Positions 1 to 64,000 of a stretch of DNA of 64,000 bases are shown one piece after another. The stretch is from Vineibacter terrae (GTDB lineage Bacteria > Pseudomonadota > Alphaproteobacteria > Reyranellales > Reyranellaceae): the NCBI RefSeq assembly GCF_008039615.1, contig NZ_VDUZ01000030.1:1-64000 (forward strand), given 5' to 3'. How positions within the stretch are numbered: position 1 is the stretch's first letter; each line of letters begins with the position of its first letter. The translations under genes were made by a program, and so were the position numbers. The notes under the pieces were generated by a model that had not been told where the DNA came from, searched no databases, and saw nothing but the letters and a program-made list of their open reading frames with translations.

Positions 1-195
1 AGCACAATATATCCATAATTGCTACTCAAAAACACCATTTACATGCCTACATACTGGACGCAAAATCGCCGCTTTTTTCAACAAAGCCAAATACTTACCT
101 GACTCTGTCAGGGGTAACTTCGGGCTAGTCAGCGCAAGCACGGTGTTGCGAGCCCTGTAGACGCTCGCCGTCAATTCTAGCGACGCATTTGAGCA
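1..195. other. AT-rich intergenic stretch without a recognisable gene
   Basis: This stretch is visibly richer in A and T than the rest of the window. Open frames crossing it have no recognisable domain, no ribosome-binding site and codon use unlike the neighbours. A small perfect hairpin (CCTGAC, loop TCT, GTCAGG) lies near 98-112. I see no gene here; it may be the flank of a gene outside the window. Confidence 0.5.
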
Positions 196-230
196 TTCAA
201 AAGAAAAGGCCGGGTCACGAGGACCCGGCC
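196..230 (-). terminator. Rho-independent terminator of the small-RNA candidate
   Basis: On the minus strand a perfect 9-bp stem (GGCCGGGTC / GACCCGGCC, plus coordinates 208-216 and 222-230) with a 5-nt loop is followed directly by TTTTCTTTT. It lies about 335 nt beyond the LysR stop, which already has its own hairpin, so it probably ends a separate transcript. Confidence 0.75.
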
Positions 231-312
231 AAGTCAAACAGGGAGGCTTCACGTCTGGGAGACGTAGGATCCGAAGATCCTTGCCCGGGGAGGCCCCGAG
301 CCCACTGCCGTT
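196..312 (-). ncRNA. Candidate structured small RNA downstream of the LysR gene (AbcR-like)
   Basis: Read on the minus strand, three small perfect hairpins follow one another: CGGGG-CCT-CCCCG (298-286), AGGATC-TTCG-GATCCT (281-266) and ACGTCT-CCC-AGACGT (265-251). They are followed by an unpaired stretch containing GCCTCCC and then a strong intrinsic terminator (230-199). Loops and linkers are rich in CTCCC/CCTCCC, the anti-Shine-Dalgarno type motif of alphaproteobacterial trans-acting sRNAs such as AbcR (alpha-r15). The gene upstream is an LsrB/VtlR-like regulator, and in Brucella and Agrobacterium that regulator controls abcR genes (recalled literature). A weak promoter-like pair (TTGTCT at 347-342, ATTGTT at 324-319) would start the RNA near 312, about 113 nt. 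The 5' end and the family assignment are inference. Confidence 0.5.
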
Positions 313-519
313 GCGCGCAACAATGCGGCGCATCAGTAGTAAGACAAAGATGGGCTTCCACATGCGTCTTTACCATGGGGAATAACTCATCACAGCCATG
401 CGGACCCCGCATTACCTTTGCGGAAATGCAGGTATGCGCAAAATTCCGGCACGACTCCGCGTCCGGCACGGGCCGTCTTTTGCATGCTTGTGCGAAACAA
501 TTGGTGCGAGCGTGACAAG

Positions 520-541
520 CTTTCCCGGCAATCCGGGAAAG
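520..541 (-). terminator. Hairpin just after the LysR gene
   Basis: A perfect inverted repeat (CTTTCCCGG, loop of 4, CCGGGAAAG) lies 25 nt beyond the LysR stop codon. No proper T-run follows (GCTTGTC), so termination may be partial and some transcripts may read into the small-RNA candidate. Confidence 0.5.
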
Positions 542-565
542 TAATCGCGCCTTGCGTCGGAGGGA

Positions 566-1456
566 TCAGAAGCGGGTCTCAGCGACCTTGCGCAGCAGGA
601 AGTCGCGAAACACGGCGATCCGCTTGGAATGACGGAGCTCTTCGGGATACGTAAAGAACACATCCGTCGTGCGGACATTCACCTCGGGCAACACCTGCAC
701 CAGTTTCGTGGACTGCCGCGCCAGATAGTCGGGCAGCGAGGCAATGCCCAGTCCATTCTCGACGGCGCGGAAGATGCCGTAGGTGTTGTTGACCCGCAGC
801 ACCACCTTGCGCGGCTTGTTGTCGGGATTGCCTGCCTGCAGCAGCCAGTTGACGTTCTGCACCGGCGCGCGGGCATCCTCGCCAAAGATGATCAGGCGGT
901 GGTTGTCGAGGTCCGAGACCTTGGTCGGCTTGCCGTACTTCTCGATGTATGCCGGAGCCGCATAGACATGGCTGTGCACCGTCATCAGGTGGCGCTGCAC
1001 CAGACCGGGTTGGCGCGGCGCGATGAAGCGCAGCGCCACGTCAGCTTCACGCATGCCCAGGTCGAGCTCGTTGTCGGACAGGATCAGGCTGACGTCGATC
1101 TCGGGATACGTGCTGATGAATTCGTGGATCTGCGCCGTCAGCCATACCGAGCCGAAGCCGATCGCGGCCGTGATCTTCAGCCGGCCCACCGGCTTGTCCT
1201 GGTTGGCGTGCAGCAGCGTCTCGGCAGTCGCCACCTTGCCGGCCATCTCGCGCGCGGTACGGTACAGCAGCTCGCCCTGCTCGGTCAGGATGAGGCCGCG
1301 CGCATGGCGGTGGAACAGCATGACACCGAGCTGCTCCTCCAACGCTCCGATCTGCCGGCTGATCGCCGACTGGCTCAGCTTGAGTTGGTCCCCTGCGTGC
1401 GTGAAGCTGCCCGCGTCTGCCACAGCGTGGAAGATGCGCAGCTTGTCCCAGTCCAT
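566..1456 (-). CDS. lsrB: LysR-family transcriptional regulator, LsrB/VtlR-like
   Basis: A LysR-type regulator of 296 residues. The N-terminal winged helix-turn-helix (about residues 1-60, MDWDKLRIFHAV then LSQSAISRQI) is followed by a LysR substrate-binding domain (about 90-290). The start was set at ATG 1456 because a GGGAGG ribosome-binding site precedes it and the family begins with this MDWDKL-type sequence; an in-frame ATG at 1498 would add 14 unlikely residues. The N-terminus and the string HRHARGLILTEQGELLYRTA closely resemble what I recall of Sinorhizobium LsrB and Brucella/Agrobacterium VtlR, regulators of envelope, redox and small-RNA genes. trxB lies immediately upstream on the same strand, as in many alphaproteobacteria. 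The symbol is by resemblance, not orthology testing. Confidence 0.85.
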   Translation of the reverse strand: MDWDKLRIFHAVADAGSFTHAGDQLKLSQSAISRQIGALEEQLGVMLFHRHARGLILTEQGELLYRTAREMAGKVATAETLLHANQDKPVGRLKITAAIGFGSVWLTAQIHEFISTYPEIDVSLILSDNELDLGMREADVALRFIAPRQPGLVQRHLMTVHSHVYAAPAYIEKYGKPTKVSDLDNHRLIIFGEDARAPVQNVNWLLQAGNPDNKPRKVVLRVNNTYGIFRAVENGLGIASLPDYLARQSTKLVQVLPEVNVRTTDVFFTYPEELRHSKRIAVFRDFLLRKVAETRF

Positions 1457-1530
1457 TTTTCCGTTTCCTCCCTGACCCGCTTCATTCGTGCTCATCACCT
1501 CACCTGTCCCGCTTGATGAGGAGGATCAAC

Positions 1531-2743
<1,213 letters not shown>

Positions 2744-3229
2744 ATGATGTCGAGCAGCCGCGTCAAATTGGACAAGATCGACCGCCGTATCCTGGCGGAT
2801 CTGCAGGAGGACGGCCGCATGACCAATGTCGATCTCGCCAAGCGGGCGGGTATCTCGGCGCCACCTTGCCTGCGTCGTGTCCGGGCGCTGGAGAAATCGG
2901 GGGTCATCCGCGGCTACCACGCCGACGTGGCGCCCGACTCGCTGGGCTACACCGTGACCGTGTTCGGGCTTGTCGGCCTGAACAGCCAGGCGGAGGCCGA
3001 CCTCAAGTCGTTCGAGGAGCTGATGGCGTCGTGGCCCAACGTCCGTGAGTGCCACATGCTGGCCGGCGAGGCCGACTTCCTGCTCAAGATCGTGGCCGAG
3101 GACTGGGATGCCTATCAGCGCTTCCTGACCACCAAGCTGACATCGGCCCCCAATGTCAGCCACGTGAAGTCGCTGATGGTGTTCCGCACCGCCAAGCACA
3201 AGCCCGGCGTGCCCATCCCGCCGGAATGA
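2744..3229 (+). CDS. lrp: Lrp/AsnC-family transcriptional regulator
   Basis: DNA-binding regulator of 161 residues. It has an N-terminal helix-turn-helix (LDKIDRRILADLQEDGRMTN, then LAKRAGISAPPCLRRVRALE) and a C-terminal RAM/AsnC ligand-binding domain (from about residue 70). Lrp-type proteins form dimers and octamers and sense amino acids. A GGGAG sequence lies 5 nt before the ATG; a second ATG follows immediately at 2747. The gene is divergent from trxB, a conserved arrangement. The subfamily resembles global Lrp more than a specific AsnC, but the effector cannot be read from the sequence. Confidence 0.93.
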   Translation: MMSSSRVKLDKIDRRILADLQEDGRMTNVDLAKRAGISAPPCLRRVRALEKSGVIRGYHADVAPDSLGYTVTVFGLVGLNSQAEADLKSFEELMASWPNVRECHMLAGEADFLLKIVAEDWDAYQRFLTTKLTSAPNVSHVKSLMVFRTAKHKPGVPIPPE

Positions 3230-3274
3230 CCGGGCGTCCCGCCTCGCGGCGGGCCCTGCCGCCGGCGCCGGTCG

Positions 3275-4069
3275 TCAACGTCCCTTGAAGGCCGGCTTGC
3301 GCTTTTCCATGAAGGCTCTGCGTCCTTCCTTGTAGTCGTCGCTGGCGAAGCAGACGTCCACCGCTTCCTGCACGCGCGCAAGGTCGCGCCGGTCGGGATC
3401 CTTCATCGCGGCGTTGATCGCCATCTTGGCCGCCTTCACGGTGAGCGGGGCATTGGCGGCGATGGTGGCGGCGTATTTGCGCACATAGGCCTCGAGCTCG
3501 GCGACCGACACGATGCGGTTCACCAGTCCCATGACCCGCGCCTCCTCGGCCGTGAACTGACGCGCCGTGTAGAAGATCTCCTTGGCAAACGATGGCCCGA
3601 CGACATCGGCCAGGCGCTTGATGCCGCCATAGGCATAGCCGAGCCCCAGCTTGGCGGCCGGCACGGCGAAGGTCGATGTGTCGCCGCAAATGCGCAGGTC
3701 GGTGGTGAGCGCGATGCCCAGGCCGCCGCCGATGCAGTAGCCGCGGATCATGGCGACCGTCGGCTTGGCGGCATTGATCAGAGCGGCGTTGGCGTGATCG
3801 CCGGCCTCGTTGTAGACTTTGATGGCATCGACCGTGCCACGCTTCTGCTCGAACTCCGAGATGTCGGCGCCGGACACGAACGCCTTGTCGCCGGCGCCCG
3901 CCAGCACGATCACGCGCACATCGGGGTCGGCCTCGTAGTCGGCGATGATCCTGGGCACGGCCAGCCACATGTCGTAGGAGACGGCGTTCAGCTTGTCGGG
4001 CTGGTTAAAGATCATCCAGCCGATACCGTCTTCCTTGCGCGCGATCATCTTTGTCGTGCCGGTATCCAT
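3275..4069 (-). CDS. Enoyl-CoA hydratase/isomerase (crotonase) family protein
   Basis: Crotonase-fold protein of 264 residues. The two oxyanion-hole segments are present (DKAFVSGADISEF near residue 65 and IRGYCIGGGLGIAL near 105). The segment normally carrying the first catalytic glutamate (PEIxLG in classical hydratases) reads PAAKLGLG, so ordinary hydratase chemistry is doubtful and another crotonase reaction is possible. The start at ATG 4069 has a perfect AGGAGG ribosome-binding site; the same frame stays open upstream inside the CaiB gene but out of its reading frame. It follows the CaiB-type transferase at 4126-5310, separated by a hairpin, so the two probably form a CoA-thioester catabolic pair. 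The substrate is unknown. Confidence 0.85.
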   Translation of the reverse strand: MDTGTTKMIARKEDGIGWMIFNQPDKLNAVSYDMWLAVPRIIADYEADPDVRVIVLAGAGDKAFVSGADISEFEQKRGTVDAIKVYNEAGDHANAALINAAKPTVAMIRGYCIGGGLGIALTTDLRICGDTSTFAVPAAKLGLGYAYGGIKRLADVVGPSFAKEIFYTARQFTAEEARVMGLVNRIVSVAELEAYVRKYAATIAANAPLTVKAAKMAINAAMKDPDRRDLARVQEAVDVCFASDDYKEGRRAFMEKRKPAFKGR

Positions 4070-4094
4070 CACTTGACCTCCTGGAGTCGTCGTT

Positions 4095-4122
4095 CCTTCT
4101 TCCCGCGCAGGCAGGGAGAAGG
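4095..4122. repeat. Palindromic hairpin between CaiB and crotonase genes
   Basis: CCTTCTTCCC and GGGAGAAGG form an imperfect hairpin in the 56-bp gap between the two co-directional genes. It resembles the CCTCTCCCGC...GCGGGAGAGG palindromes at 38697 and 39917-40046 and is probably a small dispersed repeat that could act as a transcript-processing hairpin. Confidence 0.5.
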
Positions 4123-4125
4123 GAC

Positions 4126-5310
4126 CTAAACCACCTTGCGCTTGCGCAGGTCGGCGATCCTGGCGTCGTCGTAGCCCAGGCCGCGCAGGATCGCGTCGGT
4201 ATGCTCGCCGCATTCCGGCGTCGGTCGGTCGATCACGCTGGGCGTGCGGCTGAGCCGCACCGCCTGATCCACCACGGCGACGTCGCCCTTGCTGGGGTGC
4301 CGCAGCGGCGCGGCCGCGCCGACATGCTTCACCTGCGGATCGGCGAAGACCTGATCGATGCTGTAGATCGGTCCGCAGGGCACGCTCGCCTTGTTGAGCC
4401 GCTCGATCAGCTCGGCGCTGGAATACCTGCAGCTGTAGCCGGCAATATCGGCATTGAGCTGCTTGCGGTTCTTCGAGCGGTCGGCGTCGGTCTTGTAGGC
4501 GGGGTTGTCGAAGAGCGCCCGCGCGTCCATCGCGGCGCAGAACCGCTTCCAGATATGCTGGCCCGAAGCCGCGATGTTGATATGCCCATCCTTCGTCGGG
4601 AACACGCCGGTCGGGATGCTGGTGGGATGGTCGTTGCCGGCCTGGCCGGGAACCTCCTTGCTCACCAGCCATCGCGCCGCCTGGAAGTCGAGCATCGCGA
4701 TCTGCGACTGCAGCAGCGATGTCTGCACCCACTGCCCCTCGCCCGAGGTCTCGCGCTCCAGAAGCGCGACCAGCACGCCCATGGCGGCAAAGATCCCGGC
4801 GGTCAGATCGGCGACCGGTATGCCGACGCGCACCGGCCCCTGCCCCGGCAGACCGGTGATCGACATCAGCCCGCCCATGCCCTGCGCCACCTGGTCGAAG
4901 CCCGGCAGCAGCGCGTACGGACCGTCCTGGCCGAAGCCCGAGATGCTGGCATAGACAAGCCGCTTGTTGATCTTGCGCAGCGTCTCGTAGTCGACCCCCA
5001 GGCGATGCTTCACGTCGGGCCGGTAGTTCTCGACCACCACATCGGCATCGGCCACCAGCGCCTTGAAGATCGCGACCGCATCGGGCTCCTTCAGGTTCAG
5101 CGTCATGCTGCGCTTGTTGCGATGCAGGTTCCAGAAATCCGGACCATGGCGCGGACCGCCCATGCCCTCGCCGTCCTCGGCCGACGGCGGCATCTCGATC
5201 TTGATGACATCGGCGCCCCAGTCCGCCAGCTGGCGCACGCAGGTCGGCCCGGCGCGCACGCGGGTCAGATCGAGCACCTTGAAGCGCGCCAGCGGTCCCG
5301 TTCCAGGCAT
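4126..5310 (-). CDS. CaiB/BaiF-type class III CoA-transferase
   Basis: Family III CoA-transferase of 394 residues, moving CoA between carboxylic acids through an aspartyl-CoA thioester. The N-terminal Rossmann segment (FKVLDLTRVRAGP, then LADWGADVIKIEMP) is typical, and LPGFDQVAQGMGG near residue 145 carries the expected nucleophilic aspartate. ATG 5310 was chosen because GGAGGAGACGGC precedes it and the family motif starts about ten residues later; the frame extends upstream without a good start. It is followed by a crotonase gene, suggesting activation of an acid and subsequent beta-oxidation-like steps. The acid cannot be named. Confidence 0.92.
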   Translation of the reverse strand: MPGTGPLARFKVLDLTRVRAGPTCVRQLADWGADVIKIEMPPSAEDGEGMGGPRHGPDFWNLHRNKRSMTLNLKEPDAVAIFKALVADADVVVENYRPDVKHRLGVDYETLRKINKRLVYASISGFGQDGPYALLPGFDQVAQGMGGLMSITGLPGQGPVRVGIPVADLTAGIFAAMGVLVALLERETSGEGQWVQTSLLQSQIAMLDFQAARWLVSKEVPGQAGNDHPTSIPTGVFPTKDGHINIAASGQHIWKRFCAAMDARALFDNPAYKTDADRSKNRKQLNADIAGYSCRYSSAELIERLNKASVPCGPIYSIDQVFADPQVKHVGAAAPLRHPSKGDVAVVDQAVRLSRTPSVIDRPTPECGEHTDAILRGLGYDDARIADLRKRKVV

Positions 5311-5393
5311 GCCGTCTCCTCCGAGTCGATGCCATGGTGGTAGCATTGGCGACGGGTCCTGGACGAGTCCCCTGGCACGCACGGCGGCCCAAC

Positions 5394-5420
5394 GAAAAAC
5401 GCCCGGCCGAAGCCAGGCGT
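5394..5420 (-). terminator. Rho-independent terminator downstream of greA
   Basis: On the minus strand ACGCCTGGC-TTCG-GCCGGGCGT is followed by TTTTC. The stem with a UUCG tetraloop and the U-run is classical. It lies about 80 nt beyond the greA stop. Confidence 0.85.
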
Positions 5421-5500
5421 CAACGCCGATGTCGCGCCGCCATCCCCGGACCGCGGCGCCTCACCCGCTCATGCGCGGGCCGGAGGCCACGGTCCCGTGA

Positions 5501-5977
5501 TCACTTGAAGTGGACTTGCATGATCTCGTAGCTCTTGGTGCCGCTGGGCGTCAGCACCTCGACCGTGTCGCCTACCGTCTTGCCGATCAGGGCCTTGCCC
5601 AGCGGCGCCGTGACGGAGATGCGGTGCTTGGTGAGATCGGCCTCGAACGGCCCGACGATCTGGTAGCGCACCTCCTCGTCGGTGTCCTCGTCGGCGAGCT
5701 TCACCGTGGCGCCGAACTTGATCACCTTGCCGCCCTTGAGCTTGGCGATGTCGATGACCTCGGCCCGGGCGATCACGTCCTCGATCTCGCTGATACGGCC
5801 CTCGACGAAGCCCTGGCGCTCGCGCGCCGCGGCGTATTCTGCGTTCTCCGACAGGTCGCCATGGGTGCGCGCCTCCGAGATCTGCCGAATGATGCTCGGC
5901 CGCTCGGTCGTCTTCAGGGTCTTCAGCTCGTCTTCGAGAGCCTTGAACCCGGCGGGCGTCATGGGAACCTTTTCCAT
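5501..5977 (-). CDS. greA: Transcription elongation factor GreA
   Basis: A 158-residue transcript-cleavage factor that inserts its coiled-coil into the RNA polymerase secondary channel to rescue backtracked complexes. The N-terminal coiled-coil (about 1-75) carries Asp41 and Glu44 in GDLSENAEY, the acidic tip that holds the catalytic magnesium. The C-terminal FKBP-like domain includes the [10 protein letters not shown] signature. Length and both motifs match bacterial GreA. The start at 5977 has a GGAT ribosome-binding site. A terminator hairpin lies directly upstream in the leader, and a second terminator follows the gene. Confidence 0.98.
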
Positions 5978-5992
5978 TTTTCGATCCGTCGG

Positions 5993-6023
5993 AAAAAAGA
6001 AACGGCCGGCGTTGAGGGCCGGC
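5993..6023 (-). terminator. Terminator-like hairpin in the greA leader / after the EamA gene
   Basis: On the minus strand GCCGGC, loop CCTCAAC, GCCGGC is followed by CGTTTCTTTTTT. It can end the upstream EamA transcript, but its T-run stops only about 15 nt before the greA start, so it may also attenuate greA. Confidence 0.6.
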
Positions 6024-6105
6024 TCATTAGGGACACTATACCTGGATTTGGGGGCTCGGGGAACCCGCCGCAAGGGGTGCCGGCCGCCCTCTCCAGAGTT
6101 GCCGG

Positions 6106-7026
6106 CTAGGGTTTGGCCTCCGCCGTGGCGGTCCGGACCTGGGCGCGGCGCACGGCCTCGCGGTGCGAGATGTACATAGCGCTCGCGAAGATCACGGCCG
6201 CGCCGATGAAGGTCCAGGTGCTAGGCTGCTGCTGGAACAGGATAAATCCAAACAAAGTATTCCAGATCAGCGACAGGAAGCCGATCGGCTGGACGGCCGA
6301 GATCTCGGCCACCTGATACCCGTACTGCATGACCAGGTGTCCCACCGTGCCGAACAAGCCGGCCAGCAGGAACCAGCCGATATGCTCCCAGGTCGGAGTC
6401 TGCCAGAACACCGCGGCAAAAGGCGCCGCGCAAAGCACGATGAAGATATTTTGCCAGATCACGATCGTGTCGGCATCGTCGGTGCGCGCCAGAGCCTTGG
6501 CCATCAGGTTCGAGGCCGAGAACAACGGCGTCGCCGCCAGCGCCGCCAGCACGCCGATCCCGATCTCCGTGAAGCCGGGACGCACGATCAGCATGGCGCC
6601 GAGGAAGCCGACCATCACCGCCATCCAGCGCCGCAGCCGCACGTCCTCGCCCAGGAACAGCGCCGCGCCCAGGGTGATGAAGATCGGGCCGGTGAAGCCC
6701 AGCGCCGTGATGTCGGCCAGGGTGATCAGCGGCAACGCCACGAACCAGAGCTGCATGCCGCTGCTGTGCAACGCGCCGCGGATGGCGTGCAGGCCGATGC
6801 GTTGGGTGCGGAACGGCTCGACGAAGCCCTTGCGCCAGAAGATCGGCAGCAGGAACAGGCCGCCGAACAGATAGCGGCAGAACGCCATCATGTAGGAGTT
6901 CAGCTCCTGGGCCGGGAAGATCGTCGCGACATTCAGTGCCGCGAACAGCACGCCCGAGATCGCCACCAGGATGATGCCCTGCAGATTGCCAGACAGGGCT
7001 GCCCAGCGGGCCCGCAACCGCGTCAT
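6106..7026 (-). CDS. EamA/DMT-family inner-membrane transporter
   Basis: A 306-residue protein with about ten hydrophobic helices in two EamA repeats (roughly 10-145 and 155-290), the pattern of the drug/metabolite transporter superfamily. Members usually export amino acids, metabolites or dyes; the substrate is unknown here. The ATG at 7026 overlaps the stop codon of the ChaC-type gene upstream (7023-7026, ATGA), which implies translational coupling. A transporter coupled to a glutathione-degrading enzyme could handle gamma-glutamyl or cysteine-containing products, but that is speculation. Confidence 0.9.
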
Positions 7027-7697
7027 CGCTTCCCGCCGCGCAGCCGCAGCACCTCGGTCTCGAGGCTGTCGATATAGGGATCGCGAACCCCCAGGTCGCG
7101 CAGCTGGTCGGCGGTCTCGAAAAGATAGGCCCGGCAGGTGCCGCGCCGGCCTTCGGCATGGGCGATGTGATCGGCCTTCCTGTCCATGTCCAGCCTGCCG
7201 CAGTACTGCGGGTGGCCCGGGTTGATGACGAAGGTCACAGCTGACAGGCGCTGGCCGCCCGGGTCCGTGACGTCGACCCAGACCGCATCGTAGATTCCAC
7301 TCAACATCTCGCGATTGAACAGGATGGAGAGCTCGGTTTCCACTTCGGAAGCCGCGACACGGTAGGCCATGCCGTCGCATACGCCGCCCTTCTCGATCGC
7401 CAGCATCAGGCCCGGCTTTTCCGGCGTGCCGCGGCCCAGCGGCGTCCAGAAGCAGAAGCTGCGGCGATAGCCTTCGAGGCGGCCCGGCCGGCGCTCCACG
7501 AAATGGAAGGCCGGGTTCCACATCAGCGAGCCGTAGGCGAACACCCAGGCATCGGTTCCGGGCTTCCAGCGGATCAGCGCCTCCGCCAGGCGCTGCTCAC
7601 GCTCGGCGCGCGACAGGAAGTAGTCGAAGCCAGCCGCCTTCGCTTCGCTGGCGATCTGGTCGACACGCTCGGGCGTCAGTTCTTCGCGTTTCAGCAC
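7023..7697 (-). CDS. ChaC-type gamma-glutamylcyclotransferase
   Basis: A 224-residue protein containing WVFAYGSLMWNPAF (about 50-63), the YGSL substrate-binding loop of gamma-glutamylcyclotransferases, and the later LMLAIEKGGVCDGMAYRV segment typical of the ChaC branch. ChaC proteins cleave glutathione to 5-oxoproline and Cys-Gly in the cytoplasm. The start is a GTG at 7697 with only a weak GGAC before it, so the first residues are uncertain. It is translationally coupled to the EamA transporter. Confidence 0.88.
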   Translation of the reverse strand: MLKREELTPERVDQIASEAKAAGFDYFLSRAEREQRLAEALIRWKPGTDAWVFAYGSLMWNPAFHFVERRPGRLEGYRRSFCFWTPLGRGTPEKPGLMLAIEKGGVCDGMAYRVAASEVETELSILFNREMLSGIYDAVWVDVTDPGGQRLSAVTFVINPGHPQYCGRLDMDRKADHIAHAEGRRGTCRAYLFETADQLRDLGVRDPYIDSLETEVLRLRGGKR

Positions 7698-7760
7698 GGT
7701 CCGCGCGGTGGCTTTTGGAGCGTCACCCCTGTTCCTTTTTCTCGTCGGCGTGCGGCCGGC

Positions 7761-8225
7761 TCAGGCGTAGGCAATCCCCATGGTCTCGGCGATGCAGGCC
7801 GGCTTGTCGGCACCCTCGCGCTCGATCGTCCATTCGTAGGTCATGCGCATGCCGTTGCCCGGCATGGGATCGGCTGCCAGCAGCTTCTGGCGCGCCCGCA
7901 GCCGGCTGCCCACGGGAACGGTGCTGGTGAAGCGCACCTTGTTGCATCCGTAGTTGATGCCGCGCGATACCTTCCTGATCTTCAGGATGTCATGCGAGAA
8001 CAGCGGGATAAGCGAAAGCGTGAGGTAGCCGTGCGCGATGGTCTTGCCATCGGGCATCTCCTTTTTCGCCTTCTCGACGTCGACATGGATCCACTGGTGG
8101 TCGCCGGTGGCATCGGCAAACAGGTTGATGCGCTCCTGCGTGATCTCGACCCAGTCGCTGACGCCGATCTCCTGGCCGACGAGCTTGGGCATATCCTGCG
8201 GGGTCTCGACTTCGCGCTTGGCCAT
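7761..8225 (-). CDS. MaoC-family dehydratase (R-specific hydratase-like)
   Basis: Single-domain hotdog-fold protein of 154 residues. The hydratase-2 motif is present (FADATGDHQWIHVDVEKA, about 37-54), with the Asp and His that act on R-3-hydroxyacyl/enoyl-CoA thioesters. The start at 8225 is supported by an AGGAGGG ribosome-binding site. It is divergent from an enoyl-CoA hydratase-family gene at 8368, suggesting a common role in fatty-acyl or polyhydroxyalkanoate-type metabolism. Confidence 0.9.
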   Translation of the reverse strand: MAKREVETPQDMPKLVGQEIGVSDWVEITQERINLFADATGDHQWIHVDVEKAKKEMPDGKTIAHGYLTLSLIPLFSHDILKIRKVSRGINYGCNKVRFTSTVPVGSRLRARQKLLAADPMPGNGMRMTYEWTIEREGADKPACIAETMGIAYA

Positions 8226-8367
8226 CCATCCCTCCTGAATCCGACGGGCGCGGCCACGCCCGGGGCCGGCCGACCCATTCTGCCCATCGCCTTGCAGATC
8301 ACAAGGCCGGCCGCCATAAATCAACGTGCATTCGCGCAATCCGCCTATACGGCTCCCGGAGGAAACC

Positions 8368-9201
8368 ATGGCATACGAGACCGTGCTGTACGATGTCGCC
8401 GACGGCATCGCCACCGTCACCCTGAACCGGCCCGACAAGCTCAACGCCTGGACGCGTCTGATGCAGGGCGACGTGAAGGACGCCATGCTGCGCGCGGCCG
8501 CCGATGAGAGCGTGCGCGCGATCGTGCTGACCGGCGCCGGCCGCGGCTTCTGCGCCGGCGCCGACATGGAGGTGCTGACGGCGGCCAGCACGGGCGCCGG
8601 CGGCCCGGTCAGCGGCGCCGTGCCCCGGCCTGCCGTCGATCCGACCGCCGCGGTCAACGCGCGCGCCGATTTCCGCATGACCCATTCGTACTTCCCGGCA
8701 ATCCCCAAGCCGATCGTCGCCGCCGTGAACGGCCCCTGCGCCGGGCTGGGGCTCGTGATCGCGCTCTACTGCGACATGCGCTTCGCCGGCCAGAGCGCGA
8801 TGTTCACCACGTCGTTCGCGCAGCGCGGGCTGATCGCCGAGCACGGGCTGTCATGGCTGCTGCCGAAGCTGATCGGCGTTCCCCATGCCGCCGACCTGCT
8901 CTACTCGGCACGCAAGGTGCGTGCGCCCGAGGCGCTGCAGCTGGGCCTGGTGCAGCGGCTGTTCCCCGACCAGGAGCTGCTCGCCCAGACGCGCGCCTAC
9001 CTGAAGACCATCGTCGAGGACGTCTCGCCCCGCTCGGTCGCCATCATGAAGCGCCAGATCTGGGAGGCGCAGTTCCAGACCCTGTCCGAGGCGACGGTGA
9101 TCGCCAATCACGAGATGGAGCAGAGCTTCGGCACGGCCGACTTCAAGGAGGGCGTGGCCCACTTCCTGGAGAAGCGCAAGGCGCGGTTCACGGGACGGTA
9201 A
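8368..9201 (+). CDS. Enoyl-CoA hydratase/isomerase family protein
   Basis: Crotonase-fold protein of 277 residues beginning MAYETVLYDVADGIATVTLNRPDKLNA. It has the oxyanion-hole segments GRGFCAGADME (near 68) and VNGPCAGLGLVIAL (near 122), followed by RGLIAEHGLSWLLPKLIG, in which the Glu before His-Gly is a likely acid/base. The C-terminus FLEKRKARFTGR is typical. The start at 8368 follows GGAGGAAACC; a longer frame from 8326 lacks a ribosome-binding site. It is divergent from the MaoC gene and convergent with the ABC permease. A large inverted repeat lies just beyond its stop. Confidence 0.92.
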   Translation: MAYETVLYDVADGIATVTLNRPDKLNAWTRLMQGDVKDAMLRAAADESVRAIVLTGAGRGFCAGADMEVLTAASTGAGGPVSGAVPRPAVDPTAAVNARADFRMTHSYFPAIPKPIVAAVNGPCAGLGLVIALYCDMRFAGQSAMFTTSFAQRGLIAEHGLSWLLPKLIGVPHAADLLYSARKVRAPEALQLGLVQRLFPDQELLAQTRAYLKTIVEDVSPRSVAIMKRQIWEAQFQTLSEATVIANHEMEQSFGTADFKEGVAHFLEKRKARFTGR

Positions 9202-9210
9202 CGGCTCGGC

Positions 9211-9321
9211 CGTGCCGGTGACGGGTCAGACCGCGTCGCTCCAGCGACGCACCGGCGCATAGCGCCGGGTCATGATCATGAGCGCCGCTGGAGCGGCGCG
9301 GTCCCAGCCGTCACCGGCACG
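9211..9321. repeat. Large imperfect inverted repeat between convergent genes
   Basis: Two arms of about 40 nt (9211-9250 and 9282-9321) match as reverse complements at roughly 35 positions. The loop contains another hairpin (CCGGCGC...GCGCCGG) and the palindrome TCATGATCATGA. The element fills the gap between the crotonase gene and the convergent permease and should form a stable cruciform or bidirectional transcript end. It may be a dispersed repeat. Confidence 0.75.
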
Positions 9322-9336
9322 GTCAGGGTTCTTCAT

Positions 9337-10149
9337 CTAGACCGGCTCGGTCTCGCTGGTCTTGGGCTGCCACAGCAGCAGGCGCTGCTCGACCAGGCCG
9401 ACGGCCATGTCGAGCAGCAGCGCGAACGCGGTCAGCACCAGGATGCCGGCGAACACGGTGTTGATGTCGAACGTGCCTTCCGCCTGAAGGATGAGATAGC
9501 CGACGCCGTGCGCCGAGCCGAGATACTCGCCGACCACGGCGCCGACAAAGGCCAGGCCGACCGCATTGTGCAGGCTGGCGAAGACCCAGCTCATGGCGCT
9601 GGGCAGATAGATGTGGCGCAGCAGGTGGCGCTTGCTGGCGCCCAGCATGCGGGCGTTGGCGATGACGGTCGGGCTGACCTCGCGCACGCCCTGATAGACG
9701 TTGAAGAACACCACGAAGAAGACGAGGGTCACGCCCAGCGCCACCTTCGACCAGACGCCGAGCCCGAACCAGACGGCGAAGATCGGCGCCAGCACGACGC
9801 GCGGCATCGAGTTGAAGCCCTTGATGTAGGGATCGAAGATCGCCGATGCGGTCGGCGCCAGCGCCAGCCACAGGCCGATGCCCAGGCCGAGGACGGAGCC
9901 GACGATGAAGCCCAGCGCCGTCTCCAGCAACGTGATGCCAAGATGGGAGAAGATCTCGCCGGAGACGAACCAGTTGATGATGATCTCGAACACCCTGAAC
10001 GGCTTGCCGAAGAAGAACGCGGCCCGTCCGGGATCGTCGAAATAGATCGGCGGCAGGAAGCCTGGGTCCGTCAACGCCCACCATACGCCAATCGCCAGGC
10101 CGAGCACGAGCAGCCGCAGCACCGTCAGCTTGAACTTGCCGATCTTCAT
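9337..10149 (-). CDS. ABC transporter permease, NitT/TauT (SsuC/TauC) type
   Basis: Inner-membrane permease of 270 residues with about six hydrophobic helices and the ABC-contact loop (EAA-like) around VSPTVIANARMLGASKRHLLRHIYLPSA. This arrangement fits the SsuC/TauC family, which import sulfonates, taurine, nitrate or related compounds. It is the third gene of the set substrate-binding protein (12170), ATPase (11124), permease (10149), separated from the ATPase by a 150-bp repeat-bearing gap. The substrate is not evident. Confidence 0.9.
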   Translation of the reverse strand: MKIGKFKLTVLRLLVLGLAIGVWWALTDPGFLPPIYFDDPGRAAFFFGKPFRVFEIIINWFVSGEIFSHLGITLLETALGFIVGSVLGLGIGLWLALAPTASAIFDPYIKGFNSMPRVVLAPIFAVWFGLGVWSKVALGVTLVFFVVFFNVYQGVREVSPTVIANARMLGASKRHLLRHIYLPSAMSWVFASLHNAVGLAFVGAVVGEYLGSAHGVGYLILQAEGTFDINTVFAGILVLTAFALLLDMAVGLVEQRLLLWQPKTSETEPV

Positions 10150-10153
10150 GGGT

Positions 10154-10290
10154 GTTCCGTCTTTGGACCGCGCGCGTCCACGCGCGCATCGTCAGCAAAC
10201 GCTTTACTTTCGCCTGTCGCGCGCCAGCGTCGACGCGTTCGCTCTTCGCTTCGCTGCGAGCGAATGCGGGCGTGGACGCCCGCGGTCCGA
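10154..10290. repeat. REP-like inverted repeat inside an ABC transporter operon
   Basis: GGACCGCGCGCGTCCACGC (from about 10157) is repeated inverted as GCGTGGACGCCCGCGGTCC (to about 10289), nearly perfect over 23 nt, with a loop of about 80 nt that has its own GC palindromes (CGCGTTCGC, GCGAGCGAA). It lies between the ATPase and permease genes of one operon, so it could reduce permease expression or stabilise the upstream mRNA. Confidence 0.65.
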
Positions 10291-10299
10291 AAGAGGAGG

Positions 10300-11124
10300 C
10301 TAAGCCGCCTTCTGCCGGGCATAGGCCTTCAGCACTTCTTCCTTCATGGCGTTCCAGATCTCACGATGCAGCTCGTTGAAGCCGGGCGTCATGCGGATCT
10401 CCGAGACGTCGCGCGGGCGCGGCAGCTCGACCTTGAAATCGCCGATCGGCCGCGTGGCGGGGCCGGCCGACAGCACCACCACGCGGTCCGACAGGGCGAT
10501 CGCCTCCTCCAGATCATGGGTGATGAACAGAACCGATTTGCGGCTCTCGGCCCACAGCGCCAGCAGCTCGTTCTCCATCAGCTGGCGCGTCTGCACATCC
10601 AGCGCCGAGAACGGCTCGTCCATCAGCAGGATATCGGGGCTGAGGATCAGGGTCTGCGCCAGCGCCAGCCGCTTGCGCATGCCGCCCGACATCTGGTGCG
10701 GATAGCGATCGCCGAATCCGGCCAGCCCGACCCGGCGCAGCCAATCCTCGCCCTGGCGCCGCGCCGCCTCGCGCGGCACGCCGCGGAACTCCAGGCCGGC
10801 GACCACATTGTCGATGCCGCGCCGCCAGGGCATCAGCGCATCGGCCTGGAACATGTAGCCGGCGCGACGGTTGACACCGCGTTCGGCAACAAGGCGCTCG
10901 CCGAAGACTTCCACCGTGCCCGAGGACGGCGCCAGCAGGCCCGCCGCCACGTTGAGCAGGGTGGACTTGCCGCAACCGGTGGGGCCGACGACGGAGACGA
11001 ACTCGCCGGCTTGCACCATGAGCGTCGCATTGGCGACCGCCGTGTAGGCCTCGCCGCCATCGCGAGCGGCAAAGCGGCAGGTGACGTCGTTGAAGGCGAG
11101 CGCCGGCGTGCCGGTCGTCGTCAT
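10300..11124 (-). CDS. ABC transporter ATP-binding protein, NitT/TauT (SsuB/TauB) type
   Basis: Cytoplasmic ATPase of 274 residues with Walker A VGPTGCGKSTLLN (near 42), signature MSGGMRKRLALAQ, Walker B ILLMDEPFSALD and the H-loop LFITHDLEEAI, the order and spacing of an SsuB/TauB subunit. It begins 5 bp after the stop of the substrate-binding protein gene. It would energise import through the permease at 9337. Confidence 0.94.
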   Translation of the reverse strand: MTTTGTPALAFNDVTCRFAARDGGEAYTAVANATLMVQAGEFVSVVGPTGCGKSTLLNVAAGLLAPSSGTVEVFGERLVAERGVNRRAGYMFQADALMPWRRGIDNVVAGLEFRGVPREAARRQGEDWLRRVGLAGFGDRYPHQMSGGMRKRLALAQTLILSPDILLMDEPFSALDVQTRQLMENELLALWAESRKSVLFITHDLEEAIALSDRVVVLSAGPATRPIGDFKVELPRPRDVSEIRMTPGFNELHREIWNAMKEEVLKAYARQKAA

Positions 11125-11129
11125 GCTGC

Positions 11130-12170
11130 TCAGGTCTTCTGGCCGGCGCGCTTAACGAACTCGTTCGTCCACGTCGCGGCAAGGTTGGCCTTGTCCGGCT
11201 TGATCTCCTTGTCGCCCTCGGCCAGGAACTTCAGGCAGTTCGCCGGGCCGTCGTCGGGCATCACGCCGTCAGGCGAGATCGTCTCGCGCACGCTGGTGAA
11301 CGCCGTCATGTAGAGCTTGGGATCGCCCAGCAGATAATTCTCCGGCACTGTCTTGGCGACCTCCTCCGGGGCCGCCTTGTGCAGCCACTGGTTGGCGCGC
11401 ACGATGGCGTTGGCCAGCGCCTGGGTCGTGCCCGGCGTCTTCTTCAGCAGGTCGGGCTGGGCATAGAGGCATGCCGCCGGCATCGAGCCGCCGAACAGCT
11501 CCTGGTTGCCCTTCATGGTCCGGGTATCGACCATCACCTTGATCAGGCCCTTCTGATCCAGCATCGTGATCGACGGGTCGGTCTGCGAGATGCCGTCGAT
11601 CTCGCCCTTCTCGACCGCGGCGATCACCGAGGCGCCGGCGCCAACACCGATGGCCACGATATCGCTCGGCTTCAGGCCACCCTTGGCGGCCCAGTAGTTG
11701 ACCAGCATATGGGTCTGCGATCCCGGGGCGCTGACGCCGAACTTCATGCCCTTGATATCGGCCGGCGACTTCACCTTCGCGGCGCGGTCCTTGAGCAGAG
11801 CGATGGCAAGCTGCATGCCGCGGCCGATCAGGGCGAAGCCGACAATCGGCTGGCCACGCTGCTGCATGCGGATCGTATGCTCGTAGGCGCCGGCAACCAC
11901 ATCGGCGCTGCCGCCCATCAGCGCCTGCAGCGACTTGGCGCCGCCCTGGAAGTCGTTGATCTCGACGTCCAGGCCCTCGTCCTTGAAGTAGTTGAGCCGC
12001 TCGGCGATGGTCAGAGACAGATAGTACAATCCCGACTTGCCGCCGACCGCGAGCACGACCTTGGCCTTCTCCGGCTTCGCAACGGCAGGGGCGGCCAGAC
12101 TGGTCGCGCCGACAGCTCCCAGGGCGGCCGAGGTCAGCAGCAACCGCCGGCGCGCAAGGCGCATGTGCAT
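11130..12170 (-). CDS. ABC transporter substrate-binding protein, SsuA/TauA-like
   Basis: A 346-residue periplasmic binding protein. Its leader has arginines and a hydrophobic run (ARRRLLLTSAALGAVGATSLAAPAVA), so export could be Sec or Tat. The mature part has the NMT1/SsuA-like pattern (GGKSGLYYLSLTIAERLNYF, then VEINDFQGGAKSLQALMGGSADV), typical of sulfonate, nitrate or pyrimidine-precursor importers. The start at 12170 follows GGAGGAAACG. It is the promoter-proximal gene of the importer, about 120 bp after the efflux locus, so it probably has its own promoter there. Confidence 0.88.
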   Translation of the reverse strand: MHMRLARRRLLLTSAALGAVGATSLAAPAVAKPEKAKVVLAVGGKSGLYYLSLTIAERLNYFKDEGLDVEINDFQGGAKSLQALMGGSADVVAGAYEHTIRMQQRGQPIVGFALIGRGMQLAIALLKDRAAKVKSPADIKGMKFGVSAPGSQTHMLVNYWAAKGGLKPSDIVAIGVGAGASVIAAVEKGEIDGISQTDPSITMLDQKGLIKVMVDTRTMKGNQELFGGSMPAACLYAQPDLLKKTPGTTQALANAIVRANQWLHKAAPEEVAKTVPENYLLGDPKLYMTAFTSVRETISPDGVMPDDGPANCLKFLAEGDKEIKPDKANLAATWTNEFVKRAGQKT

Positions 12171-12292
12171 CGTTTCCTCCAGCATCTCGCGATGACGGGC
12201 TTGCCCGCCCGTTCTTGCGCCAGCTTGCCGCAAGCGATGTCCAGCGTCCACCACCGACCGCTGTCGGCGCGACACTCGGCCGCGATGCCCGC

Positions 12293-13477
12293 TCAGCTCT
12301 TGCCGCTGCGGCCGGGTGGCGGCGCATCGCCGATGACGCGCACCTGATCACCCTGGGCGATGCCGTCGGGCGGGCTTTCGATGACCCGATCGCCGGCGGC
12401 GAGCCCCGATGCGATCTCGATGACCCGGCCGAGATCGCGGGCCACCGTGACCTTCTTCAGCACGACGCGGTTGCTGGCATCGACGGTGGCGATGCGCAGC
12501 CCGTCCTGGCCGAAGAGCAGGGCGCTGGAAGGCACGCTCAGCACCTCCGCCGGCCGCGGCAGCTCGAGCCGCACGCTGGCGAACGCCCCGGGCATGAGCT
12601 CACCCGCCGCATTGTCGACGGCGAGCTGGCCGCGCGTCGTGCCGGACGCGGGATCGACGGCCTGGGAAGACGCCTCGACGGCGGCAACGAAGACCCGGGC
12701 CGGATACTCCGGCACCGTCACCTGAGCCTTCGTGCCTTGCCGGACGCCGGGCACGAAGCTCTGCGGCACGTTCACGTAGAGCCTCAGCCTGCGGACATCG
12801 GCGATCACGAACAGGGGTGGTCCGCTGCCGTTGTCGGCATTGATCAACGCGCCCATGTCGGTGTTGCGCGCGGTCACGGTGCCGTCGAACGGCGCCACGA
12901 TGCTCTTGAAGCCGGTCATGGTCTGCAGGCGGTCGACATTGGCCCGCGCGGCCTTGGTCTGCGCCTGCTTGACCCGGTAGTCGGCGACCTTCTCCTCGAT
13001 CGCCTGCACCGATACGGCATTCGACCCGGTGAGCGCCTGCCAGCGCTTGGCTGTGACCTCGGCCAGCGCCTCGCTGGCTTCGGCGCTGGCCAGGCTGGCC
13101 CTGGCCTGCAGCAGCTGCTGGTCGAGGTCGGGGGCCTCGATCTCGGCCAGGACCTGCCCCGCCTTGACTGGCGCGCCGATGTCGACGGTCCAGCCCTTCA
13201 GATAGCCGCCGACACGGACATAGAGCGCGGCGCGGGCATAGGCCTCCAGGCGGCCCGGCAGATCGAGCGACACCGCGTTGGCGACGCGGCCGGGCTGCAC
13301 GACGTTGACCGAGGGCACCGCCTGGGCATCGGTCCACGCCCGCAAGCGCGTGTCGCTGGCGAAGCGGCTGGCGACCCCGTTGCCCACCACGAGCCCGGCG
13401 ATCAGCAGCACGGCGACGCCGACGACCAGCCATTTGCGGCCGGACGGCGGCGGACTCGGCATGGGCTCAGGCGGCAT
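12293..13477 (-). CDS. RND efflux membrane fusion protein (periplasmic adaptor)
   Basis: A 394-residue HlyD/AcrA-type adaptor. It has an N-terminal membrane anchor (WLVVGVAVLLIAGLVVGNGVA, about 15-35), a lipoyl half-motif (GYLKGWTVDIGAPVKAGQVLAEI), an alpha-helical hairpin rich in Ala/Gln (about 115-180), the second lipoyl half (IVAPFDGTVTARNTDMGALI) and beta-barrel/membrane-proximal domains. The start at 13477 overlaps the last 11 bases of the pump gene, so the two were translated together. The adaptor is intact although the pump is broken. No TolC-like partner is in the window. Confidence 0.93.
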   Translation of the reverse strand: MPPEPMPSPPPSGRKWLVVGVAVLLIAGLVVGNGVASRFASDTRLRAWTDAQAVPSVNVVQPGRVANAVSLDLPGRLEAYARAALYVRVGGYLKGWTVDIGAPVKAGQVLAEIEAPDLDQQLLQARASLASAEASEALAEVTAKRWQALTGSNAVSVQAIEEKVADYRVKQAQTKAARANVDRLQTMTGFKSIVAPFDGTVTARNTDMGALINADNGSGPPLFVIADVRRLRLYVNVPQSFVPGVRQGTKAQVTVPEYPARVFVAAVEASSQAVDPASGTTRGQLAVDNAAGELMPGAFASVRLELPRPAEVLSVPSSALLFGQDGLRIATVDASNRVVLKKVTVARDLGRVIEIASGLAAGDRVIESPPDGIAQGDQVRVIGDAPPPGRSGKS

Positions 13478-16400
13478 GACTCGCTCCGGAGGCAGGCGGA
13501 ACCGGCACGGCCCCGCCGCGGCGCTGCCTGTGCACGATGCTGAACACGACGGGAACGAACACCAGCGTCGCGACCGTTGCAAACGCCAGGCCACCGACGA
13601 CGGCGCGGCCCAGCGGCGCGTTCTGCTCGCCGCCTTCGCCCAGCCCGAGCGCCATCGGCGCCATGCCGATCATCATGGCAAGCGCGGTCATCAGCACGGG
13701 ACGGAAACGGATGAAGCCGGCCTCGATGGCGGCGGTGAGCGGGTCGCCCGTCTCCGCCAGGCGTTCGCGCGCGAAGCTGATGACCAACACGCTGTTGGCC
13801 GTCGCCACGCCCATGCACATGATCGCGCCCGTCAAGGCCGGCACCGACAGCTCGGTGTAGGAGGCGAACAGCATCCAGACGATGCCTGCCAGCGCCGCCG
13901 GCAATGCCGAGATGATCACGAGCGGATCGCTCCAGGACTGGAAGTTCACGACGATCAGCAGATAGATCAGCACGATCGCGCCCAGCAGGCCAAACAGCAG
14001 CCCCCGGAAGGCGCTGTTCATCGTCTGCACCTGGCCCTGCAGCACCACCTGCGTGCCGCGCGGCGCGTCCTTGGCGGCGTCGGCGACGATGCGGCGGATG
14101 TCGTCGGCGACCCCACCCAGGTCGCGGCCCTGGGTCGTGGCGTAGATCTGCACCACGGGCTGGATGTTGTAGTGCGAGACGACGGCATTGCCCGTCACGC
14201 GCTTGATGTCGGCGACGCTGGCGAGCACCTGCGACGAGGTGCCGCTCTGCCCGGTCAGGGGAAGGTTGCGCAGCGCCGAGAGCGAATCGATCCGGTGCTG
14301 CGGCGCCTGCATGACGATCGGATAGGAGATGCCGTTCTCGGGATTGAGCCAGTAGGTCGGCGCGACCTGGCTGCTGCCGGCCAGCGACACGACCATGCTG
14401 TTGGTCACGTCGCGCACGGTCATGCCGATCGTCTGCGCCCGGGTGCGATCGACATCGACGTTGAACACGGGGCTGCCGCGCGACTGCTGGATCCTCGCGT
14501 CGGCAACACCGGGCACGCGCCGGATCTGCGCCAGCAGCTTGTTCGCGTGCTCGAAGTTGGCGGACAGGTTGGGCCCGCGCAGCTGCAGGTCGATGGGCGC
14601 CGGCGCGCCGAAGTTCAGGATCTGGCTGACGATATCGGCCGGCAGGAACGAGAACGTGGTGTCGGGGAAGCGCCGCGGCAGCTCCTCGCGCAAGCGCCGG
14701 ACATGCTCCGCGGTCGGGGCATGGCCCGGCGCCAGCCGGATCTGGATGTCGCCATCCTGCGAGCCGATCGTGCCGGTGTTGTTGTAGGTTGATGCCGCTG
14801 ACCGGCATGCCGATGTTGTCGACGATGGCGGCCAGCTCCCGCGGCGGGATGATCTGGCGGATCGCCGCCTGGATGGCCGCGAAGCGCACTGCCGTCTCCT
14901 CGACGCGTGTGCCCACGGGGGCGCGCGCATGCATCAGGATCTGGCCGGAGTCGACAGCCGGAAAGAAGTTGCGGCCCAGGAACGGGACCAGCAGGAACGA
15001 TGCCAGCACCAGCACCATGAAGCCGGTCATGAACAGGCGCGGCCTGGCCAATGCCAGCATCAGCAGATCGCGATAGGCCAAACGCAGGCGCTCGAAGCGG
15101 GCCTCGAAGCCGCGCTGGAACCGCACCAGCGGGTTGCGCGACGGTGGCCGCGGCGCGTCAGCGCCGTGCACGGCATGCGGCTTCAGCAGGTACTTCGCCA
15201 TGGTCGGCACCAGCGTGCGCGACAGGATGAACGAGGCGACCATGGCGAACATCACGGCCTCGGCCATGGGCACGAACAGGAACCGCGCCACGCCCTGCAG
15301 GAAGAACATCGGCACGAACACGATGCAGATGCACAGCAGGGAGACGAAGGCCGGCACGACGATCTGCCGGGCGCCATCGAGGATGGCGGTCTCGACGTCC
15401 TTGCCTTGCTCCAGGTGCCAATTGATGTTCTCGATCGTGACCGTGGCATCGTCGACCAGGATGCTGACCGCGAGCGCCAGGCCGCCCAGGGTCATGATGT
15501 TGAGCGTCTCGCCGACCGCCGCAGCGCCGCGATCGAGGCCAGGACCGCCAGTGGGATCGAGGTGGCAATGATGACCGTCGAGCGCCAGCTCCCCAGGAAC
15601 AGCAGGATCATCAGGCTGGTCAGCGCGGCGGCGATCACCCCTTCATATGCGACGCCCGAGATCGCTCCTTCCACGAACAGGGACTGATCGCCGATCGGCA
15701 CGATGCTCAGGGTCTCGGGCAGCACCGGCTTCAGGCCCGCCACCTCGCGCTTGATGCCGTCGATGATCGCGAGCGTGGACGTCGCGCCGTTCTTGAGGAT
15801 CTGCATCAGCACCGAGCGGGCGCCGTCGACATGCACGATGTTGGTCTGCGGCGGGTTGCCGTCGCGCACCTGCGCCACGTCGCGGATGTAGACGACGGCG
15901 CCATTGGCGACCGTGATCGGCAGGTCGCCCAGCGCGGCGATCTCGGACGGCGCGGTGTTGAGCTGGATCGTATATTCGTAGCTGCCGATCTTCTGGGTGC
16001 CGACCGGGGTCAGGAGGTTCTGTGTCGCCAGCGCATTGGCGACATCCTGCCCCGACAGGCCGCGCGCCGCCAGCGCCGCCGGGTCGAGGTCGATCTGCAC
16101 CTGGCGCGTCTTGCCGCCAAAGGGGAACGGGATCGCGGCGCCCGGCACCGTCACCAGCGGCGTGCGTGCGCACGGTGTTGAGCACGAGGTCGGCCAGCGC
16201 CTGCTCGGACAGCCCCCTGCCCGATAGCGCAAGCTGGATGATCGGCACCGTCGAGGCGTTGTAGTTGAGGATCAGCGGCGGCGTGAGGCCGGGGGGCATC
16301 TGCCGCAGGACGGTTTGTGACACCGCCGTGACCTGCGCGTTGGCGGTGCGAATATCGACGCCGGGCTGGAAGAAGATCTTAACGATGCCGACGCCGGTAT

Positions 16401-16659
16401 AGGAGTTGCCCTCGATGCGTTCGATATCGTTGACGGTCGTCGTCAGCGAGCGCTGGTAGGGCGCCATGATGCGGCCGGCCATCTGGTCCGGCGGCAGCCC
16501 GGTGTAGTTCCAGACGACCGCGATGACCGGTATCCGGATGTCGGGAAAGATGTCGACCGGCGTGCGCACCGCCGCCAGCGGCCCGACGATGAGGATCAGC
16601 ATCGCCATGACGACGAAGGTGTAGGGCCGCCGCAGAGCGACGCGGACGATGGCGAGCAT
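13467..16659 (-). pseudogene. RND efflux pump, broken by three small indels
   Basis: The whole HAE1/MdtB-type pump (about 1,064 residues if repaired) can be read, but only by changing frame three times. Segment 1 (from ATG 16659) runs to LNTVRT near 16165, where a 4-bp duplication (cgtgcgtg on the plus strand) shifts the frame. Segment 2 continues from PLVTVPGAAIPFPFGG to ASIAAL near 15522, where one base is missing. Segment 3 continues from GETLNIMTLGGLALAVSILVDDATVTIEN (cut here as GETLNIMTLGG and the DD proton-relay pair) to DNIGMPVSGIN at about 14787, where a third shift (probably a 5-bp loss) leads to segment 4, YNNTGTIG to the stop at 13467. Neighbouring genes are intact, which argues against general sequencing error. 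Confidence 0.85.
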
Positions 16660-16866
16660 CGTGCTTATGCCCCGCGGTTGAGCAGACGCCGGCCGTCAGG
16701 GCCGGTCATCGCACGACCCAAGCGCGCGACCCGGTGATGGTGCGAAAGCGGCATGGCGGGGCGGCAGTATACGGTCCCAGCAGTCCGACGCAAAAGCTGG
16801 CCTGCCGCCTGTGGCCTTCAACCTGCCATGCCGAAACGGGGGTGCCGGATGACGGGGATGTGATTT

Positions 16867-16910
16867 GGCGCCTGGGCGATCGGCGACGCAGCGCCGATCG
16901 CCCAGGCGCC
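16867..16910. terminator. Perfect 19-bp hairpin after a crotonase gene
   Basis: GGCGCCTGGGCGATCGGCG and its exact reverse complement flank a 6-nt loop, 7 bp beyond the stop of the minus-strand gene at 16918. No T-run follows on either strand, so it may act as an mRNA 3' stabiliser or Rho-linked end rather than a classical intrinsic terminator. The rest of 16660-16866 shows no gene. Confidence 0.65.
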
Positions 16911-16917
16911 GACAGGC

Positions 16918-17784
16918 CTACTTGAACTCGCGCGCCTGCCACCAGGGGAAGTAGCTCGGCATGTCCTTGCTGACCTTGTCCGGGTAGTTGGCCTTGCGCT
17001 TCTCCAGGAAGGAGACGACGCCCTCGCGCACGTCGGCCGATTTGCCGCGCGAATAGATGCCCTTGGAATCGACCTTGTGGGCTTCCATGGGATGGTCGGC
17101 GCCCAGCATCTTCCAGATCATCTGCTTGTTGAGGGCCACCGCCACCGGCGCGGTGTTGTCGGCGATCTCGCGCGCCAGCTTGTAGGCCTCGGGCAGCAGC
17201 TCGGCGGGCTTGTGGACCGAGCGCACCAGGCGGCCGCGCAGCGCTTCCTCGGCCGAGAAGACCCGGCCCGACATCACCCATTCCAGCGCCTGCTGCGGCC
17301 CGACCAGCCGCGGCAGGAACCAGCTCGAGCAGGCCTCCATCACGATGCCGCGGCGGGTGAAGACGAAGCCGTAGCGCGCCTCCTCCGACGCCAGCCGCAC
17401 GTCCATCGCCAGCTGCATGGTGATGCCGACACCGACGGCCGGCCCGTTGCACGCCGCGATCAACGGCTTCAGGCAATCGAACAGGCGCAGGGTCAGCAGG
17501 CCACCGCCGTCGCGATGGCCGTCGAGCCCGGGATCCACCGGGCCGCGATTCTCGGCGTTGAAGGTGTTGGCGCCGCCCGACAGGTCAGCGCCGGCGCAGA
17601 AGCCGCGGCCGGCTCCCGTGAAGACCACGGCGCGCACGTCATCGTCGCGATCGGCGCGATCGATGGCGTCCAGCAGCTCCGACAGCATGCGCCCGGTGAA
17701 GGCGTTGAGCTTGTCCGGCCGGTTCAACGTGATGGTGAGGATGCCGTCCTTCACCTCGTATTTGATCTGCTCGTAGTCCATCAT
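16918..17784 (-). CDS. Enoyl-CoA hydratase/isomerase family protein
   Basis: Crotonase-family protein of 288 residues starting MMDYEQIKYEVKDGILTITL. The oxyanion-hole segments are GRGFCAGADLSGG (near 70) and CNGPAVGVGITMQLAMDVRLAS (near 120), followed by RRGIVMEACSSWFLPRLVG with a Glu at the usual acid/base place. The C-terminus is about 25 residues longer than in the 8368 paralogue (YPDKVSKDMPSYFPWWQ). The start at 17784 has GGAGCAC before it. It lies downstream of the zinc alcohol dehydrogenase on the same strand with a 109-bp gap. The substrate is unknown. Confidence 0.9.
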   Translation of the reverse strand: MMDYEQIKYEVKDGILTITLNRPDKLNAFTGRMLSELLDAIDRADRDDDVRAVVFTGAGRGFCAGADLSGGANTFNAENRGPVDPGLDGHRDGGGLLTLRLFDCLKPLIAACNGPAVGVGITMQLAMDVRLASEEARYGFVFTRRGIVMEACSSWFLPRLVGPQQALEWVMSGRVFSAEEALRGRLVRSVHKPAELLPEAYKLAREIADNTAPVAVALNKQMIWKMLGADHPMEAHKVDSKGIYSRGKSADVREGVVSFLEKRKANYPDKVSKDMPSYFPWWQAREFK

Positions 17785-17893
17785 GTGCTCCGTTTGCTGC
17801 GCCGGCAATTTGAGCACGCAGGCATTTCAATGGCGAGGGGCCGCGGCAGCGCAGATGTCGGTCTGCGAGACGGAACGGCGCCGTCATCCCGCC

Positions 17894-18970
17894 TCAAGGT
17901 GAGATCGCCACCTTCAGCACGCCGTCGCGCTGGTTGGCGAACAGGTCGTAGGCCTCCTCGATCCTGTCGAGCGCGAAACGATGGGTGACGAGCGGCCTCG
18001 CGTCGAGGCGGCCGGACTCGATCACCGCCATCAGCCGACGCATGCGCTCCTTGCCGCCGGGGCAGAGCGTGGTGACGATGGTGTGGTCGCCGAGGCCGGC
18101 CGCGAACGCGTCGAGCGGGATCTTCAGGTCCTCCGAGTAGACCCCGAGCGAGGACAAGGTTCCGCCCGGCCGAAGCACGCGCAGCGCCGCCTCGAATGTC
18201 GACTGCCGCCCCAGCGCCTCGATGGCCACGTCGACGCCGCGCCCGTCGGTGAGCTGCATGATCGCCTCGACCGGATCGGCCTTCGAGAAGTCGACGATGT
18301 GGTCCGCCCCCATCTTGCGCGCGATCTCCATCCGCGCCGGAATGGCGTCCACGGCGATGATCGTCGTCGCGCCCATGAGCCGCGCCCCGGCCGTCGCGCA
18401 CAAGCCGATCGGGCCCTGCGCGAAGACCGCGACGGTATCGCCGATGCGTATCCTGCCGCTTTCCGCGCCCGAGAAGCCGGTCGACATGATGTCGGGGCAC
18501 ATCAGCACCTGCTCATCGCTCAGACCATCGGGGATCGGCGCCAGGTTGGTCATCGCATCGGGCACCAGCACGTATTCGGCCTGGGTCCCATCGATCGTGT
18601 TGCCGAAGCGCCAGCCTCCCATCGGCCGGAAGCCGTGCTTCGTGCCGGCGCCGTCCTGCGAATGATAGCCGCACAGGCAAGCGGCGCTATGGCCGCTGGG
18701 CGTGATGGCGCCGGCGATCACCCGCTGCCCTTCCTGATAGCCGCGAACGGCCGAGCCCAGCTTCTCGATCACGCCCGTGGGCTCGTGCCCGACGGTCAGG
18801 CCGCGCGCGACCGGATACTCGCCCTTCAGGATATGGACGTCCGTGCCGCAGATCGTCGTGGTGGTGATGCGCATCAGCGCATCCAGGGGACCGACATCGG
18901 GAACCGGCTTCTCATCGAGGACAATACGGTTCGGCTCGACGAAAATCGCCGCCTTCATCTTGCGGGCCAT
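17894..18970 (-). CDS. Zinc-dependent NAD(P) alcohol dehydrogenase (MDR family)
   Basis: Medium-chain dehydrogenase of 358 residues. The catalytic zinc site is readable as Cys in ICGTDVH, His-Glu in VGHEPTG and Asp in CPDIMSTG, as in isopropanol/secondary alcohol dehydrogenases. The four-cysteine structural zinc lobe is missing; only CLC remains in that loop. The Rossmann segment is VFAQGPIGLCATAGARLMGA. The start at 18970 is supported by GAGGAG. It is followed by the crotonase at 16918, and the GMC oxidoreductase lies 231 bp upstream. Confidence 0.92.
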   Translation of the reverse strand: MARKMKAAIFVEPNRIVLDEKPVPDVGPLDALMRITTTTICGTDVHILKGEYPVARGLTVGHEPTGVIEKLGSAVRGYQEGQRVIAGAITPSGHSAACLCGYHSQDGAGTKHGFRPMGGWRFGNTIDGTQAEYVLVPDAMTNLAPIPDGLSDEQVLMCPDIMSTGFSGAESGRIRIGDTVAVFAQGPIGLCATAGARLMGATTIIAVDAIPARMEIARKMGADHIVDFSKADPVEAIMQLTDGRGVDVAIEALGRQSTFEAALRVLRPGGTLSSLGVYSEDLKIPLDAFAAGLGDHTIVTTLCPGGKERMRRLMAVIESGRLDARPLVTHRFALDRIEEAYDLFANQRDGVLKVAISP

Positions 18971-19155
18971 GGTCTGCTCCTCGTCCTGTGGCGGGCGTGC
19001 GATCACGCCCGGACATCACATGAGTGACGCCGTGCCGAACGGCACCCCGACCACGCTCGTCAACGATGCTTGAGCGTCAATCGATGCCTTCAGACATAAG
19101 GGGCACGACCGGACGCAACCATGACCGAGATCAACGCGCGTGGCCCCGGAATGGT

Positions 19156-19177
19156 CAAGGCCAGATTTTCGGCCTTG
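19156..19177 (-). terminator. Hairpin downstream of the GMC oxidoreductase gene
   Basis: CAAGGCC, an 8-nt loop and GGCCTTG form a perfect 7-bp stem 24 nt beyond the stop at 19202, without a T-run. The remaining bases from 18971 to 19201 show no gene. Confidence 0.4.
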
Positions 19178-19201
19178 CGCTGCAGAAATTGGCGCGCGCC
19201 G

Positions 19202-20806
19202 TCACGCTGATGCGGCGCGGATCATGTCGGCACATTTCTCGCCGATCATGATGCAGGCCGCGTTGGTGTTGCCCGACACGACCTGCGGCATCACCGACCC
19301 GTCGGCGATGCGCAGACCTTCGATGCCGCGCACGCGCAGCCGCTCGTCCACCACCGCCATCTTGTCATTGTCGGTGCCCATCTTGCAGGTGCCGACCGGG
19401 TGGTAGATCGATCCGCCATTGCCCTTGAGGAACTCCAGCCATTGCGCGTCACTCTGGACCTGGCCTCCGGGCAGCAGCTCGTCGGCGATCCACTCCTTCA
19501 GCGCCGGCTGCTGCGCGATATGGCGCACCGCCTTCAGCCCGGCGATCGCCGTGCGCCGATCGCTCTCGTCGGCCAGGTAGTTGGCGACCATCGACGGGTG
19601 CTGGCGCGCGTCGGCCGAGCGCAGCCGCAGGCGACCCCGGCTTTGCGGACGCGACTGGTTCATCGTCACCGTGAAGCCTGGGAAGTCGTGCAGCGTGGTT
19701 CCCATCTTGTCGGTCGAGAACGGGATGAAGTGGAGCTGGATGTCAGGATCCTCCAGCTCCGGCCGGGTGCGCAGGAAAACGCCCACCAGGCCGGCGCCGA
19801 CCGTCAGCAGGCCGCGTCGCCCCAGCGCGTAGTCGAGCCCCATCCTCATCTTTCCGAAGGTGCTGCCGACCACCTCGTTCATCGTGCCGGGCTTGGCGCA
19901 GCGATAGAGCTGCCGGCACTGGTAGTGGTCATGGAGGTTCTCGCCTACGCCCGGCAGATGGCGCTTCACCTCGATGCCGTTTTCAGCCAGGTGCTCGGCA
20001 GGGCCGACTCCCGACAGCATCAGCAGCTGGGGTGAGTTGATGGCGCCACCGCACAGGATCACCTCACGGCCGGCCGTCGCGGTCTCGACACGATCGCCTA
20101 CGCGATAGCGCACGCCCGTGGCGCGGCCGTCCTCGATCACCACCCTCTCCGTCAGCGCCCCGGTGACGATGCGCAGATTGGCGCGGCCACGCGCCGGCTG
20201 CAGGTAGGCGCGCGCGCTGGAGCAGCGCCGGCCGCCGCGCGTCGTCAGCTGGTAGTAGCCGACGCCCTCCTGCCTGGAGCCGTTGAAGTCGTTGTTGCGC
20301 GGGTAGCCCGCTTGCACGGCCGCCTCGACATAGGCCTCCGACAGCGCGTTGCGCCAGCGCATATCGTCGACGCCCAAGGGGCCCTTGCCGCCATGCAGCG
20401 CGTCATCACCGCGCACGTTGCTCTCGGCCTTCTTGAAGTACGGCAGGACGTCGTCAAAGCCCCAGCCGGTGTTGCCGAGCTGGCGCCAGTAGTCGAAATC
20501 CGACGGGATGCCGCGGATATAGATCAGGCCGTTGATCGAGCTGGAGCCGCCGAGGGTCTTGCCGCGCGGCCAGTAGACCTTGCGGTTGTCGAGGTGAGAC
20601 TCGGCGTCGGTCTCGTACTTCCAGTTCACCTTCTCGTCGAGGAAGGTGCGGGCGTATCCGATCGGGATATGGATCCACAGGTGGTTGTCGACCGGTCCGG
20701 CTTCCAGCAGCAGCACCTTCAGGCGCGCATCCTCGCTCAGCCGCGCCGCCACGGCGCATCCCGCCGACCCGGCGCCGACAACGATGTAGTCGTAGCTCTC
20801 CGCCAC
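19202..20806 (-). CDS. GMC-family FAD oxidoreductase (choline dehydrogenase-like)
   Basis: A 534-residue flavoprotein of the glucose-methanol-choline family. The N-terminal FAD motif is YIVVGAGSAGCAVAARLSED, followed by GKTLGGSSSINGLIYIRG (GMC signature 1), a second signature around GAINSPQLLMLSGVGP, and the C-terminal catalytic region YHPVGTCKMG with VVSGNTNAACIMIGEKCADMI. The start is GTG 20806, preceded by GGGAGGATGGG; no in-frame ATG exists before the divergent regulator. Relatives oxidise primary alcohols such as choline or polyethylene glycol. The adjacent divergent XRE-cupin gene may control it. Confidence 0.92.
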   Translation of the reverse strand: MAESYDYIVVGAGSAGCAVAARLSEDARLKVLLLEAGPVDNHLWIHIPIGYARTFLDEKVNWKYETDAESHLDNRKVYWPRGKTLGGSSSINGLIYIRGIPSDFDYWRQLGNTGWGFDDVLPYFKKAESNVRGDDALHGGKGPLGVDDMRWRNALSEAYVEAAVQAGYPRNNDFNGSRQEGVGYYQLTTRGGRRCSSARAYLQPARGRANLRIVTGALTERVVIEDGRATGVRYRVGDRVETATAGREVILCGGAINSPQLLMLSGVGPAEHLAENGIEVKRHLPGVGENLHDHYQCRQLYRCAKPGTMNEVVGSTFGKMRMGLDYALGRRGLLTVGAGLVGVFLRTRPELEDPDIQLHFIPFSTDKMGTTLHDFPGFTVTMNQSRPQSRGRLRLRSADARQHPSMVANYLADESDRRTAIAGLKAVRHIAQQPALKEWIADELLPGGQVQSDAQWLEFLKGNGGSIYHPVGTCKMGTDNDKMAVVDERLRVRGIEGLRIADGSVMPQVVSGNTNAACIMIGEKCADMIRAASA

Positions 20807-21067
20807 CCCATCCTCCCTGGTACATGGCCGTCCGGCCTGCCCGGACCTCGACACTAGGCCGGCCCGCGCCCCACGACGAGCACGCTGCCCGGCGCATATC
20901 GCATGGCGGCGCGACGAGCGGCAGCATCTCAATTTTCTTCTTTCGGAAATAAACGTCCCGCCCGATTGTACAATGGGCATCTTCACGAGCCGTCTTGCCA
21001 AAGGAGGGGGAATCCCCTCGGCTGCGTGATAATTTCGATGACTGTCCCAGGCGGAGAAAGCCTCTTC
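20807..21067. promoter_or_regulatory. Divergent control region, GMC oxidoreductase / XRE-cupin regulator
   Basis: A 261-bp divergent region. ATTTTC...GGAAAT (about 20932-20950) is an imperfect palindrome similar in half-sites to the one at 21809-21826 before the hydantoin operon. It could be an operator for the XRE-cupin regulator. Promoter elements are not clear. Confidence 0.35.
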
Positions 21068-21727
21068 ATGCGCGTCTCGCACAACAGCACCCAGAATTCC
21101 AAGCCGCCCTCGCCCTCCCGAGCTGGCCGGCTGGATTTTGGTGAAAGGCTGCGCAGCCTGCGCAAGGGACGAGGATGGACGCTGGATCAGCTTGGCCGCC
21201 GCAGCGGCGTTGCGATCTCTACGATCTCGAAGGCAGAGCGGGGGGTGATCTCCCTCACCTACGACAATATCCTGAAGCTCGCTTTCGCGTTTGACATGCA
21301 GATGAGCGAGCTTCTATCCGAGCCGCAAGCGAGCGAACGGCCGCAGATGGTGACCGTCGAACGGCGTGGGCACGCGCAAGTCATCGAGAACAACTACTAC
21401 GTCATGCACATGCTGTGCTCGGGGCGGGCACGCAAACGCATGGTGCCGGTGTTCGCGACAATCAAGGCTCATAGCGTCGAGGAATTCAGCAAGTACATCA
21501 GCCACCCGGGCGAGGAGTTCGTCTATGTCCTCGAAGGAAATCTGACCTTCCAGGTTGAAGGAGATGCGCCTTATGTCCTGAGCCAGGGTGATTGTCTGTA
21601 TTTCGACAGTGACCTGGGGCATGCCTATTTGAGCTCGGGAGATAGCGAGACGAAATTGCTTGTGGTCTGTTGGCATCCGACATCGAGCGAAATCGACGAC
21701 ATGGGTCTCGGCGCGCGCGCGCTATAG
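21068..21727 (+). CDS. XRE-family regulator with C-terminal cupin domain
   Basis: A 219-residue transcription factor. An HTH_3 domain (LRSLRKGRGWTLDQLGRRSGV..., about residues 25-80, with STISKAERG) is joined to a C-terminal cupin barrel (about 140-205: HPGEEFVYVLEGNLTFQVEG and DCLYFDSDLGHAYLSSGD). Such regulators (PuuR-like) sense small metabolites through the cupin. The start is uncertain: ATG 21068 has GGAG 11 nt upstream, ATG 21038 has nothing close. It lies between the GMC gene (divergent) and the hydantoin operon (co-directional, 225 bp downstream) and may regulate either. Confidence 0.88.
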   Translation: MRVSHNSTQNSKPPSPSRAGRLDFGERLRSLRKGRGWTLDQLGRRSGVAISTISKAERGVISLTYDNILKLAFAFDMQMSELLSEPQASERPQMVTVERRGHAQVIENNYYVMHMLCSGRARKRMVPVFATIKAHSVEEFSKYISHPGEEFVYVLEGNLTFQVEGDAPYVLSQGDCLYFDSDLGHAYLSSGDSETKLLVVCWHPTSSEIDDMGLGARAL

Positions 21728-21808
21728 CCGCACATCCTTCGCATGTGGACATCGCTTTCTACGGCCGGGGTGGTTGCATCCGTGACCCCTACCTATCCAC
21801 GGATGGCG

Positions 21809-21826
21809 ATTTTCAAATACGAAAAT
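21809..21826. promoter_or_regulatory. Palindrome upstream of the hydantoin operon
   Basis: ATTTTC-AAATAC-GAAAAT is a perfect inverted repeat with 6-bp arms, 127 bp before the first gene of the operon and 82 bp after the XRE-cupin regulator. It is a plausible operator. The rest of 21728-21952 is AT-rich with no gene. Confidence 0.45.
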
Positions 21827-21952
21827 TCACCCTTGTCGTATGAGAAAAATACATTCAGATTTTTGCGCCATGACCGTATCGCGCCCAGCGGCCGCTTGGC
21901 CAAAGGGTCTCCCGGACAGCTTGCCATCAACGAAAAGCGCAGAGGTTGAACC

Positions 21953-23134
21953 ATGTCGTTGCTGCGATTTGCATCGCCGCTATTGAGCGCCGGCATTCTG
22001 GCCCTGTCGGCGAGCATGGCCTTGGCCCAGGACAAGAAGCCGATCGTCATCGGCGCTGCGATCGCACGGACCGGCTTCATCGCCGCCTATGACGCCGATC
22101 CGGCACGGGCCGCCGAGATGGCCGTCAAGGAGATCAATGCTGCCGGCGGTGTCCTCGGCCGCCCGCTCAAGATCGTCTACGCCGATACCAAGAGCGAGAT
22201 CCCGCAAGGCGCGATCGCGGCGACGGAGGTGCTGGACCAGGGGGCCGACCTGATCATCGTCACCGGCGATTTCGATTTCGGCGGCACGGCTGCACGCACG
22301 GCGAACGCGCAGGGCAAGATCGCGATCGCGCCCTTCGCCGCCGACCCGAAGTTCGGTGTCGAAGGCATCGGTCCCTTCGCCTTCTCGTTCTCCACGGCCA
22401 GCGACACGGTCGGCACGGTGCTGGCGGAGTTCGCGGCATCGAAGGGCTGGAAAACCGCCTACGCGCTCACCCAGACGAATATCCAGTACGACCTTTCGGT
22501 GAGCCGTGCCTTCCAGGCGCGCTTCAAGGAGCTGAACGGCAACGCCGCCTTGGTCGGGACCGACACCTTCTCCATGGACGACGCCACGATCGCGACGCAC
22601 ATCACGCGCATCAAGGCGCTCAACCCGCAGCCTGACGTGCTACTGCTGTCGACCTTCACTCCGGCCGGCCCCGGCGCGCTGCGCCAGCTCCGCGCGGCCG
22701 GGCTGCAGATGCCGATCCTGTCGGGCGAGGACATGGACGGCGACTACTGGCTGAAGAGCGTCCCGAACCTGTCGAACTTCTACTTCGCCGCCATGGGCTC
22801 GATCTTCGGCGACGACCCGCGTCCGGACGTCAACAAGTTCATCGCCGGCTTCAAGGCGCTGCATGGCAACCACCCCTCGACGGCACACACACTGACCGGC
22901 TATTCCGTTGTCCAGGCGATCAAGATCGCAGCCGAGCGCGCCGGCTCCATCAATTCCGATGCGATCAAGGCGGCGTTCGAGAAGTTCAAGGACGAGAAGC
23001 TGCTCGTCGGTCCGACCAGCTTCGATGCCAAGACGCATATCAACTTCATGCGGCCGATGGTCGTGATGCAGGTGCAGGACGGCAAGCACAGCGCCGTCAG
23101 CCTGCACACGCCGCAAAAGATTCCCGGCCGCTGA
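21953..23134 (+). CDS. Branched-chain-amino-acid-type ABC substrate-binding protein
   Basis: A 393-residue periplasmic binding protein of the Peripla_BP_6/LivK type. It has a Sec signal peptide (SLLRFASPLLSAGILALSAS, then MALAQ, cleavage near 25) and the typical opening IVIGAAIARTG... with AVKEINAAGGVLGRPL (near 60-75). It is the first gene of an operon with a Liv transporter and hydantoin-degrading enzymes, so its ligand is more likely a hydantoin, ureido acid or amide than leucine (inference). Confidence 0.9.
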   Translation: MSLLRFASPLLSAGILALSASMALAQDKKPIVIGAAIARTGFIAAYDADPARAAEMAVKEINAAGGVLGRPLKIVYADTKSEIPQGAIAATEVLDQGADLIIVTGDFDFGGTAARTANAQGKIAIAPFAADPKFGVEGIGPFAFSFSTASDTVGTVLAEFAASKGWKTAYALTQTNIQYDLSVSRAFQARFKELNGNAALVGTDTFSMDDATIATHITRIKALNPQPDVLLLSTFTPAGPGALRQLRAAGLQMPILSGEDMDGDYWLKSVPNLSNFYFAAMGSIFGDDPRPDVNKFIAGFKALHGNHPSTAHTLTGYSVVQAIKIAAERAGSINSDAIKAAFEKFKDEKLLVGPTSFDAKTHINFMRPMVVMQVQDGKHSAVSLHTPQKIPGR

Positions 23135-23161
23135 GCCGGGGCGCGTGGGAAAGCAGCGCCG

Positions 23162-24685
23162 ATGGTCGATGCCGCCGCGCAGCCCGGCTCTCTCGTCGCG
23201 TTCGGCGTCGGTGTCCATTTCGAGGGTCTGCGGGCCCTCGAGGCGGTCGACCTGCGCTTGGCGCGCGGCGAGATCCTGGGCCTGATCGGCCCCAACGGCG
23301 CCGGCAAGACGACGCTGGTCAACGTGCTGAGCGGCTACCAGAGGCCGAGCGAGGGCGGCGTCAGGCTCGATGGCCTGGGTACCGCCGGCTGGCAGCCGCA
23401 CCATTTTGCGCGCAACGGCTTGGGGCGCACGTTCCAGGCAGCGCGGCTGTTTCCCGAAATGACGGTGCTGGAGAATGTCGAGATGCCCGGCGTCGGGCTG
23501 GGGCTGTCACGGCGCCAGGCGCGCGCCCGCGCCGAAGCACTGCTCAGCGACCTCGGCATCATCCACCGCGCGACCGTGCCTGCCCAGGCGCTCACCTATG
23601 GCGAGGAGCGCCTCGTCGGGCTGGCACGTGCGCTGGCGCTGACCCCGAAATTTCTGCTGCTCGACGAGCCGGCCGCCGGCCTGAGCCCGCACGAAGCGCG
23701 GGAGCTGATGCAGCGCATCGCCGCAGTCCGGGAGCGCTTCGGCTGTGGCGTGTTGCTGATCGAGCACAACATGCAGGTGATCATGCGCCTGTGTGATCGC
23801 GTGCAGGTCCTGGCGCGCGGCAAGACCATCGCGGTTGGCACGCCAACCGATGTCCAGGCTTCGACGGAGGTGCGTCAGGCCTATCTGGGCGCGTCCGGCG
23901 ACGCCGGCATCGCCATCGCGGGCAAGGCAGCAGCAGCGCAGGCCGGGCAGGCGCTGCTCGCGATCGAGAACCTGGTCGTCGACTACGGCTCGGCGCGCGC
24001 CCTGGCGGGCGTGTCGCTGAGCGTGTGCAAGGGCGAGTTCGTGGCCGTCATCGGTCCCAACGGGGCAGGAAAGTCGACGCTGTTGGCCACGATCACGGGG
24101 CTGGTGAAGCCGAAATCCGGCACCATCCAGTACGAGGGCCGGCGGCTCGGCGCCGAGCCGCCGGCACGACGCGTGCGCGACGGCATCGCGCTCGTGCCGG
24201 AAGGCCGGCGCATCCTGTCGAACCTCACGGTCGAGGAGAACCTGCGCGTCGGCGAGACCGTCCGTCGCGGCGATCCGGAGGCGGCCCGGCGCTTCGAGCA
24301 TGTGCTCGCTACGTTTCCGGTCCTGCGCTCGCGGCTGAAAGGCTATGCTGGCCGATTGTCGGGCGGCGAGCAGCAGCAGCTCGCGATCGCTCGCGCCCTT
24401 CTGTCGGGTCCGAAGCTGCTGCTGCTGGACGAGCCGTCGCTTGGCTTGGCACCCCTGATGATCGAGCAGGTCTACGAAACGCTCGTGAAGCTGAACGAAG
24501 ACGGCCTCACGATCCTGCTGATGGAGCAGAATGCCAACCGGGCGCTGCTGGCCGGCGACCGTGCCTATGTGCTGCGTCACGGCGTGGTCGAGCTCGAGGG
24601 GCCGACCGCAACGCTGCGGACCGACCCGGCGTTCGATCAGGCGTATTTCGGCTTCGATGCCCGCGAAGGGATTGCCACACATTGA
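23162..24685 (+). CDS. Fused LivG-LivF ABC ATPase (two nucleotide-binding domains)
   Basis: A 507-residue protein joining the two normally separate Liv ATPases. The LivG-like half (about 10-240) has [15 protein letters not shown], a divergent signature LTYGEERLVGLARAL and FLLLDEPAAGLSP. The LivF-like half (about 262-500) has [32 protein letters not shown] and LLLLDEPSLGLAP. A linker rich in Ala (IAIAGKAAAAQAGQALLA) connects them. No stop or frameshift lies between the halves, so the fusion is genuine. It is 27 bp downstream of the binding-protein gene and its stop overlaps the next start. One polypeptide would supply both ATP sites. Confidence 0.93.
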   Translation: MVDAAAQPGSLVAFGVGVHFEGLRALEAVDLRLARGEILGLIGPNGAGKTTLVNVLSGYQRPSEGGVRLDGLGTAGWQPHHFARNGLGRTFQAARLFPEMTVLENVEMPGVGLGLSRRQARARAEALLSDLGIIHRATVPAQALTYGEERLVGLARALALTPKFLLLDEPAAGLSPHEARELMQRIAAVRERFGCGVLLIEHNMQVIMRLCDRVQVLARGKTIAVGTPTDVQASTEVRQAYLGASGDAGIAIAGKAAAAQAGQALLAIENLVVDYGSARALAGVSLSVCKGEFVAVIGPNGAGKSTLLATITGLVKPKSGTIQYEGRRLGAEPPARRVRDGIALVPEGRRILSNLTVEENLRVGETVRRGDPEAARRFEHVLATFPVLRSRLKGYAGRLSGGEQQQLAIARALLSGPKLLLLDEPSLGLAPLMIEQVYETLVKLNEDGLTILLMEQNANRALLAGDRAYVLRHGVVELEGPTATLRTDPAFDQAYFGFDAREGIATH

Positions 24686-25563
24686 TCGCGCTGCAGCACA
24701 TACTTGATGCCGTCAATGTCGGCGGGCTCTACGCGCTGATGGCGCTCGGCATCGGCCTGATCTTCGGAGTCATGCGGCTGATCAACTTCGCGCACGGCGA
24801 GATGGTCATGGCCGGCGGCTATGCCATGGCCATGCTGTCGGCCCTGCCGGCGCCGGCGGTGATCGCGGTCTCAATCATCATCGTCGTGGCCCTGGCCGTG
24901 GCGATCGAGCGCGGCGCGTTCCGACCGCTGCGCGGCAAGGATCCCGCGACGCTGCTGGTCGCCTCCTTCACTGTTTCCTACTTCTTGCAGAACCTGTCGG
25001 TGCTCGTCTTCGGCGCGCGGCCGCTGCCCTTCGCATTCATGCCGGGCCTGGCCGAGATCCTCGAGATCGGCGGATTGCGCGTGCCGTTGCTGCAGTTCGT
25101 TTCCCTGGGATTGACGGTCCTGGCGCTCGCCGGCTTGGCCATCCTGGTCAAGCGCACGACAATCGGCATCGAGCTGCGGGCAGCGGCCGAGGATGTCGTG
25201 ACCGCGCAGCTGTCCGGCATCAACGTCAACCGGGTCATCGCGCTGGCATTCGTCATCAGCGCGGTGCTGGCCTGGGTCGTCTCGCTGACATACTCGGCGC
25301 AGATCGGACAGCTCAGCCCGGCCATGGGCGTGCGGCCGCTGATCATCGGGTTTGTCGCGACCATCCTCGGCGGACTGGGCAGCCTGCCGGGCGCGGCGCT
25401 CGGCGGCTTCCTCGTCGGTGCCATCTCGGTGCTGCTCGAGGTCGTCCTGCCGTCCGAGACACGCCCCTTCCGCGAGGCGTTCCTGTTCGGCCTCGTCTTC
25501 ATCATCCTGGTCGTGCGGCCGGAAGGCATCGTGCGCGTGTGCGCCCTTCAGGAAAGGGTGTGA
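24682..25563 (+). CDS. Branched-chain-type ABC permease, LivH-like
   Basis: Inner-membrane permease of 293 residues with about eight hydrophobic helices and the family opening GGLYALMALGIGLIFGVMRLINFAHGE. The start is TTG 24682, which overlaps the stop of the fused ATPase (TTGA); no ATG exists before the conserved N-terminal motif. This overlap implies coupled translation. Partner of LivM at 25569. Confidence 0.9.
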   Translation: MIALQHILDAVNVGGLYALMALGIGLIFGVMRLINFAHGEMVMAGGYAMAMLSALPAPAVIAVSIIIVVALAVAIERGAFRPLRGKDPATLLVASFTVSYFLQNLSVLVFGARPLPFAFMPGLAEILEIGGLRVPLLQFVSLGLTVLALAGLAILVKRTTIGIELRAAAEDVVTAQLSGINVNRVIALAFVISAVLAWVVSLTYSAQIGQLSPAMGVRPLIIGFVATILGGLGSLPGAALGGFLVGAISVLLEVVLPSETRPFREAFLFGLVFIILVVRPEGIVRVCALQERV

Positions 25564-25568
25564 CCGCA

Positions 25569-26582
25569 ATGCGCTCGCCGTTTCGTGACGCGCTGACGAC
25601 GGCGCTCCTGCTGACCGCGGCAGTCGCGATCGTCGCCGCCATCGGCACGCAGCTTTCGGGGGGCACGCAGCGCATCATCATCGACGCGATGATCAAGATG
25701 ATCATCGTGCTGGGTATGTACATCTTCGTCGGCAACTCCGGTCTGTTGTCGTTCGGGCACATCGGCTTCCTCGGGCTGGGCGCCTACACGGCCGCATGGC
25801 TGACCATCCCGCCCTCGATCAAGGCGTCGCTGATGCCCGGCCTGCCCGATTTCCTCGCGACGGCCGCGCTCCACCCCCTGCCCGCCGCTCTTGCCGGCGG
25901 CGCGGCGGCTTCCCTGGCGGCGCTGCTCGTGGGGATTCCCCTGACGCGGCTGGCGGGGGTCGCCGCCTCGATCGGCACCTTCGCGATGCTGGTGGTCTTC
26001 TACGCCATCTTCTCCAATTGGACCTCGGTGACCGGCGGACAGGGATCGCTCTACGGCCTGCCGGTATTCACCAGCCTGCCGGTGGCCGCCGGCTTCACGG
26101 TCGCCACAATCCTCGGCGCCGCTATGTACCAGGCCAGCGCATCGGGCTTCCGGCTGCGCGGCTCGCGCGAGGACGCCGTTGCCGCCCAGGCCTCGGGCAT
26201 CGACATTCGCCGGGAACGGCTGATCGCCTTCGTGATCTCTGCGTTCTTCGTCGGCGTTGCCGGCGCCCTCTACGCGCATTTCCTGCAGGTCGTCGTCGCC
26301 CGCGAGTTCTATCTCAAGCTCACCTTCATCACCGTGGCGATGCTGGTCATCGGCGGCATGCGCTCGCTGAGCGGTGCTGTGGCCGGGACCGCTTTCGTCG
26401 CCTTTCTCTCGGAGGTGCTGCGCCAGGCGGAGCGCGGCATCGATCTTGGTGTCGTCAGCATCGGCGGCCGGCTCGGCCTGCAGGAGGTGGGGCTTGCCAT
26501 CGCCATGCTGATCGTTCTCATCTTCCGTCCGCGCGGCATTACCGGCGGGCGCGAGCTCACCCTTGGCTGGAGATCGCGATGA
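25569..26582 (+). CDS. Branched-chain-type ABC permease, LivM-like
   Basis: Permease of 337 residues with 8-10 hydrophobic helices and LivM features (NSGLLSFGHIGFLGLGAYTAAWL near 65; GFRLRGSREDAVAAQASGID near 195). ATG 25569 is the annotated start, but GTG 25560, in frame and overlapping the LivH stop, has a better spaced AGGA and would add three residues. The stop overlaps the start of hyuA (ATGA). Confidence 0.9.
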   Translation: MRSPFRDALTTALLLTAAVAIVAAIGTQLSGGTQRIIIDAMIKMIIVLGMYIFVGNSGLLSFGHIGFLGLGAYTAAWLTIPPSIKASLMPGLPDFLATAALHPLPAALAGGAAASLAALLVGIPLTRLAGVAASIGTFAMLVVFYAIFSNWTSVTGGQGSLYGLPVFTSLPVAAGFTVATILGAAMYQASASGFRLRGSREDAVAAQASGIDIRRERLIAFVISAFFVGVAGALYAHFLQVVVAREFYLKLTFITVAMLVIGGMRSLSGAVAGTAFVAFLSEVLRQAERGIDLGVVSIGGRLGLQEVGLAIAMLIVLIFRPRGITGGRELTLGWRSR

Positions 26583-28657
26583 AACTGGTTGGCGTCGACG
26601 TGGGAGGCACGTTCACCGACGTGATGTACTCGGACTCGGTCGACAGGAAGGTCATCATCCACAAGGTGCCGACGACCGGCGACGACCCGTCGCGCGGGGT
26701 GATGACGGGTATCCTCGAGCTGTGCACGCGCAACGGCATCGACGCCGCCGACATCGACTATGTCTTCCACGGCACGACGATCGCGACCAACGCTGTCCTC
26801 GAATATCGCGGCGCCGAAGCCGGCATGATCACCACCAAGGGGTTCCGCGACATCATCCATATCGGCCGCCACCAGCGGCCGCAGCACTACTCGATCATGC
26901 AGGAGATCCCGTGGCAGGACAGGCCCCTGGTCCGACGGCGGCACCGCAAGGTGGTGACCGAGCGCCTGGCGCCGCCCAACGGGGCAGTGCTCGTGCCGCT
27001 GGACGAGGACGAGGTGCGCGTCGCGGCCCGCGAGCTGAAGGCCCGTGATGTTCAATCCATCGCCATCTGCTTCCTGTTCTCCTACCTCAACTCTATGCAT
27101 GAGGACCGGGCCCGCGCGATCGTGCTCGAGGAGCATCCCGACGCTTTCGTGACCACGTCGAGCTCGGTGGTCTCGCAGTTCCGTGAGTTCGAACGCTTCA
27201 CCACAGCAGCGATGAACGCCTATATCGGGCCGCCGGTGCGCAACTACGTGCAGCAGCTCGACAAGGCGCTGCGCGGCGCCGGCATGCGGGCGGAGCTGCG
27301 CATCATGCGATCCAACGGCGGCGTGGCGACGCCGGCCACCATCTCCGAGTTCCCGGTGCTGACCCTGCTCTCCGGTCCGGCGGCCGGCGTGCTCGGTGGC
27401 GCCGTGTGCGGCGCCCTGTCGGGGCGCCGCAACCTCATCACCTTCGACGTCGGCGGCACCAGCGCCGATATCGGCGTCACCAACGAAGGCGTGTTCAGCG
27501 AGGCCTCGGCGCGCGATACCACGATCGCCGGCTATCCCGTGCTGGTGCCGATGATCGACATCCACACGATCGGCGCCGGTGGCGGCAGCGTCGCCTATAT
27601 CGACGCAGGCGGCTCCTTCCATGTCGGCCCGCGCAGCGCCGGCTCGGTTCCCGGGCCAGCCGCCTATGCGCGCGGCGGACAGGAGCCCACGGTGACCGAC
27701 GCCAATGTCGTGCTGGGCCGCCTCGACAAGGACAACTTCCTGGGCGGCGCGATGAGCCTCGATGTCGAGGGCGCCCACAAGGTGGTTGGCGAGATCGCCC
27801 GGACGCTCGGGCTGAGCGTCGACGAGGCCGCCGCCGGCATCGTCACCATCCTGAACAGCAACATGGCCAATGCCATCCGCTCCCGAACCGTGCAGAAGGG
27901 CATCGACCCGCGTGACTTCTCGCTGATGGCCTTCGGCGGCGCGGGCCCGCTGCACGGCGCCGAGGTCGCCGACATGCTCGGCATCCCGGAAGTGATCGTG
28001 CCGGCCTTCCCGGGCATCACGTCCGCGCTTGGCCTGCTCGCCAGCGAGCTGAAATATGATGCGGTGCGCACGCAGTTCCAGGTCTCGACCGACCTCGACG
28101 TCGCGCGCCTCAACACCAATTTCACCCAAATGGAGCGCGATATCCTGCAGCAATTCGAGGCCGACCGGGTCCCGGCCGGTGACATCGCGCTGCGCCGCTT
28201 TGCGGACGCCCGCTATGTCGGCCAGGGCTACGAGCTGCGCATCGACATCGGCCAGGGCACGATCGACGGTCCGGCGATGCAGGAGGCCTTCGCGCAATTC
28301 CACCGCATCCACGAGGCCGAGTATGGCCACGCGTTCCCGGAAAGCCCGATCGAGATCGTCAACATCCGCGTGACCGGCACGGCGCCCAGTCCACAGCTCG
28401 AATGGCCCAGGAGCACCGCCGGAGGCTCGCGCGAGAAGGCGTTGGTCAAGGTCGCCAGCACGAAGTTCCGTGTCGATGGCGCGCTGCGCGCCTTCGACAC
28501 CGCCTTCTACCGCCGCGCCGACCTGCCGGTCGGCACGGCGCTGTCCGGACCGGCCATCATCCTTCAGCTCGACGCCACCACGGTTGTGCCGCCGAACTGG
28601 TCGTTCACAGCCGATCCTCATGGCAATCTGATCCTGACCGCGGGAGTGGCACGATGA
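26579..28657 (+). CDS. hyuA: Hydantoinase/oxoprolinase subunit A, HyuA-like
   Basis: A 692-residue subunit of the ATP-dependent hydantoinase/5-oxoprolinase family. The N-terminal hydantoinase A domain starts MKLVGVDVGGTFTDVMYSD, and the second ATPase-fold phosphate motif is FDVGGTSADIGV (near 297). The family-specific segment GAGGGSVAYIDAGGSFHVGP follows. HyuA and HyuB together use ATP to open hydantoin-like rings, as in N-methylhydantoinase, L-hydantoinases or acetophenone carboxylase. The start overlaps the LivM stop and the stop overlaps the HyuB start. The carbamoylase downstream favours a hydantoin substrate over 5-oxoproline. Confidence 0.92.
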   Translation: MKLVGVDVGGTFTDVMYSDSVDRKVIIHKVPTTGDDPSRGVMTGILELCTRNGIDAADIDYVFHGTTIATNAVLEYRGAEAGMITTKGFRDIIHIGRHQRPQHYSIMQEIPWQDRPLVRRRHRKVVTERLAPPNGAVLVPLDEDEVRVAARELKARDVQSIAICFLFSYLNSMHEDRARAIVLEEHPDAFVTTSSSVVSQFREFERFTTAAMNAYIGPPVRNYVQQLDKALRGAGMRAELRIMRSNGGVATPATISEFPVLTLLSGPAAGVLGGAVCGALSGRRNLITFDVGGTSADIGVTNEGVFSEASARDTTIAGYPVLVPMIDIHTIGAGGGSVAYIDAGGSFHVGPRSAGSVPGPAAYARGGQEPTVTDANVVLGRLDKDNFLGGAMSLDVEGAHKVVGEIARTLGLSVDEAAAGIVTILNSNMANAIRSRTVQKGIDPRDFSLMAFGGAGPLHGAEVADMLGIPEVIVPAFPGITSALGLLASELKYDAVRTQFQVSTDLDVARLNTNFTQMERDILQQFEADRVPAGDIALRRFADARYVGQGYELRIDIGQGTIDGPAMQEAFAQFHRIHEAEYGHAFPESPIEIVNIRVTGTAPSPQLEWPRSTAGGSREKALVKVASTKFRVDGALRAFDTAFYRRADLPVGTALSGPAIILQLDATTVVPPNWSFTADPHGNLILTAGVAR

Positions 28658-30426
28658 GCGCGCAGGCGATCCAGGGACGCATCGATCCCATCACGGCGAA
28701 GGTCATCCAGGGTGCCCTCGAGCACATCGCCATCGAGATGGGCTACAAGCTGATGCGGATGAGCTATTCGAGCATCATCCGCGAATCGGAGGATTTCGGC
28801 GCCGCGCTCATCGACGCGCAGTGCCGCCAGCTTGCCGAGGCCAAGCAGAGCACGCCGCTGCAGTCCGGCCCGATCCCGGGCTACATCCGCGGCATGCTGA
28901 AGATGCTTCAGGAGCGCGGCGAGACCATCCGTCCGGGCGACGTGTTCATGCACAACGACCCTTACGGCGGTGCCTCGCACGGACCGGACGTCGCCTTCGT
29001 CGTTCCCGTCTTCCACAAGGATGCGCTCGCCGGCTATGCGGTGACGACGGCGCACCACCTCGACATCGGTGCCCATACGCCGGGCAGCGGCGGCATCGTC
29101 GATGCCATCGACTGCTATGCCGAGGGCCTGCGGTTCCAGGCGATCAAGGTCTACGAGGAAGGCCGCCGCAACAATCAGGTCTGGCACATGCTGCGCACCA
29201 ACATCCGCCTGCCCGACCTGGTGCTTGGCGACATGGAGGCGCAGATCGCAGCAGCCCGCATCGGCGCCCAGCGCTATGTGGAGCTGGTCGAGCGCTACGG
29301 GTTGCCGACCGTGACGGCCGCGACCGAGGACATGTTCGATGCCTCGGAGCGGCTGCTGCGCGCCGCCATCGCCAAGCTGCCCGACGGCGAGTACTCCGCC
29401 ACGACCTACATCGACGGCTATCTCGACGACCCGAACCCGGCACGCCGCGACCTGCCGATCAAGGTCACGATCAGGATCGCCGGCGACGAGATGACCGTGG
29501 ATCTGACCGGCACCGCGCCGCAGGTATCGGATCGACCGATCAACATGCCCTTCAAGGGCACAGTCGACTGCGCGATCTGGCTGTCGGTGCGCTCGGTGCT
29601 GCTCGATTCCGCGGTGCATGGCGAGATCCAGCAGAACGAGGGCCTGACACGGCCGATCAAGATCGTCGCGCCGGAAGGCACGCTGGCCAATCCCATCTTC
29701 CCGGCGCCCGTGATCGCGCGTTTCTGCCCTGGCATCGAGCTCTCGAATGCCGTCGTGCAGGCGCTGAGCCAGGTGGTGCCCCGCCAGGTCTGCGGCGGCT
29801 GCGCCAATGGCGGCGGCCTGCTGCTGGCCGGCCAGCAGGGCAACAATTTCTGGCTCCAGGTCGAGCTGTTCTCGGGCAGCTACGGCGGCCGCTGGCAGAT
29901 GGACGGCATGGACTCTGTCGACGTGCTCTACGCCAATACCCGCAACAATCCGATCGAGGACATCGAATCGCACGTGCCGCTGCGCATCGAGCGCTACGAG
30001 CTGCGCGAGCAGGTGGCCGCCGCCGGCCGTTGGCGCGGCGGCGTCGGCTCGATCCGTCATTTGCGCTTCCTGTCACCGGGCAGCGCCTCGGTCGAGAGCG
30101 AGGGGCATAAATATCCCCCCAAGGGATTGTTCGGCGGCGCCGACGGCACACCCTCGCAGCTGGTGCGCGTCAAGACCGACGGCAGCGAAATCCAGCTTCC
30201 GTCCAAGCTGCCGCATCACCCGTTCGCGCAGGACGAGTCGATCGTTGCGATCCGGGCCTGCGCCGGCGGCTACGGCAATCCGCTGGAGCGCGACCCGCAG
30301 GCCGTGCTCGACGATGTGCTCGACGACTACATCACGCCCGAGCAGGCCTTCGCGCAATATCGCGTCAAGATCATCGACGGCAAGGTGGATGCCGCCGCCA
30401 CCCGCGCGGCACGCGCTTCAGCCTAG
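28654..30426 (+). CDS. hyuB: Hydantoinase/oxoprolinase subunit B, HyuB-like
   Basis: A 590-residue hydantoinase B family protein. It starts MSAQAIQGRIDPITAKVIQG, with the conserved segments RMSYSSIIRESEDFGAALID (near 37), FMHNDPYGGASHGPDV (near 98) and the C-terminal GGVGSIRHLRFLSPG and YPPKGLFGGADG. Length fits the family. ATG 28654 overlaps the hyuA stop (ATGA). It should form the catalytic complex with HyuA. Confidence 0.92.
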   Translation: MSAQAIQGRIDPITAKVIQGALEHIAIEMGYKLMRMSYSSIIRESEDFGAALIDAQCRQLAEAKQSTPLQSGPIPGYIRGMLKMLQERGETIRPGDVFMHNDPYGGASHGPDVAFVVPVFHKDALAGYAVTTAHHLDIGAHTPGSGGIVDAIDCYAEGLRFQAIKVYEEGRRNNQVWHMLRTNIRLPDLVLGDMEAQIAAARIGAQRYVELVERYGLPTVTAATEDMFDASERLLRAAIAKLPDGEYSATTYIDGYLDDPNPARRDLPIKVTIRIAGDEMTVDLTGTAPQVSDRPINMPFKGTVDCAIWLSVRSVLLDSAVHGEIQQNEGLTRPIKIVAPEGTLANPIFPAPVIARFCPGIELSNAVVQALSQVVPRQVCGGCANGGGLLLAGQQGNNFWLQVELFSGSYGGRWQMDGMDSVDVLYANTRNNPIEDIESHVPLRIERYELREQVAAAGRWRGGVGSIRHLRFLSPGSASVESEGHKYPPKGLFGGADGTPSQLVRVKTDGSEIQLPSKLPHHPFAQDESIVAIRACAGGYGNPLERDPQAVLDDVLDDYITPEQAFAQYRVKIIDGKVDAAATRAARASA

Positions 30427-30436
30427 GGAGACCACG

Positions 30437-31348
30437 ATGGCACGTTTCCTCAACATCGCCGGGGCGCAGCTCGGCGGCATCGCGCGCAACGAATCACGGC
30501 AGAGCGTGGTGTCACGCCTGGTCGCGCTGCTGCGCGAGGCGCATGGCCGCGGCGCCGAGGTCGTGGTGTTCCCCGAGCTGGCGCTGACGACATTCTTCCC
30601 CCGCTGGTGGATGGAGGACCAGGCCGAGATCGACGGCTTCTTTGAGAAGGAGATGCCCAGCGCCACGACGCAGCCGCTGTTCGACGCGGCGAAGGCCCTG
30701 GGCGTCGGCTTCTACCTCGGCTACGCCGAGCTGGCGGTGCAGGCGGGCAAGACCAGGCACTACAACACCGCGATTCTGGTCGACCGCAAGGGCGAGATCA
30801 TCGGCAAGTACCGCAAGGTGCACCTGCCGGGCCACGCCGATCACCGCCCGCACATGCCCTACCAGCATCTCGAGAAGCTCTATTTCGACGTCGGCGACAT
30901 CGGCTTCGGCACCTGGGACTATGCCGGCGGCAAGTTCGGCATGGCGATATGCAATGACCGCCGCTGGCCCGAGACCTATCGCGTGATGGCGCTGAAGGGC
31001 GCCGAGGTGGTCGTGCTCGGCTACAACACGCCGACCCATATTCCTTGGGAGCCGGTCTACGATCATCTCAGCGCCTTCCACAACCACCTCGTCATGCAGG
31101 CCGCGGGCTATCAGAACAGCATGTATGTGGTGGGCGTCGCCAAGGCCGGCATGGAAGAGGGCTCGAACCTGCTGGCCGGCAGCTGCATCGTCGCGCCGTC
31201 GGGCGAGATCATCGCCCTGGCGCAGACGGCCGGCGACGAGGTGCTCATCGCCAAGTGCGACCTCGACATCTGCCTCTACAATCGCAAGGCGATGTTCAAT
31301 TTCGCCGAGCACCGGCAGGTCCAGCACTACGCCAAGATCACCGAGTAG
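30437..31348 (+). CDS. hyuC: N-carbamoyl-D-amino-acid hydrolase (nitrilase superfamily)
   Basis: A 303-residue carbon-nitrogen hydrolase. The Glu-Lys-Cys triad falls at Glu47 (VVVFPELAL), Lys127 (KYRKVHLPGH) and Cys172 (GMAICNDRRWPE), the same numbers as in the well-studied Agrobacterium D-carbamoylase of 304 residues. The reaction is N-carbamoyl-D-amino acid to D-amino acid plus CO2 and ammonia. The start at 30437 follows GGGAG, 10 bp after the hyuB stop, so it is the last gene of the operon. Its last 11 bp overlap the 3' end of the opposite-strand ATP-grasp gene. D-selectivity is inferred from the family match, and hyuC is used in other organisms for L-enzymes too. Confidence 0.9.
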   Translation: MARFLNIAGAQLGGIARNESRQSVVSRLVALLREAHGRGAEVVVFPELALTTFFPRWWMEDQAEIDGFFEKEMPSATTQPLFDAAKALGVGFYLGYAELAVQAGKTRHYNTAILVDRKGEIIGKYRKVHLPGHADHRPHMPYQHLEKLYFDVGDIGFGTWDYAGGKFGMAICNDRRWPETYRVMALKGAEVVVLGYNTPTHIPWEPVYDHLSAFHNHLVMQAAGYQNSMYVVGVAKAGMEEGSNLLAGSCIVAPSGEIIALAQTAGDEVLIAKCDLDICLYNRKAMFNFAEHRQVQHYAKITE

Positions 31349-33230
31349 CACCCGCCAACCGTGAAAGGTGATAGGCCAGCAGCTCGCCCAGCCGGCTGCG
31401 CCCGATCGGGTCACGGTAGGCCCGCTGGATGAACGATACGTCCATGTTGCTGTTGCCTTCGATCACCATCGGCCCGTCGGTGGTGAGCGCCATGTCCCAG
31501 CCGATGACGATGCGGTTGCGAAACGCCCCGTGAGCCCGCCGGGCCAGGTCGCGCAGCGCCGGCCAGTCCTCGATCCGGCGGCCCAGCACCGGCGCGCCGG
31601 TCACGGGATGGTTGCGGTACCACGCAAGGCAGGTGTCGGGCTTGTCACCTGTCAGCCAGCCGAGGCGGCCCGTCTCGATGTCGATGGCAGCCCCGTGCTC
31701 CCAGTCCGGATGCGTGTCCCAGTCCGGCTCGATCTTGGCCAGCACGCGCAGCATGGCGTGCGTGACTTCCGGCTCGTCATCCCGGTCCAGGCAGGTCACG
31801 ACCCGCACGACGATCAGAGACTCCTTGGCCAGGTCGGCAAGGCTGGCGTGGTTGCGCAGGCGTGGCTGGACGATGACCGGCGTCGTCTTGCCGCCGACCT
31901 CCGTCAGCGACTGACGCCGCACAGTCTCGATCACGTCGGCAAGCGACAGCGCATGGCCGCTGCGATCGAGATAGGTGAGGTGCGCGATACGCCGGAACTG
32001 CCCGGTCTTCATGGTGCCGCGGCCGCGCATCAGCTTGGCGAAGAGGTCGCGATCGAGATCCGCCGTATGTGCATGCCGGCGGATCCGGCCATCGATCGCC
32101 GACAGCAGGATCGGCGGCGTCGGGATGCCGGCCCTGGCGCAGACATCGCCGAACACCAGCTTGTCCGTCAGCTCATGCCGGATGCCGTCGCTGCGGGTCC
32201 GTGCCGCGTTGAGGACCGCGAACAGGCCGTTCTTGGTCTCGTAGCGCGTCAGGTAGTACGGCGCTTCCTTGCGTCCCGCGGACCGGTACAGCTCGAACAG
32301 GTAGTAGCTGACCGCGTCGATGCCTTGCGCGATGCCCATGCCGAGCAGGTCCCTGAACTGCCGGACCAGCGGTCTGCCGTCGACCCGCTCCACCTGAGGT
32401 CCGATCCGGCCCCCGAAGAAAGCGGCCATCGCCAGCGTCACCGCCTGCCGCAGGCCCGGCCGATGCAGGATGGGATAGCGCGTCGGATAGCGCGCCGCGC
32501 GGAACAGGTGCTGATCGAAGAACAGGGCGCGGGCGAGCGCCCCGACTTCGATCGGTGTCGCGGCACGCGGCGCCACGACGCCAACGCCACCCGCATCCGG
32601 CAGCGCCGGATGGCTGCGGATCCGATCGTCCAGCCGCGCCAGGACGAGGGACGTGACGTAGCAGAGGACAACCAGCAGCGAGGCATAGTCGACCGCGGCA
32701 TCAAGCATGTCGGGCGACAGCAGGGACGCCGGACCGCTCACGCCGGCGATCACATCCAGCGCGCTCCAGACGAGCTGGACGGCGAAGCCGGCACGCAACC
32801 ACAGGGCTACCCGTCGATGGGAGTCATAGAGGCGGGTGCATTGCTGCAGGCACAGGAACGCAACCAGCCCCAGGGGTACCGTGAACCAGCACGCCTCGTT
32901 CCAGAACGGCGCCAAATCGTTGAACCAGTCGGCGGTCATGCTGGTCGCGAAGAGCGCCATCCCGACGGTGGCAAACGCCCACCCGATACGGTGCGCCGGA
33001 TGCCGGCGATGGCGATAAAACTGTGACGCGGCGAACGCCATGCCGCCCAGAACGATCACCGCTGCGCCGATCTCGACCGGCGAATCGGCGCGCCAGGCCG
33101 GGATGTCGGCCAGCGCCGGCACGAGCAGGGACAGGGACAACGCCAGCAGCGCATAAAGCACCGCAAGCGCGACGATCACGCGCGCCAACGGCCGTTGGTC
33201 CGGCAGCGGGCGTAAAATCCCTGGTCTCAT
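31338..33230 (-). CDS. Membrane protein with C-terminal ATP-grasp domain (sugar-transfer-associated type)
   Basis: A 630-residue protein. Six hydrophobic segments lie in the first 210 residues (for example VIVALAVLYALLALSLSLLV near 17, IGAAVIVLGGMAFAASQFY, GWAFATVGMALFATSM, LLVVLCYVTSLVLARL). The long soluble part has ATP-grasp-like features: TDKLVFGDVCARAGIPTPPI, GRGTMKTGQFRRIAHL, a middle SLIVVRVVTCLDRDDEPEV and the metal-binding end IGWDMALTTDGPMVIEGNSNMD. The last resembles ATP-grasp domains found beside exopolysaccharide genes (PF14397 type, from memory). ATG 33230 was chosen; a TTG at 33284 is possible. It is alone on its strand, with no polysaccharide genes nearby. The substrate is unknown. 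Confidence 0.75.
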   Translation of the reverse strand: MRPGILRPLPDQRPLARVIVALAVLYALLALSLSLLVPALADIPAWRADSPVEIGAAVIVLGGMAFAASQFYRHRRHPAHRIGWAFATVGMALFATSMTADWFNDLAPFWNEACWFTVPLGLVAFLCLQQCTRLYDSHRRVALWLRAGFAVQLVWSALDVIAGVSGPASLLSPDMLDAAVDYASLLVVLCYVTSLVLARLDDRIRSHPALPDAGGVGVVAPRAATPIEVGALARALFFDQHLFRAARYPTRYPILHRPGLRQAVTLAMAAFFGGRIGPQVERVDGRPLVRQFRDLLGMGIAQGIDAVSYYLFELYRSAGRKEAPYYLTRYETKNGLFAVLNAARTRSDGIRHELTDKLVFGDVCARAGIPTPPILLSAIDGRIRRHAHTADLDRDLFAKLMRGRGTMKTGQFRRIAHLTYLDRSGHALSLADVIETVRRQSLTEVGGKTTPVIVQPRLRNHASLADLAKESLIVVRVVTCLDRDDEPEVTHAMLRVLAKIEPDWDTHPDWEHGAAIDIETGRLGWLTGDKPDTCLAWYRNHPVTGAPVLGRRIEDWPALRDLARRAHGAFRNRIVIGWDMALTTDGPMVIEGNSNMDVSFIQRAYRDPIGRSRLGELLAYHLSRLAGATR

Positions 33231-33306
33231 CGGATGTCTCTCGGGGCCTGGCCTGACCTGGGATGTGGGTAGCGCCCCTGACAAATGGCTGATGGGTTTT
33301 ATGAAT

Positions 33307-33318
33307 TTGACGCGTCAA
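33307..33318. promoter_or_regulatory. Palindrome TTGACGCGTCAA in a divergent promoter region
   Basis: A perfect 12-bp palindrome lies between the divergent ATP-grasp (33230) and FAD monooxygenase (33426) genes. Each half provides a -35-like TTGACG; AGAATA at about 33332 could be a weak -10 for the plus-strand gene. The rest of 33231-33425 has no gene. Confidence 0.4.
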
Positions 33319-33425
33319 GTTGACCGATTGGAGAATAGCGTCCGCTCACCCACGAGGATGGTCATCGTGCCTCTGCAAGCGTTCACGTCCTTCATGCCGG
33401 CACGATCGATGCGGCCTGCGGCTCC

Positions 33426-34664
33426 ATGACGCCCTACCGGATCGCCGTCGTCGGCTGCGGCGTCGGCGGCATGGCCGTGGCGACCCTGCTGGCGGATGCC
33501 GGGCATGACGTGACACTCTACGAGCGCTTCGGCGAGCCGAGGCCGCTGGGCGCTGGCCTGCTGCTGCAGCCGACCGGGCTGAAGGTGCTGCATCGCCTGG
33601 GCATCGAAGCCGCAGCGCTGGACATGGGCGCACATATCGCCGGCATCGACGGGCGCACCACGCGTGGCCGCAAGGTGCTAAGCCTGCGCTATGGCCAGCT
33701 CGATGCGCGCCTGCACGGGCTGGGCATCCATCGCGGCGTGCTCTTCCGCCTGCTGTTCGATCGCCTGCGGCGCTCGCCTGCACGGCTTGTGACCGCATCT
33801 GAGGTCGCCGGCATCGAGACGACGGCAAAGAGCGCGACCCTGCGCTTCGCCAACGGCGCGGCAACCGCTTCGGCCGACCTCGTGCTGGTGGCCGACGGCG
33901 CCCACTCGGCGCTGCGCGCGCAGGCAGGTGTCCGGTTTCGCGCCCCGCTCTATCCGTGGGGCTGCCTGTGGGCGACATTGCCCGACCGCGAGAACCGCTT
34001 CGCCGGCGTCCTGCACCAGCGCTTCCGCGACAGCCGGGTGATGATCGGCGCCCTGCCGGTCGGCCGGCAGCCGGACGATCCCGATGGCGAGCCTTGCGTC
34101 ACCGTGTTCTGGAGCCTGCCGGCGCGTGACATCGATGCGGCGCGCGCCGCAGGCATCGCGGCCTTCAAGGCCAACGTCCTGCGCCACTGGCCCGAGCTGG
34201 GCCTTCCTCTCTCACACCTGCACGATATGGACCAGGTCGCCAGCGCCACCTATCGGCATGTCGCCATGCCGCGCTGGTCGCGCGAGCGGGCCGCGTTCCT
34301 CGGGGACGCGGCCCACGGCACCTCGCCGCAGCTCGGCCAGGGCGCCAACATGGCGCTGCTGGACGCCGCCGCGCTGGCGACGGCCTTCGCCACGGCGCCG
34401 GACATCACCGCGGCGCTGGCCCAGGCTGAAGCGGCACGGCAGGGGCCGGCACGCTTCTACCGCCAGGCCAGCCATCTGCTGACGCCGTTCTACCAATCGC
34501 GTTTCGCGCCGCTGGGCTGGCTGCGCGACCTGGCGTTCGGTCCGCTCTGCGCCTTCCCGCCGACGCGCGACATGATGCTCTCGACGCTGGCCGGCGTGCG
34601 CCGTGGATGGCTGGGGACATCCCCCGTGAACGCGGACGGCCGGCCCGACATCCCGATGGTGTAA
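33426..34664 (+). CDS. FAD-dependent monooxygenase (salicylate hydroxylase/UbiH-like)
   Basis: A 412-residue group A flavin monooxygenase. The N-terminal GxGxxG motif is IAVVGCGVGGMAVATLLADAG, the middle DG motif is DLVLVADGAHSALRAQAG (near 150) and the C-terminal GD motif is AAFLGDAAHGTSPQLGQGANMAL (near 290). These enzymes hydroxylate aromatic or polyketide rings with NAD(P)H and oxygen. The gene stands alone, divergent from the ATP-grasp gene and convergent with ettA. The substrate is unknown. Confidence 0.9.
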   Translation: MTPYRIAVVGCGVGGMAVATLLADAGHDVTLYERFGEPRPLGAGLLLQPTGLKVLHRLGIEAAALDMGAHIAGIDGRTTRGRKVLSLRYGQLDARLHGLGIHRGVLFRLLFDRLRRSPARLVTASEVAGIETTAKSATLRFANGAATASADLVLVADGAHSALRAQAGVRFRAPLYPWGCLWATLPDRENRFAGVLHQRFRDSRVMIGALPVGRQPDDPDGEPCVTVFWSLPARDIDAARAAGIAAFKANVLRHWPELGLPLSHLHDMDQVASATYRHVAMPRWSRERAAFLGDAAHGTSPQLGQGANMALLDAAALATAFATAPDITAALAQAEAARQGPARFYRQASHLLTPFYQSRFAPLGWLRDLAFGPLCAFPPTRDMMLSTLAGVRRGWLGTSPVNADGRPDIPMV

Positions 34665-34693
34665 GTGTCGGGCCGCGTGCGAGCGCCTCGCGA

Positions 34694-36376
34694 CTATCCC
34701 CGTGTCAGCGGCTTGTACTTGATGCGATGCGGTTCCGTCGCATCGGCGCCGAGGCGACGGCGCTTGTCTTCCTCGTAGTCCTGGAAGTTGCCCTCGAACC
34801 ACACCACCTGGCTGTCGCCCTCGAAGGAGAGGATGTGCGTGGCGATGCGGTCCAGGAACCACCGATCGTGGCTGATGATCACAGCGCAGCCGGCAAAATC
34901 GCCCAGCGCCTCTTCCAGCGCCCGCAGCGTGTCGACATCGAGGTCGTTGGTCGGCTCGTCGAGCAGCATCACGTTGGCGCCGCTCTTGAGCATCTTGGCC
35001 AGGTGCACACGGTTGCGCTCGCCGCCCGACAGCTGGCCCACCTTCTTCTGCTGGTCGGCGCCCTTGAAGTTGAAGCCGCCGCAATAGGCACGGCTGGGCA
35101 TCTCGCGCTTGCCGATCTGCAGCACGTCAAGCCCGTCGGAGATCTCCTCCCATACCGACTTGTTGGGATCGAGCGAATCGCGCGACTGGTCGACATAGCC
35201 CAGCTTCACCGTCGGACCGACGGTGAAGCTGCCGGAATCGGCCTTGTCCTGGCCGGTGATCATGCGGAACAGCGTCGTCTTGCCGGCGCCGTTGGGGCCG
35301 ATCACGCCGACGATGCCGCCCGGCGGCAGCTTGAAGTTGAGGTTGTCCATGAGCAGGCGGTCGCCGAAGCCCTTGGCGACCCCTTCGGCCTGGATCACCA
35401 GGTCGCCCAGGCGCGGGCCGGCGGGGATCACGATCTGCGCCTTCTCCAGGTTCTGCTTCTCGCCCTCCGCCAGCATCTCCTCGTAGGCTGCGATGCGCGC
35501 CTTGCTCTTGCTGCGGCGCGCCTGCGGACTCTGGCCCATCCACTCCAGCTCGCGCTGCAGGGTGCGCCGGCGCGCATCGGCTGCCCTCTCCTCCTGCGCC
35601 AGCCGCTGCTCCTTCTGCTGCAGCCAGGAGGAATAGTTGCCCTCCCATGGAATGCCCTGGCCGCGGTCGAGCTCCAGGATCCAGCCGGCGACGTTGTCGA
35701 GGAAGTAGCGGTCGTGGGTGATCGCCACCACGGTGCCGGGAAACTCCTTGAGGTAGCGCTCCAGCCACGCCACCGATTCGGCGTCGAGGTGGTTGGTGGG
35801 CTCGTCCAGCAGCAGCATGTCGGGCTTGCTCAGCAGCACCCGGCATAGCGCCACGCGCCGGCGCTCGCCGCCCGACAGCTTGGAGACGTCGGCGTCACCC
35901 GGCGGACAGCGCAGCGCGTCCATGGCGATCTCGACCGTGCGCTGGATGTCCCAGCCGTCGGCCGCGTCGATCTTCTCCTGCAGCTCGCCCTGCTCGGTGA
36001 TCAGCTTCTCCATCTCGTCAGGATCGCTGACCTCGCCAAGCTGGTTCGATACCGCCTCGAAGCGCTGCACCAGCTGCGCGACCTCACCCACGCCTTCCAT
36101 GACATTGCCCAGGGCGTCCTTGGTGGGATCGAGCTCCGGCTCCTGCGCCAGGTACCCGACCTTGACCCCCTCGGCTGCCCAGGCTTCGCCGGTGAAATTG
36201 TCGTCCTGGCCGGCCATGATGCGCAGCAAGGTCGACTTGCCGGCGCCGTTCAGGCCCAGCACGCCGATCTTGGCGCCGGGGAAGAAGCTGAGCCAGATGT
36301 CCTTCAGGACCTGCTTGCCGCCGGGCCACGTCTTGGACAGGCCCTTCATGACGTAGATGTACTGGTACGCGGCCAT
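34694..36376 (-). CDS. ettA: Energy-dependent translational throttle protein EttA (ABC-F)
   Basis: A 560-residue ABC-F ATPase without membrane domains. Domain 1 has [16 protein letters not shown] and [16 protein letters not shown]; domain 2 has [16 protein letters not shown] and [16 protein letters not shown]; between them lies the P-site-interacting linker rich in Arg (around [22 protein letters not shown]). The opening [25 protein letters not shown] is diagnostic of EttA. It binds the ribosomal E site and gates the first elongation steps according to ATP:ADP. Convergent with the monooxygenase gene. Confidence 0.97.
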
Positions 36377-36697
36377 GTTATTGATCTTCCTTCATATTTT
36401 CGGCGGGCAAGCCGCTGGTTGCTGCGCGCTCGCACCGGCTGCGATGCGAGGGAGACGCCAGCCTTGTCCGCATGTCGATGAAACCGGGTTCGGCAGATAT
36501 CTACGGGTTTCGCGGGGATAAAGCTAGGCACGATATCGGACCCGGAAGCCGGCCTCTGCCGGCCCCGCATTGCCGCTCGTGCTGCGGGGCGGAACCGCGT
36601 CGCAACGACAACGCGGCCATGCGCCGGTCGCCTTTTCCCGGTCGGAGAAATCGCCTTAAATGCCGGCCGTGAGCGAATATTTCGGAGCCGATACCTT
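36377..36697. other. Intergenic region upstream of ettA and the 36698 gene
   Basis: A 321-bp divergent region with no supportable gene: the open frames on either strand have no ribosome-binding site or recognisable domain. It contains a GC hairpin (GCCGGCCTCTGCCGGC, about 36551-36566) and must hold the promoters of both flanking genes. Confidence 0.5.
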
Positions 36698-37033
36698 ATG
36701 CGCGGGCTGAAGATCGCGGCCATCGTCGCCGGTGCCATTATCATTTTGGTGATCGGCGGCGTCGTGATCTACCGGATCGCGGTCGAGGAAGGCGGTCCGG
36801 CCTTCGAGAAGGCCTTCAACGACAGCTTCCTGGAGAACTGCCTGACCTCGGCACGCCAGGCGGCGGCGAGCAGCGGCAAGAGCGGGCCCGAGATCGATGC
36901 CACCATCCAGCGCCGCTGCACCTGCGCCCTGGAGGTCGTGAAGCCGCTGCCGGTTTCGGACAAGGTTCTTCTGGGCCGGTCCGAGGAGAAGCAGCGCGAG
37001 GTGCTTGCCGAAGTCCAGAAGCGATGCCAGTGA
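36698..37033 (+). CDS. Small anchored protein with cysteine-bearing periplasmic domain, unknown function
   Basis: A 111-residue protein with one N-terminal membrane segment (IAAIVAGAIIILVIGGVVIYRI, about 6-27) and a helical, charged C-terminal domain. The latter holds four cysteines (NCLTSAR, RRCTCALEVV, KRCQ), so disulfides in the periplasm are likely. GGAG lies 11 nt before the ATG. It is followed 40 bp later by an SDR gene but seems unrelated to it. I do not recognise the family. Confidence 0.7.
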   Translation: MRGLKIAAIVAGAIIILVIGGVVIYRIAVEEGGPAFEKAFNDSFLENCLTSARQAAASSGKSGPEIDATIQRRCTCALEVVKPLPVSDKVLLGRSEEKQREVLAEVQKRCQ

Positions 37034-37073
37034 CGGCCGCGGGACAGGCGAACGAACCGGAGGGTGATCAGGG

Positions 37074-37844
37074 ATGAGTGGACGGCTGGCAGGCAAGGTG
37101 GCGCTGATCACCGGCGGCGCATCGGGATTGGGCGAATGCTCGGCGATGCTGATGGCGCAGGAAGGCGCCAAGGTGGTAATCGCCGACATACAGGCCGACA
37201 AGGGCAAGGCGGTTGCCGGCAAGCTGGGCGCTGCCGGGCATTTCGTGGCGCTGGATGTCACCAGCGAGGCGCAATGGAAGGAAGCGATCGCCGCCGCGGT
37301 CGATCGCTTCGGCGCCCTGCACGTGCTGGTGAACTCGGCGGGCATCGGGCTGGGCAAGACGGTCGAGGAGATCGAGCTCGAGGAGTGGCGGCGCGTGCAC
37401 GCCATCGATCTCGATGGCGTCTTCCTGGGCTGCAAGCACGGGGTGAGCGAGATCAAGAAGCACACCGCGACGCTGGGTGGCTCGATCATCAACATCTCGT
37501 CGATCTCCGGCATCATCGCCGGCGCCAACATGGCGGCCTACAACTCGGCCAAGGCCGGGGTGCGCCTGCTGTCGAAGTCGGTGGCCCTGCATTGCGCCAA
37601 GTCGGGCTACAACATCCGCTGCAACTCGGTGCATCCCACCTTCATCGACACGCCGATCCTCGACCGCTACCGCACGCGCTTCGGCGACGAGGTCATGCAG
37701 CAGAAGCTCGGCCGGCAGGTGCCGATCGGCCGACTGGGACGACCTGAAGAGGTCGGCTGGCCGATCGTCTTCCTGGCGTCCGACGAGTCGAGCTTCATGA
37801 CCGGCTCTGAGGTCGTGATCGACGGCGGCATCAGCGCCATGTGA
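37074..37844 (+). CDS. Short-chain dehydrogenase/reductase (SDR)
   Basis: A classical SDR of 256 residues. It has the cofactor motif TGGASGLG (14-21), the NSAG structural motif (near 90), catalytic Ser in INISSISG and the YxxxK pair in AAYNSAKAG (near 156). The acidic residue after beta-2 (VIADIQADKG) suggests NAD(H) preference. It leads the set SDR, hydrolase, acyl-CoA dehydrogenase, CaiB. Probable 3-hydroxyacyl-type or alcohol substrate; not named. Confidence 0.93.
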   Translation: MSGRLAGKVALITGGASGLGECSAMLMAQEGAKVVIADIQADKGKAVAGKLGAAGHFVALDVTSEAQWKEAIAAAVDRFGALHVLVNSAGIGLGKTVEEIELEEWRRVHAIDLDGVFLGCKHGVSEIKKHTATLGGSIINISSISGIIAGANMAAYNSAKAGVRLLSKSVALHCAKSGYNIRCNSVHPTFIDTPILDRYRTRFGDEVMQQKLGRQVPIGRLGRPEEVGWPIVFLASDESSFMTGSEVVIDGGISAM

Positions 37845-37897
37845 ATCCGGGACTGCCGGCGCGGGATGTCGGCGCTCCCCGGCAACGGAGGAAACCC

Positions 37898-38695
37898 ATG
37901 CTGCTGAACATCGACGGACACCGCATCTACTACGATATGGTCGGCCCCGATTCGGCGCCGATCGTCTGCTTCACCCACTCGCTGTCGTCGGATGGCGGCA
38001 TGTGGCAGGAGCAGGTGCCGATCCTGCTGGGTGCCGGCTTCCGCGTGCTGCGCCTGGACATGCGCGGCCACGGCGGCAGCGACCCGGTGGCCGGCGACTA
38101 CACGATGGCGATCCTGGCCGGCGACGTCGTCAAGGCGCTGGATGCGCTGGGCATCGACACGGTGCACTATATCGGCCTGTCGATCGGCGGCATGATCGGC
38201 CAGGCCCTGCTGCAGGACCATGGCCAGCGGCTGCGCTCGGCCATGCTGTGCGATACGCTGCCCGGCACGCCGCCGGGCTCCGAAGCAACCTGGGACGAAC
38301 GCAAGACGGCGGTGCGGCAGGCCAACGGGCTGGCCACCATCGCCGACGGCACGATCGACCGCTGGTTCACGCCGGCTTTCAAGGACCGCAACCCGGCCCG
38401 CTGGCGGCAGATCCGCGACACCATCATCGGCACCACGCCGCAGGGCTTCCTGGGCTGCGCCGCAGCGATCCAGAGCTTCAATTTCGAGGACCGCCTGCAC
38501 ACCATCAAGGTGCCGACACTCGTCGTCTGCGGTGACCAGGATCCCGGCACGCCGCCGGACCGCAACCGGCTGATCGCCGAGAAGATCCCCGGCGGCCGTT
38601 ACGAGGAGATCAAGAACGCGCGCCATTTGCCCAATGTCGAGCACCCCGAGGTGTTCAATCCGGTGATGGTGTCGTGGCTGCGGCAGAATCGTTAG
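37898..38695 (+). CDS. Alpha/beta hydrolase, 3-oxoadipate enol-lactonase-like
   Basis: A 265-residue alpha/beta hydrolase. The nucleophile elbow is IGLSIGGMIGQAL (Ser near 95), the acid is likely Asp in VVCGDQDPGTPP (near 213) and the His is in KNARHLPNVEHPE (near 243). The overall pattern resembles PcaD-type enol-lactonases, but no other protocatechuate genes are nearby, so an esterase or C-C hydrolase role is equally possible. ATG 37898 has GGAGGAAACC. In line with the SDR and acyl-CoA dehydrogenase. Confidence 0.88.
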   Translation: MLLNIDGHRIYYDMVGPDSAPIVCFTHSLSSDGGMWQEQVPILLGAGFRVLRLDMRGHGGSDPVAGDYTMAILAGDVVKALDALGIDTVHYIGLSIGGMIGQALLQDHGQRLRSAMLCDTLPGTPPGSEATWDERKTAVRQANGLATIADGTIDRWFTPAFKDRNPARWRQIRDTIIGTTPQGFLGCAAAIQSFNFEDRLHTIKVPTLVVCGDQDPGTPPDRNRLIAEKIPGGRYEEIKNARHLPNVEHPEVFNPVMVSWLRQNR

Positions 38696-38748
38696 CGAAC
38701 CTCTCCCCGCGCGGCGGGGAAGCGCGTGCAAGGAAGGAAGAGACGACA

Positions 38749-39915
38749 ATGCAATTCGGCTTCAGCGAGCAGCAGCAGGCGATCCGCGACAGCGTGGCGA
38801 AGCTGTGTGCCCAGTTCGACGATTCCTACTGGCTGAAGAAGGACAAGGAAGGCGGCTTCCCCAACGACTTCTATGCCGCGATGGCGGAAGCCGGCTGGCT
38901 GGGCATCGCCATGCCGGAAGCCTACGGCGGTGCCGGGCTGGGCGTCACCGAGGCGGCCCTGATGATGCAGACCGTAGCCGAATCAGGCGCCGCCCTGCAG
39001 GGCGCCTCGGCGATCCATCTCAACATCTTCGGCCCCAACCCGATCGTGGTGTTCGGCACCGAGGAGCAGAAGAAGCGCATCCTGCCCGACATCATCCAGG
39101 GCAAGGTCAAGGGCTGCTTCGCCGTCACAGAGCCCAATGCCGGGCTGAACACGACGGCGCTGGAGACCCGCGCCGAGCGCGACGGCAACGGCTACGTGGT
39201 CTACGGCAAGAAGGTCTTCATCACCACGGCCCAGATCGCCGACAAGATGCTGCTGATCGCCCGCACCACGCCGCGCGACCAGTGCCGGCGCCCCACCGAC
39301 GGGCTGTCGCTGTTCTACACCGACTTCGACCGCTCCAAGATCGAGGTGCGCGAGCTCGACAAGATGGGCCGCAAGGCCGTCGACACCAACCAGGTGTTCA
39401 TCGACGGGCTGAAGGTGCCGCTCGAGGACCGCATCGGCGAAGAAGGCAAGGGCTTCCATTATCTGCTGCATGGGCTGAACCCGGAGCGCATCCTGATCGC
39501 GGCCGAGGCGATCGGCATCGGCCGCGCGGCGCTGAAGCGCGCGACCCGGTACGCCAATGAACGCATCGTGTTCGGCCGGCCGATCGGCAAGAACCAGGCC
39601 ATCCAGCACCCCCTGGCCGAGAGCTGGATGCAGCTCGAGGCGGCCAATCTGATGGCCTTCAAGGCCGCCTGGCTCTACGACAGCGGCCAGGACTGCGGCG
39701 CCGAGGCCAACGCCGCCAAGTATCTCGGCGCCGAAGCAGCCTACGAGGCATGCCAGCGCGCCGTGATGACCCATGGCGGCTACGGCTACACCAAGGAGTT
39801 CCACGTCGAGCGCTTCCTGCGCGAGGTCATGATCGCGCGCATCGCGCCCGTCAGCCCGCAGCTCATCCTCTGCTACATCGCCGAGAAGGTGCTGGGGCTG
39901 CCGAAGTCGTATTGA
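38749..39915 (+). CDS. Acyl-CoA dehydrogenase
   Basis: FAD-dependent acyl-CoA dehydrogenase of 388 residues. It has an N-terminal helical domain (FGFSEQQQAIRDSVAKLC), a middle beta domain with CFAVTEPNAGLNTTALET and VYGKKVFITTAQIADKML, and a C-terminal helical domain with ATRYANERIVFGRPIGKNQAIQ and the GGYGYTKEFHVERFLREV segment. It would introduce a 2,3-double bond into an acyl-CoA. The start follows AAGGAAGGAAGAG. It precedes a palindromic repeat element and a CaiB transferase. Confidence 0.93.
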   Translation: MQFGFSEQQQAIRDSVAKLCAQFDDSYWLKKDKEGGFPNDFYAAMAEAGWLGIAMPEAYGGAGLGVTEAALMMQTVAESGAALQGASAIHLNIFGPNPIVVFGTEEQKKRILPDIIQGKVKGCFAVTEPNAGLNTTALETRAERDGNGYVVYGKKVFITTAQIADKMLLIARTTPRDQCRRPTDGLSLFYTDFDRSKIEVRELDKMGRKAVDTNQVFIDGLKVPLEDRIGEEGKGFHYLLHGLNPERILIAAEAIGIGRAALKRATRYANERIVFGRPIGKNQAIQHPLAESWMQLEAANLMAFKAAWLYDSGQDCGAEANAAKYLGAEAAYEACQRAVMTHGGYGYTKEFHVERFLREVMIARIAPVSPQLILCYIAEKVLGLPKSY

Positions 39916-39916
39916 A

Positions 39917-40046
39917 CCTCTTCCGCGAGCGGGAGAGGTCGGCGCGCAGCGCCGGGTGAGGGCTTCACACACGACATCTCGTGTGGAGCCCCTCACCTTC
40001 CCATCGCTACGCGATGGGCCCCTTCCTCTCCCGCTTGCGGGAGAGG
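39917..40046. repeat. 130-bp composite palindromic element
   Basis: The two ends are hairpins of one family: CCTCTTCCGCGAGCGGGAGAGG at the left and CCTCTCCCGCTTGCGGGAGAGG at the right (the two are shown here to indicate hairpin ends at 39917-39938 and 40025-40046). Inside, GGGTGAGGG and CCCTCACC are inverted, and CACACGACATCTCGTGTG sits in the centre. The whole is an inverted repeat with roughly 55-65-nt arms. It looks like a dispersed, non-coding, miniature palindromic repeat within a catabolic gene set. A similar half-element is at about 38697-38722. Confidence 0.7.
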
Positions 40047-40278
40047 AGATCAAGCCGGAACGGACGACGCATGCACCGGGCCGGTTGGCAGTTCGATCAG
40101 GTAGAAGGCGCGCTCGGCGCTGCCCAGCAGCGTCAGGATCGCGCCACGCTCGACCCATGGCAGCTCGGCGCCCAGCTGCAGGCAGCGATTGTTGCTCGAC
40201 CAACATGACAGGGTTACGACATCTCGAAGACAGCCGGACACCCTTTTCCGCTAAGGTCGCAGGCAACAGGAGGAGCAC

Positions 40279-41520
40279 ATGCCAGGCGCGTTGGAGGGTG
40301 TGAAGATCGTCGACCTTACGGCGGTGCTGCTGGGGCCTTTCGCCACGCAGCACATGGCCGACATGGGCGCCGACGTGATCAAGATCGAGCCGCCGGAGGG
40401 CGACCTGCTGCGCAACTCCGGCCGTGGACCGTCGCCGAAGATGGGGCCGATCTATGTCGCGGCCGGGCGCAACAAGCGCTCGGTGTGCCTGGACCTCAAG
40501 AAGGCGTCGGCGGTCGAGGTAGTCAAGCGCCTGGTCAAGGACGCCGACATCTTCATCCACAACAGCCGCCCCCAGGCGATCGAGCGGCTGGGCCTGGGCT
40601 ACGACGATCTGAAGAAGATCAAGCCGGACATCATCTATGCCTATGCGCTGGGCTACAAGCGCAACGGACCCTATGGCCACAAGCCCGCGTTCGACGACCT
40701 GGTGCAGGGGGCAAGCGGCGCCGCCTCGCTGCAGTCACGGGTCGATAGCGGGCCGCCGCGGTTCATGCCCAGCCTGATCGCCGACAAGACGACCGGCCTG
40801 CACCTGGCCATGGCGGTGCTGGCGGCGCTGTTCCATCGCGCGCGCACCGGTCAGGGCCAGATGATCGAGGTGCCGATGTTCGAGACCCTGGTTTCGTTCT
40901 GGATGACGGAGCACCTGTTCGGCGAGACCTTCGACCCGCCGACCGGAACGATGGGCTACGACCGCATCATCAACAAGTACCGCCATCCGTTCAAAACCAA
41001 GGACGGCTACATCTGCGCCCTGCCCTACACCGACCGGCACTGGCAGAGATTCTTCGAGCTGGCCGAACGGCCGGACATCGCCAAGGACCCGCGCTTCATC
41101 GACGGGCCGACTCGGGCGCGTCACTACTCTGAGCTCTATCAGGTGCTTGACAGCCTGCTGCTGAGCCGCCCGACCGGCGAATGGCTTACCCTGTTCGATG
41201 AAGCCGATATTCCGGCGATGCCGGTGAGCACGCTGGAGGACATTCCGCGCGACCCCCACCTGACGGAGACGGGCTTCTTCACCGAGCGTGAGCATCCTAC
41301 CGAAGGTCGCATCACGACCATGGCCAGCCCGCTCGATTTCTCCGCGACGCCGACCAGCTTTCGGCGTCACGCGCCGCGCCTGGGTGTCGACGGACCGGAC
41401 GTGCTGAAGCAGTATGGCTACACCCAGGCTGAGATCGATGGCCTGATGGCGGAGAAGGCGCTGCTGATCCCTATCTTCGAGGCAGCCGCACCGCCGGCGC
41501 AGGCTCTCGCGTCATCATGA
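40279..41520 (+). CDS. CaiB/BaiF-type class III CoA-transferase
   Basis: Family III CoA-transferase of 413 residues starting MPGALEGVKIVDLTAVLLGPFATQHMADMGADVIKIEPP, only the first part of which is the diagnostic motif (GVKIVDLTAVLLGPFA and DMGADVIKIEPPEG). The putative nucleophilic Asp is in PAFDDLVQGASG (near 137). The start follows GGAGGAGCAC. It is a paralogue of the gene at 4126 but clearly distinct. It lies downstream of the acyl-CoA dehydrogenase and the palindromic element and probably activates the acid handled by that set. Confidence 0.92.
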   Translation: MPGALEGVKIVDLTAVLLGPFATQHMADMGADVIKIEPPEGDLLRNSGRGPSPKMGPIYVAAGRNKRSVCLDLKKASAVEVVKRLVKDADIFIHNSRPQAIERLGLGYDDLKKIKPDIIYAYALGYKRNGPYGHKPAFDDLVQGASGAASLQSRVDSGPPRFMPSLIADKTTGLHLAMAVLAALFHRARTGQGQMIEVPMFETLVSFWMTEHLFGETFDPPTGTMGYDRIINKYRHPFKTKDGYICALPYTDRHWQRFFELAERPDIAKDPRFIDGPTRARHYSELYQVLDSLLLSRPTGEWLTLFDEADIPAMPVSTLEDIPRDPHLTETGFFTEREHPTEGRITTMASPLDFSATPTSFRRHAPRLGVDGPDVLKQYGYTQAEIDGLMAEKALLIPIFEAAAPPAQALASS

Positions 41521-41563
41521 GCACAGCCCGTGGATACGGGGCTTTGAATAGCCGGCGTGCGCC

Positions 41564-42364
41564 CTAGATTCGCTGGTCCATCTCCAGCGCCGGCTCGGGA
41601 ACGTCGACGCAGCCGATGATCCGGGCCGGCACGCCGGCTGCGGTGCAGCCCGCGGGCACGGGATCGAGCACGACGCTGCCGGCTGCGATCTTGGCGCAGG
41701 CACCGACCTCGATATTGCCCAGCACCGTGGCATTGGCCCCCAGCAGCACCCCGCGCCGGATCTTGGGATGGCGATCGCCCCGCTCCTTGCCGGTGCCGCC
41801 CAGGGTGACTCCGTGCAGCATCGACACGCCGTCCTCGACGACGGCCGTCTCGCCGATCACCACGCCGGTGCCGTGGTCGATCATGATGCCCTTGCCGATC
41901 CGTGCCGCCGGGTTGATGTCGACGCCGAACAGCGAGCTGGCCCGGCTCTGCAGGAACAAGCCCATGCCCTTGCGGCCACGCTTCCACAGCCAGTGGGCGG
42001 CGCGGTGCGTCTGCAAGGCGTGGTAGCCCTTGAACCACAGGAACGGGTCGAGATGCGACGTGCATGCCGGGTCGCGCTCATGGACGGCGACGATGTCGGC
42101 GCGCGCCGCAACCCCCAGCGACGGGTCGGCTGAGAGGGCCTCGTCGAATGTCTGGCGGATCAGCATGGCCGGCGTCTCGGGCGTGCCCAGCGTGCGCGCG
42201 AGGTGATAGCTCAACGCCGCCTCGAAGCGCGGCTGGTTGATCACGGCCGCGTGCAGAAGCCCGCCCAGGGCCGGCTCGGTACGTGCAAGATTTTCGGCAG
42301 CCGCACGGACGGCTGCCCAGACCGGGTCGACGGCTGCGACCTTGGCAATCGCGCTGTGGTCCAT
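41564..42364 (-). CDS. cysE: Serine O-acetyltransferase
   Basis: A 266-residue CysE. The N-terminal helical domain (about 1-145) is followed by a left-handed beta-helix of hexapeptide repeats containing INPAARIGKGIMIDHGTGVVIGE and the catalytic His in MLHGVTLGG, then the C-terminal GVPARIIG. It makes O-acetylserine for cysteine synthesis and is usually feedback-inhibited by cysteine. GGAGGGAAGTG precedes; ATG 42364 is better spaced than the adjacent GTG 42367. It sits near the methionine-cycle genes but in a separate unit. Confidence 0.95.
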   Translation of the reverse strand: MDHSAIAKVAAVDPVWAAVRAAAENLARTEPALGGLLHAAVINQPRFEAALSYHLARTLGTPETPAMLIRQTFDEALSADPSLGVAARADIVAVHERDPACTSHLDPFLWFKGYHALQTHRAAHWLWKRGRKGMGLFLQSRASSLFGVDINPAARIGKGIMIDHGTGVVIGETAVVEDGVSMLHGVTLGGTGKERGDRHPKIRRGVLLGANATVLGNIEVGACAKIAAGSVVLDPVPAGCTAAGVPARIIGCVDVPEPALEMDQRI

Positions 42365-42499
42365 CACTTCCCTCCGTTGACCCGACGCCTACGCCCTCGC
42401 CGAGGGTCGCTGCGAATGCGGCCGACCGCAAGCCCGGCTCGCACGAGTTTTACGTCACGTCGGACAAGAAAGACTAGGGCGAGCCCTGCCGGTGCCGGG

Positions 42500-43078
42500 T
42501 CAGCTGCCGCGTCGCTCGAGCTCGGCGATCAGGCCGTCGAGGCCATTGCGCTGGATATAGGCATTGAAGTCGGACCGCCGCGTGATCGCCATGCTGACGC
42601 CCTCGATGGTGACGTCGAGGATCTTGCCGTTCATGACCTCCCAGACGAGACGCACGGTCTGACCGTTCGGCTGCACGATCTGTGCATCCACCAGATCCTT
42701 TGGATTGTGGTGCGTGACCTTGCCGATCACCAATGATTGGCCGGAATACTCCCGGAAGCGGCTGGAATACGCCCTCACTTCTGCCTTCTCGAAAGCGGCG
42801 ATGAAGCGCTGCCGCTGCTCGGGCGTGGCGGCGCTCCAGTGCCGCCCCAGCACCGTGCGGCCGATGCTGTTCATGTCGAAGCTCTCGCGCAGGATAGCCG
42901 ACATCTCCAGCTCGCGCTGGGCGTCTGATGCTCCCGTCTTCAGCAGCGCCAGGACCCGGCTTGAGATCCCGCTGATCAGCGCCGCGGAGTCCTGCGCGCT
43001 GGCCGGGGCCGCCACGACGGCTCCCGTCACCAGAATACCCACGCCGCTCAGAACAGAGCGACGCGATAGCGTCGGCAT
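42500..43078 (-). CDS. mlaC: MlaC-type periplasmic phospholipid-binding protein
   Basis: A 192-residue MlaC/Ttg2D family protein. The leader holds a twin-arginine motif (SRRSVLSGVGILVTGAVVAAP, cut near ASA), suggesting Tat export. The mature domain has IGRTVLGRHWSAATPEQRQRF and VNPxxQ-like strands ending in VWEVMNGKILDVTIEGVSMA. It shuttles phospholipids between the outer-membrane MlaA complex and the inner-membrane MlaFEDB importer. ATG 43078 was chosen; GTG 43084 is better spaced from GGGAG and would add two residues. It follows mlaA by 31 bp. Confidence 0.9.
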   Translation of the reverse strand: MPTLSRRSVLSGVGILVTGAVVAAPASAQDSAALISGISSRVLALLKTGASDAQRELEMSAILRESFDMNSIGRTVLGRHWSAATPEQRQRFIAAFEKAEVRAYSSRFREYSGQSLVIGKVTHHNPKDLVDAQIVQPNGQTVRLVWEVMNGKILDVTIEGVSMAITRRSDFNAYIQRNGLDGLIAELERRGS

Positions 43079-43109
43079 AGACACGGGGTTCTCCCTTTGG
43101 AAGCTGCGC

Positions 43110-43898
43110 TCAGCGCGCCAGGCCGATCTCGGCCCGGCCCGGCCCATCGAGCGGCAGCGTAGACGCGCTTACCACGCCACGCTGACGGATCTGGGCAGCC
43201 CGGCGCTGGGTGTAGGCGCTGCGCATGGCGCTGTAGAAATCGACGGAATTCTTCTCGATGTCGTCCAGGGCCTGGATGACGCGTGACCGGCCATCGAGAG
43301 CCTCCGCGCCGGTGCGCGCATAGAGCAGCCATTCGACGTCAAAATGGGTCGCCGTGATCCGGAACGGGTCGATCAGGTAGTCGACCAGCATGCCGACGGC
43401 GTCGCGCGCATTGGACGGACCAGCCAGCGGCAGGACAAGGTAGGGGCCGCCATCCTCCGGCGGCGCCTTGGCCCATACGCCAATGGTCTGGCCGAAATCT
43501 TCCTTGGTCTGCGGCAGGCCGAAATCCTTGGCGACGTCGAAAATCCCCAGCACGCCAATGGTCGAGTTGATCAGGAAGCGGGCCACTGTCTGCGCCGCCC
43601 GCGTGCCCTCGCCCTGGGCCAGCTCGTTGATGGCGGTGACCGGCTCGCCCATGTTGTTGAGCACGTTGCGGGTGCCGCGCTGCACCCCGTTGGGCGTCAG
43701 GTCGCGATAGGTAACAGCCAGGGGACGCAGGATCAGGGTATCGAGGGTCTTGTTCAGCGCGAACATGAACCGGTTCGGCGTCTCCAGGGGATCCCACACC
43801 TCCCCTTCCTCAGGTGTCGCACATCCCCCCACCAGTGCCCCCGCCACGGCAAGCACAGCAACGGCACGGCGCGCGCCTGAAAACCAACTCGGCATCAT
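43110..43898 (-). CDS. mlaA: Outer-membrane lipoprotein MlaA (VacJ)
   Basis: A 262-residue VacJ family lipoprotein. The signal peptide ends in the lipobox LVGGC (Cys near 26). The MlaA hallmarks follow: DPLETPNRFMFALNKTLD, VLNNMGEPVTAINELAQG, STIGVLGIFDVAKDFGL and YLVLPLAGPSNARDAVG. MlaA removes mislocalised phospholipids from the outer leaflet and hands them to MlaC, encoded immediately downstream. The mlaFED genes are not in the window. Confidence 0.95.
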   Translation of the reverse strand: MMPSWFSGARRAVAVLAVAGALVGGCATPEEGEVWDPLETPNRFMFALNKTLDTLILRPLAVTYRDLTPNGVQRGTRNVLNNMGEPVTAINELAQGEGTRAAQTVARFLINSTIGVLGIFDVAKDFGLPQTKEDFGQTIGVWAKAPPEDGGPYLVLPLAGPSNARDAVGMLVDYLIDPFRITATHFDVEWLLYARTGAEALDGRSRVIQALDDIEKNSVDFYSAMRSAYTQRRAAQIRQRGVVSASTLPLDGPGRAEIGLAR

Positions 43899-44180
43899 GG
43901 ATATCCCGTTCTAGCGACCGCAACCCATGGAACGGAGGCGACGCAGTATGACGAAGTGAACCCTCAAATCTCAATGCAAAAATAGCACGCGACTGCGTCC
44001 CCACCCCGTCGGACCATCGCTGAAATCCCTGCTGGGACAAGGCTTATATCACGCGCCTGCCACGCCTGCCACGAGACCGTCGCTCGGGTATCACGCTTGA
44101 TTGGACACGGCGTCATCTTTCATCAGGCTGCTTTCACTCTCAGTCTGGACAAAGGGATAAAAATATCCTTATATGTAGGT
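43899..44180. other. Divergent intergenic region mlaA / sahR-like gene
   Basis: A 282-bp region with no gene visible. It contains a 9-bp direct repeat (GCCTGCCAC twice, near 44056) and, at its right end, a SahR-type operator described separately. No SAM or cobalamin riboswitch was recognised. Confidence 0.45.
44157..44172. promoter_or_regulatory. SahR-type operator before the methionine-cycle operon
   Basis: ATAAAAATATCCTTAT has the symmetric layout ATAA-N2-ATAT-N2-TTAT. As I recall, the published SahR motif of alphaproteobacteria is ATAAAGATATCTTTAT-like. It ends 9 bp before the ATG of the ArsR-type regulator gene, so binding would block transcription or its start. Confidence 0.6.
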
Positions 44181-45167
44181 ATGGACGATTTGCTTACTGT
44201 TCTACGCACGGTGGCCGAGGAGACGCGGCTGCGCATCCTCGCCCTGGCGGCGCGCGACCAGCTCACGGTCAGCGAGTTCGTGGACATCCTGGGCCAGTCG
44301 CAACCGCGTGTGTCACGACACCTGAAGCTGCTGGTCGAGGCCGGCCTGCTGGAGCGCATCCGGGAAGGGCAATGGGCCTACTTCCGGCTGGTGCGCGACC
44401 TGGGGGCCAGCCAGTCCCTCGTCCGCGACGTCATAGACCGCCTGCCGCTGGACAACGCCATGCTCGCCGCCGACCAGGCGCGGCTCAGCGACCTCAAGCG
44501 CCGGCGCGAGAACCGCGCCATCGCCTATTTCCGGCAGAACGCTCAGCGCTGGGACCAGCTGCGCGCTCTGCACGTCGCCGACACCGAGATCGAGGCGACG
44601 CTGCTGGCGCAGCTACCCGAGGACACCGAGTCGCTGCTGGACATCGGCACCGGCACCGGGCGCATCCTGGAAGTGCTGGCGCCGCACGTGGAGCATGCCG
44701 TCGGCATCGACCAGTCGCGAGAGATGCTGGCGGTCGCGCGCACCAACCTGGCGCGCCTGGGCAACGGCCATGTCGAGATCCGGCAGGCCGACATGTATGC
44801 CCTGCCACTTCCGTCGATGTCCGTCGACGTCGTGACGATCCACCAGGTGCTGCACTACGCCGAGGACCCTGCCGCGGTGCTGCGCGAGGCGGCACGCGTT
44901 CTGAAGCCCGGCGGCACCATGCTGGTCGTCGATTTCGCGCCGCATGACCTGGTCGAGCTGCGCCGCGAGCACGCGCATGTGCATCTCGGCTTCGCCGACA
45001 ACCAGGTGGCAGGCTGGCTCGCCGCTGCCGGCCTGCTGGGCGATCCGCCGATCCACCTGCCTGGGCGCAAGCTGATGGTCGGGATCTGGCGCGCGCGCCG
45101 CCCCGAGCGACGCGAGCCGGCGGCGTTGTCCGATGGCCCGGCGCCCAATCACGGCGGCATCAGCTGA
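44181..45167 (+). CDS. sahR: ArsR-type regulator fused to SAM-dependent methyltransferase domain (SahR-like)
   Basis: A 328-residue protein. An ArsR winged helix (about 1-95: VAEETRLRILALAARDQLTV and QPRVSRHLKLLVEAGLLERI) is followed by a Rossmann methyltransferase domain (about 140-300: LLDIGTGTGRILE, then the acidic loop VGIDQSREML and VTIHQVLHYAEDP). Proteins of this architecture beside metF/metH sense S-adenosylhomocysteine and repress methionine-cycle genes (SahR). The start at 44181 was preferred over an upstream frame at 44097 because the HTH begins there and the operator lies just before. metF follows after 21 bp. Confidence 0.85.
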   Translation: MDDLLTVLRTVAEETRLRILALAARDQLTVSEFVDILGQSQPRVSRHLKLLVEAGLLERIREGQWAYFRLVRDLGASQSLVRDVIDRLPLDNAMLAADQARLSDLKRRRENRAIAYFRQNAQRWDQLRALHVADTEIEATLLAQLPEDTESLLDIGTGTGRILEVLAPHVEHAVGIDQSREMLAVARTNLARLGNGHVEIRQADMYALPLPSMSVDVVTIHQVLHYAEDPAAVLREAARVLKPGGTMLVVDFAPHDLVELRREHAHVHLGFADNQVAGWLAAAGLLGDPPIHLPGRKLMVGIWRARRPERREPAALSDGPAPNHGGIS

Positions 45168-45188
45168 CCCCGCAGACAGGAACGTACG

Positions 45189-46118
45189 ATGAGTCCCGAT
45201 ACCGGCCCCCTTTCTGCCGCCATGCCAACCCGCGAGTTTCCGGCCCGCAAGCCGTCAAAGCTCGTCGTGTCGTTCGAGTTCTCGCCGCCGCGCACCGAGG
45301 CGATGGCCCAGACGCTGTGGCAATCCATCGAGCGGCTGGCGCCGCTGCAGCCGGCCTTCATGTCGGTCACCTATGGCGCCGGTGGCTCGACGCGCCAGCG
45401 CACGCACGAGACCGTGGTGCGCATCCGGCGCGAGACCGGCATCGAGCCCGCGGCGCACCTGACTTGTGTGGCGGCCACGCGCGGCGAGATCGACGACATC
45501 GCGCGCGCCTATTGGGATGCCGGCATCCGCCACATCGTGGCGCTGCGGGGCGATCCGCCGCGTGAATCGGGCGGCCAGTATGTGGCGCATCCCGAAGGCT
45601 ACCCCAACGCCGCCGCGCTGGTGGCTGGGCTGAAGCGCATCGGTGACTTCCAGATCAGCGTCGCTGGCTACCCCGAACGGCATCCCGATTCACCCGACGA
45701 CAAGGCTGACCTCGACAATCTGCGGCGCAAGGTCGATGCCGGGGCCGATCGCTGCATCACCCAGTTCTTCTTCGACGTCGACGACTTCCTGCGCTTCCGC
45801 GACCGCGCCACGGCGATGGGAGTGCAGGTGCCGATCGTGCCCGGCATCATGCCGGTCTCGAACTTCGCCGGGATCGCGCGGATGGCAGGCATGTGCGGCG
45901 CCAAGGTCCCGCCTTGGCTCGCCGCCCTGTTCGACGGCCTGGACGACGACGCCGAGACTCGGCGCATGATCGCGGCCACGGTGGCCGGCGACCTCTGCCG
46001 CAAGCTGGAGTCGGAGGGTGTGTCGGCCTTCCATTTCTACACCTTGAACCGTGCCGACCTGACCTACGCGCTGTGCCATCTGCTCGGCGTGCGGCCGGCG
46101 GCGCGGCGTGCGGAGTGA
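45189..46118 (+). CDS. metF: Methylenetetrahydrofolate reductase
   Basis: A 309-residue TIM-barrel flavoprotein that reduces 5,10-methylene-THF to 5-methyl-THF for methionine synthesis. Typical segments are VSFEFSPPRTEAM (catalytic Glu region), VTYGAGGSTRQRTHE, HLTCVAATRGEIDD, RHIVALRGDPP and KVDAGADRCITQFFFDVDDFLRF. About 20 extra residues precede the core. An ATG further in (MPTREFPARK, about 45222) is a possible alternative start. Co-directional with the regulator and both metH parts. Confidence 0.96.
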   Translation: MSPDTGPLSAAMPTREFPARKPSKLVVSFEFSPPRTEAMAQTLWQSIERLAPLQPAFMSVTYGAGGSTRQRTHETVVRIRRETGIEPAAHLTCVAATRGEIDDIARAYWDAGIRHIVALRGDPPRESGGQYVAHPEGYPNAAALVAGLKRIGDFQISVAGYPERHPDSPDDKADLDNLRRKVDAGADRCITQFFFDVDDFLRFRDRATAMGVQVPIVPGIMPVSNFAGIARMAGMCGAKVPPWLAALFDGLDDDAETRRMIAATVAGDLCRKLESEGVSAFHFYTLNRADLTYALCHLLGVRPAARRAE

Positions 46119-46123
46119 CAAGC

Positions 46124-47178
46124 ATGCGACGCGACGCAAAGGCGGATCAGCTGCGCCGGCTGGCTGGCGAGCGGATCCTGGTGAAGGACGGCCCCTACGG
46201 CTCGATGATCCAGACCTATGGCCTGGACGAAGCCGGCTTCCGCGGCGGCCAAGCCTTCACCCATGATCAGAAGGGCAACAACGACCTGCTCAACATCACG
46301 CGCCCCGACGTGATCGGTGAGATCTGCGATGCCTATCTCGCGGCCGGCGCCGACATCGTGGCCACCAACACCTTCAACGCCAACGCCATCAGCCAGGCGG
46401 ACTACGGCACCGAGAGCATGGTGCGCGAGATCAACCTGGCGGCGGCCCGGCTCACGCGCGCGGCTGCCGATCGCTTCAGCGCCGAGACGCCGGACAAGCC
46501 GCGCTTTGTCGCCGGTGCGCTGGGGCCGACGAACAAGACGCTGTCGGTGTCGCCCGACGTCAACAACCCGGGCTACCGCGCCGTCAGCTTCGACGAGGTG
46601 AAGGCCATCTACCGCGAGCAGATCGACGGCCTGCTCGATGGCGGCGTCGACTTCATCCTGATCGAGACCGTGTTCGACACGCTCAACGCCAAGGCCGCCA
46701 TCGTGGCGGCCGACGAGGCGGCGGAAGAGCGCGGCGAGGAGCTGCCGGTGATGGTCTCCATGACGCTCACCGATCTCGCCGGCCGCAACATCTCGGGCCA
46801 GACCGTCGAGGCGTTCTGGCACTCGGTGCGCCACATCCGGCCGCTGACCATGGGCATGAACTGCTCGTTCGGTGCCACCGAGCTGCATCCCTATGTCGGC
46901 GTGCTGAACGCACAGGTCGACACGCTCTTGTGCGTCTACCCCAACGCCGGCCTGCCCAATGACATGGGCGCCTATGACGAGGCCCCCGAGACCACAGGGC
47001 GCCTGGTGCGCGGCTGGGCCGAGAGCGGCTGGCTCAACATCGTGGGCGGCTGCTGCGGCACGACGCCCGATCATATTCGCGCGATCGCCCAGGCCGTGAA
47101 GGGCCTGGCGCCGCGCACGCCCACCGTTCTGCCGCCCGCGCTGCGTCTGTCGGGCATGGAAGCTGCGAGTTTCTTCTG

Positions 47179-47179
<1 letters not shown>
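46124..47179 (+). CDS. metH: Methionine synthase, homocysteine-binding part (split MetH, N-terminal)
   Basis: A 351-residue homocysteine S-methyltransferase barrel. The zinc ligands are Cys247 (MGMNCSFGA) and Cys310/Cys311 (VGGCCGTTP), the NCS and CC pattern of MetH and BHMT. It equals the first module of full-length MetH and ends after [10 protein letters not shown], where the fused enzyme continues into the folate module. The next gene starts within its stop codon (TGATG). It follows metF by 5 bp. In many alphaproteobacteria MetH is split at this point. Confidence 0.93.
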
Positions 47180-49803
<2,624 letters not shown>

Positions 49804-49854
49804 CTCTTTCCTGTCTGCCCGGCCTATCAGACGCTTCCACGCATCGACCTCCGT

Positions 49855-49901
49855 GCAAAGGCCTTCATGGTTCGACAAGCTCACCATGAAGGCGTCTTTG
49901 C
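49855..49901. terminator. Bidirectional hairpin / REP-like repeat after metH
   Basis: GCCTTCATGG and CCATGAAGGC flank the loop TTCGACAAGCTCA; GCAAAG and CTTTGC extend the stem with a small bulge. It separates the convergent metH and binding-protein genes. The loop sequence TTCGACAAGCTCA is a motif I recall from many proteobacterial intergenic repeats, so this is probably a dispersed element that also serves as a terminator. Confidence 0.65.
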
Positions 49902-49921
49902 GCTGAAGTTTCCCATCAACC

Positions 49922-50935
49922 TTACTTGCCGATGCAGGTCCCCGCGGTCTCGGGCGTGCAGACATCGAGGCCGGTATAGGTCGGGTCTTTCGGCGCCGGC
50001 TTGCCGTCCTTGATGTCCTTCAGGAACAGCATGGTCCGGTAGCCCATCTCGGCCGGCCGCTGCCCGACCTGGCCCTTCGAGAGCCCGGCCTTCAACAGGT
50101 CCATCTGCACCGGCAGCGTGTCGGCGACAACCAGCGCAAGAGAGCCGTCCTTGATGCGCGCCTTGTACTTCTCAGCGACCCGCTTGTAGGCCTGCGGGAT
50201 GAACTGCGGGAAGCCGCCGGTCGGGATGAAGGCATCCAGCTTCGGGAACTTGCCCAGGATATCTTCCATCTGCTGCACCGACAGCGGGAAGTCGTCGTTC
50301 GTATAGAGCGGGCAGCCTGCCACTTCGGACCAGCCGTTCTGGCCCGTGAGCCGCGTGCCGGGCGCCTGCGCGCTCTTCGCGCCAGCCAGCGTGTCACGGA
50401 TGCCCTGCATGCGCTCATTGTGGTTGGCTGCCGCGGCGCCGCCCGATTGGATGCAGATCGTGCCGCCCTTGGGCTTGATCTTCTGGGCAAGCTTCGCAAG
50501 GTTCACGCCGATCTCGTAGTTGTGCGTCCCGACATACGCGATGCGCAGCGCCTTGTCCTTCTCCAGGAGGTCGCTGTCCCAGGTCAGCACGGGGATGCCT
50601 GCCGCCTTGGCGCCTTCGAGCGCCTTACCCATGGCCGCCGCATTGGACGGCGATACGGCAATGCCGTCGACCTTCTTGGCGATGAGGTCGTTGACCACCT
50701 GCACCTGCTCCTCGCCGCCGCCATGCTCTCCCGGCCCGATGTAGAGGCATTCGACCGCGCCCTTGAGCTCTCGTTCGGCCTTCTTGCAACCGTCACGTGC
50801 CTGGTCGAAGAACGGATTGTTCATGTTCTTCGGGACAAGGGCGAAGACATACTTCTTGGATTGGGCCTCAGCGTCCTGGCTCATGGCGAGGACCGCAGCC
50901 GCCGCAATCGTTGCGTTGAGCAATTTGCCGATCAT
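49922..50935 (-). CDS. Sugar/polyol ABC transporter substrate-binding protein (probably inositol)
   Basis: A 337-residue periplasmic binding protein of the ribose/xylose-binding (Peripla_BP_4) type. A signal peptide (LLNATIAAAAVLAMSQDAEAQ, cut near 25) is followed by YVFALVPKNMNNPFFDQARDG and the GIAVSPSNAAAM and IPVLTWDSD segments. It is the last gene of the importer ATPase (52691), permease (51951), binding protein (50935). The iol genes next door make myo-inositol the likely ligand, parallel to IbpA of Caulobacter (inference). Confidence 0.9.
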   Translation of the reverse strand: MIGKLLNATIAAAAVLAMSQDAEAQSKKYVFALVPKNMNNPFFDQARDGCKKAERELKGAVECLYIGPGEHGGGEEQVQVVNDLIAKKVDGIAVSPSNAAAMGKALEGAKAAGIPVLTWDSDLLEKDKALRIAYVGTHNYEIGVNLAKLAQKIKPKGGTICIQSGGAAAANHNERMQGIRDTLAGAKSAQAPGTRLTGQNGWSEVAGCPLYTNDDFPLSVQQMEDILGKFPKLDAFIPTGGFPQFIPQAYKRVAEKYKARIKDGSLALVVADTLPVQMDLLKAGLSKGQVGQRPAEMGYRTMLFLKDIKDGKPAPKDPTYTGLDVCTPETAGTCIGK

Positions 50936-50979
50936 TGGACCCTCCCTTCGCAGGCGATGTGGACCGATCGGGCCTCCGC

Positions 50980-51951
50980 TCAGTCGGTCCGGCTTCCACG
51001 GATCCGCTCGAGCAGAACCGCGAGAACGATGAAGGCGCCGACAAAAGCGCCCTGCCAGTTGGAGTCGATACCGGCCATCAGCAGGCTGTTGCGGATGACC
51101 TCGATCAGCGTCGCGCCGATGAACGCCGCGAAGGCGCCGCCCTCACCGCCCATCAGATTGGCGCCGCCGATCACTGCCGAGGCGATGACCCGCAGCTCAT
51201 AGCCCGTCCCGAGCGCATTGATGGCCGATCCCTGCCACCCGACCACCATGATCGCCGCGATGGCCGATGTCAGCGCGCAGAGGATGTAGGCCTGGAGCTT
51301 GATCCGGTTGACGGGAACGCCGGCGAGCCGCGCCGCCGCCTCGTTGCCGCCGATGGCGTAGAGGTGTCGTCCCCAGGGGGTGAAGCGGAAGACGAAGCCG
51401 AAGACCAGGGTCATGGCTACCAGCAGCCAGACCATGTTCGACAGGCCCAGGATCTCGCCGCCACCGATGGCGATGAACATGTCGCCGTCGGGTCCGAACT
51501 CGTAGATCATCTTGTTTTCCGATAGCACGACCGCGAAGGACCGTGCCGCAGCCAGCATGCCCAGCGTGACGACGAACGACGGCAGCCCGACATAGGCGAT
51601 CAGCACGCCGTTGACGATGCCGCAGAGCGCGCCCGCCCCGAGTCCGGCCAGGACCGCCAGCCACCACGGATAGCCGGCCTGCAGGACCAGGCCGCAGATG
51701 ATGCCCGCAAGGCCCATCACCGAGCCGACCGACAGGTCGATGCCGCCCGTGATGATCACCGCCATCATGCCGAGCGCCATGATGCCGATATAGGCGAAGT
51801 TGCGCGTGATATTGAAGAAGTTGTCGGCCGTCGGGAACGAGGCGGGCTGCAGGTACGTCATCACGGCGCAGATCACGAGCACGGCGACCGTGACCCAGAA
51901 CGGCTGCGCGGCGATCATCTTCCCGATGAAAGACTCGCCCGCGGTCTTCAT
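50980..51951 (-). CDS. Sugar/polyol ABC transporter permease, RbsC-like (probably inositol)
   Basis: A 323-residue permease with eight to ten hydrophobic helices and RbsC-family strings (GGIDLSVGSVMGLAGIICG near 70; VPVNRIKLQAYILCALTSAI near 215; VIGGANLMGGEGGAFAAFIGATL near 260). Its ATG shares one base with the ATPase stop (TGATG), so the genes are coupled. The binding-protein gene follows by 44 bp. Confidence 0.92.
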   Translation of the reverse strand: MKTAGESFIGKMIAAQPFWVTVAVLVICAVMTYLQPASFPTADNFFNITRNFAYIGIMALGMMAVIITGGIDLSVGSVMGLAGIICGLVLQAGYPWWLAVLAGLGAGALCGIVNGVLIAYVGLPSFVVTLGMLAAARSFAVVLSENKMIYEFGPDGDMFIAIGGGEILGLSNMVWLLVAMTLVFGFVFRFTPWGRHLYAIGGNEAAARLAGVPVNRIKLQAYILCALTSAIAAIMVVGWQGSAINALGTGYELRVIASAVIGGANLMGGEGGAFAAFIGATLIEVIRNSLLMAGIDSNWQGAFVGAFIVLAVLLERIRGSRTD

Positions 51952-52691
51952 CAGGCGGTTCCAATGGCGCCGGTGATCAGGCCGGTCACTTCCTCCGGCG
52001 AGCTGTCCTGGATGGGCTTGTCGGCGACCTTGCGGCCGCGCCGCAGCACGACGACGCGGTCGGCGACCTCAAAGACGTCGGGCATGCGGTGGCTGATCAG
52101 CACGATGGCCATGCCCTGCTCGCGCAATCGCCGCAGCAGATCGAGGACCTCGGCGACCTGCCGCACGCTGATCGCCGCCGTGGGCTCGTCCATCAGGACG
52201 ATCCTGGCTTGCGACAAGTGCGTGCGCGCGATCGCGACCGCCTGGCGCTGACCGCCGGACATCATGCGTACCGTCTCGGCCGGCCGCGTTTCCGACTTCA
52301 GCTCGGCGAACAGCTCACGCGACCGCTCGTTCATGGCCCGGTTGTCCAGGATGCGGAAAGGACCAAAGCCGCGCGTCTTCTCGCGGGCCAGGAAGACATT
52401 GGCCGACGCCGTCAGGTTGTTGCACAATGCGAGGTCCTGATAGACCACCTCGATGCCGGCGGCGCGCGCATCGCCTGGCTTGTGGAAATGGACCGGCCGC
52501 CCTTCCAGCAGGATCGTGCCGCCCGATGGCGGGAAGTTGCCGGCGATGATCTTGACGAGGGTCGATTTGCCGGCGCCGTTGTCCCCCATCAGCCCGACAA
52601 TCTCGCCGCGCTCGAGCGCGAAATCGACATGCGACAACGCTTCGATGGCACCGAAGTGCTTGGAGATCGTCTTGAGCTCGAGAGCGGCCAC
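51951..52691 (-). CDS. Sugar/polyol ABC transporter ATP-binding protein (single NBD)
   Basis: A 246-residue ATPase with one nucleotide-binding domain: Walker [17 protein letters not shown] (near 35), signature MMSGGQRQAVAIARTH, Walker B IVLMDEPTAAI and H-loop VLISHRMPDV. RbsA-type ATPases normally carry two domains; this half-size form resembles FrcA of fructose importers and would act as a homodimer. It starts about 100 bp after the small monooxygenase-like gene. Confidence 0.92.
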   Translation of the reverse strand: MAALELKTISKHFGAIEALSHVDFALERGEIVGLMGDNGAGKSTLVKIIAGNFPPSGGTILLEGRPVHFHKPGDARAAGIEVVYQDLALCNNLTASANVFLAREKTRGFGPFRILDNRAMNERSRELFAELKSETRPAETVRMMSGGQRQAVAIARTHLSQARIVLMDEPTAAISVRQVAEVLDLLRRLREQGMAIVLISHRMPDVFEVADRVVVLRRGRKVADKPIQDSSPEEVTGLITGAIGTA

Positions 52692-52790
52692 CGATCCTCC
52701 CTTATTCGTTGTGAAAACCCTAAGCGGGCGTCTTCGCGCCTGTCCAGTGAAAATCAGATTGGTGCGGCCGATCCCAGCGCCACCACGAGC

Positions 52791-53147
52791 TCAGCTTCCC
52801 TCGATCTCTTCGTAAGCCGTGAAGGTGATCCGGTCCGGGGTCCGATCGAGAAGCGGCGCAAGGATTTCCTCTTCCCAGATCCGCCAGTTCGCGGGGTATG
52901 CGTCGAAACGCCTGGGGTGCTCGGGTGTCCCCCACAGAAGCTGCCACGCGTCGCGGCTTTCATAGATCCAGACGGCCGCGTACCTGCCGGCCCGCGCGCC
53001 CTTGATTCCCTTGACGACGTGGTGAGCGACGAGACCGGGCAGCCGAAGCAGGCCGCGTGCTTTCGCATCTTGAATTGCCCGCTCGAAGGCGCCGGCGTCG
53101 ATGCCGGGCTTCAGCTCATACTCGTGAATGCTGACGATCTTCGGCAT
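52791..53147 (-). CDS. Small dimeric alpha/beta-barrel protein (monooxygenase/NIPSNAP-like)
   Basis: A 118-residue protein starting MPKIVSIHEYELKPGIDAGAFERAI, with VVKGIKGARAGRYAAVWIYESRDAW and WRIWEEEILAPLLD. The beta-alpha-beta pattern and size resemble antibiotic-biosynthesis-monooxygenase or NIPSNAP-type ferredoxin-like dimers. AGGAAG precedes the ATG. It is sandwiched between the broken iolG and the importer genes on the same strand, so it was probably co-transcribed with inositol catabolism. Its function there is unknown. Confidence 0.7.
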   Translation of the reverse strand: MPKIVSIHEYELKPGIDAGAFERAIQDAKARGLLRLPGLVAHHVVKGIKGARAGRYAAVWIYESRDAWQLLWGTPEHPRRFDAYPANWRIWEEEILAPLLDRTPDRITFTAYEEIEGS

Positions 53148-53174
53148 TGTGGCTTCCTTTACGCTGGGGGACCC

Positions 53175-54188
53175 TCAGCGGGGGCTGATGGCCACCGTCT
53201 TGCCCGTCCGGTGCGACCGCAGCGCAGCATCGGCCAGCAGTAGCGCCCGCCGTCCGTCGTGAACACTGACGGACGGCTTGCGATGGGCCAAGATCGTGTC
53301 GATGAAGTCATCGACTTAGTGCAAATAGGCGTCCGCATAACGCTCGACAAAAAAATGCAGAAGCGGATCGCGGGCATCCGTGGTCACGGCGTTCGACTTC
53401 AAGACGGCCGTAGGCCGCAGATTGTCGGAGCGGACCATGCCCCGGGAACCGAACACCTCGATCCGCTGATCATAGCCGTACGCGGCGCGCCGGCTGTTGT
53501 TGATATGACAGAGCGACCCCCGCCGCGTTGTCAGGATGACCATGGCGGTGTCAACATCGCCGGCCCTACCGATGCCGCGATCGACGCGACAGCTCGCCTT
53601 GGCCACCACCTCGACCGGTTCCTCGCCCAGCAGCCAGCGGGCCAGATCGAAGTCGTGAATCATCATGTCGCGGAACAGGCCGCCGGACACCTTGATGTAT
53701 GCCGCCGGCGGCGGCTCCGGGTCGCGACTGGTGATGACGATCATCTCGACGTCACCGACATCGCCGTTGCGGATCGCCGCACGGATCGCGCGGTTTGTGG
53801 GATCGAAACGGCGGTTGAAGCCGATCGCCACCGGGACACGGTGCTTCTCAAGCGCGGCAAGACAACGGTCGACCCGCTTGATGTCGAGATCGATCGGCTT
53901 CTCGCACAGCACGGCCTTGCCCATGCGCGCCGAGGCCATGATGAGGTCGACATGCGTGTTCGTCGACGAGGCGATCACGACCGCGTCGATCTCCCGATCG
54001 GCGAGCGCGGTGGTCGCGTCAGGTGACGTCCGGGCGCCGACCTGTCGCGCCAGGACGGCTGCAGCCCTGGCCACAGGATCGACGACATACTTGATTCGGG
54101 CGCGTGGATGGGCCGCGATGTTTCGCGCGTGCAGCTTGCCGATGCGGCCCGCGCCGAAAATGCAGAAGGTGAGCCTGTCCTTGGCCAT
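53175..54188 (-). pseudogene. iolG: Inositol 2-dehydrogenase (Gfo/Idh/MocA), interrupted by an in-frame stop
   Basis: The gene reads as a normal IolG-type oxidoreductase of 337 codons: FCIFGAGRIGKLHARNIA (Rossmann), CEKPIDLD (the EKP motif, near 97) and the catalytic region GGLFRDMMIHDFDLARWLL. Codon 291, after YADAYLH, is TAA (53316-53318), and the expected C-terminal part VDDFIDTILAHRKPS...DGRRALLLADAAL continues in the same frame to the stop at 53175. One base change (for example GAA to TAA) explains it. Without the last 46 residues the enzyme is probably unstable. The start at 54188 faces divergent iolD. Confidence 0.85.
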
Positions 54189-54274
54189 CGAAGGTCCTCC
54201 CTGCCGGCGCCGGTGACTTGTCGCGAGCGCTACGCTAAGAATATCCTGATCTGCCAACAGTCGGATCGAGCGCG
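54189..54274. promoter_or_regulatory. Divergent iolG/iolD promoter region
   Basis: Only 86 bp separate the two inositol units, so their promoters overlap and could share one regulator. GCCGGCGCCGG and the AT-rich TAAGAATATCC (about 54235-54245) are visible. No IolR or IolQ gene is in the window. Confidence 0.4.
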
Positions 54275-56119
54275 ATGAGCACCGTCCGTCTCACGATGGC
54301 GCAAGCCCTGGTCAAGCACCTGATCGCCCAGCGTACCGTGCTCGACGGCCGGGACGCACCACTGTTCGCAGGCGTGTTCGCGATCTTCGGCCACGGCAAT
54401 GTCACCTGCCTCGGCGAGGCGTTGCAGGCTGCCCAGACCGACCTGCCGACATGGCGCGGCCAGAACGAGCAGTCGATGGCGCTGGCCGCCATCGCCTTCG
54501 CCAAGGCCACACGCCGGCGGCAGATCATGGTGGCAACCAGCTCCATCGGGCCGGGCGCCACCAACATGGTCACCGCTGCCGGCGTGGCACATGCGAACCG
54601 CCTGCCGGTGCTGCTGCTGGCGGGCGACACTTTCGCCAGCCGCCTGCCCGATCCCGTGCTGCAGCAGGTCGAGCATTTCCACGATCCCACGCTCACCGTG
54701 AACGACGCCTTCCGCGCCGTGAGCCGCTACTGGGATCGCATCACGCGGCCCGAGCAGCTCGTCGCCTCGCTGCCGCAGGCGGTGGCGCTGCTGCTCGATC
54801 CGGCCGCGTGTGGGCCGGCCTTCATCGCGCTGCCGCAGGACGTGCAGGGCGAGGCCTTCGACTACCCCGAGGCGTTCTTCGAGCGTCGTGCGCACCTTGT
54901 GCCGCGGCCGCGGCCTGACGCCGCGCAGCTCGCCGCTGCGGCCGGCCTCCTGCGCACCGCACGGCAACCGTTGCTGATCGCCGGCGGCGGCATTCGCTAT
55001 GCGCTGGCGGAGGCCGAGCTGGCCGCCTTCGCGGAGCGCCACAATATCCCGATCGCCGAGACCGTGGCCGGGCGGGGTGTCCTGCCCCACGTCCACCCGT
55101 TGAATGTCGGCCCTCTGGGCGTGATCGGCGCGGCTTCAGCCAACGCGCTGGCGGCGACAGCCGACGTCGTGCTGGCGGTGGGCACGCGCCTGCAGGATTT
55201 CATCACCGGCTCCTGGAGCGTGTTCCAGAACCCGGGCTTCCGCTTGATCACCCTGAACGCCGCGCGCGCCGATGCCTACAAGCACGGCGCTCTTGCCGTC
55301 ATCGGCGACGCGCAGGCTGGATTGGCAGAGCTCTCCGCGGACCTCGGCAACTGGCGGGCGCCCGTTGCCTGGCGCCGGCGTGCGCAGGATGAATACAAAG
55401 CGTGGAATAGCACGATCGACCAGCATGCCGGCCCGACCAATGCGACGCCGCCCTCCTACGCCCAGGTTGTCGGCGCCATCAACCGCAAGGCAGCAGAGAC
55501 CGACATGGTGGTCACCGCGGCCGGCGGACTGCCGGGCGAGTTGACCAAGAACTGGCGGGTCAAATCGGTCGGCACGTTCGACTGCGAATTCGGCTTTTCC
55601 TGCATGGGCTACGAGATCGCCGGCGGCTGGGGCATCAAGATGGCGCACCCCGATCGCGACGTCATCGTGCTCGTCGGCGACGGCTCGTACCTCATGATGA
55701 ACTCGGACATCTACAGCACGGTGCTCACCGGCCACAAGCTCATCATCGTCGTCTGCGATAATGGTGGCTATGCCGTGATCAACCGCCTGCAGACCTCAAA
55801 GGGCAGCCCGCCGTTCAACAATCTGGTCGAGCATTGCCGCACTGTGCGGCAGGTCGGCGTCGATTTCGCCCGACATGCGCAGGCGATGGGCGCCCTGGGT
55901 GAACGGGTCGTGTCGATCGCCGATCTGGAGCAGGCCTTCGAGCGGGCGAAGGACGCCGACCGCACCTATGTCATCGACATCAAGGTCAACGCCTCGCAAT
56001 GGACCCCGGGCGATGCCTGGTGGGATGTCGGCGTACCCGAGGTCAGCCCGCGTGAGGCCGTGCGCCAGGCATCGGCGGATCATGCCGAAGCCAGGAAAAA
56101 GCAGCGGATCGGAGGGTGA
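54275..56119 (+). CDS. iolD: 3D-(3,5/4)-trihydroxycyclohexane-1,2-dione hydrolase
   Basis: A 614-residue thiamine-diphosphate enzyme of the inositol pathway that opens the cyclohexanedione ring to 5-deoxy-glucuronate. It has an N-terminal Pyr domain (VFAIFGHGNVTCLGEALQ, then WRGQNEQSMALAAIAFAK with the activating Glu), a central domain and a C-terminal PP domain with the ThDP motif LVGDGSYLMMNSDIYSTV. Length fits IolD. iolE follows 2 bp later. The neighbouring iolG supplies the first step, although it is broken here. Confidence 0.95.
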   Translation: MSTVRLTMAQALVKHLIAQRTVLDGRDAPLFAGVFAIFGHGNVTCLGEALQAAQTDLPTWRGQNEQSMALAAIAFAKATRRRQIMVATSSIGPGATNMVTAAGVAHANRLPVLLLAGDTFASRLPDPVLQQVEHFHDPTLTVNDAFRAVSRYWDRITRPEQLVASLPQAVALLLDPAACGPAFIALPQDVQGEAFDYPEAFFERRAHLVPRPRPDAAQLAAAAGLLRTARQPLLIAGGGIRYALAEAELAAFAERHNIPIAETVAGRGVLPHVHPLNVGPLGVIGAASANALAATADVVLAVGTRLQDFITGSWSVFQNPGFRLITLNAARADAYKHGALAVIGDAQAGLAELSADLGNWRAPVAWRRRAQDEYKAWNSTIDQHAGPTNATPPSYAQVVGAINRKAAETDMVVTAAGGLPGELTKNWRVKSVGTFDCEFGFSCMGYEIAGGWGIKMAHPDRDVIVLVGDGSYLMMNSDIYSTVLTGHKLIIVVCDNGGYAVINRLQTSKGSPPFNNLVEHCRTVRQVGVDFARHAQAMGALGERVVSIADLEQAFERAKDADRTYVIDIKVNASQWTPGDAWWDVGVPEVSPREAVRQASADHAEARKKQRIGG

Positions 56120-56121
56120 CG

Positions 56122-57021
56122 ATGACCATCCGCCTGGGTGTCGCGCCGATCGCCTGGTCCAACGACGACCTGCCCGAGCTCGGCGGCGACACGCCGCTTG
56201 AGGTTTGTCTCACGGAGAGCCGCGCCGCAGGCTTCAGCGGCACGGAGACCGGCCACAAGTTCCCGCTGGACCCGGCCCGGCTCGGCCCCCTGCTCGCGGC
56301 ACATGGCCTCACGCTGGTCTCTGGCTGGTTCTCGGGCCGGCTCCTCGGCGGCTCCGTCGAGGCTGAGAAGGCACGCATGGAGCAGCAGCTGGCGACCTTC
56401 AAGGCGCTGGGCGCGCCGGTGATGGTCTATGCCGAGACCACCGGCAGCGTGCAAGGCCAGCGCCGGACGCCCATCAGCCGGCGCCCGCAGCTGTCCGCTG
56501 CCGACTTCAGGGCTTACGGCGAGACACTGACCGTTCTGGCCGAGCACATGGCCGGACGCGGCGTGCCCATGACCTATCACCACCACATGGGCACGATCGT
56601 CGAGACCGACGCCGACATCGATCTGCTGATGGCCCACACCGGCCCCGCAGTCGGCCTGCTGGTCGATACCGGCCATATTGCGTATGCGGGCGGCGATCTC
56701 CTGGCGATCACACGCCGGCACGCACGCCGCATCAACCATGTCCATTGCAAGGATGTGCGCCCCGACGTGCTGGCACAGGCGCGCGCCAGCGACCTGAGCT
56801 TCCTCGAGGCCGTGCTGGCCGGTGTCTTCACCGCGCCCGGCGATGGCGGCATCGACTTTGCCGCGTTCGCCAATCTGCTCGCCGAGATCGGCTACAGCGG
56901 CTGGGTCGTCGTCGAGGCGGAGCAGGATCCCGTCAAGGCGCCGCCACTGGCATACACCCGGCTGGGGCACGACCATCTGGCCAGGCTGTTCTCCCAGGCT
57001 GGAATCACGATTGCGCGGTGA
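56122..57021 (+). CDS. iolE: Myo-inosose-2 dehydratase
   Basis: A 299-residue TIM-barrel (xylose-isomerase-like) dehydratase that converts 2-keto-myo-inositol to the trihydroxycyclohexanedione used by IolD. Family strings are LGVAPIAWSNDDLPELGGDTPLE (as LGVAPIAWSNDDLPEL), GFSGTETGHKFP, TYHHHMGTIVET and LLVDTGHIAYAGGD. GGAGGGTGACG precedes ATG 56122. It ends the iolDE unit; iolB, iolC and iolA are not present in the window. Confidence 0.95.
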   Translation: MTIRLGVAPIAWSNDDLPELGGDTPLEVCLTESRAAGFSGTETGHKFPLDPARLGPLLAAHGLTLVSGWFSGRLLGGSVEAEKARMEQQLATFKALGAPVMVYAETTGSVQGQRRTPISRRPQLSAADFRAYGETLTVLAEHMAGRGVPMTYHHHMGTIVETDADIDLLMAHTGPAVGLLVDTGHIAYAGGDLLAITRRHARRINHVHCKDVRPDVLAQARASDLSFLEAVLAGVFTAPGDGGIDFAAFANLLAEIGYSGWVVVEAEQDPVKAPPLAYTRLGHDHLARLFSQAGITIAR

Positions 57022-57132
57022 ACGTGCGGAAGGTCTGGGCCGCAGAGGCAATATTGCGGCATGCGGCTCCGCCGTCCTTGAAACGCCACGTTTGCATCCA
57101 CACATCGCGAGCGATCGAGGGAGCTCATCGCA

Positions 57133-57480
57133 ATGCAATGTCCTGTCTGCACCACCGAACGCCTGGTCATGGCCGATCGCCAGGGCATCGAGATCGACTA
57201 TTGCCCGAAGTGCCGCGGTGTCTGGCTGGACCGTGGCGAGCTGGACAAGATCATCGAGAAGTCAATGACCGTCGCGCCCACGGCGGAGCGCCGCGGCGAT
57301 GACGGCGGGCGGCCGCAGGCGCCGCCGCCACGCTACCCCGAGCCGTCCCGCGAATACCGCGACGACCGTCACGCGCCGCGCTACGGCAAGCATTACGACG
57401 ACGATGACGACCACCACCACCGCTACGGCAAGGGCCGCAAGCGCAAGTCGTTCCTCGGCGACCTCTTCGACTTCGACTGA
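57133..57480 (+). CDS. TFIIB-type zinc-ribbon protein, unknown function
   Basis: A 115-residue protein. The N-terminal zinc ribbon (zf-TFIIB type) has Cys3, Cys6, Cys24 and Cys27 in CPVC...CPKC followed by RGVWLDRGELDKIIE. The rest is hydrophilic, rich in Pro, Arg, Asp and His (YDDDDDHHHRYGKGRKRKSF) and ends FLGDLFDFD. Such small zinc-ribbon proteins are widespread in Proteobacteria without a known role. No operon partner is evident. Confidence 0.88.
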   Translation: MQCPVCTTERLVMADRQGIEIDYCPKCRGVWLDRGELDKIIEKSMTVAPTAERRGDDGGRPQAPPPRYPEPSREYRDDRHAPRYGKHYDDDDDHHHRYGKGRKRKSFLGDLFDFD

Positions 57481-57504
57481 CCACCAGCCGCTGCTGCCGC
57501 GCGG

Positions 57505-58353
57505 CTATCCCAGCGTGCAGCCGGCCACCGTGATGCGGTGCATCAGGCGACGCTCGCCGTGATAGTCGTTGGCGGCGTAGTGCCAGGTCGCGCGGTTGTC
57601 CCAGAAGGCGAGCGCGCCGGACGTCCAGCGGAACCGGCAGGTGAATTCCGGCCGCGCCGCATGCCGATAGAGATGCTCCAGCAGCGGCTTGCTGTCGGCC
57701 TCGGACCAGCCCTCGAAGCGCAGGGTGAACGCCGGATTGACGTAGAGCGCCTTGCGGCCCGACTCCGGATGGGTGATCACGACGGGATGTGAGACCTCGC
57801 CGCGCACCGCCTGGGCGTTGCCGATGCGGCCGGTCGTGTCGGCGCCGGTGGTCTTGTGATAACCCTTGGCGCCGAAGACATGCTCGTCGGAGTGGATGGC
57901 GCGCAGGCCGTCGAGGGTACGGCGCAGCCCTTCCGACAGGGCTTCATAGGCGGCGTACATGCTGGCGAACAGCGTGTCGCCGCCCTCCTCCGGCACCTCG
58001 CGCGCCAGCAGGATCGAGCCCATCGCCGGCGCCACGTCGTAGCTGTGGTCGGTATGCCAGCCGCCGCCGATATTGTTCTTCTGCTCCTTCTCCTTGCGCA
58101 CCTCGGCGATCTCGGGATAGCCCTCGACCGGCGTGAAGAAGCGGTTGATGTCGATCGGCCCCCAGCGCCGCGCAAACGCGATGTGCTGCTCCGGCGACAG
58201 GGTCTGGTTCCGGAAGAAGACGACACCGTGCGCGACGAACGCGTCGCGCACTTCCTGCCACTGGCGATTTGACAGATTGGCGAGATCGACACCCGAGATC
58301 TCCGCGCCGCAGCCGCCGGTCAGACGCCGCACCTCGATCGTCTCGTACGTCAT
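57505..58353 (-). CDS. TauD/TfdA-family 2-oxoglutarate-dependent dioxygenase
   Basis: A 282-residue Fe(II)/2-oxoglutarate dioxygenase. The metal triad is His100 and Asp102 (GGGWHTDHS) with His258 (NRATWHYAAND); the Arg in ERRLMHRITV binds 2-oxoglutarate. Relatives hydroxylate taurine, 2,4-D or alkyl sulfates, with loss of a side group. The start follows CCGGAGGAAAG. The gene is divergent from a TetR gene, with a shared palindromic operator, which suggests induction by its substrate or product. Confidence 0.92.
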   Translation of the reverse strand: MTYETIEVRRLTGGCGAEISGVDLANLSNRQWQEVRDAFVAHGVVFFRNQTLSPEQHIAFARRWGPIDINRFFTPVEGYPEIAEVRKEKEQKNNIGGGWHTDHSYDVAPAMGSILLAREVPEEGGDTLFASMYAAYEALSEGLRRTLDGLRAIHSDEHVFGAKGYHKTTGADTTGRIGNAQAVRGEVSHPVVITHPESGRKALYVNPAFTLRFEGWSEADSKPLLEHLYRHAARPEFTCRFRWTSGALAFWDNRATWHYAANDYHGERRLMHRITVAGCTLG

Positions 58354-58379
58354 TCTTTCCTCCGGGATCGTCTTCGCCT

Positions 58380-58411
58380 ATAATCTGAATCTGAACCATG
58401 ATTCGGATTAT
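58380..58411. promoter_or_regulatory. TetR-type operator over the divergent promoter
   Basis: ATAATCTGAATC (58380-58391) and GATTCGGATTAT (58400-58411) are inverted repeats matching at 11 of 12 positions with an 8-bp spacer. A plus-strand -10 box, TATAAT, lies at 58379-58384 inside the left arm. The site overlaps the start of the TetR gene and sits 27 bp before the dioxygenase start. Confidence 0.75.
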
Positions 58412-59048
58412 GAGTCAAGCCCAGCCTTCTCCCAGCGACGACCGGGTCGGCGCCTTGCCTGCCAAGCAGGCGCGCAGCCGGCGTACACGCGACCAGCTCC
58501 TGGCCGCCGGCTACAGCCTCGTCGAGGCCCGCGACTTCGAGGCCATGTCGATCGCCGATATCGCCAAGGCCGCCGGCTGCTCCGTCGGCGCGTTCTACTA
58601 CCGCTTCGCCGACAAGGAGGCCTTCTTCCGGGCGATGATCGCCCACCGGCTGGAAGAGGCGCGCCGCCATGTCGGCGGCCTTCTGGCAGTCCCGGACGGC
58701 ACTGATCCGCTCGAGACCGTGGTCGGCGCCGTGGCCGAAACCTTCCGCCGCCGGCCCGGCTTCCTGCGCGCGGCGCTGCGCAAGAGCATGGAGGATCCGT
58801 CGGCCTGGGAGCCGATGCGGGCGCACGGACACTTCGTGGCCGACCAGTTCCTGGAACGCCTGTCACGGGACGCCGGCCGGCGGCCGGCGCCGCACGTCGA
58901 GCAGCGCATCCGCTTCGCGTTCCAGATCATGAACGGCACGCTGATCAACGCGCTGATCAACGCGCCCGGCCCGCTGCGGCTCGACCACCCGGCCCTGACA
59001 CGCGAGCTGCTGCGCGCCATGCGGCTGGTCATCGATGCGGGCGACTAG
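58410..59048 (+). CDS. TetR/AcrR-family transcriptional regulator
   Basis: A 212-residue regulator. The N-terminal TetR domain (about 18-65: SRRTRDQLLAAGYSLVEARD, then SIADIAKAAGCSVGAFYYRF with the HTH) is followed by an all-helical ligand-binding domain. Two starts are possible: ATG 58398, inside the operator, or ATG 58410. The second leaves the TATAAT box and operator upstream, so it is preferred. It likely represses itself and the divergent TauD-type gene. Its stop overlaps the convergent Nudix stop by three bases. Confidence 0.9.
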   Translation: MSQAQPSPSDDRVGALPAKQARSRRTRDQLLAAGYSLVEARDFEAMSIADIAKAAGCSVGAFYYRFADKEAFFRAMIAHRLEEARRHVGGLLAVPDGTDPLETVVGAVAETFRRRPGFLRAALRKSMEDPSAWEPMRAHGHFVADQFLERLSRDAGRRPAPHVEQRIRFAFQIMNGTLINALINAPGPLRLDHPALTRELLRAMRLVIDAGD

Positions 59049-59866
59049 CCGCGGAAGCTGGCGTCCATCTCGCGCTCGAACACGGCATAGCCGGATTCCC
59101 TGCCGACAGTAAGGAACCGGCGGCCGTCGCGGACCTCGATCACAGGCAGGACCGTCGGTGGCGCGAAGGTGCCATAATGCGCCAGCAGCGCCGGCACCGT
59201 GGCGATCTCCGCCAGCTTCATCAGGTTGAGCTTGGTGGGGAACAGCACCGTGCGACGCCCGGCATCGGCATCGGCAACGGCTTGCGTCGGCTGGACCCAC
59301 ACCGAGTCCACCGATTCATGCCCATCGTGCAGCGCCAGCTGATCGGACGGCGCAGCCGCAACAAAGAACCGCGTGTCGAAGCGCTTGGGCACGAATGTCG
59401 GCGTGATCCAATGCGCATAGGACAGCATCGTATCGCAGGCCAGCACGAGACCCTCGGCGGCCGCCATGGCAGCCATCGAGACCTCGCCCTTGACCAGCGC
59501 CTGGCGATAGCGGTCCTCGATCGGCTTCAGCGCCGCGGCCGCGATCAGCTCGGCCTCGCCACGCCGGCGCGCCAGCAGGACACCGGCTTCCTCGAAGGCT
59601 TCGCGGATGCCCGCGACCCGGAAAGCCAGCTCGGCCTGCGACAGGCCTTCGACGCCGGTGCACAGATCCCGCAGCCGTGGATCGCTGTCGGCGCTATCGA
59701 CCTTCCCGCCCGGGAACACCAGCGCCCCCGAAGCGAAATCGATCTGATGGTGCCGCACCACCATGAACACCTCGGGTGGCGAAGCCGGATCGCCGTCAAT
59801 GGACGGACGCAGCAGCAGCACGGTGGTGGCTGGCACCGGGACGACCGGCGGTTTCTTTTCAGACAT
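59045..59866 (-). CDS. Nudix hydrolase (NUDT19-like)
   Basis: A 273-residue Nudix family protein. The Nudix box is split by an insertion: FPGGKVDSADSD near 55, then FRVAGIREAFEEAGVLLARR near 88 with the REAFEEAG metal-binding core. This expanded box and the later CDTMLSYAHWITPTFVPKRFDTRFF are typical of NUDT19/acyl-CoA diphosphatase-like proteins. It probably hydrolyses a CoA derivative or another nucleoside diphosphate; the substrate is not proved. Preceded on the same strand by the CurA-like gene but after a 65-bp gap. Confidence 0.88.
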   Translation of the reverse strand: MSEKKPPVVPVPATTVLLLRPSIDGDPASPPEVFMVVRHHQIDFASGALVFPGGKVDSADSDPRLRDLCTGVEGLSQAELAFRVAGIREAFEEAGVLLARRRGEAELIAAAALKPIEDRYRQALVKGEVSMAAMAAAEGLVLACDTMLSYAHWITPTFVPKRFDTRFFVAAAPSDQLALHDGHESVDSVWVQPTQAVADADAGRRTVLFPTKLNLMKLAEIATVPALLAHYGTFAPPTVLPVIEVRDGRRFLTVGRESGYAVFEREMDASFRG

Positions 59867-59931
59867 GGGATCCTGTTGCGTTGAAAAGCCTGTGCGTTGC
59901 ATGCGCCGTGCCGGCGCCGGCGCGATGACGC

Positions 59932-60957
59932 CTACCTGCGCGTGGGGTCGTCGGACACCTGAACCAGCAGCTTGCCGAAGTTGCGTCCCTTCAGCAGGCC
60001 GATGAAAGCCTCGGGTGCGTTGTCGAGCCCTTTCACGACGTCCTCGCGATACTTGATCTTCCCGGCCTTCACTGCCGCCGGCACTTCCTTCCAGAAGCCG
60101 GCCATCTCGGCAAAATGGTCGCTGACGATGAAGCCTTTCACCAGCGCCCGCTTGACCAGGAGCAGCCGCCAGTCCGGACCAGGGTTCATCTGCATCTCGT
60201 TGTACTGCGAGATCAGCCCACACAGCGGCACGCGCGCGAAATCGTTGAGCTGCGGCACCACAGCCGCCTGCACGGCGCCGCCGACGTTCTCGAAGTACAC
60301 GTCGATGCCCTTGGGGCAGGCGGCGCGCAGCGCCTTGAACAGGTTGGCGCCCTCGGCCCGATAATCGACGCAGGCATCGAAGCCGAGCTCCTTGACCACG
60401 TAGTCGCACTTCTCCTTGCCGCCGGCGATGCCCACGGCACGGCAGCCATGCAGCCTGGCCAGCTGGCCCACGACGGAACCGACCGCGCCCGATGCCGCCG
60501 ACACCACGACCGTCTCGCGCGCCTGGGGCTGGCCGATCTGCATCAGGCCCCACCATGCCGTCTGGCCCGGCATGCCCAGGACCGACAGCGCCGCCGAGAG
60601 CGGCGCCGCATCGGGATCGAGCTTCATCGACATGGCGCCGTTGGATACGGCGTGGCTCTGCCAGCCCGAATACTCGACGACGAAATCGCCTTCCTTGAAC
60701 TTGGGGTTGCGTGACTTCAGCACCTGGCCAACCGTGCCGCCCACCATGGCATCGCCCAGGTTGACGTTGGCGGCGTAGCCTTTGGCCTCGCTCATGCGGC
60801 CGCGCATGTAGGGATCGAGCGACAGCCAGATGGTGCGCGACAGGTATTCGCCATCCTTCGGCTCAGGTATCGGCGCGTCGACGACATCGAAATTCGCCAG
60901 CGTCGGCTCACCCTGCGGACGCGACTTCAGCAGCACGCGGCGGTTCATCTCGGCCAT
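59932..60957 (-). CDS. NADP-dependent MDR reductase, CurA/leukotriene B4 dehydrogenase-like
   Basis: A 341-residue zinc-free medium-chain reductase. Family strings are NRRVLLKSRPQGEPTLANF, WLSLDPYMRGRM (near 45), TAWWGLMQIGQPQARETVVV, the nucleotide motif SAASGAVGSVVGQLARLHG and GIDVYFENVGGAVQAAV (near 215). Relatives reduce the double bond of enones such as curcumin or prostaglandin-like compounds with NADPH. GGGAGG precedes ATG 60957. Confidence 0.93.
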   Translation of the reverse strand: MAEMNRRVLLKSRPQGEPTLANFDVVDAPIPEPKDGEYLSRTIWLSLDPYMRGRMSEAKGYAANVNLGDAMVGGTVGQVLKSRNPKFKEGDFVVEYSGWQSHAVSNGAMSMKLDPDAAPLSAALSVLGMPGQTAWWGLMQIGQPQARETVVVSAASGAVGSVVGQLARLHGCRAVGIAGGKEKCDYVVKELGFDACVDYRAEGANLFKALRAACPKGIDVYFENVGGAVQAAVVPQLNDFARVPLCGLISQYNEMQMNPGPDWRLLLVKRALVKGFIVSDHFAEMAGFWKEVPAAVKAGKIKYREDVVKGLDNAPEAFIGLLKGRNFGKLLVQVSDDPTRR

Positions 60958-61169
60958 GGAAAGCCTCCCGATCGGATTGTTGCGGCACCGTAGTCGCATC
61001 GCCGCAGCGATGCCAGCGTATCGGTCCGATGATGGGACTGATGATCTGCTGGGCGAAACCCGGTATCAACCGGGCATCCGGGAACGCCGGACCGGCAGGG
61101 ACGTTGCCTGCCTGCCGCCATCCCGCCCGGGCGCGCCGACACCCTGCACGCTGACGCGAGCATGACCCG
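60958..61169. other. Intergenic stretch without a gene
   Basis: No supportable open frame. It contains several short GC inverted repeats (for example CCCGGTATCAACCGGG near 61060) and presumably the promoter of the CurA-like gene. Confidence 0.4.
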
Positions 61170-61358
61170 ATGCGCGTTATCGATCCTCAGGCGTTCTGGG
61201 CGCTGCTTGCCGGCATGAAGGTCTGCATGCTGATCACACGCGACGGCGCGGCACTGCAGGCCCGGTCGATGGCGCCCAATGTCGATGCCGATCGTGAGGA
61301 GATGCGCCTGGGACGCCGCCGGTGGCGCACGCCGCTACGCGTGGCTGCGTTTCCGTGA
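61170..61358 (+). pseudogene. Fragment resembling a pyridoxamine-phosphate-oxidase/general stress protein 26 domain
   Basis: A 62-codon frame opens with DPQAFWALLAGMKVCMLITRDGAALQARSM. This resembles the first strands of flavin-binding general-stress-protein-26 domains (about 150 residues when complete). After MAPNVDADREE the similarity stops and the frame becomes Arg-rich and ends. No continuation was found in the other frames nearby, so it looks like a truncated remnant. The identification is from pattern memory. Confidence 0.4.
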
Positions 61359-61403
61359 TCCGGGCACCGGCCTGACCGGCGGCAAGTCCAGATCTGCCAG
61401 TTC

Positions 61404-61571
61404 TCAGAACCCCACCATCATGCGCGGGAAGGCAAAAGTGAAAGCCGACGCCAAGCCAAAGCCGAGCAGCAATGCCGCCAGCAGGTAGGCGACAAGCTCC
61501 CACCAGGTCGCGTGGTCACTGTGATGAGTATGGTCGGCGATAAACCGATGGAAGCGATCTACCGTGGCCAT
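61404..61571 (-). CDS. 55-residue single-pass membrane protein, unknown function
   Basis: A short gene with a strong ribosome-binding site (GGAGG, 6 nt before ATG 61571). The protein starts MATVDRFHRFIADHTHHSDH (polar, five histidines), then WWELVAYLLAALLLGFGLA forms one membrane helix (about 23-45), and it ends FAFPRMMVGF. The gene has the GC-rich third positions of its neighbours. It faces the remnant at 61170 and is divergent from the PPC gene. I do not recognise a family. Confidence 0.65.
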   Translation of the reverse strand: MATVDRFHRFIADHTHHSDHATWWELVAYLLAALLLGFGLASAFTFAFPRMMVGF

Positions 61572-61729
61572 TGTTGCCTCCAGCTGCAGGTAGCGCCCTA
61601 ACGGCGCCGGCAGGTGTAAGTTGCCTCGGTAGCCTTCATGTAGGTTGCAATGGGCACGACCTCAAGGGCGGGAACCGCATGGCTGACGCGCTCGTTGTCC
61701 CCGTGAGCGTTTGGTCATGGAGGTCAGCG

Positions 61730-62173
61730 ATGCGCAGCCGACTGCTTCACGAGGACGACGGCCAGCGCACATTTGCGGTCGTGCTGGAAAGCGGCGAGGA
61801 AGCGCTTGAATCGCTCAATGACTTCGTGACGCGCGAAGGCATTGGTGCAGCGCAACTCTCCGCCATCGGTGCCTTCAGCAACGCTGTGCTGAACTACTTC
61901 GACTGGGAGCGCAAAAAGTACCTGCCCATCCCGGTATGGGAGCAGGTCGAGGTGGCGTCGCTGACCGGCGATGTCGCCCTGTCCCCGGACGGAAAACCGG
62001 CGTTGCATGTTCATGCGGTGCTCGGGCGCCGTGACGGCTCAGCGCTCGCTGGACACCTCACCGAAGCGCGGGTCAGGCCGACGCTGGAGGTGGTGGTCAC
62101 CGAGTCGCCGGCCCATCTGCGCAAGAAGCACGATCCGAAAAGCGGCCTGGCTTTGATCCGGCCGGATGCATGA
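61730..62173 (+). CDS. PPC (DUF296) domain protein
   Basis: A 147-residue protein that is essentially one PPC/DUF296 domain: MRSRLLHEDDGQRTFAVVLESGEE, LNDFVTREGIGAAQLSAIGAF, LTGDVALSPDGKPALHVHAVLG and LEVVVTESPAHLRKK. The conserved histidines in HVHAVLG may bind metal. Stand-alone prokaryotic PPC proteins are trimers of unknown or DNA-related role. GGAGGTCAGCG supports ATG 61730; a longer frame upstream lacks support. The next gene follows after 31 bp. Confidence 0.88.
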   Translation: MRSRLLHEDDGQRTFAVVLESGEEALESLNDFVTREGIGAAQLSAIGAFSNAVLNYFDWERKKYLPIPVWEQVEVASLTGDVALSPDGKPALHVHAVLGRRDGSALAGHLTEARVRPTLEVVVTESPAHLRKKHDPKSGLALIRPDA

Positions 62174-62204
62174 CGCCGCAGCCATGCGGCGGGGAGGACG
62201 AACA

Positions 62205-62591
62205 ATGCGCGTCCGAGCATCTTTCACACTGACCCTTGCCGCCGTGCTCGCATTGCCGGCGATGACCAATGCAGTGGAGTCCGAGCGCGTGGTCTGGAGA
62301 GGCTCGTATACAGCCTCCTATTCCGCCATCGCCGAGTGCCTGGCCCAGAAGATGTCCGGCGACTACGGCATGCCGGCGGCAGTGCGCACCCTCACCTATC
62401 GCATCCAGGTCGGCCTCTGGCGCGAAGGCACCCATCGCGGCCAGCCGGTTGCGGCTTTCTACATCCAGCCCGCCGGCGACGGCCCGGTCGAGATCACGTG
62501 GAGCCGCAGCGACAGGCTGGGCAACGACACCTTGCGTCTCGACGAAGCGGCGCGCAACGCCGCCATCGATTGCGGCGGACGCTCCGCCTGA
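62205..62591 (+). CDS. Secreted protein of unknown function
   Basis: A 128-residue protein with a Sec signal peptide (RASFTLTLAAVLALPAMTNA, cut near 23) and a mature beta-rich domain of about 105 residues with two cysteines (AECLAQKM and IDCGG), probably disulfide-bonded. GGGGAGGACGAA precedes ATG 62205. It follows the PPC gene and precedes a hydrolase. I do not recognise the family. Confidence 0.7.
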   Translation: MRVRASFTLTLAAVLALPAMTNAVESERVVWRGSYTASYSAIAECLAQKMSGDYGMPAAVRTLTYRIQVGLWREGTHRGQPVAAFYIQPAGDGPVEITWSRSDRLGNDTLRLDEAARNAAIDCGGRSA

Positions 62592-62698
62592 CGCAGCGAC
62601 GATGCGATCAGAAGCACCCGGAAGAACAAGAACGCGGCGCAGGCTTCGCATGCCGGAACGCCGCAGCACCTTTGCCTGAGACGGGCTCGACTCGCGGC

Positions 62699-63451
62699 AT
62701 GGCGGTCCGCCATCATCTGATGGCCATGACCCGTTCGTCCGCCCGCACCTTCGTTTGCCTGCCTGGCGCCTGGATGGGCGGCTGGTCATGGACGTTCGTT
62801 GCCGAGCGGCTGCGCGCCGCCGGCCACGCTGTCTTCACCCCGACCTTCCGCGGACTGGCTGAACGCGCGCACGAGCTGACGCCGCAGACCAGCAACGAGA
62901 CCTGCGCTGACGATGTAGTGGCCTGCCTCGCCGATCACGACCTGCGTGACGTCGTGCTGGTGGGGCACTCCTTCGGCAGCCTGATTGCCGGGCTTGTCGT
63001 CGATCGCGATCCGGCGCGCGTGGCGCATTTCGTGATCGTCGACGGCGGCATCCCGCGCGACGGCCAGTCGATCTTCGGTCGCATACCGGCGCAGATCGCC
63101 GCCAAGCGGCAGAAGCTCGCCCAGGATATCAACGGTGTGAAGGTATTGCCGTTCGCGCCCGTGACCAGCCTGATCATCGACGACATGGACCTGGCGCGCT
63201 GGACCCACCGCCAGCTCACGCCGCATCCGCTGCGCTGCTATGTCGATCCGATCCGGTTGCGGCACCCGCCGGGCAACGGCGTGCCGATGACCTATATCGC
63301 CTGCGTCAAGCCGCGCTACCCGGTGTCCGCCGGCAACCACGAGCGCGTGCAGGCGATGACCGAGGTGCGCTTCCGGCCCATCGAGGCTGGCCACAACTGC
63401 ATCATCTCGGCTCCCGACCTGGTCGCCGCCGAGCTGCTGGCAGTGCCATGA
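62699..63451 (+). CDS. Alpha/beta hydrolase, esterase-like
   Basis: A 250-residue alpha/beta hydrolase. The oxyanion motif is FVCLPGAWMGGWSW (near 18), the nucleophile elbow LVGHSFGSLIAG (Ser near 92), and the catalytic His is in EAGHNCIISAP near the end. The layout recalls the plant-type SABP2/methylesterase branch also found in bacteria. Start uncertain: ATG 62699, 62720 or 62726, none with a clear ribosome-binding site. The substrate is unknown. Confidence 0.85.
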   Translation: MAVRHHLMAMTRSSARTFVCLPGAWMGGWSWTFVAERLRAAGHAVFTPTFRGLAERAHELTPQTSNETCADDVVACLADHDLRDVVLVGHSFGSLIAGLVVDRDPARVAHFVIVDGGIPRDGQSIFGRIPAQIAAKRQKLAQDINGVKVLPFAPVTSLIIDDMDLARWTHRQLTPHPLRCYVDPIRLRHPPGNGVPMTYIACVKPRYPVSAGNHERVQAMTEVRFRPIEAGHNCIISAPDLVAAELLAVP

Positions 63452-63498
63452 CGCAGAAGGCGTTGCGTCTATAGCCGCCCCTTCGCTACGGTCGACGC

Positions 63499-64000
63499 AT
63501 GGTGACACTACCCTACCCCCTCGTGGACCTCGACCTCGCTGCTCCGCTTGACCGCCACCGTGCCACGGTGTTGCCGGAGTGGATCGACTGGAACGGCCAC
63601 ATGAATGTCGGCTTCTACGTCGTGGCCTTCGACAAGGCGACCGATACGCTCTGCACCCAGCTCGGCGTCGGCTGGGAGTACACGCGCGAGAAGGTCGGGA
63701 TGACCTTCGTGCTCGAGGCGCATGTCACCTACGATCGGGAAGTGCGCGAAGGCGATCCGCTGCGCATCACGACGCAGGTGCTCGACTACGATACCAAGCG
63801 CGTCCACTATTTCCACACGATGCATCACGGCAGTGATGGCTGGGTGGCGGCGACCAACGAGCTGATCCTGATGAACATCGACTACGAGACGCGACGCTCG
63901 GCCCCCTGGCCGCCCGAGACCTACCGGCGGCTGGAGCTGATGGCGGCCGCACATGCGACGCTGCCGCGGCCCGACAAGGCCGGCCGCACGATCGCGATCA
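63499..64000 (+). CDS. Hotdog-fold thioesterase (partial, runs off the window)
   Basis: The first 167 codons of a thioesterase-family protein, open to the window end. WIDWNGHMNVGFYVVAFDKATD (near 28) is the 4-hydroxybenzoyl-CoA-type hotdog motif with Asp at the catalytic place, followed by FVLEAHVTYDREVREGDPLRI. The pattern is closest to the thioesterase domain attached to or beside carnitine dehydrogenases (betainyl-CoA thioesterase), but no carnitine gene is in view. Confidence 0.85.
   Translation, partial: MVTLPYPLVDLDLAAPLDRHRATVLPEWIDWNGHMNVGFYVVAFDKATDTLCTQLGVGWEYTREKVGMTFVLEAHVTYDREVREGDPLRITTQVLDYDTKRVHYFHTMHHGSDGWVAATNELILMNIDYETRRSAPWPPETYRRLELMAAAHATLPRPDKAGRTIAI

Follow-up and report, generated by a model that had tools for sequence, protein, structure and literature searches.

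A class-wide family of alphaproteobacterial small RNAs beside LsrB/VtlR-like regulators as a positional counterpart of AbcR

The trxB-lysR-sRNA locus of Vineibacter terrae

The window, by which we mean the whole stretch of 64,000 nucleotides analysed here, is the start of contig C30 in the 8.76-Mb genome of Vineibacter terrae. It carries, on the minus strand, a trxB gene, a gene for an LsrB/VtlR-like LysR regulator directly after it, and beside this a genuine sRNA gene, which is present in a single copy in that genome. The nearest named relatives are Reyranella sp. CPCC 100927 (LysR 98% identical) and strain SYSU D60007 (96%). The features, all on the minus strand, are as follows.

1531-2511, minus: trxB, thioredoxin-disulfide reductase (TIGR01292, 415 bits, over the cut-off)
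566-1498, minus: LsrB/VtlR-like LysR regulator (Pfam HTH_1 and LysR_substrate; trxB and sRNA as neighbors in relatives); translation may in fact begin at the ATG of 1456 (MDWDKLRIF)
398-412, minus: palindromic operator ATGC-GGGGTCC-GCAT, a T-N11-A LysR-type box (ATGC-N7-GCAT recurs class-wide)
389-401, minus: GCATGGCTGTGAT, an exact copy of the published VtlR box GCAT-N3-TG-N3-T (the same letters are enriched class-wide)
347-352, minus: CATCTT, probable -10 element (TATCTT, TATGTT or TAGGTT at the equivalent place in relatives)
200-340, minus: predicted sRNA transcript of about 140 nt, probably running from about 340 to 200 (from conservation in relatives, folding and the terminator)
308-336, minus: 5' hairpin 1 (from the fold)
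283-301, minus: hairpin 2, GCUCGGGG-CCU-CCCCGGGC, with one G-U pair (stem maintained in near relatives)
266-281, minus: hairpin 3, AGGAUC-UUCG-GAUCCU (two-sided changes at 6/6 pairs in the class-wide alignment A3)
251-265, minus: hairpin 4, ACGUC-UCCCA-GACGU, also drawn ACGUCU-CCC-AGACGU (invariant in the family)
231-250, minus: single-stranded linker GAAGCCUCCCUGUUUGACUU, a putative anti-Shine-Dalgarno seed (near-invariant; resembling SorX and SorY in their 3' part)
199-230, minus: intrinsic terminator with a 9-bp stem (230-208) and U-rich tail UUUUCUUUU

The RNA folds at -63.1 kcal/mol as against -48.5 kcal/mol for shuffled sequences (z = -3.9), and none of 200 shuffles reached equal stability. 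An earlier note on this DNA had described a structured RNA at 196-312 with three perfect mini-hairpins, CTCCC/CCTCCC motifs in loops and linkers, and a terminator with a 9-bp stem. The elements indeed lie there, and the three hairpins are present on the minus strand, although the G-U pair in 301-283 makes them not fully perfect; the limits given left out the 5' hairpin at 336-308, as the 5' end lies near 340. The motifs and the terminator were correctly read: CUCCC occurs in the loop of 265-251, CCUCCC in the linker at 246-241, and nine pairs at 230-208 are followed by the tail. A coding gene on this strand, which the note had named among the observations that would overturn it, can be set aside: the 113-aa open reading frame over the sRNA (22-363) has no Pfam match, and the indels of close relatives inside the stems are not multiples of three. 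No Rfam family matches the window at gathering scores.

Upstream of the RNA, the center of the operator lies at about -65 relative to the predicted start, and no recognizable -35 element was found at the sRNA promoter in the window. T-N11-A is the general LysR-type box, and it is contained in ATGC-N7-GCAT. The VtlR box corresponds to the right half of the palindrome plus the letters following it; the box GCAT-N3-TG-N3-T was verified in Brucella and has been put forward for Agrobacterium as well (PMC7486931). We also observed an inverted repeat without a T-run, CTTTCCCGG-ATTG-CCGGGAAAG, at 520-541 after lysR.

Conservation, linkage to lsrB and the operator

Of 61 genomes, 44 gave matches in a DNA-level search, that of V. 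terrae itself among them, and all 31 DNA-level relative loci examined keep the order trxB-lysR-sRNA on one strand, together with an invariant 29-nt core, ACGUCUCCCAGACGUGAAGCCUCCCUGUU, in the sRNA. Among these relatives the stem of hairpin 2 shows paired substitutions and paired deletions, and hairpin 3 and the terminator vary with compensation while the core is unchanged; in folds of the full-length relatives, hairpins 3 and 4 and the terminator are found in nearly all, and the 5' hairpins are variable. The hairpin conservation in related genomes on which the earlier note had staked its proposal is thus borne out, with compensatory changes at 10 of the 19 pairs in the family set.

A covariance model of the sRNA (R1), searched against 387 alphaproteobacterial genomes from 263 genera, found matches in 195 of the genomes and 127 of the genera. 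A LysR gene lies within 1.5 kb at 25 of the 30 best R1 loci. We fetched and aligned 109 further R1 matches, these being the better-scoring ones, and in 70 of them a gene for an LsrB-like LysR precedes the sRNA on the same strand at a distance of up to 3 kb, typically 130-350 nt. These regulators, whose orthology to LsrB was judged by identity and the trxB neighbor, are 46-62% identical to the LysR of the window and mostly accompanied by trxB. The opposite relative orientation of lysR and sRNA does not occur among the fetched matches. In the class-wide alignment A3 two-sided changes were seen at 18 of the 19 model pairs, including 8/8 in the terminator and, rarely, 4/5 in hairpin 4; as A3 was fitted to the model these counts are biased towards it, and the size of the effect is given by the slid controls. 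The covariation score of A3 is 0.548 compared with 0.153 for shuffled alignments, with none of 500 shuffles reaching it; slid partners give no more than 0.118.

The operator is similarly fixed. ATGC-N7-GCAT is present within 260 nt upstream in 53 of the 70 LsrB-adjacent copies, as against 2/70 in downstream control stretches and between 0 and 6 of the 70 for each alternative spacing of ATGC and GCAT from 0 to 14 nt. After the palindrome, the remaining letters of GCAT-N3-T-G-N3-T are enriched as well (T in 29, G in 36 and T in 40 of the 53). Six near relatives out of the 31 do not carry the exact palindrome (L003-L006, L008 and L035). In the genome of V. terrae a looser operator pattern has 12 matches versus none for the reversed control; the seven other operator matches examined all lie inside long open frames, and hence we claim no further LsrB regulon.

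The sRNA does not lie beside lsrB in 39 of the 109 fetched copies, and 12 of these 39 carry the palindrome. A clear LsrB was absent in 7 of 35 genomes chosen for their orphan or weak sRNA copies. Copies at unrelated intergenic sites were seen at L111, L119, L128, L144 and L147, in some cases where the genome has no clear LsrB. The LsrB operator of an orphan copy on the Tistrella mobilis megaplasmid pTM3 (L366:3820-4070) is perfect, and the 8-kb stretch contains no LsrB. At such palindrome-bearing orphan copies, that on pTM3 included, LsrB probably acts from elsewhere. Tandem arrays of two or three sRNAs occur behind lsrB at L074, L158 and L164, and away from it at L144. At L053:70-137 we also noted an int-alpA RNA (RF02996) over its gathering score.

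Relationship to AbcR and to the SorX, SorY and MmgR RNAs

AbcR sRNAs are activated by VtlR/LsrB in Agrobacterium, Sinorhizobium and Brucella (PMC8844928, PMC9751625), the controlled RNA being AbcR1 in the first two and AbcR2 in Brucella. They are conserved among many Rhizobiales (PMC9751625), and synteny of the AbcR region has been noted across alphaproteobacteria (PMC8844928). The locus of the window shares with this circuit the order trxB-lsrB-sRNA seen in Agrobacterium, the same VtlR box upstream of the sRNA, a CUCCCA in a hairpin loop and an intrinsic terminator. It differs from it in that its RNA lies outside the ar15 model, lacks GUUCCC and has more hairpins, in that it is a single copy in its genome where AbcR is a tandem pair, and in that its LsrB is free of cysteines.

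The suggestion of the earlier note that the RNA is an AbcR homologue was not supported in its literal form. The ar15 model (RF02345) has no match in the genome, with none even up to E = 10 across positions 1-700 of the window, and in the large search, where stricter filters were used, it was found in only one of the 387 genomes of the class (G403), which served as the positive control. Conversely, R1 scores true ar15 genes below 8 bits and does not recognize them. The suhB model, which the note had also proposed for a covariance search, scores 34.4 bits, under its cut-off of 41. G403 carries two ar15 genes in tandem after trxB-lysR, the first of them behind ATGC-GGACAGC-GCAT-AACTGGCAT, the same operator as that of the window sRNA, and the adjoining regulator is 49% identical to the LysR of the window. 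A third ar15 copy of G403 is found on another contig (L070).

The other part of that proposal, an sRNA next to a regulator of the LsrB/VtlR type, was supported: the trxB-lysR-sRNA order and the exact VtlR box are as in Agrobacterium and Sinorhizobium, and the linkage, the operator and the compensatory changes described above extend across the class. Whether the window itself lies outside Rhizobiales is a matter of classification, as NCBI puts Reyranellaceae in Hyphomicrobiales; a position outside that order holds for Tistrella (Geminicoccales) and for the class-wide spread.

It is conceivable that the RNA is nevertheless a true AbcR (ar15) that diverged past sequence recognition, with both RNAs descending from one ancestral sRNA beside lsrB, and we give this a chance only slightly short of even. 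The common position, the common operator and the CUCCCA in a hairpin loop, whose letters are identical to the AbcR M1 motif, speak for such descent. So do LsrB loci that R1 does not match with confidence (L172, L173, L175, L176, L177, L186 and L188), where the operator, whole or as a single half, is followed by CUCCC motifs and a terminator in varied arrangement, giving mixed forms. Against it stand the near-total absence of RF02345 from the class and the failure of R1 on ar15; moreover, the AbcR M2 motif GUUCCC is absent from the window sRNA, which has CCUCCCUGUU in its place, and the M1-like loop is that of the fourth hairpin instead of the first. Such common descent is compatible with control of the sRNA by LsrB and differs on ancestry only. 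Position and operator behind lsrB are more constant than the RNA itself. The RNA of the window is a member of a family other than AbcR, spread class-wide and absent from Rfam at gathering scores; it is best described as a positional counterpart of AbcR, probably a functional counterpart, and perhaps shares a common ancestor with it.

By covariance score the nearest Rfam relatives of the window RNA are SorX (RF02784; 39.8 bits, under the gathering cut-off of 46.6), MmgR/suhB (RF00519) and SorY (RF02651; 31.9 bits, under the cut-off of 111). The 3' module of Rhodobacter SorX and SorY, CCUCCCUGUU-GAC-terminator, is nearly identical to that of the window RNA, and MmgR/suhB shares with it the succession of hairpin, CUCCCU, GACUU and terminator. 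At none of 20 R1 loci tested did this RNA reach an Rfam gathering score; a further lsrB-adjacent copy, L158, passes the SorX cut-off. These resemblances, with transporter mRNAs as the targets of SorX and SorY, could be read as membership in the SorX/SorY/MmgR group, with regulation independent of LsrB and an incidental neighborhood. We regard this as unlikely: SorX is cut from the 3' UTR of ompR-1 with no reported LysR link, no LsrB operator for SorX or SorY is described in those parts of the literature that were covered, the lsrB linkage and fixed operator are far from chance, and LsrB control is itself compatible with a shared 3' module. That the hairpins do no more than end the lysR transcript, as its 3' UTR and terminator, is highly improbable, for although they lie on the same strand 250-350 nt downstream of lysR and 3'-UTR-derived sRNAs such as SorX are known, a conserved operator and a -10-like element intervene between lysR and the RNA, and copies exist far from lysR, including those with an operator and that on the Tistrella megaplasmid.

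A model for the circuit, its targets and its origin

We consider it very probable that the locus encodes an sRNA of about 140 nt that acts in trans, is activated by the adjoining LsrB/VtlR regulator and represses mRNAs by pairing with their Shine-Dalgarno regions. By analogy with the proven cases in Rhizobiales, LsrB would bind ATGC-N7-GCAT at about -65 and recruit polymerase to a promoter that lacks a good -35 element. The RNA would then fold into stable hairpins that leave CUCCCA exposed within a loop, and GCCUCCCUGUU within the linker, and, probably with Hfq, cover the Shine-Dalgarno regions of mRNAs, likely including those of transporter genes, thereby blocking their translation. The motifs of the RNA point to Hfq, to this mode of pairing and to such targets. 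AbcR pairs with mRNAs through CUCCCA and a second motif (PMC5461406, PMC8844928); by the same token the exposed CUCCCA and the linker element probably block ribosome binding sites, and the CUCCC motifs make repression of translation likely. The circuit would work like that of LsrB and AbcR1, with an RNA of a different class-wide family.

Candidate targets were sought among ABC transporter genes by comparing 70 substrate-binding-protein (SBP) genes with 69 short-chain dehydrogenases. Pairing of the linker was stronger for the SBP genes than for the controls (p = 0.018) but no stronger than that of flank-shuffled linkers (p = 0.26); the difference may reflect Shine-Dalgarno strength. The enrichment, suggestive at first look, was in the larger set unspecific beyond that strength. 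Two SBP genes stand out as candidates by long linker matches, one of 11 bp (G000:C38:37526-38536) and one of 9 bp (G000:C27:77464-78504). The linker is matched exactly ahead of start codons at 10 sites, versus 4 for a control pattern, and the majority of these sites are not followed by a convincing gene. Within the window, GGGAGGCTT at 60955-60969 is complementary to the sRNA linker and lies just upstream of the ATG for a 341-aa protein resembling an NADP-dependent oxidoreductase, which may thereby be an sRNA target.

The presence of the same regulator and operator across much of Alphaproteobacteria means that this switch is far wider than Agrobacterium, Sinorhizobium and Brucella; in the literature searched we found no prior description of the sRNA outside Rhizobiales. 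The circuit can be traced through the class by three separately testable features, the regulator, the operator and the RNA; the covariance model is ready for use, the operator is precisely defined, and many genomes await study. An evolutionary scenario to which we give even odds is that the combination of an LsrB operator and an anti-Shine-Dalgarno sRNA forms a module ancestral to Alphaproteobacteria, of which the family described here is the widespread form and ar15 a derived branch in a small group, and that the redox cysteines of rhizobial LsrB are a later addition to a regulator first sensing something else. This opens the question of what the regulator sensed before it gained them.

Agrobacterium LsrB has a conserved cysteine pair, C144 and C273, proposed as a thiol switch (PMC11975290). 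The LsrB-like protein of the window has no cysteine at all, and therefore thiol redox sensing of the Agrobacterium type is impossible here. Cysteines at the C144 and C273 positions are found in 12 and 4, respectively, of 150 relatives of the window protein; the redox cysteines are perhaps a feature of some rhizobial members and not of the whole group. Although LsrB has been studied as a thiol redox sensor, two thirds of these relatives (99/150) are free of cysteine.
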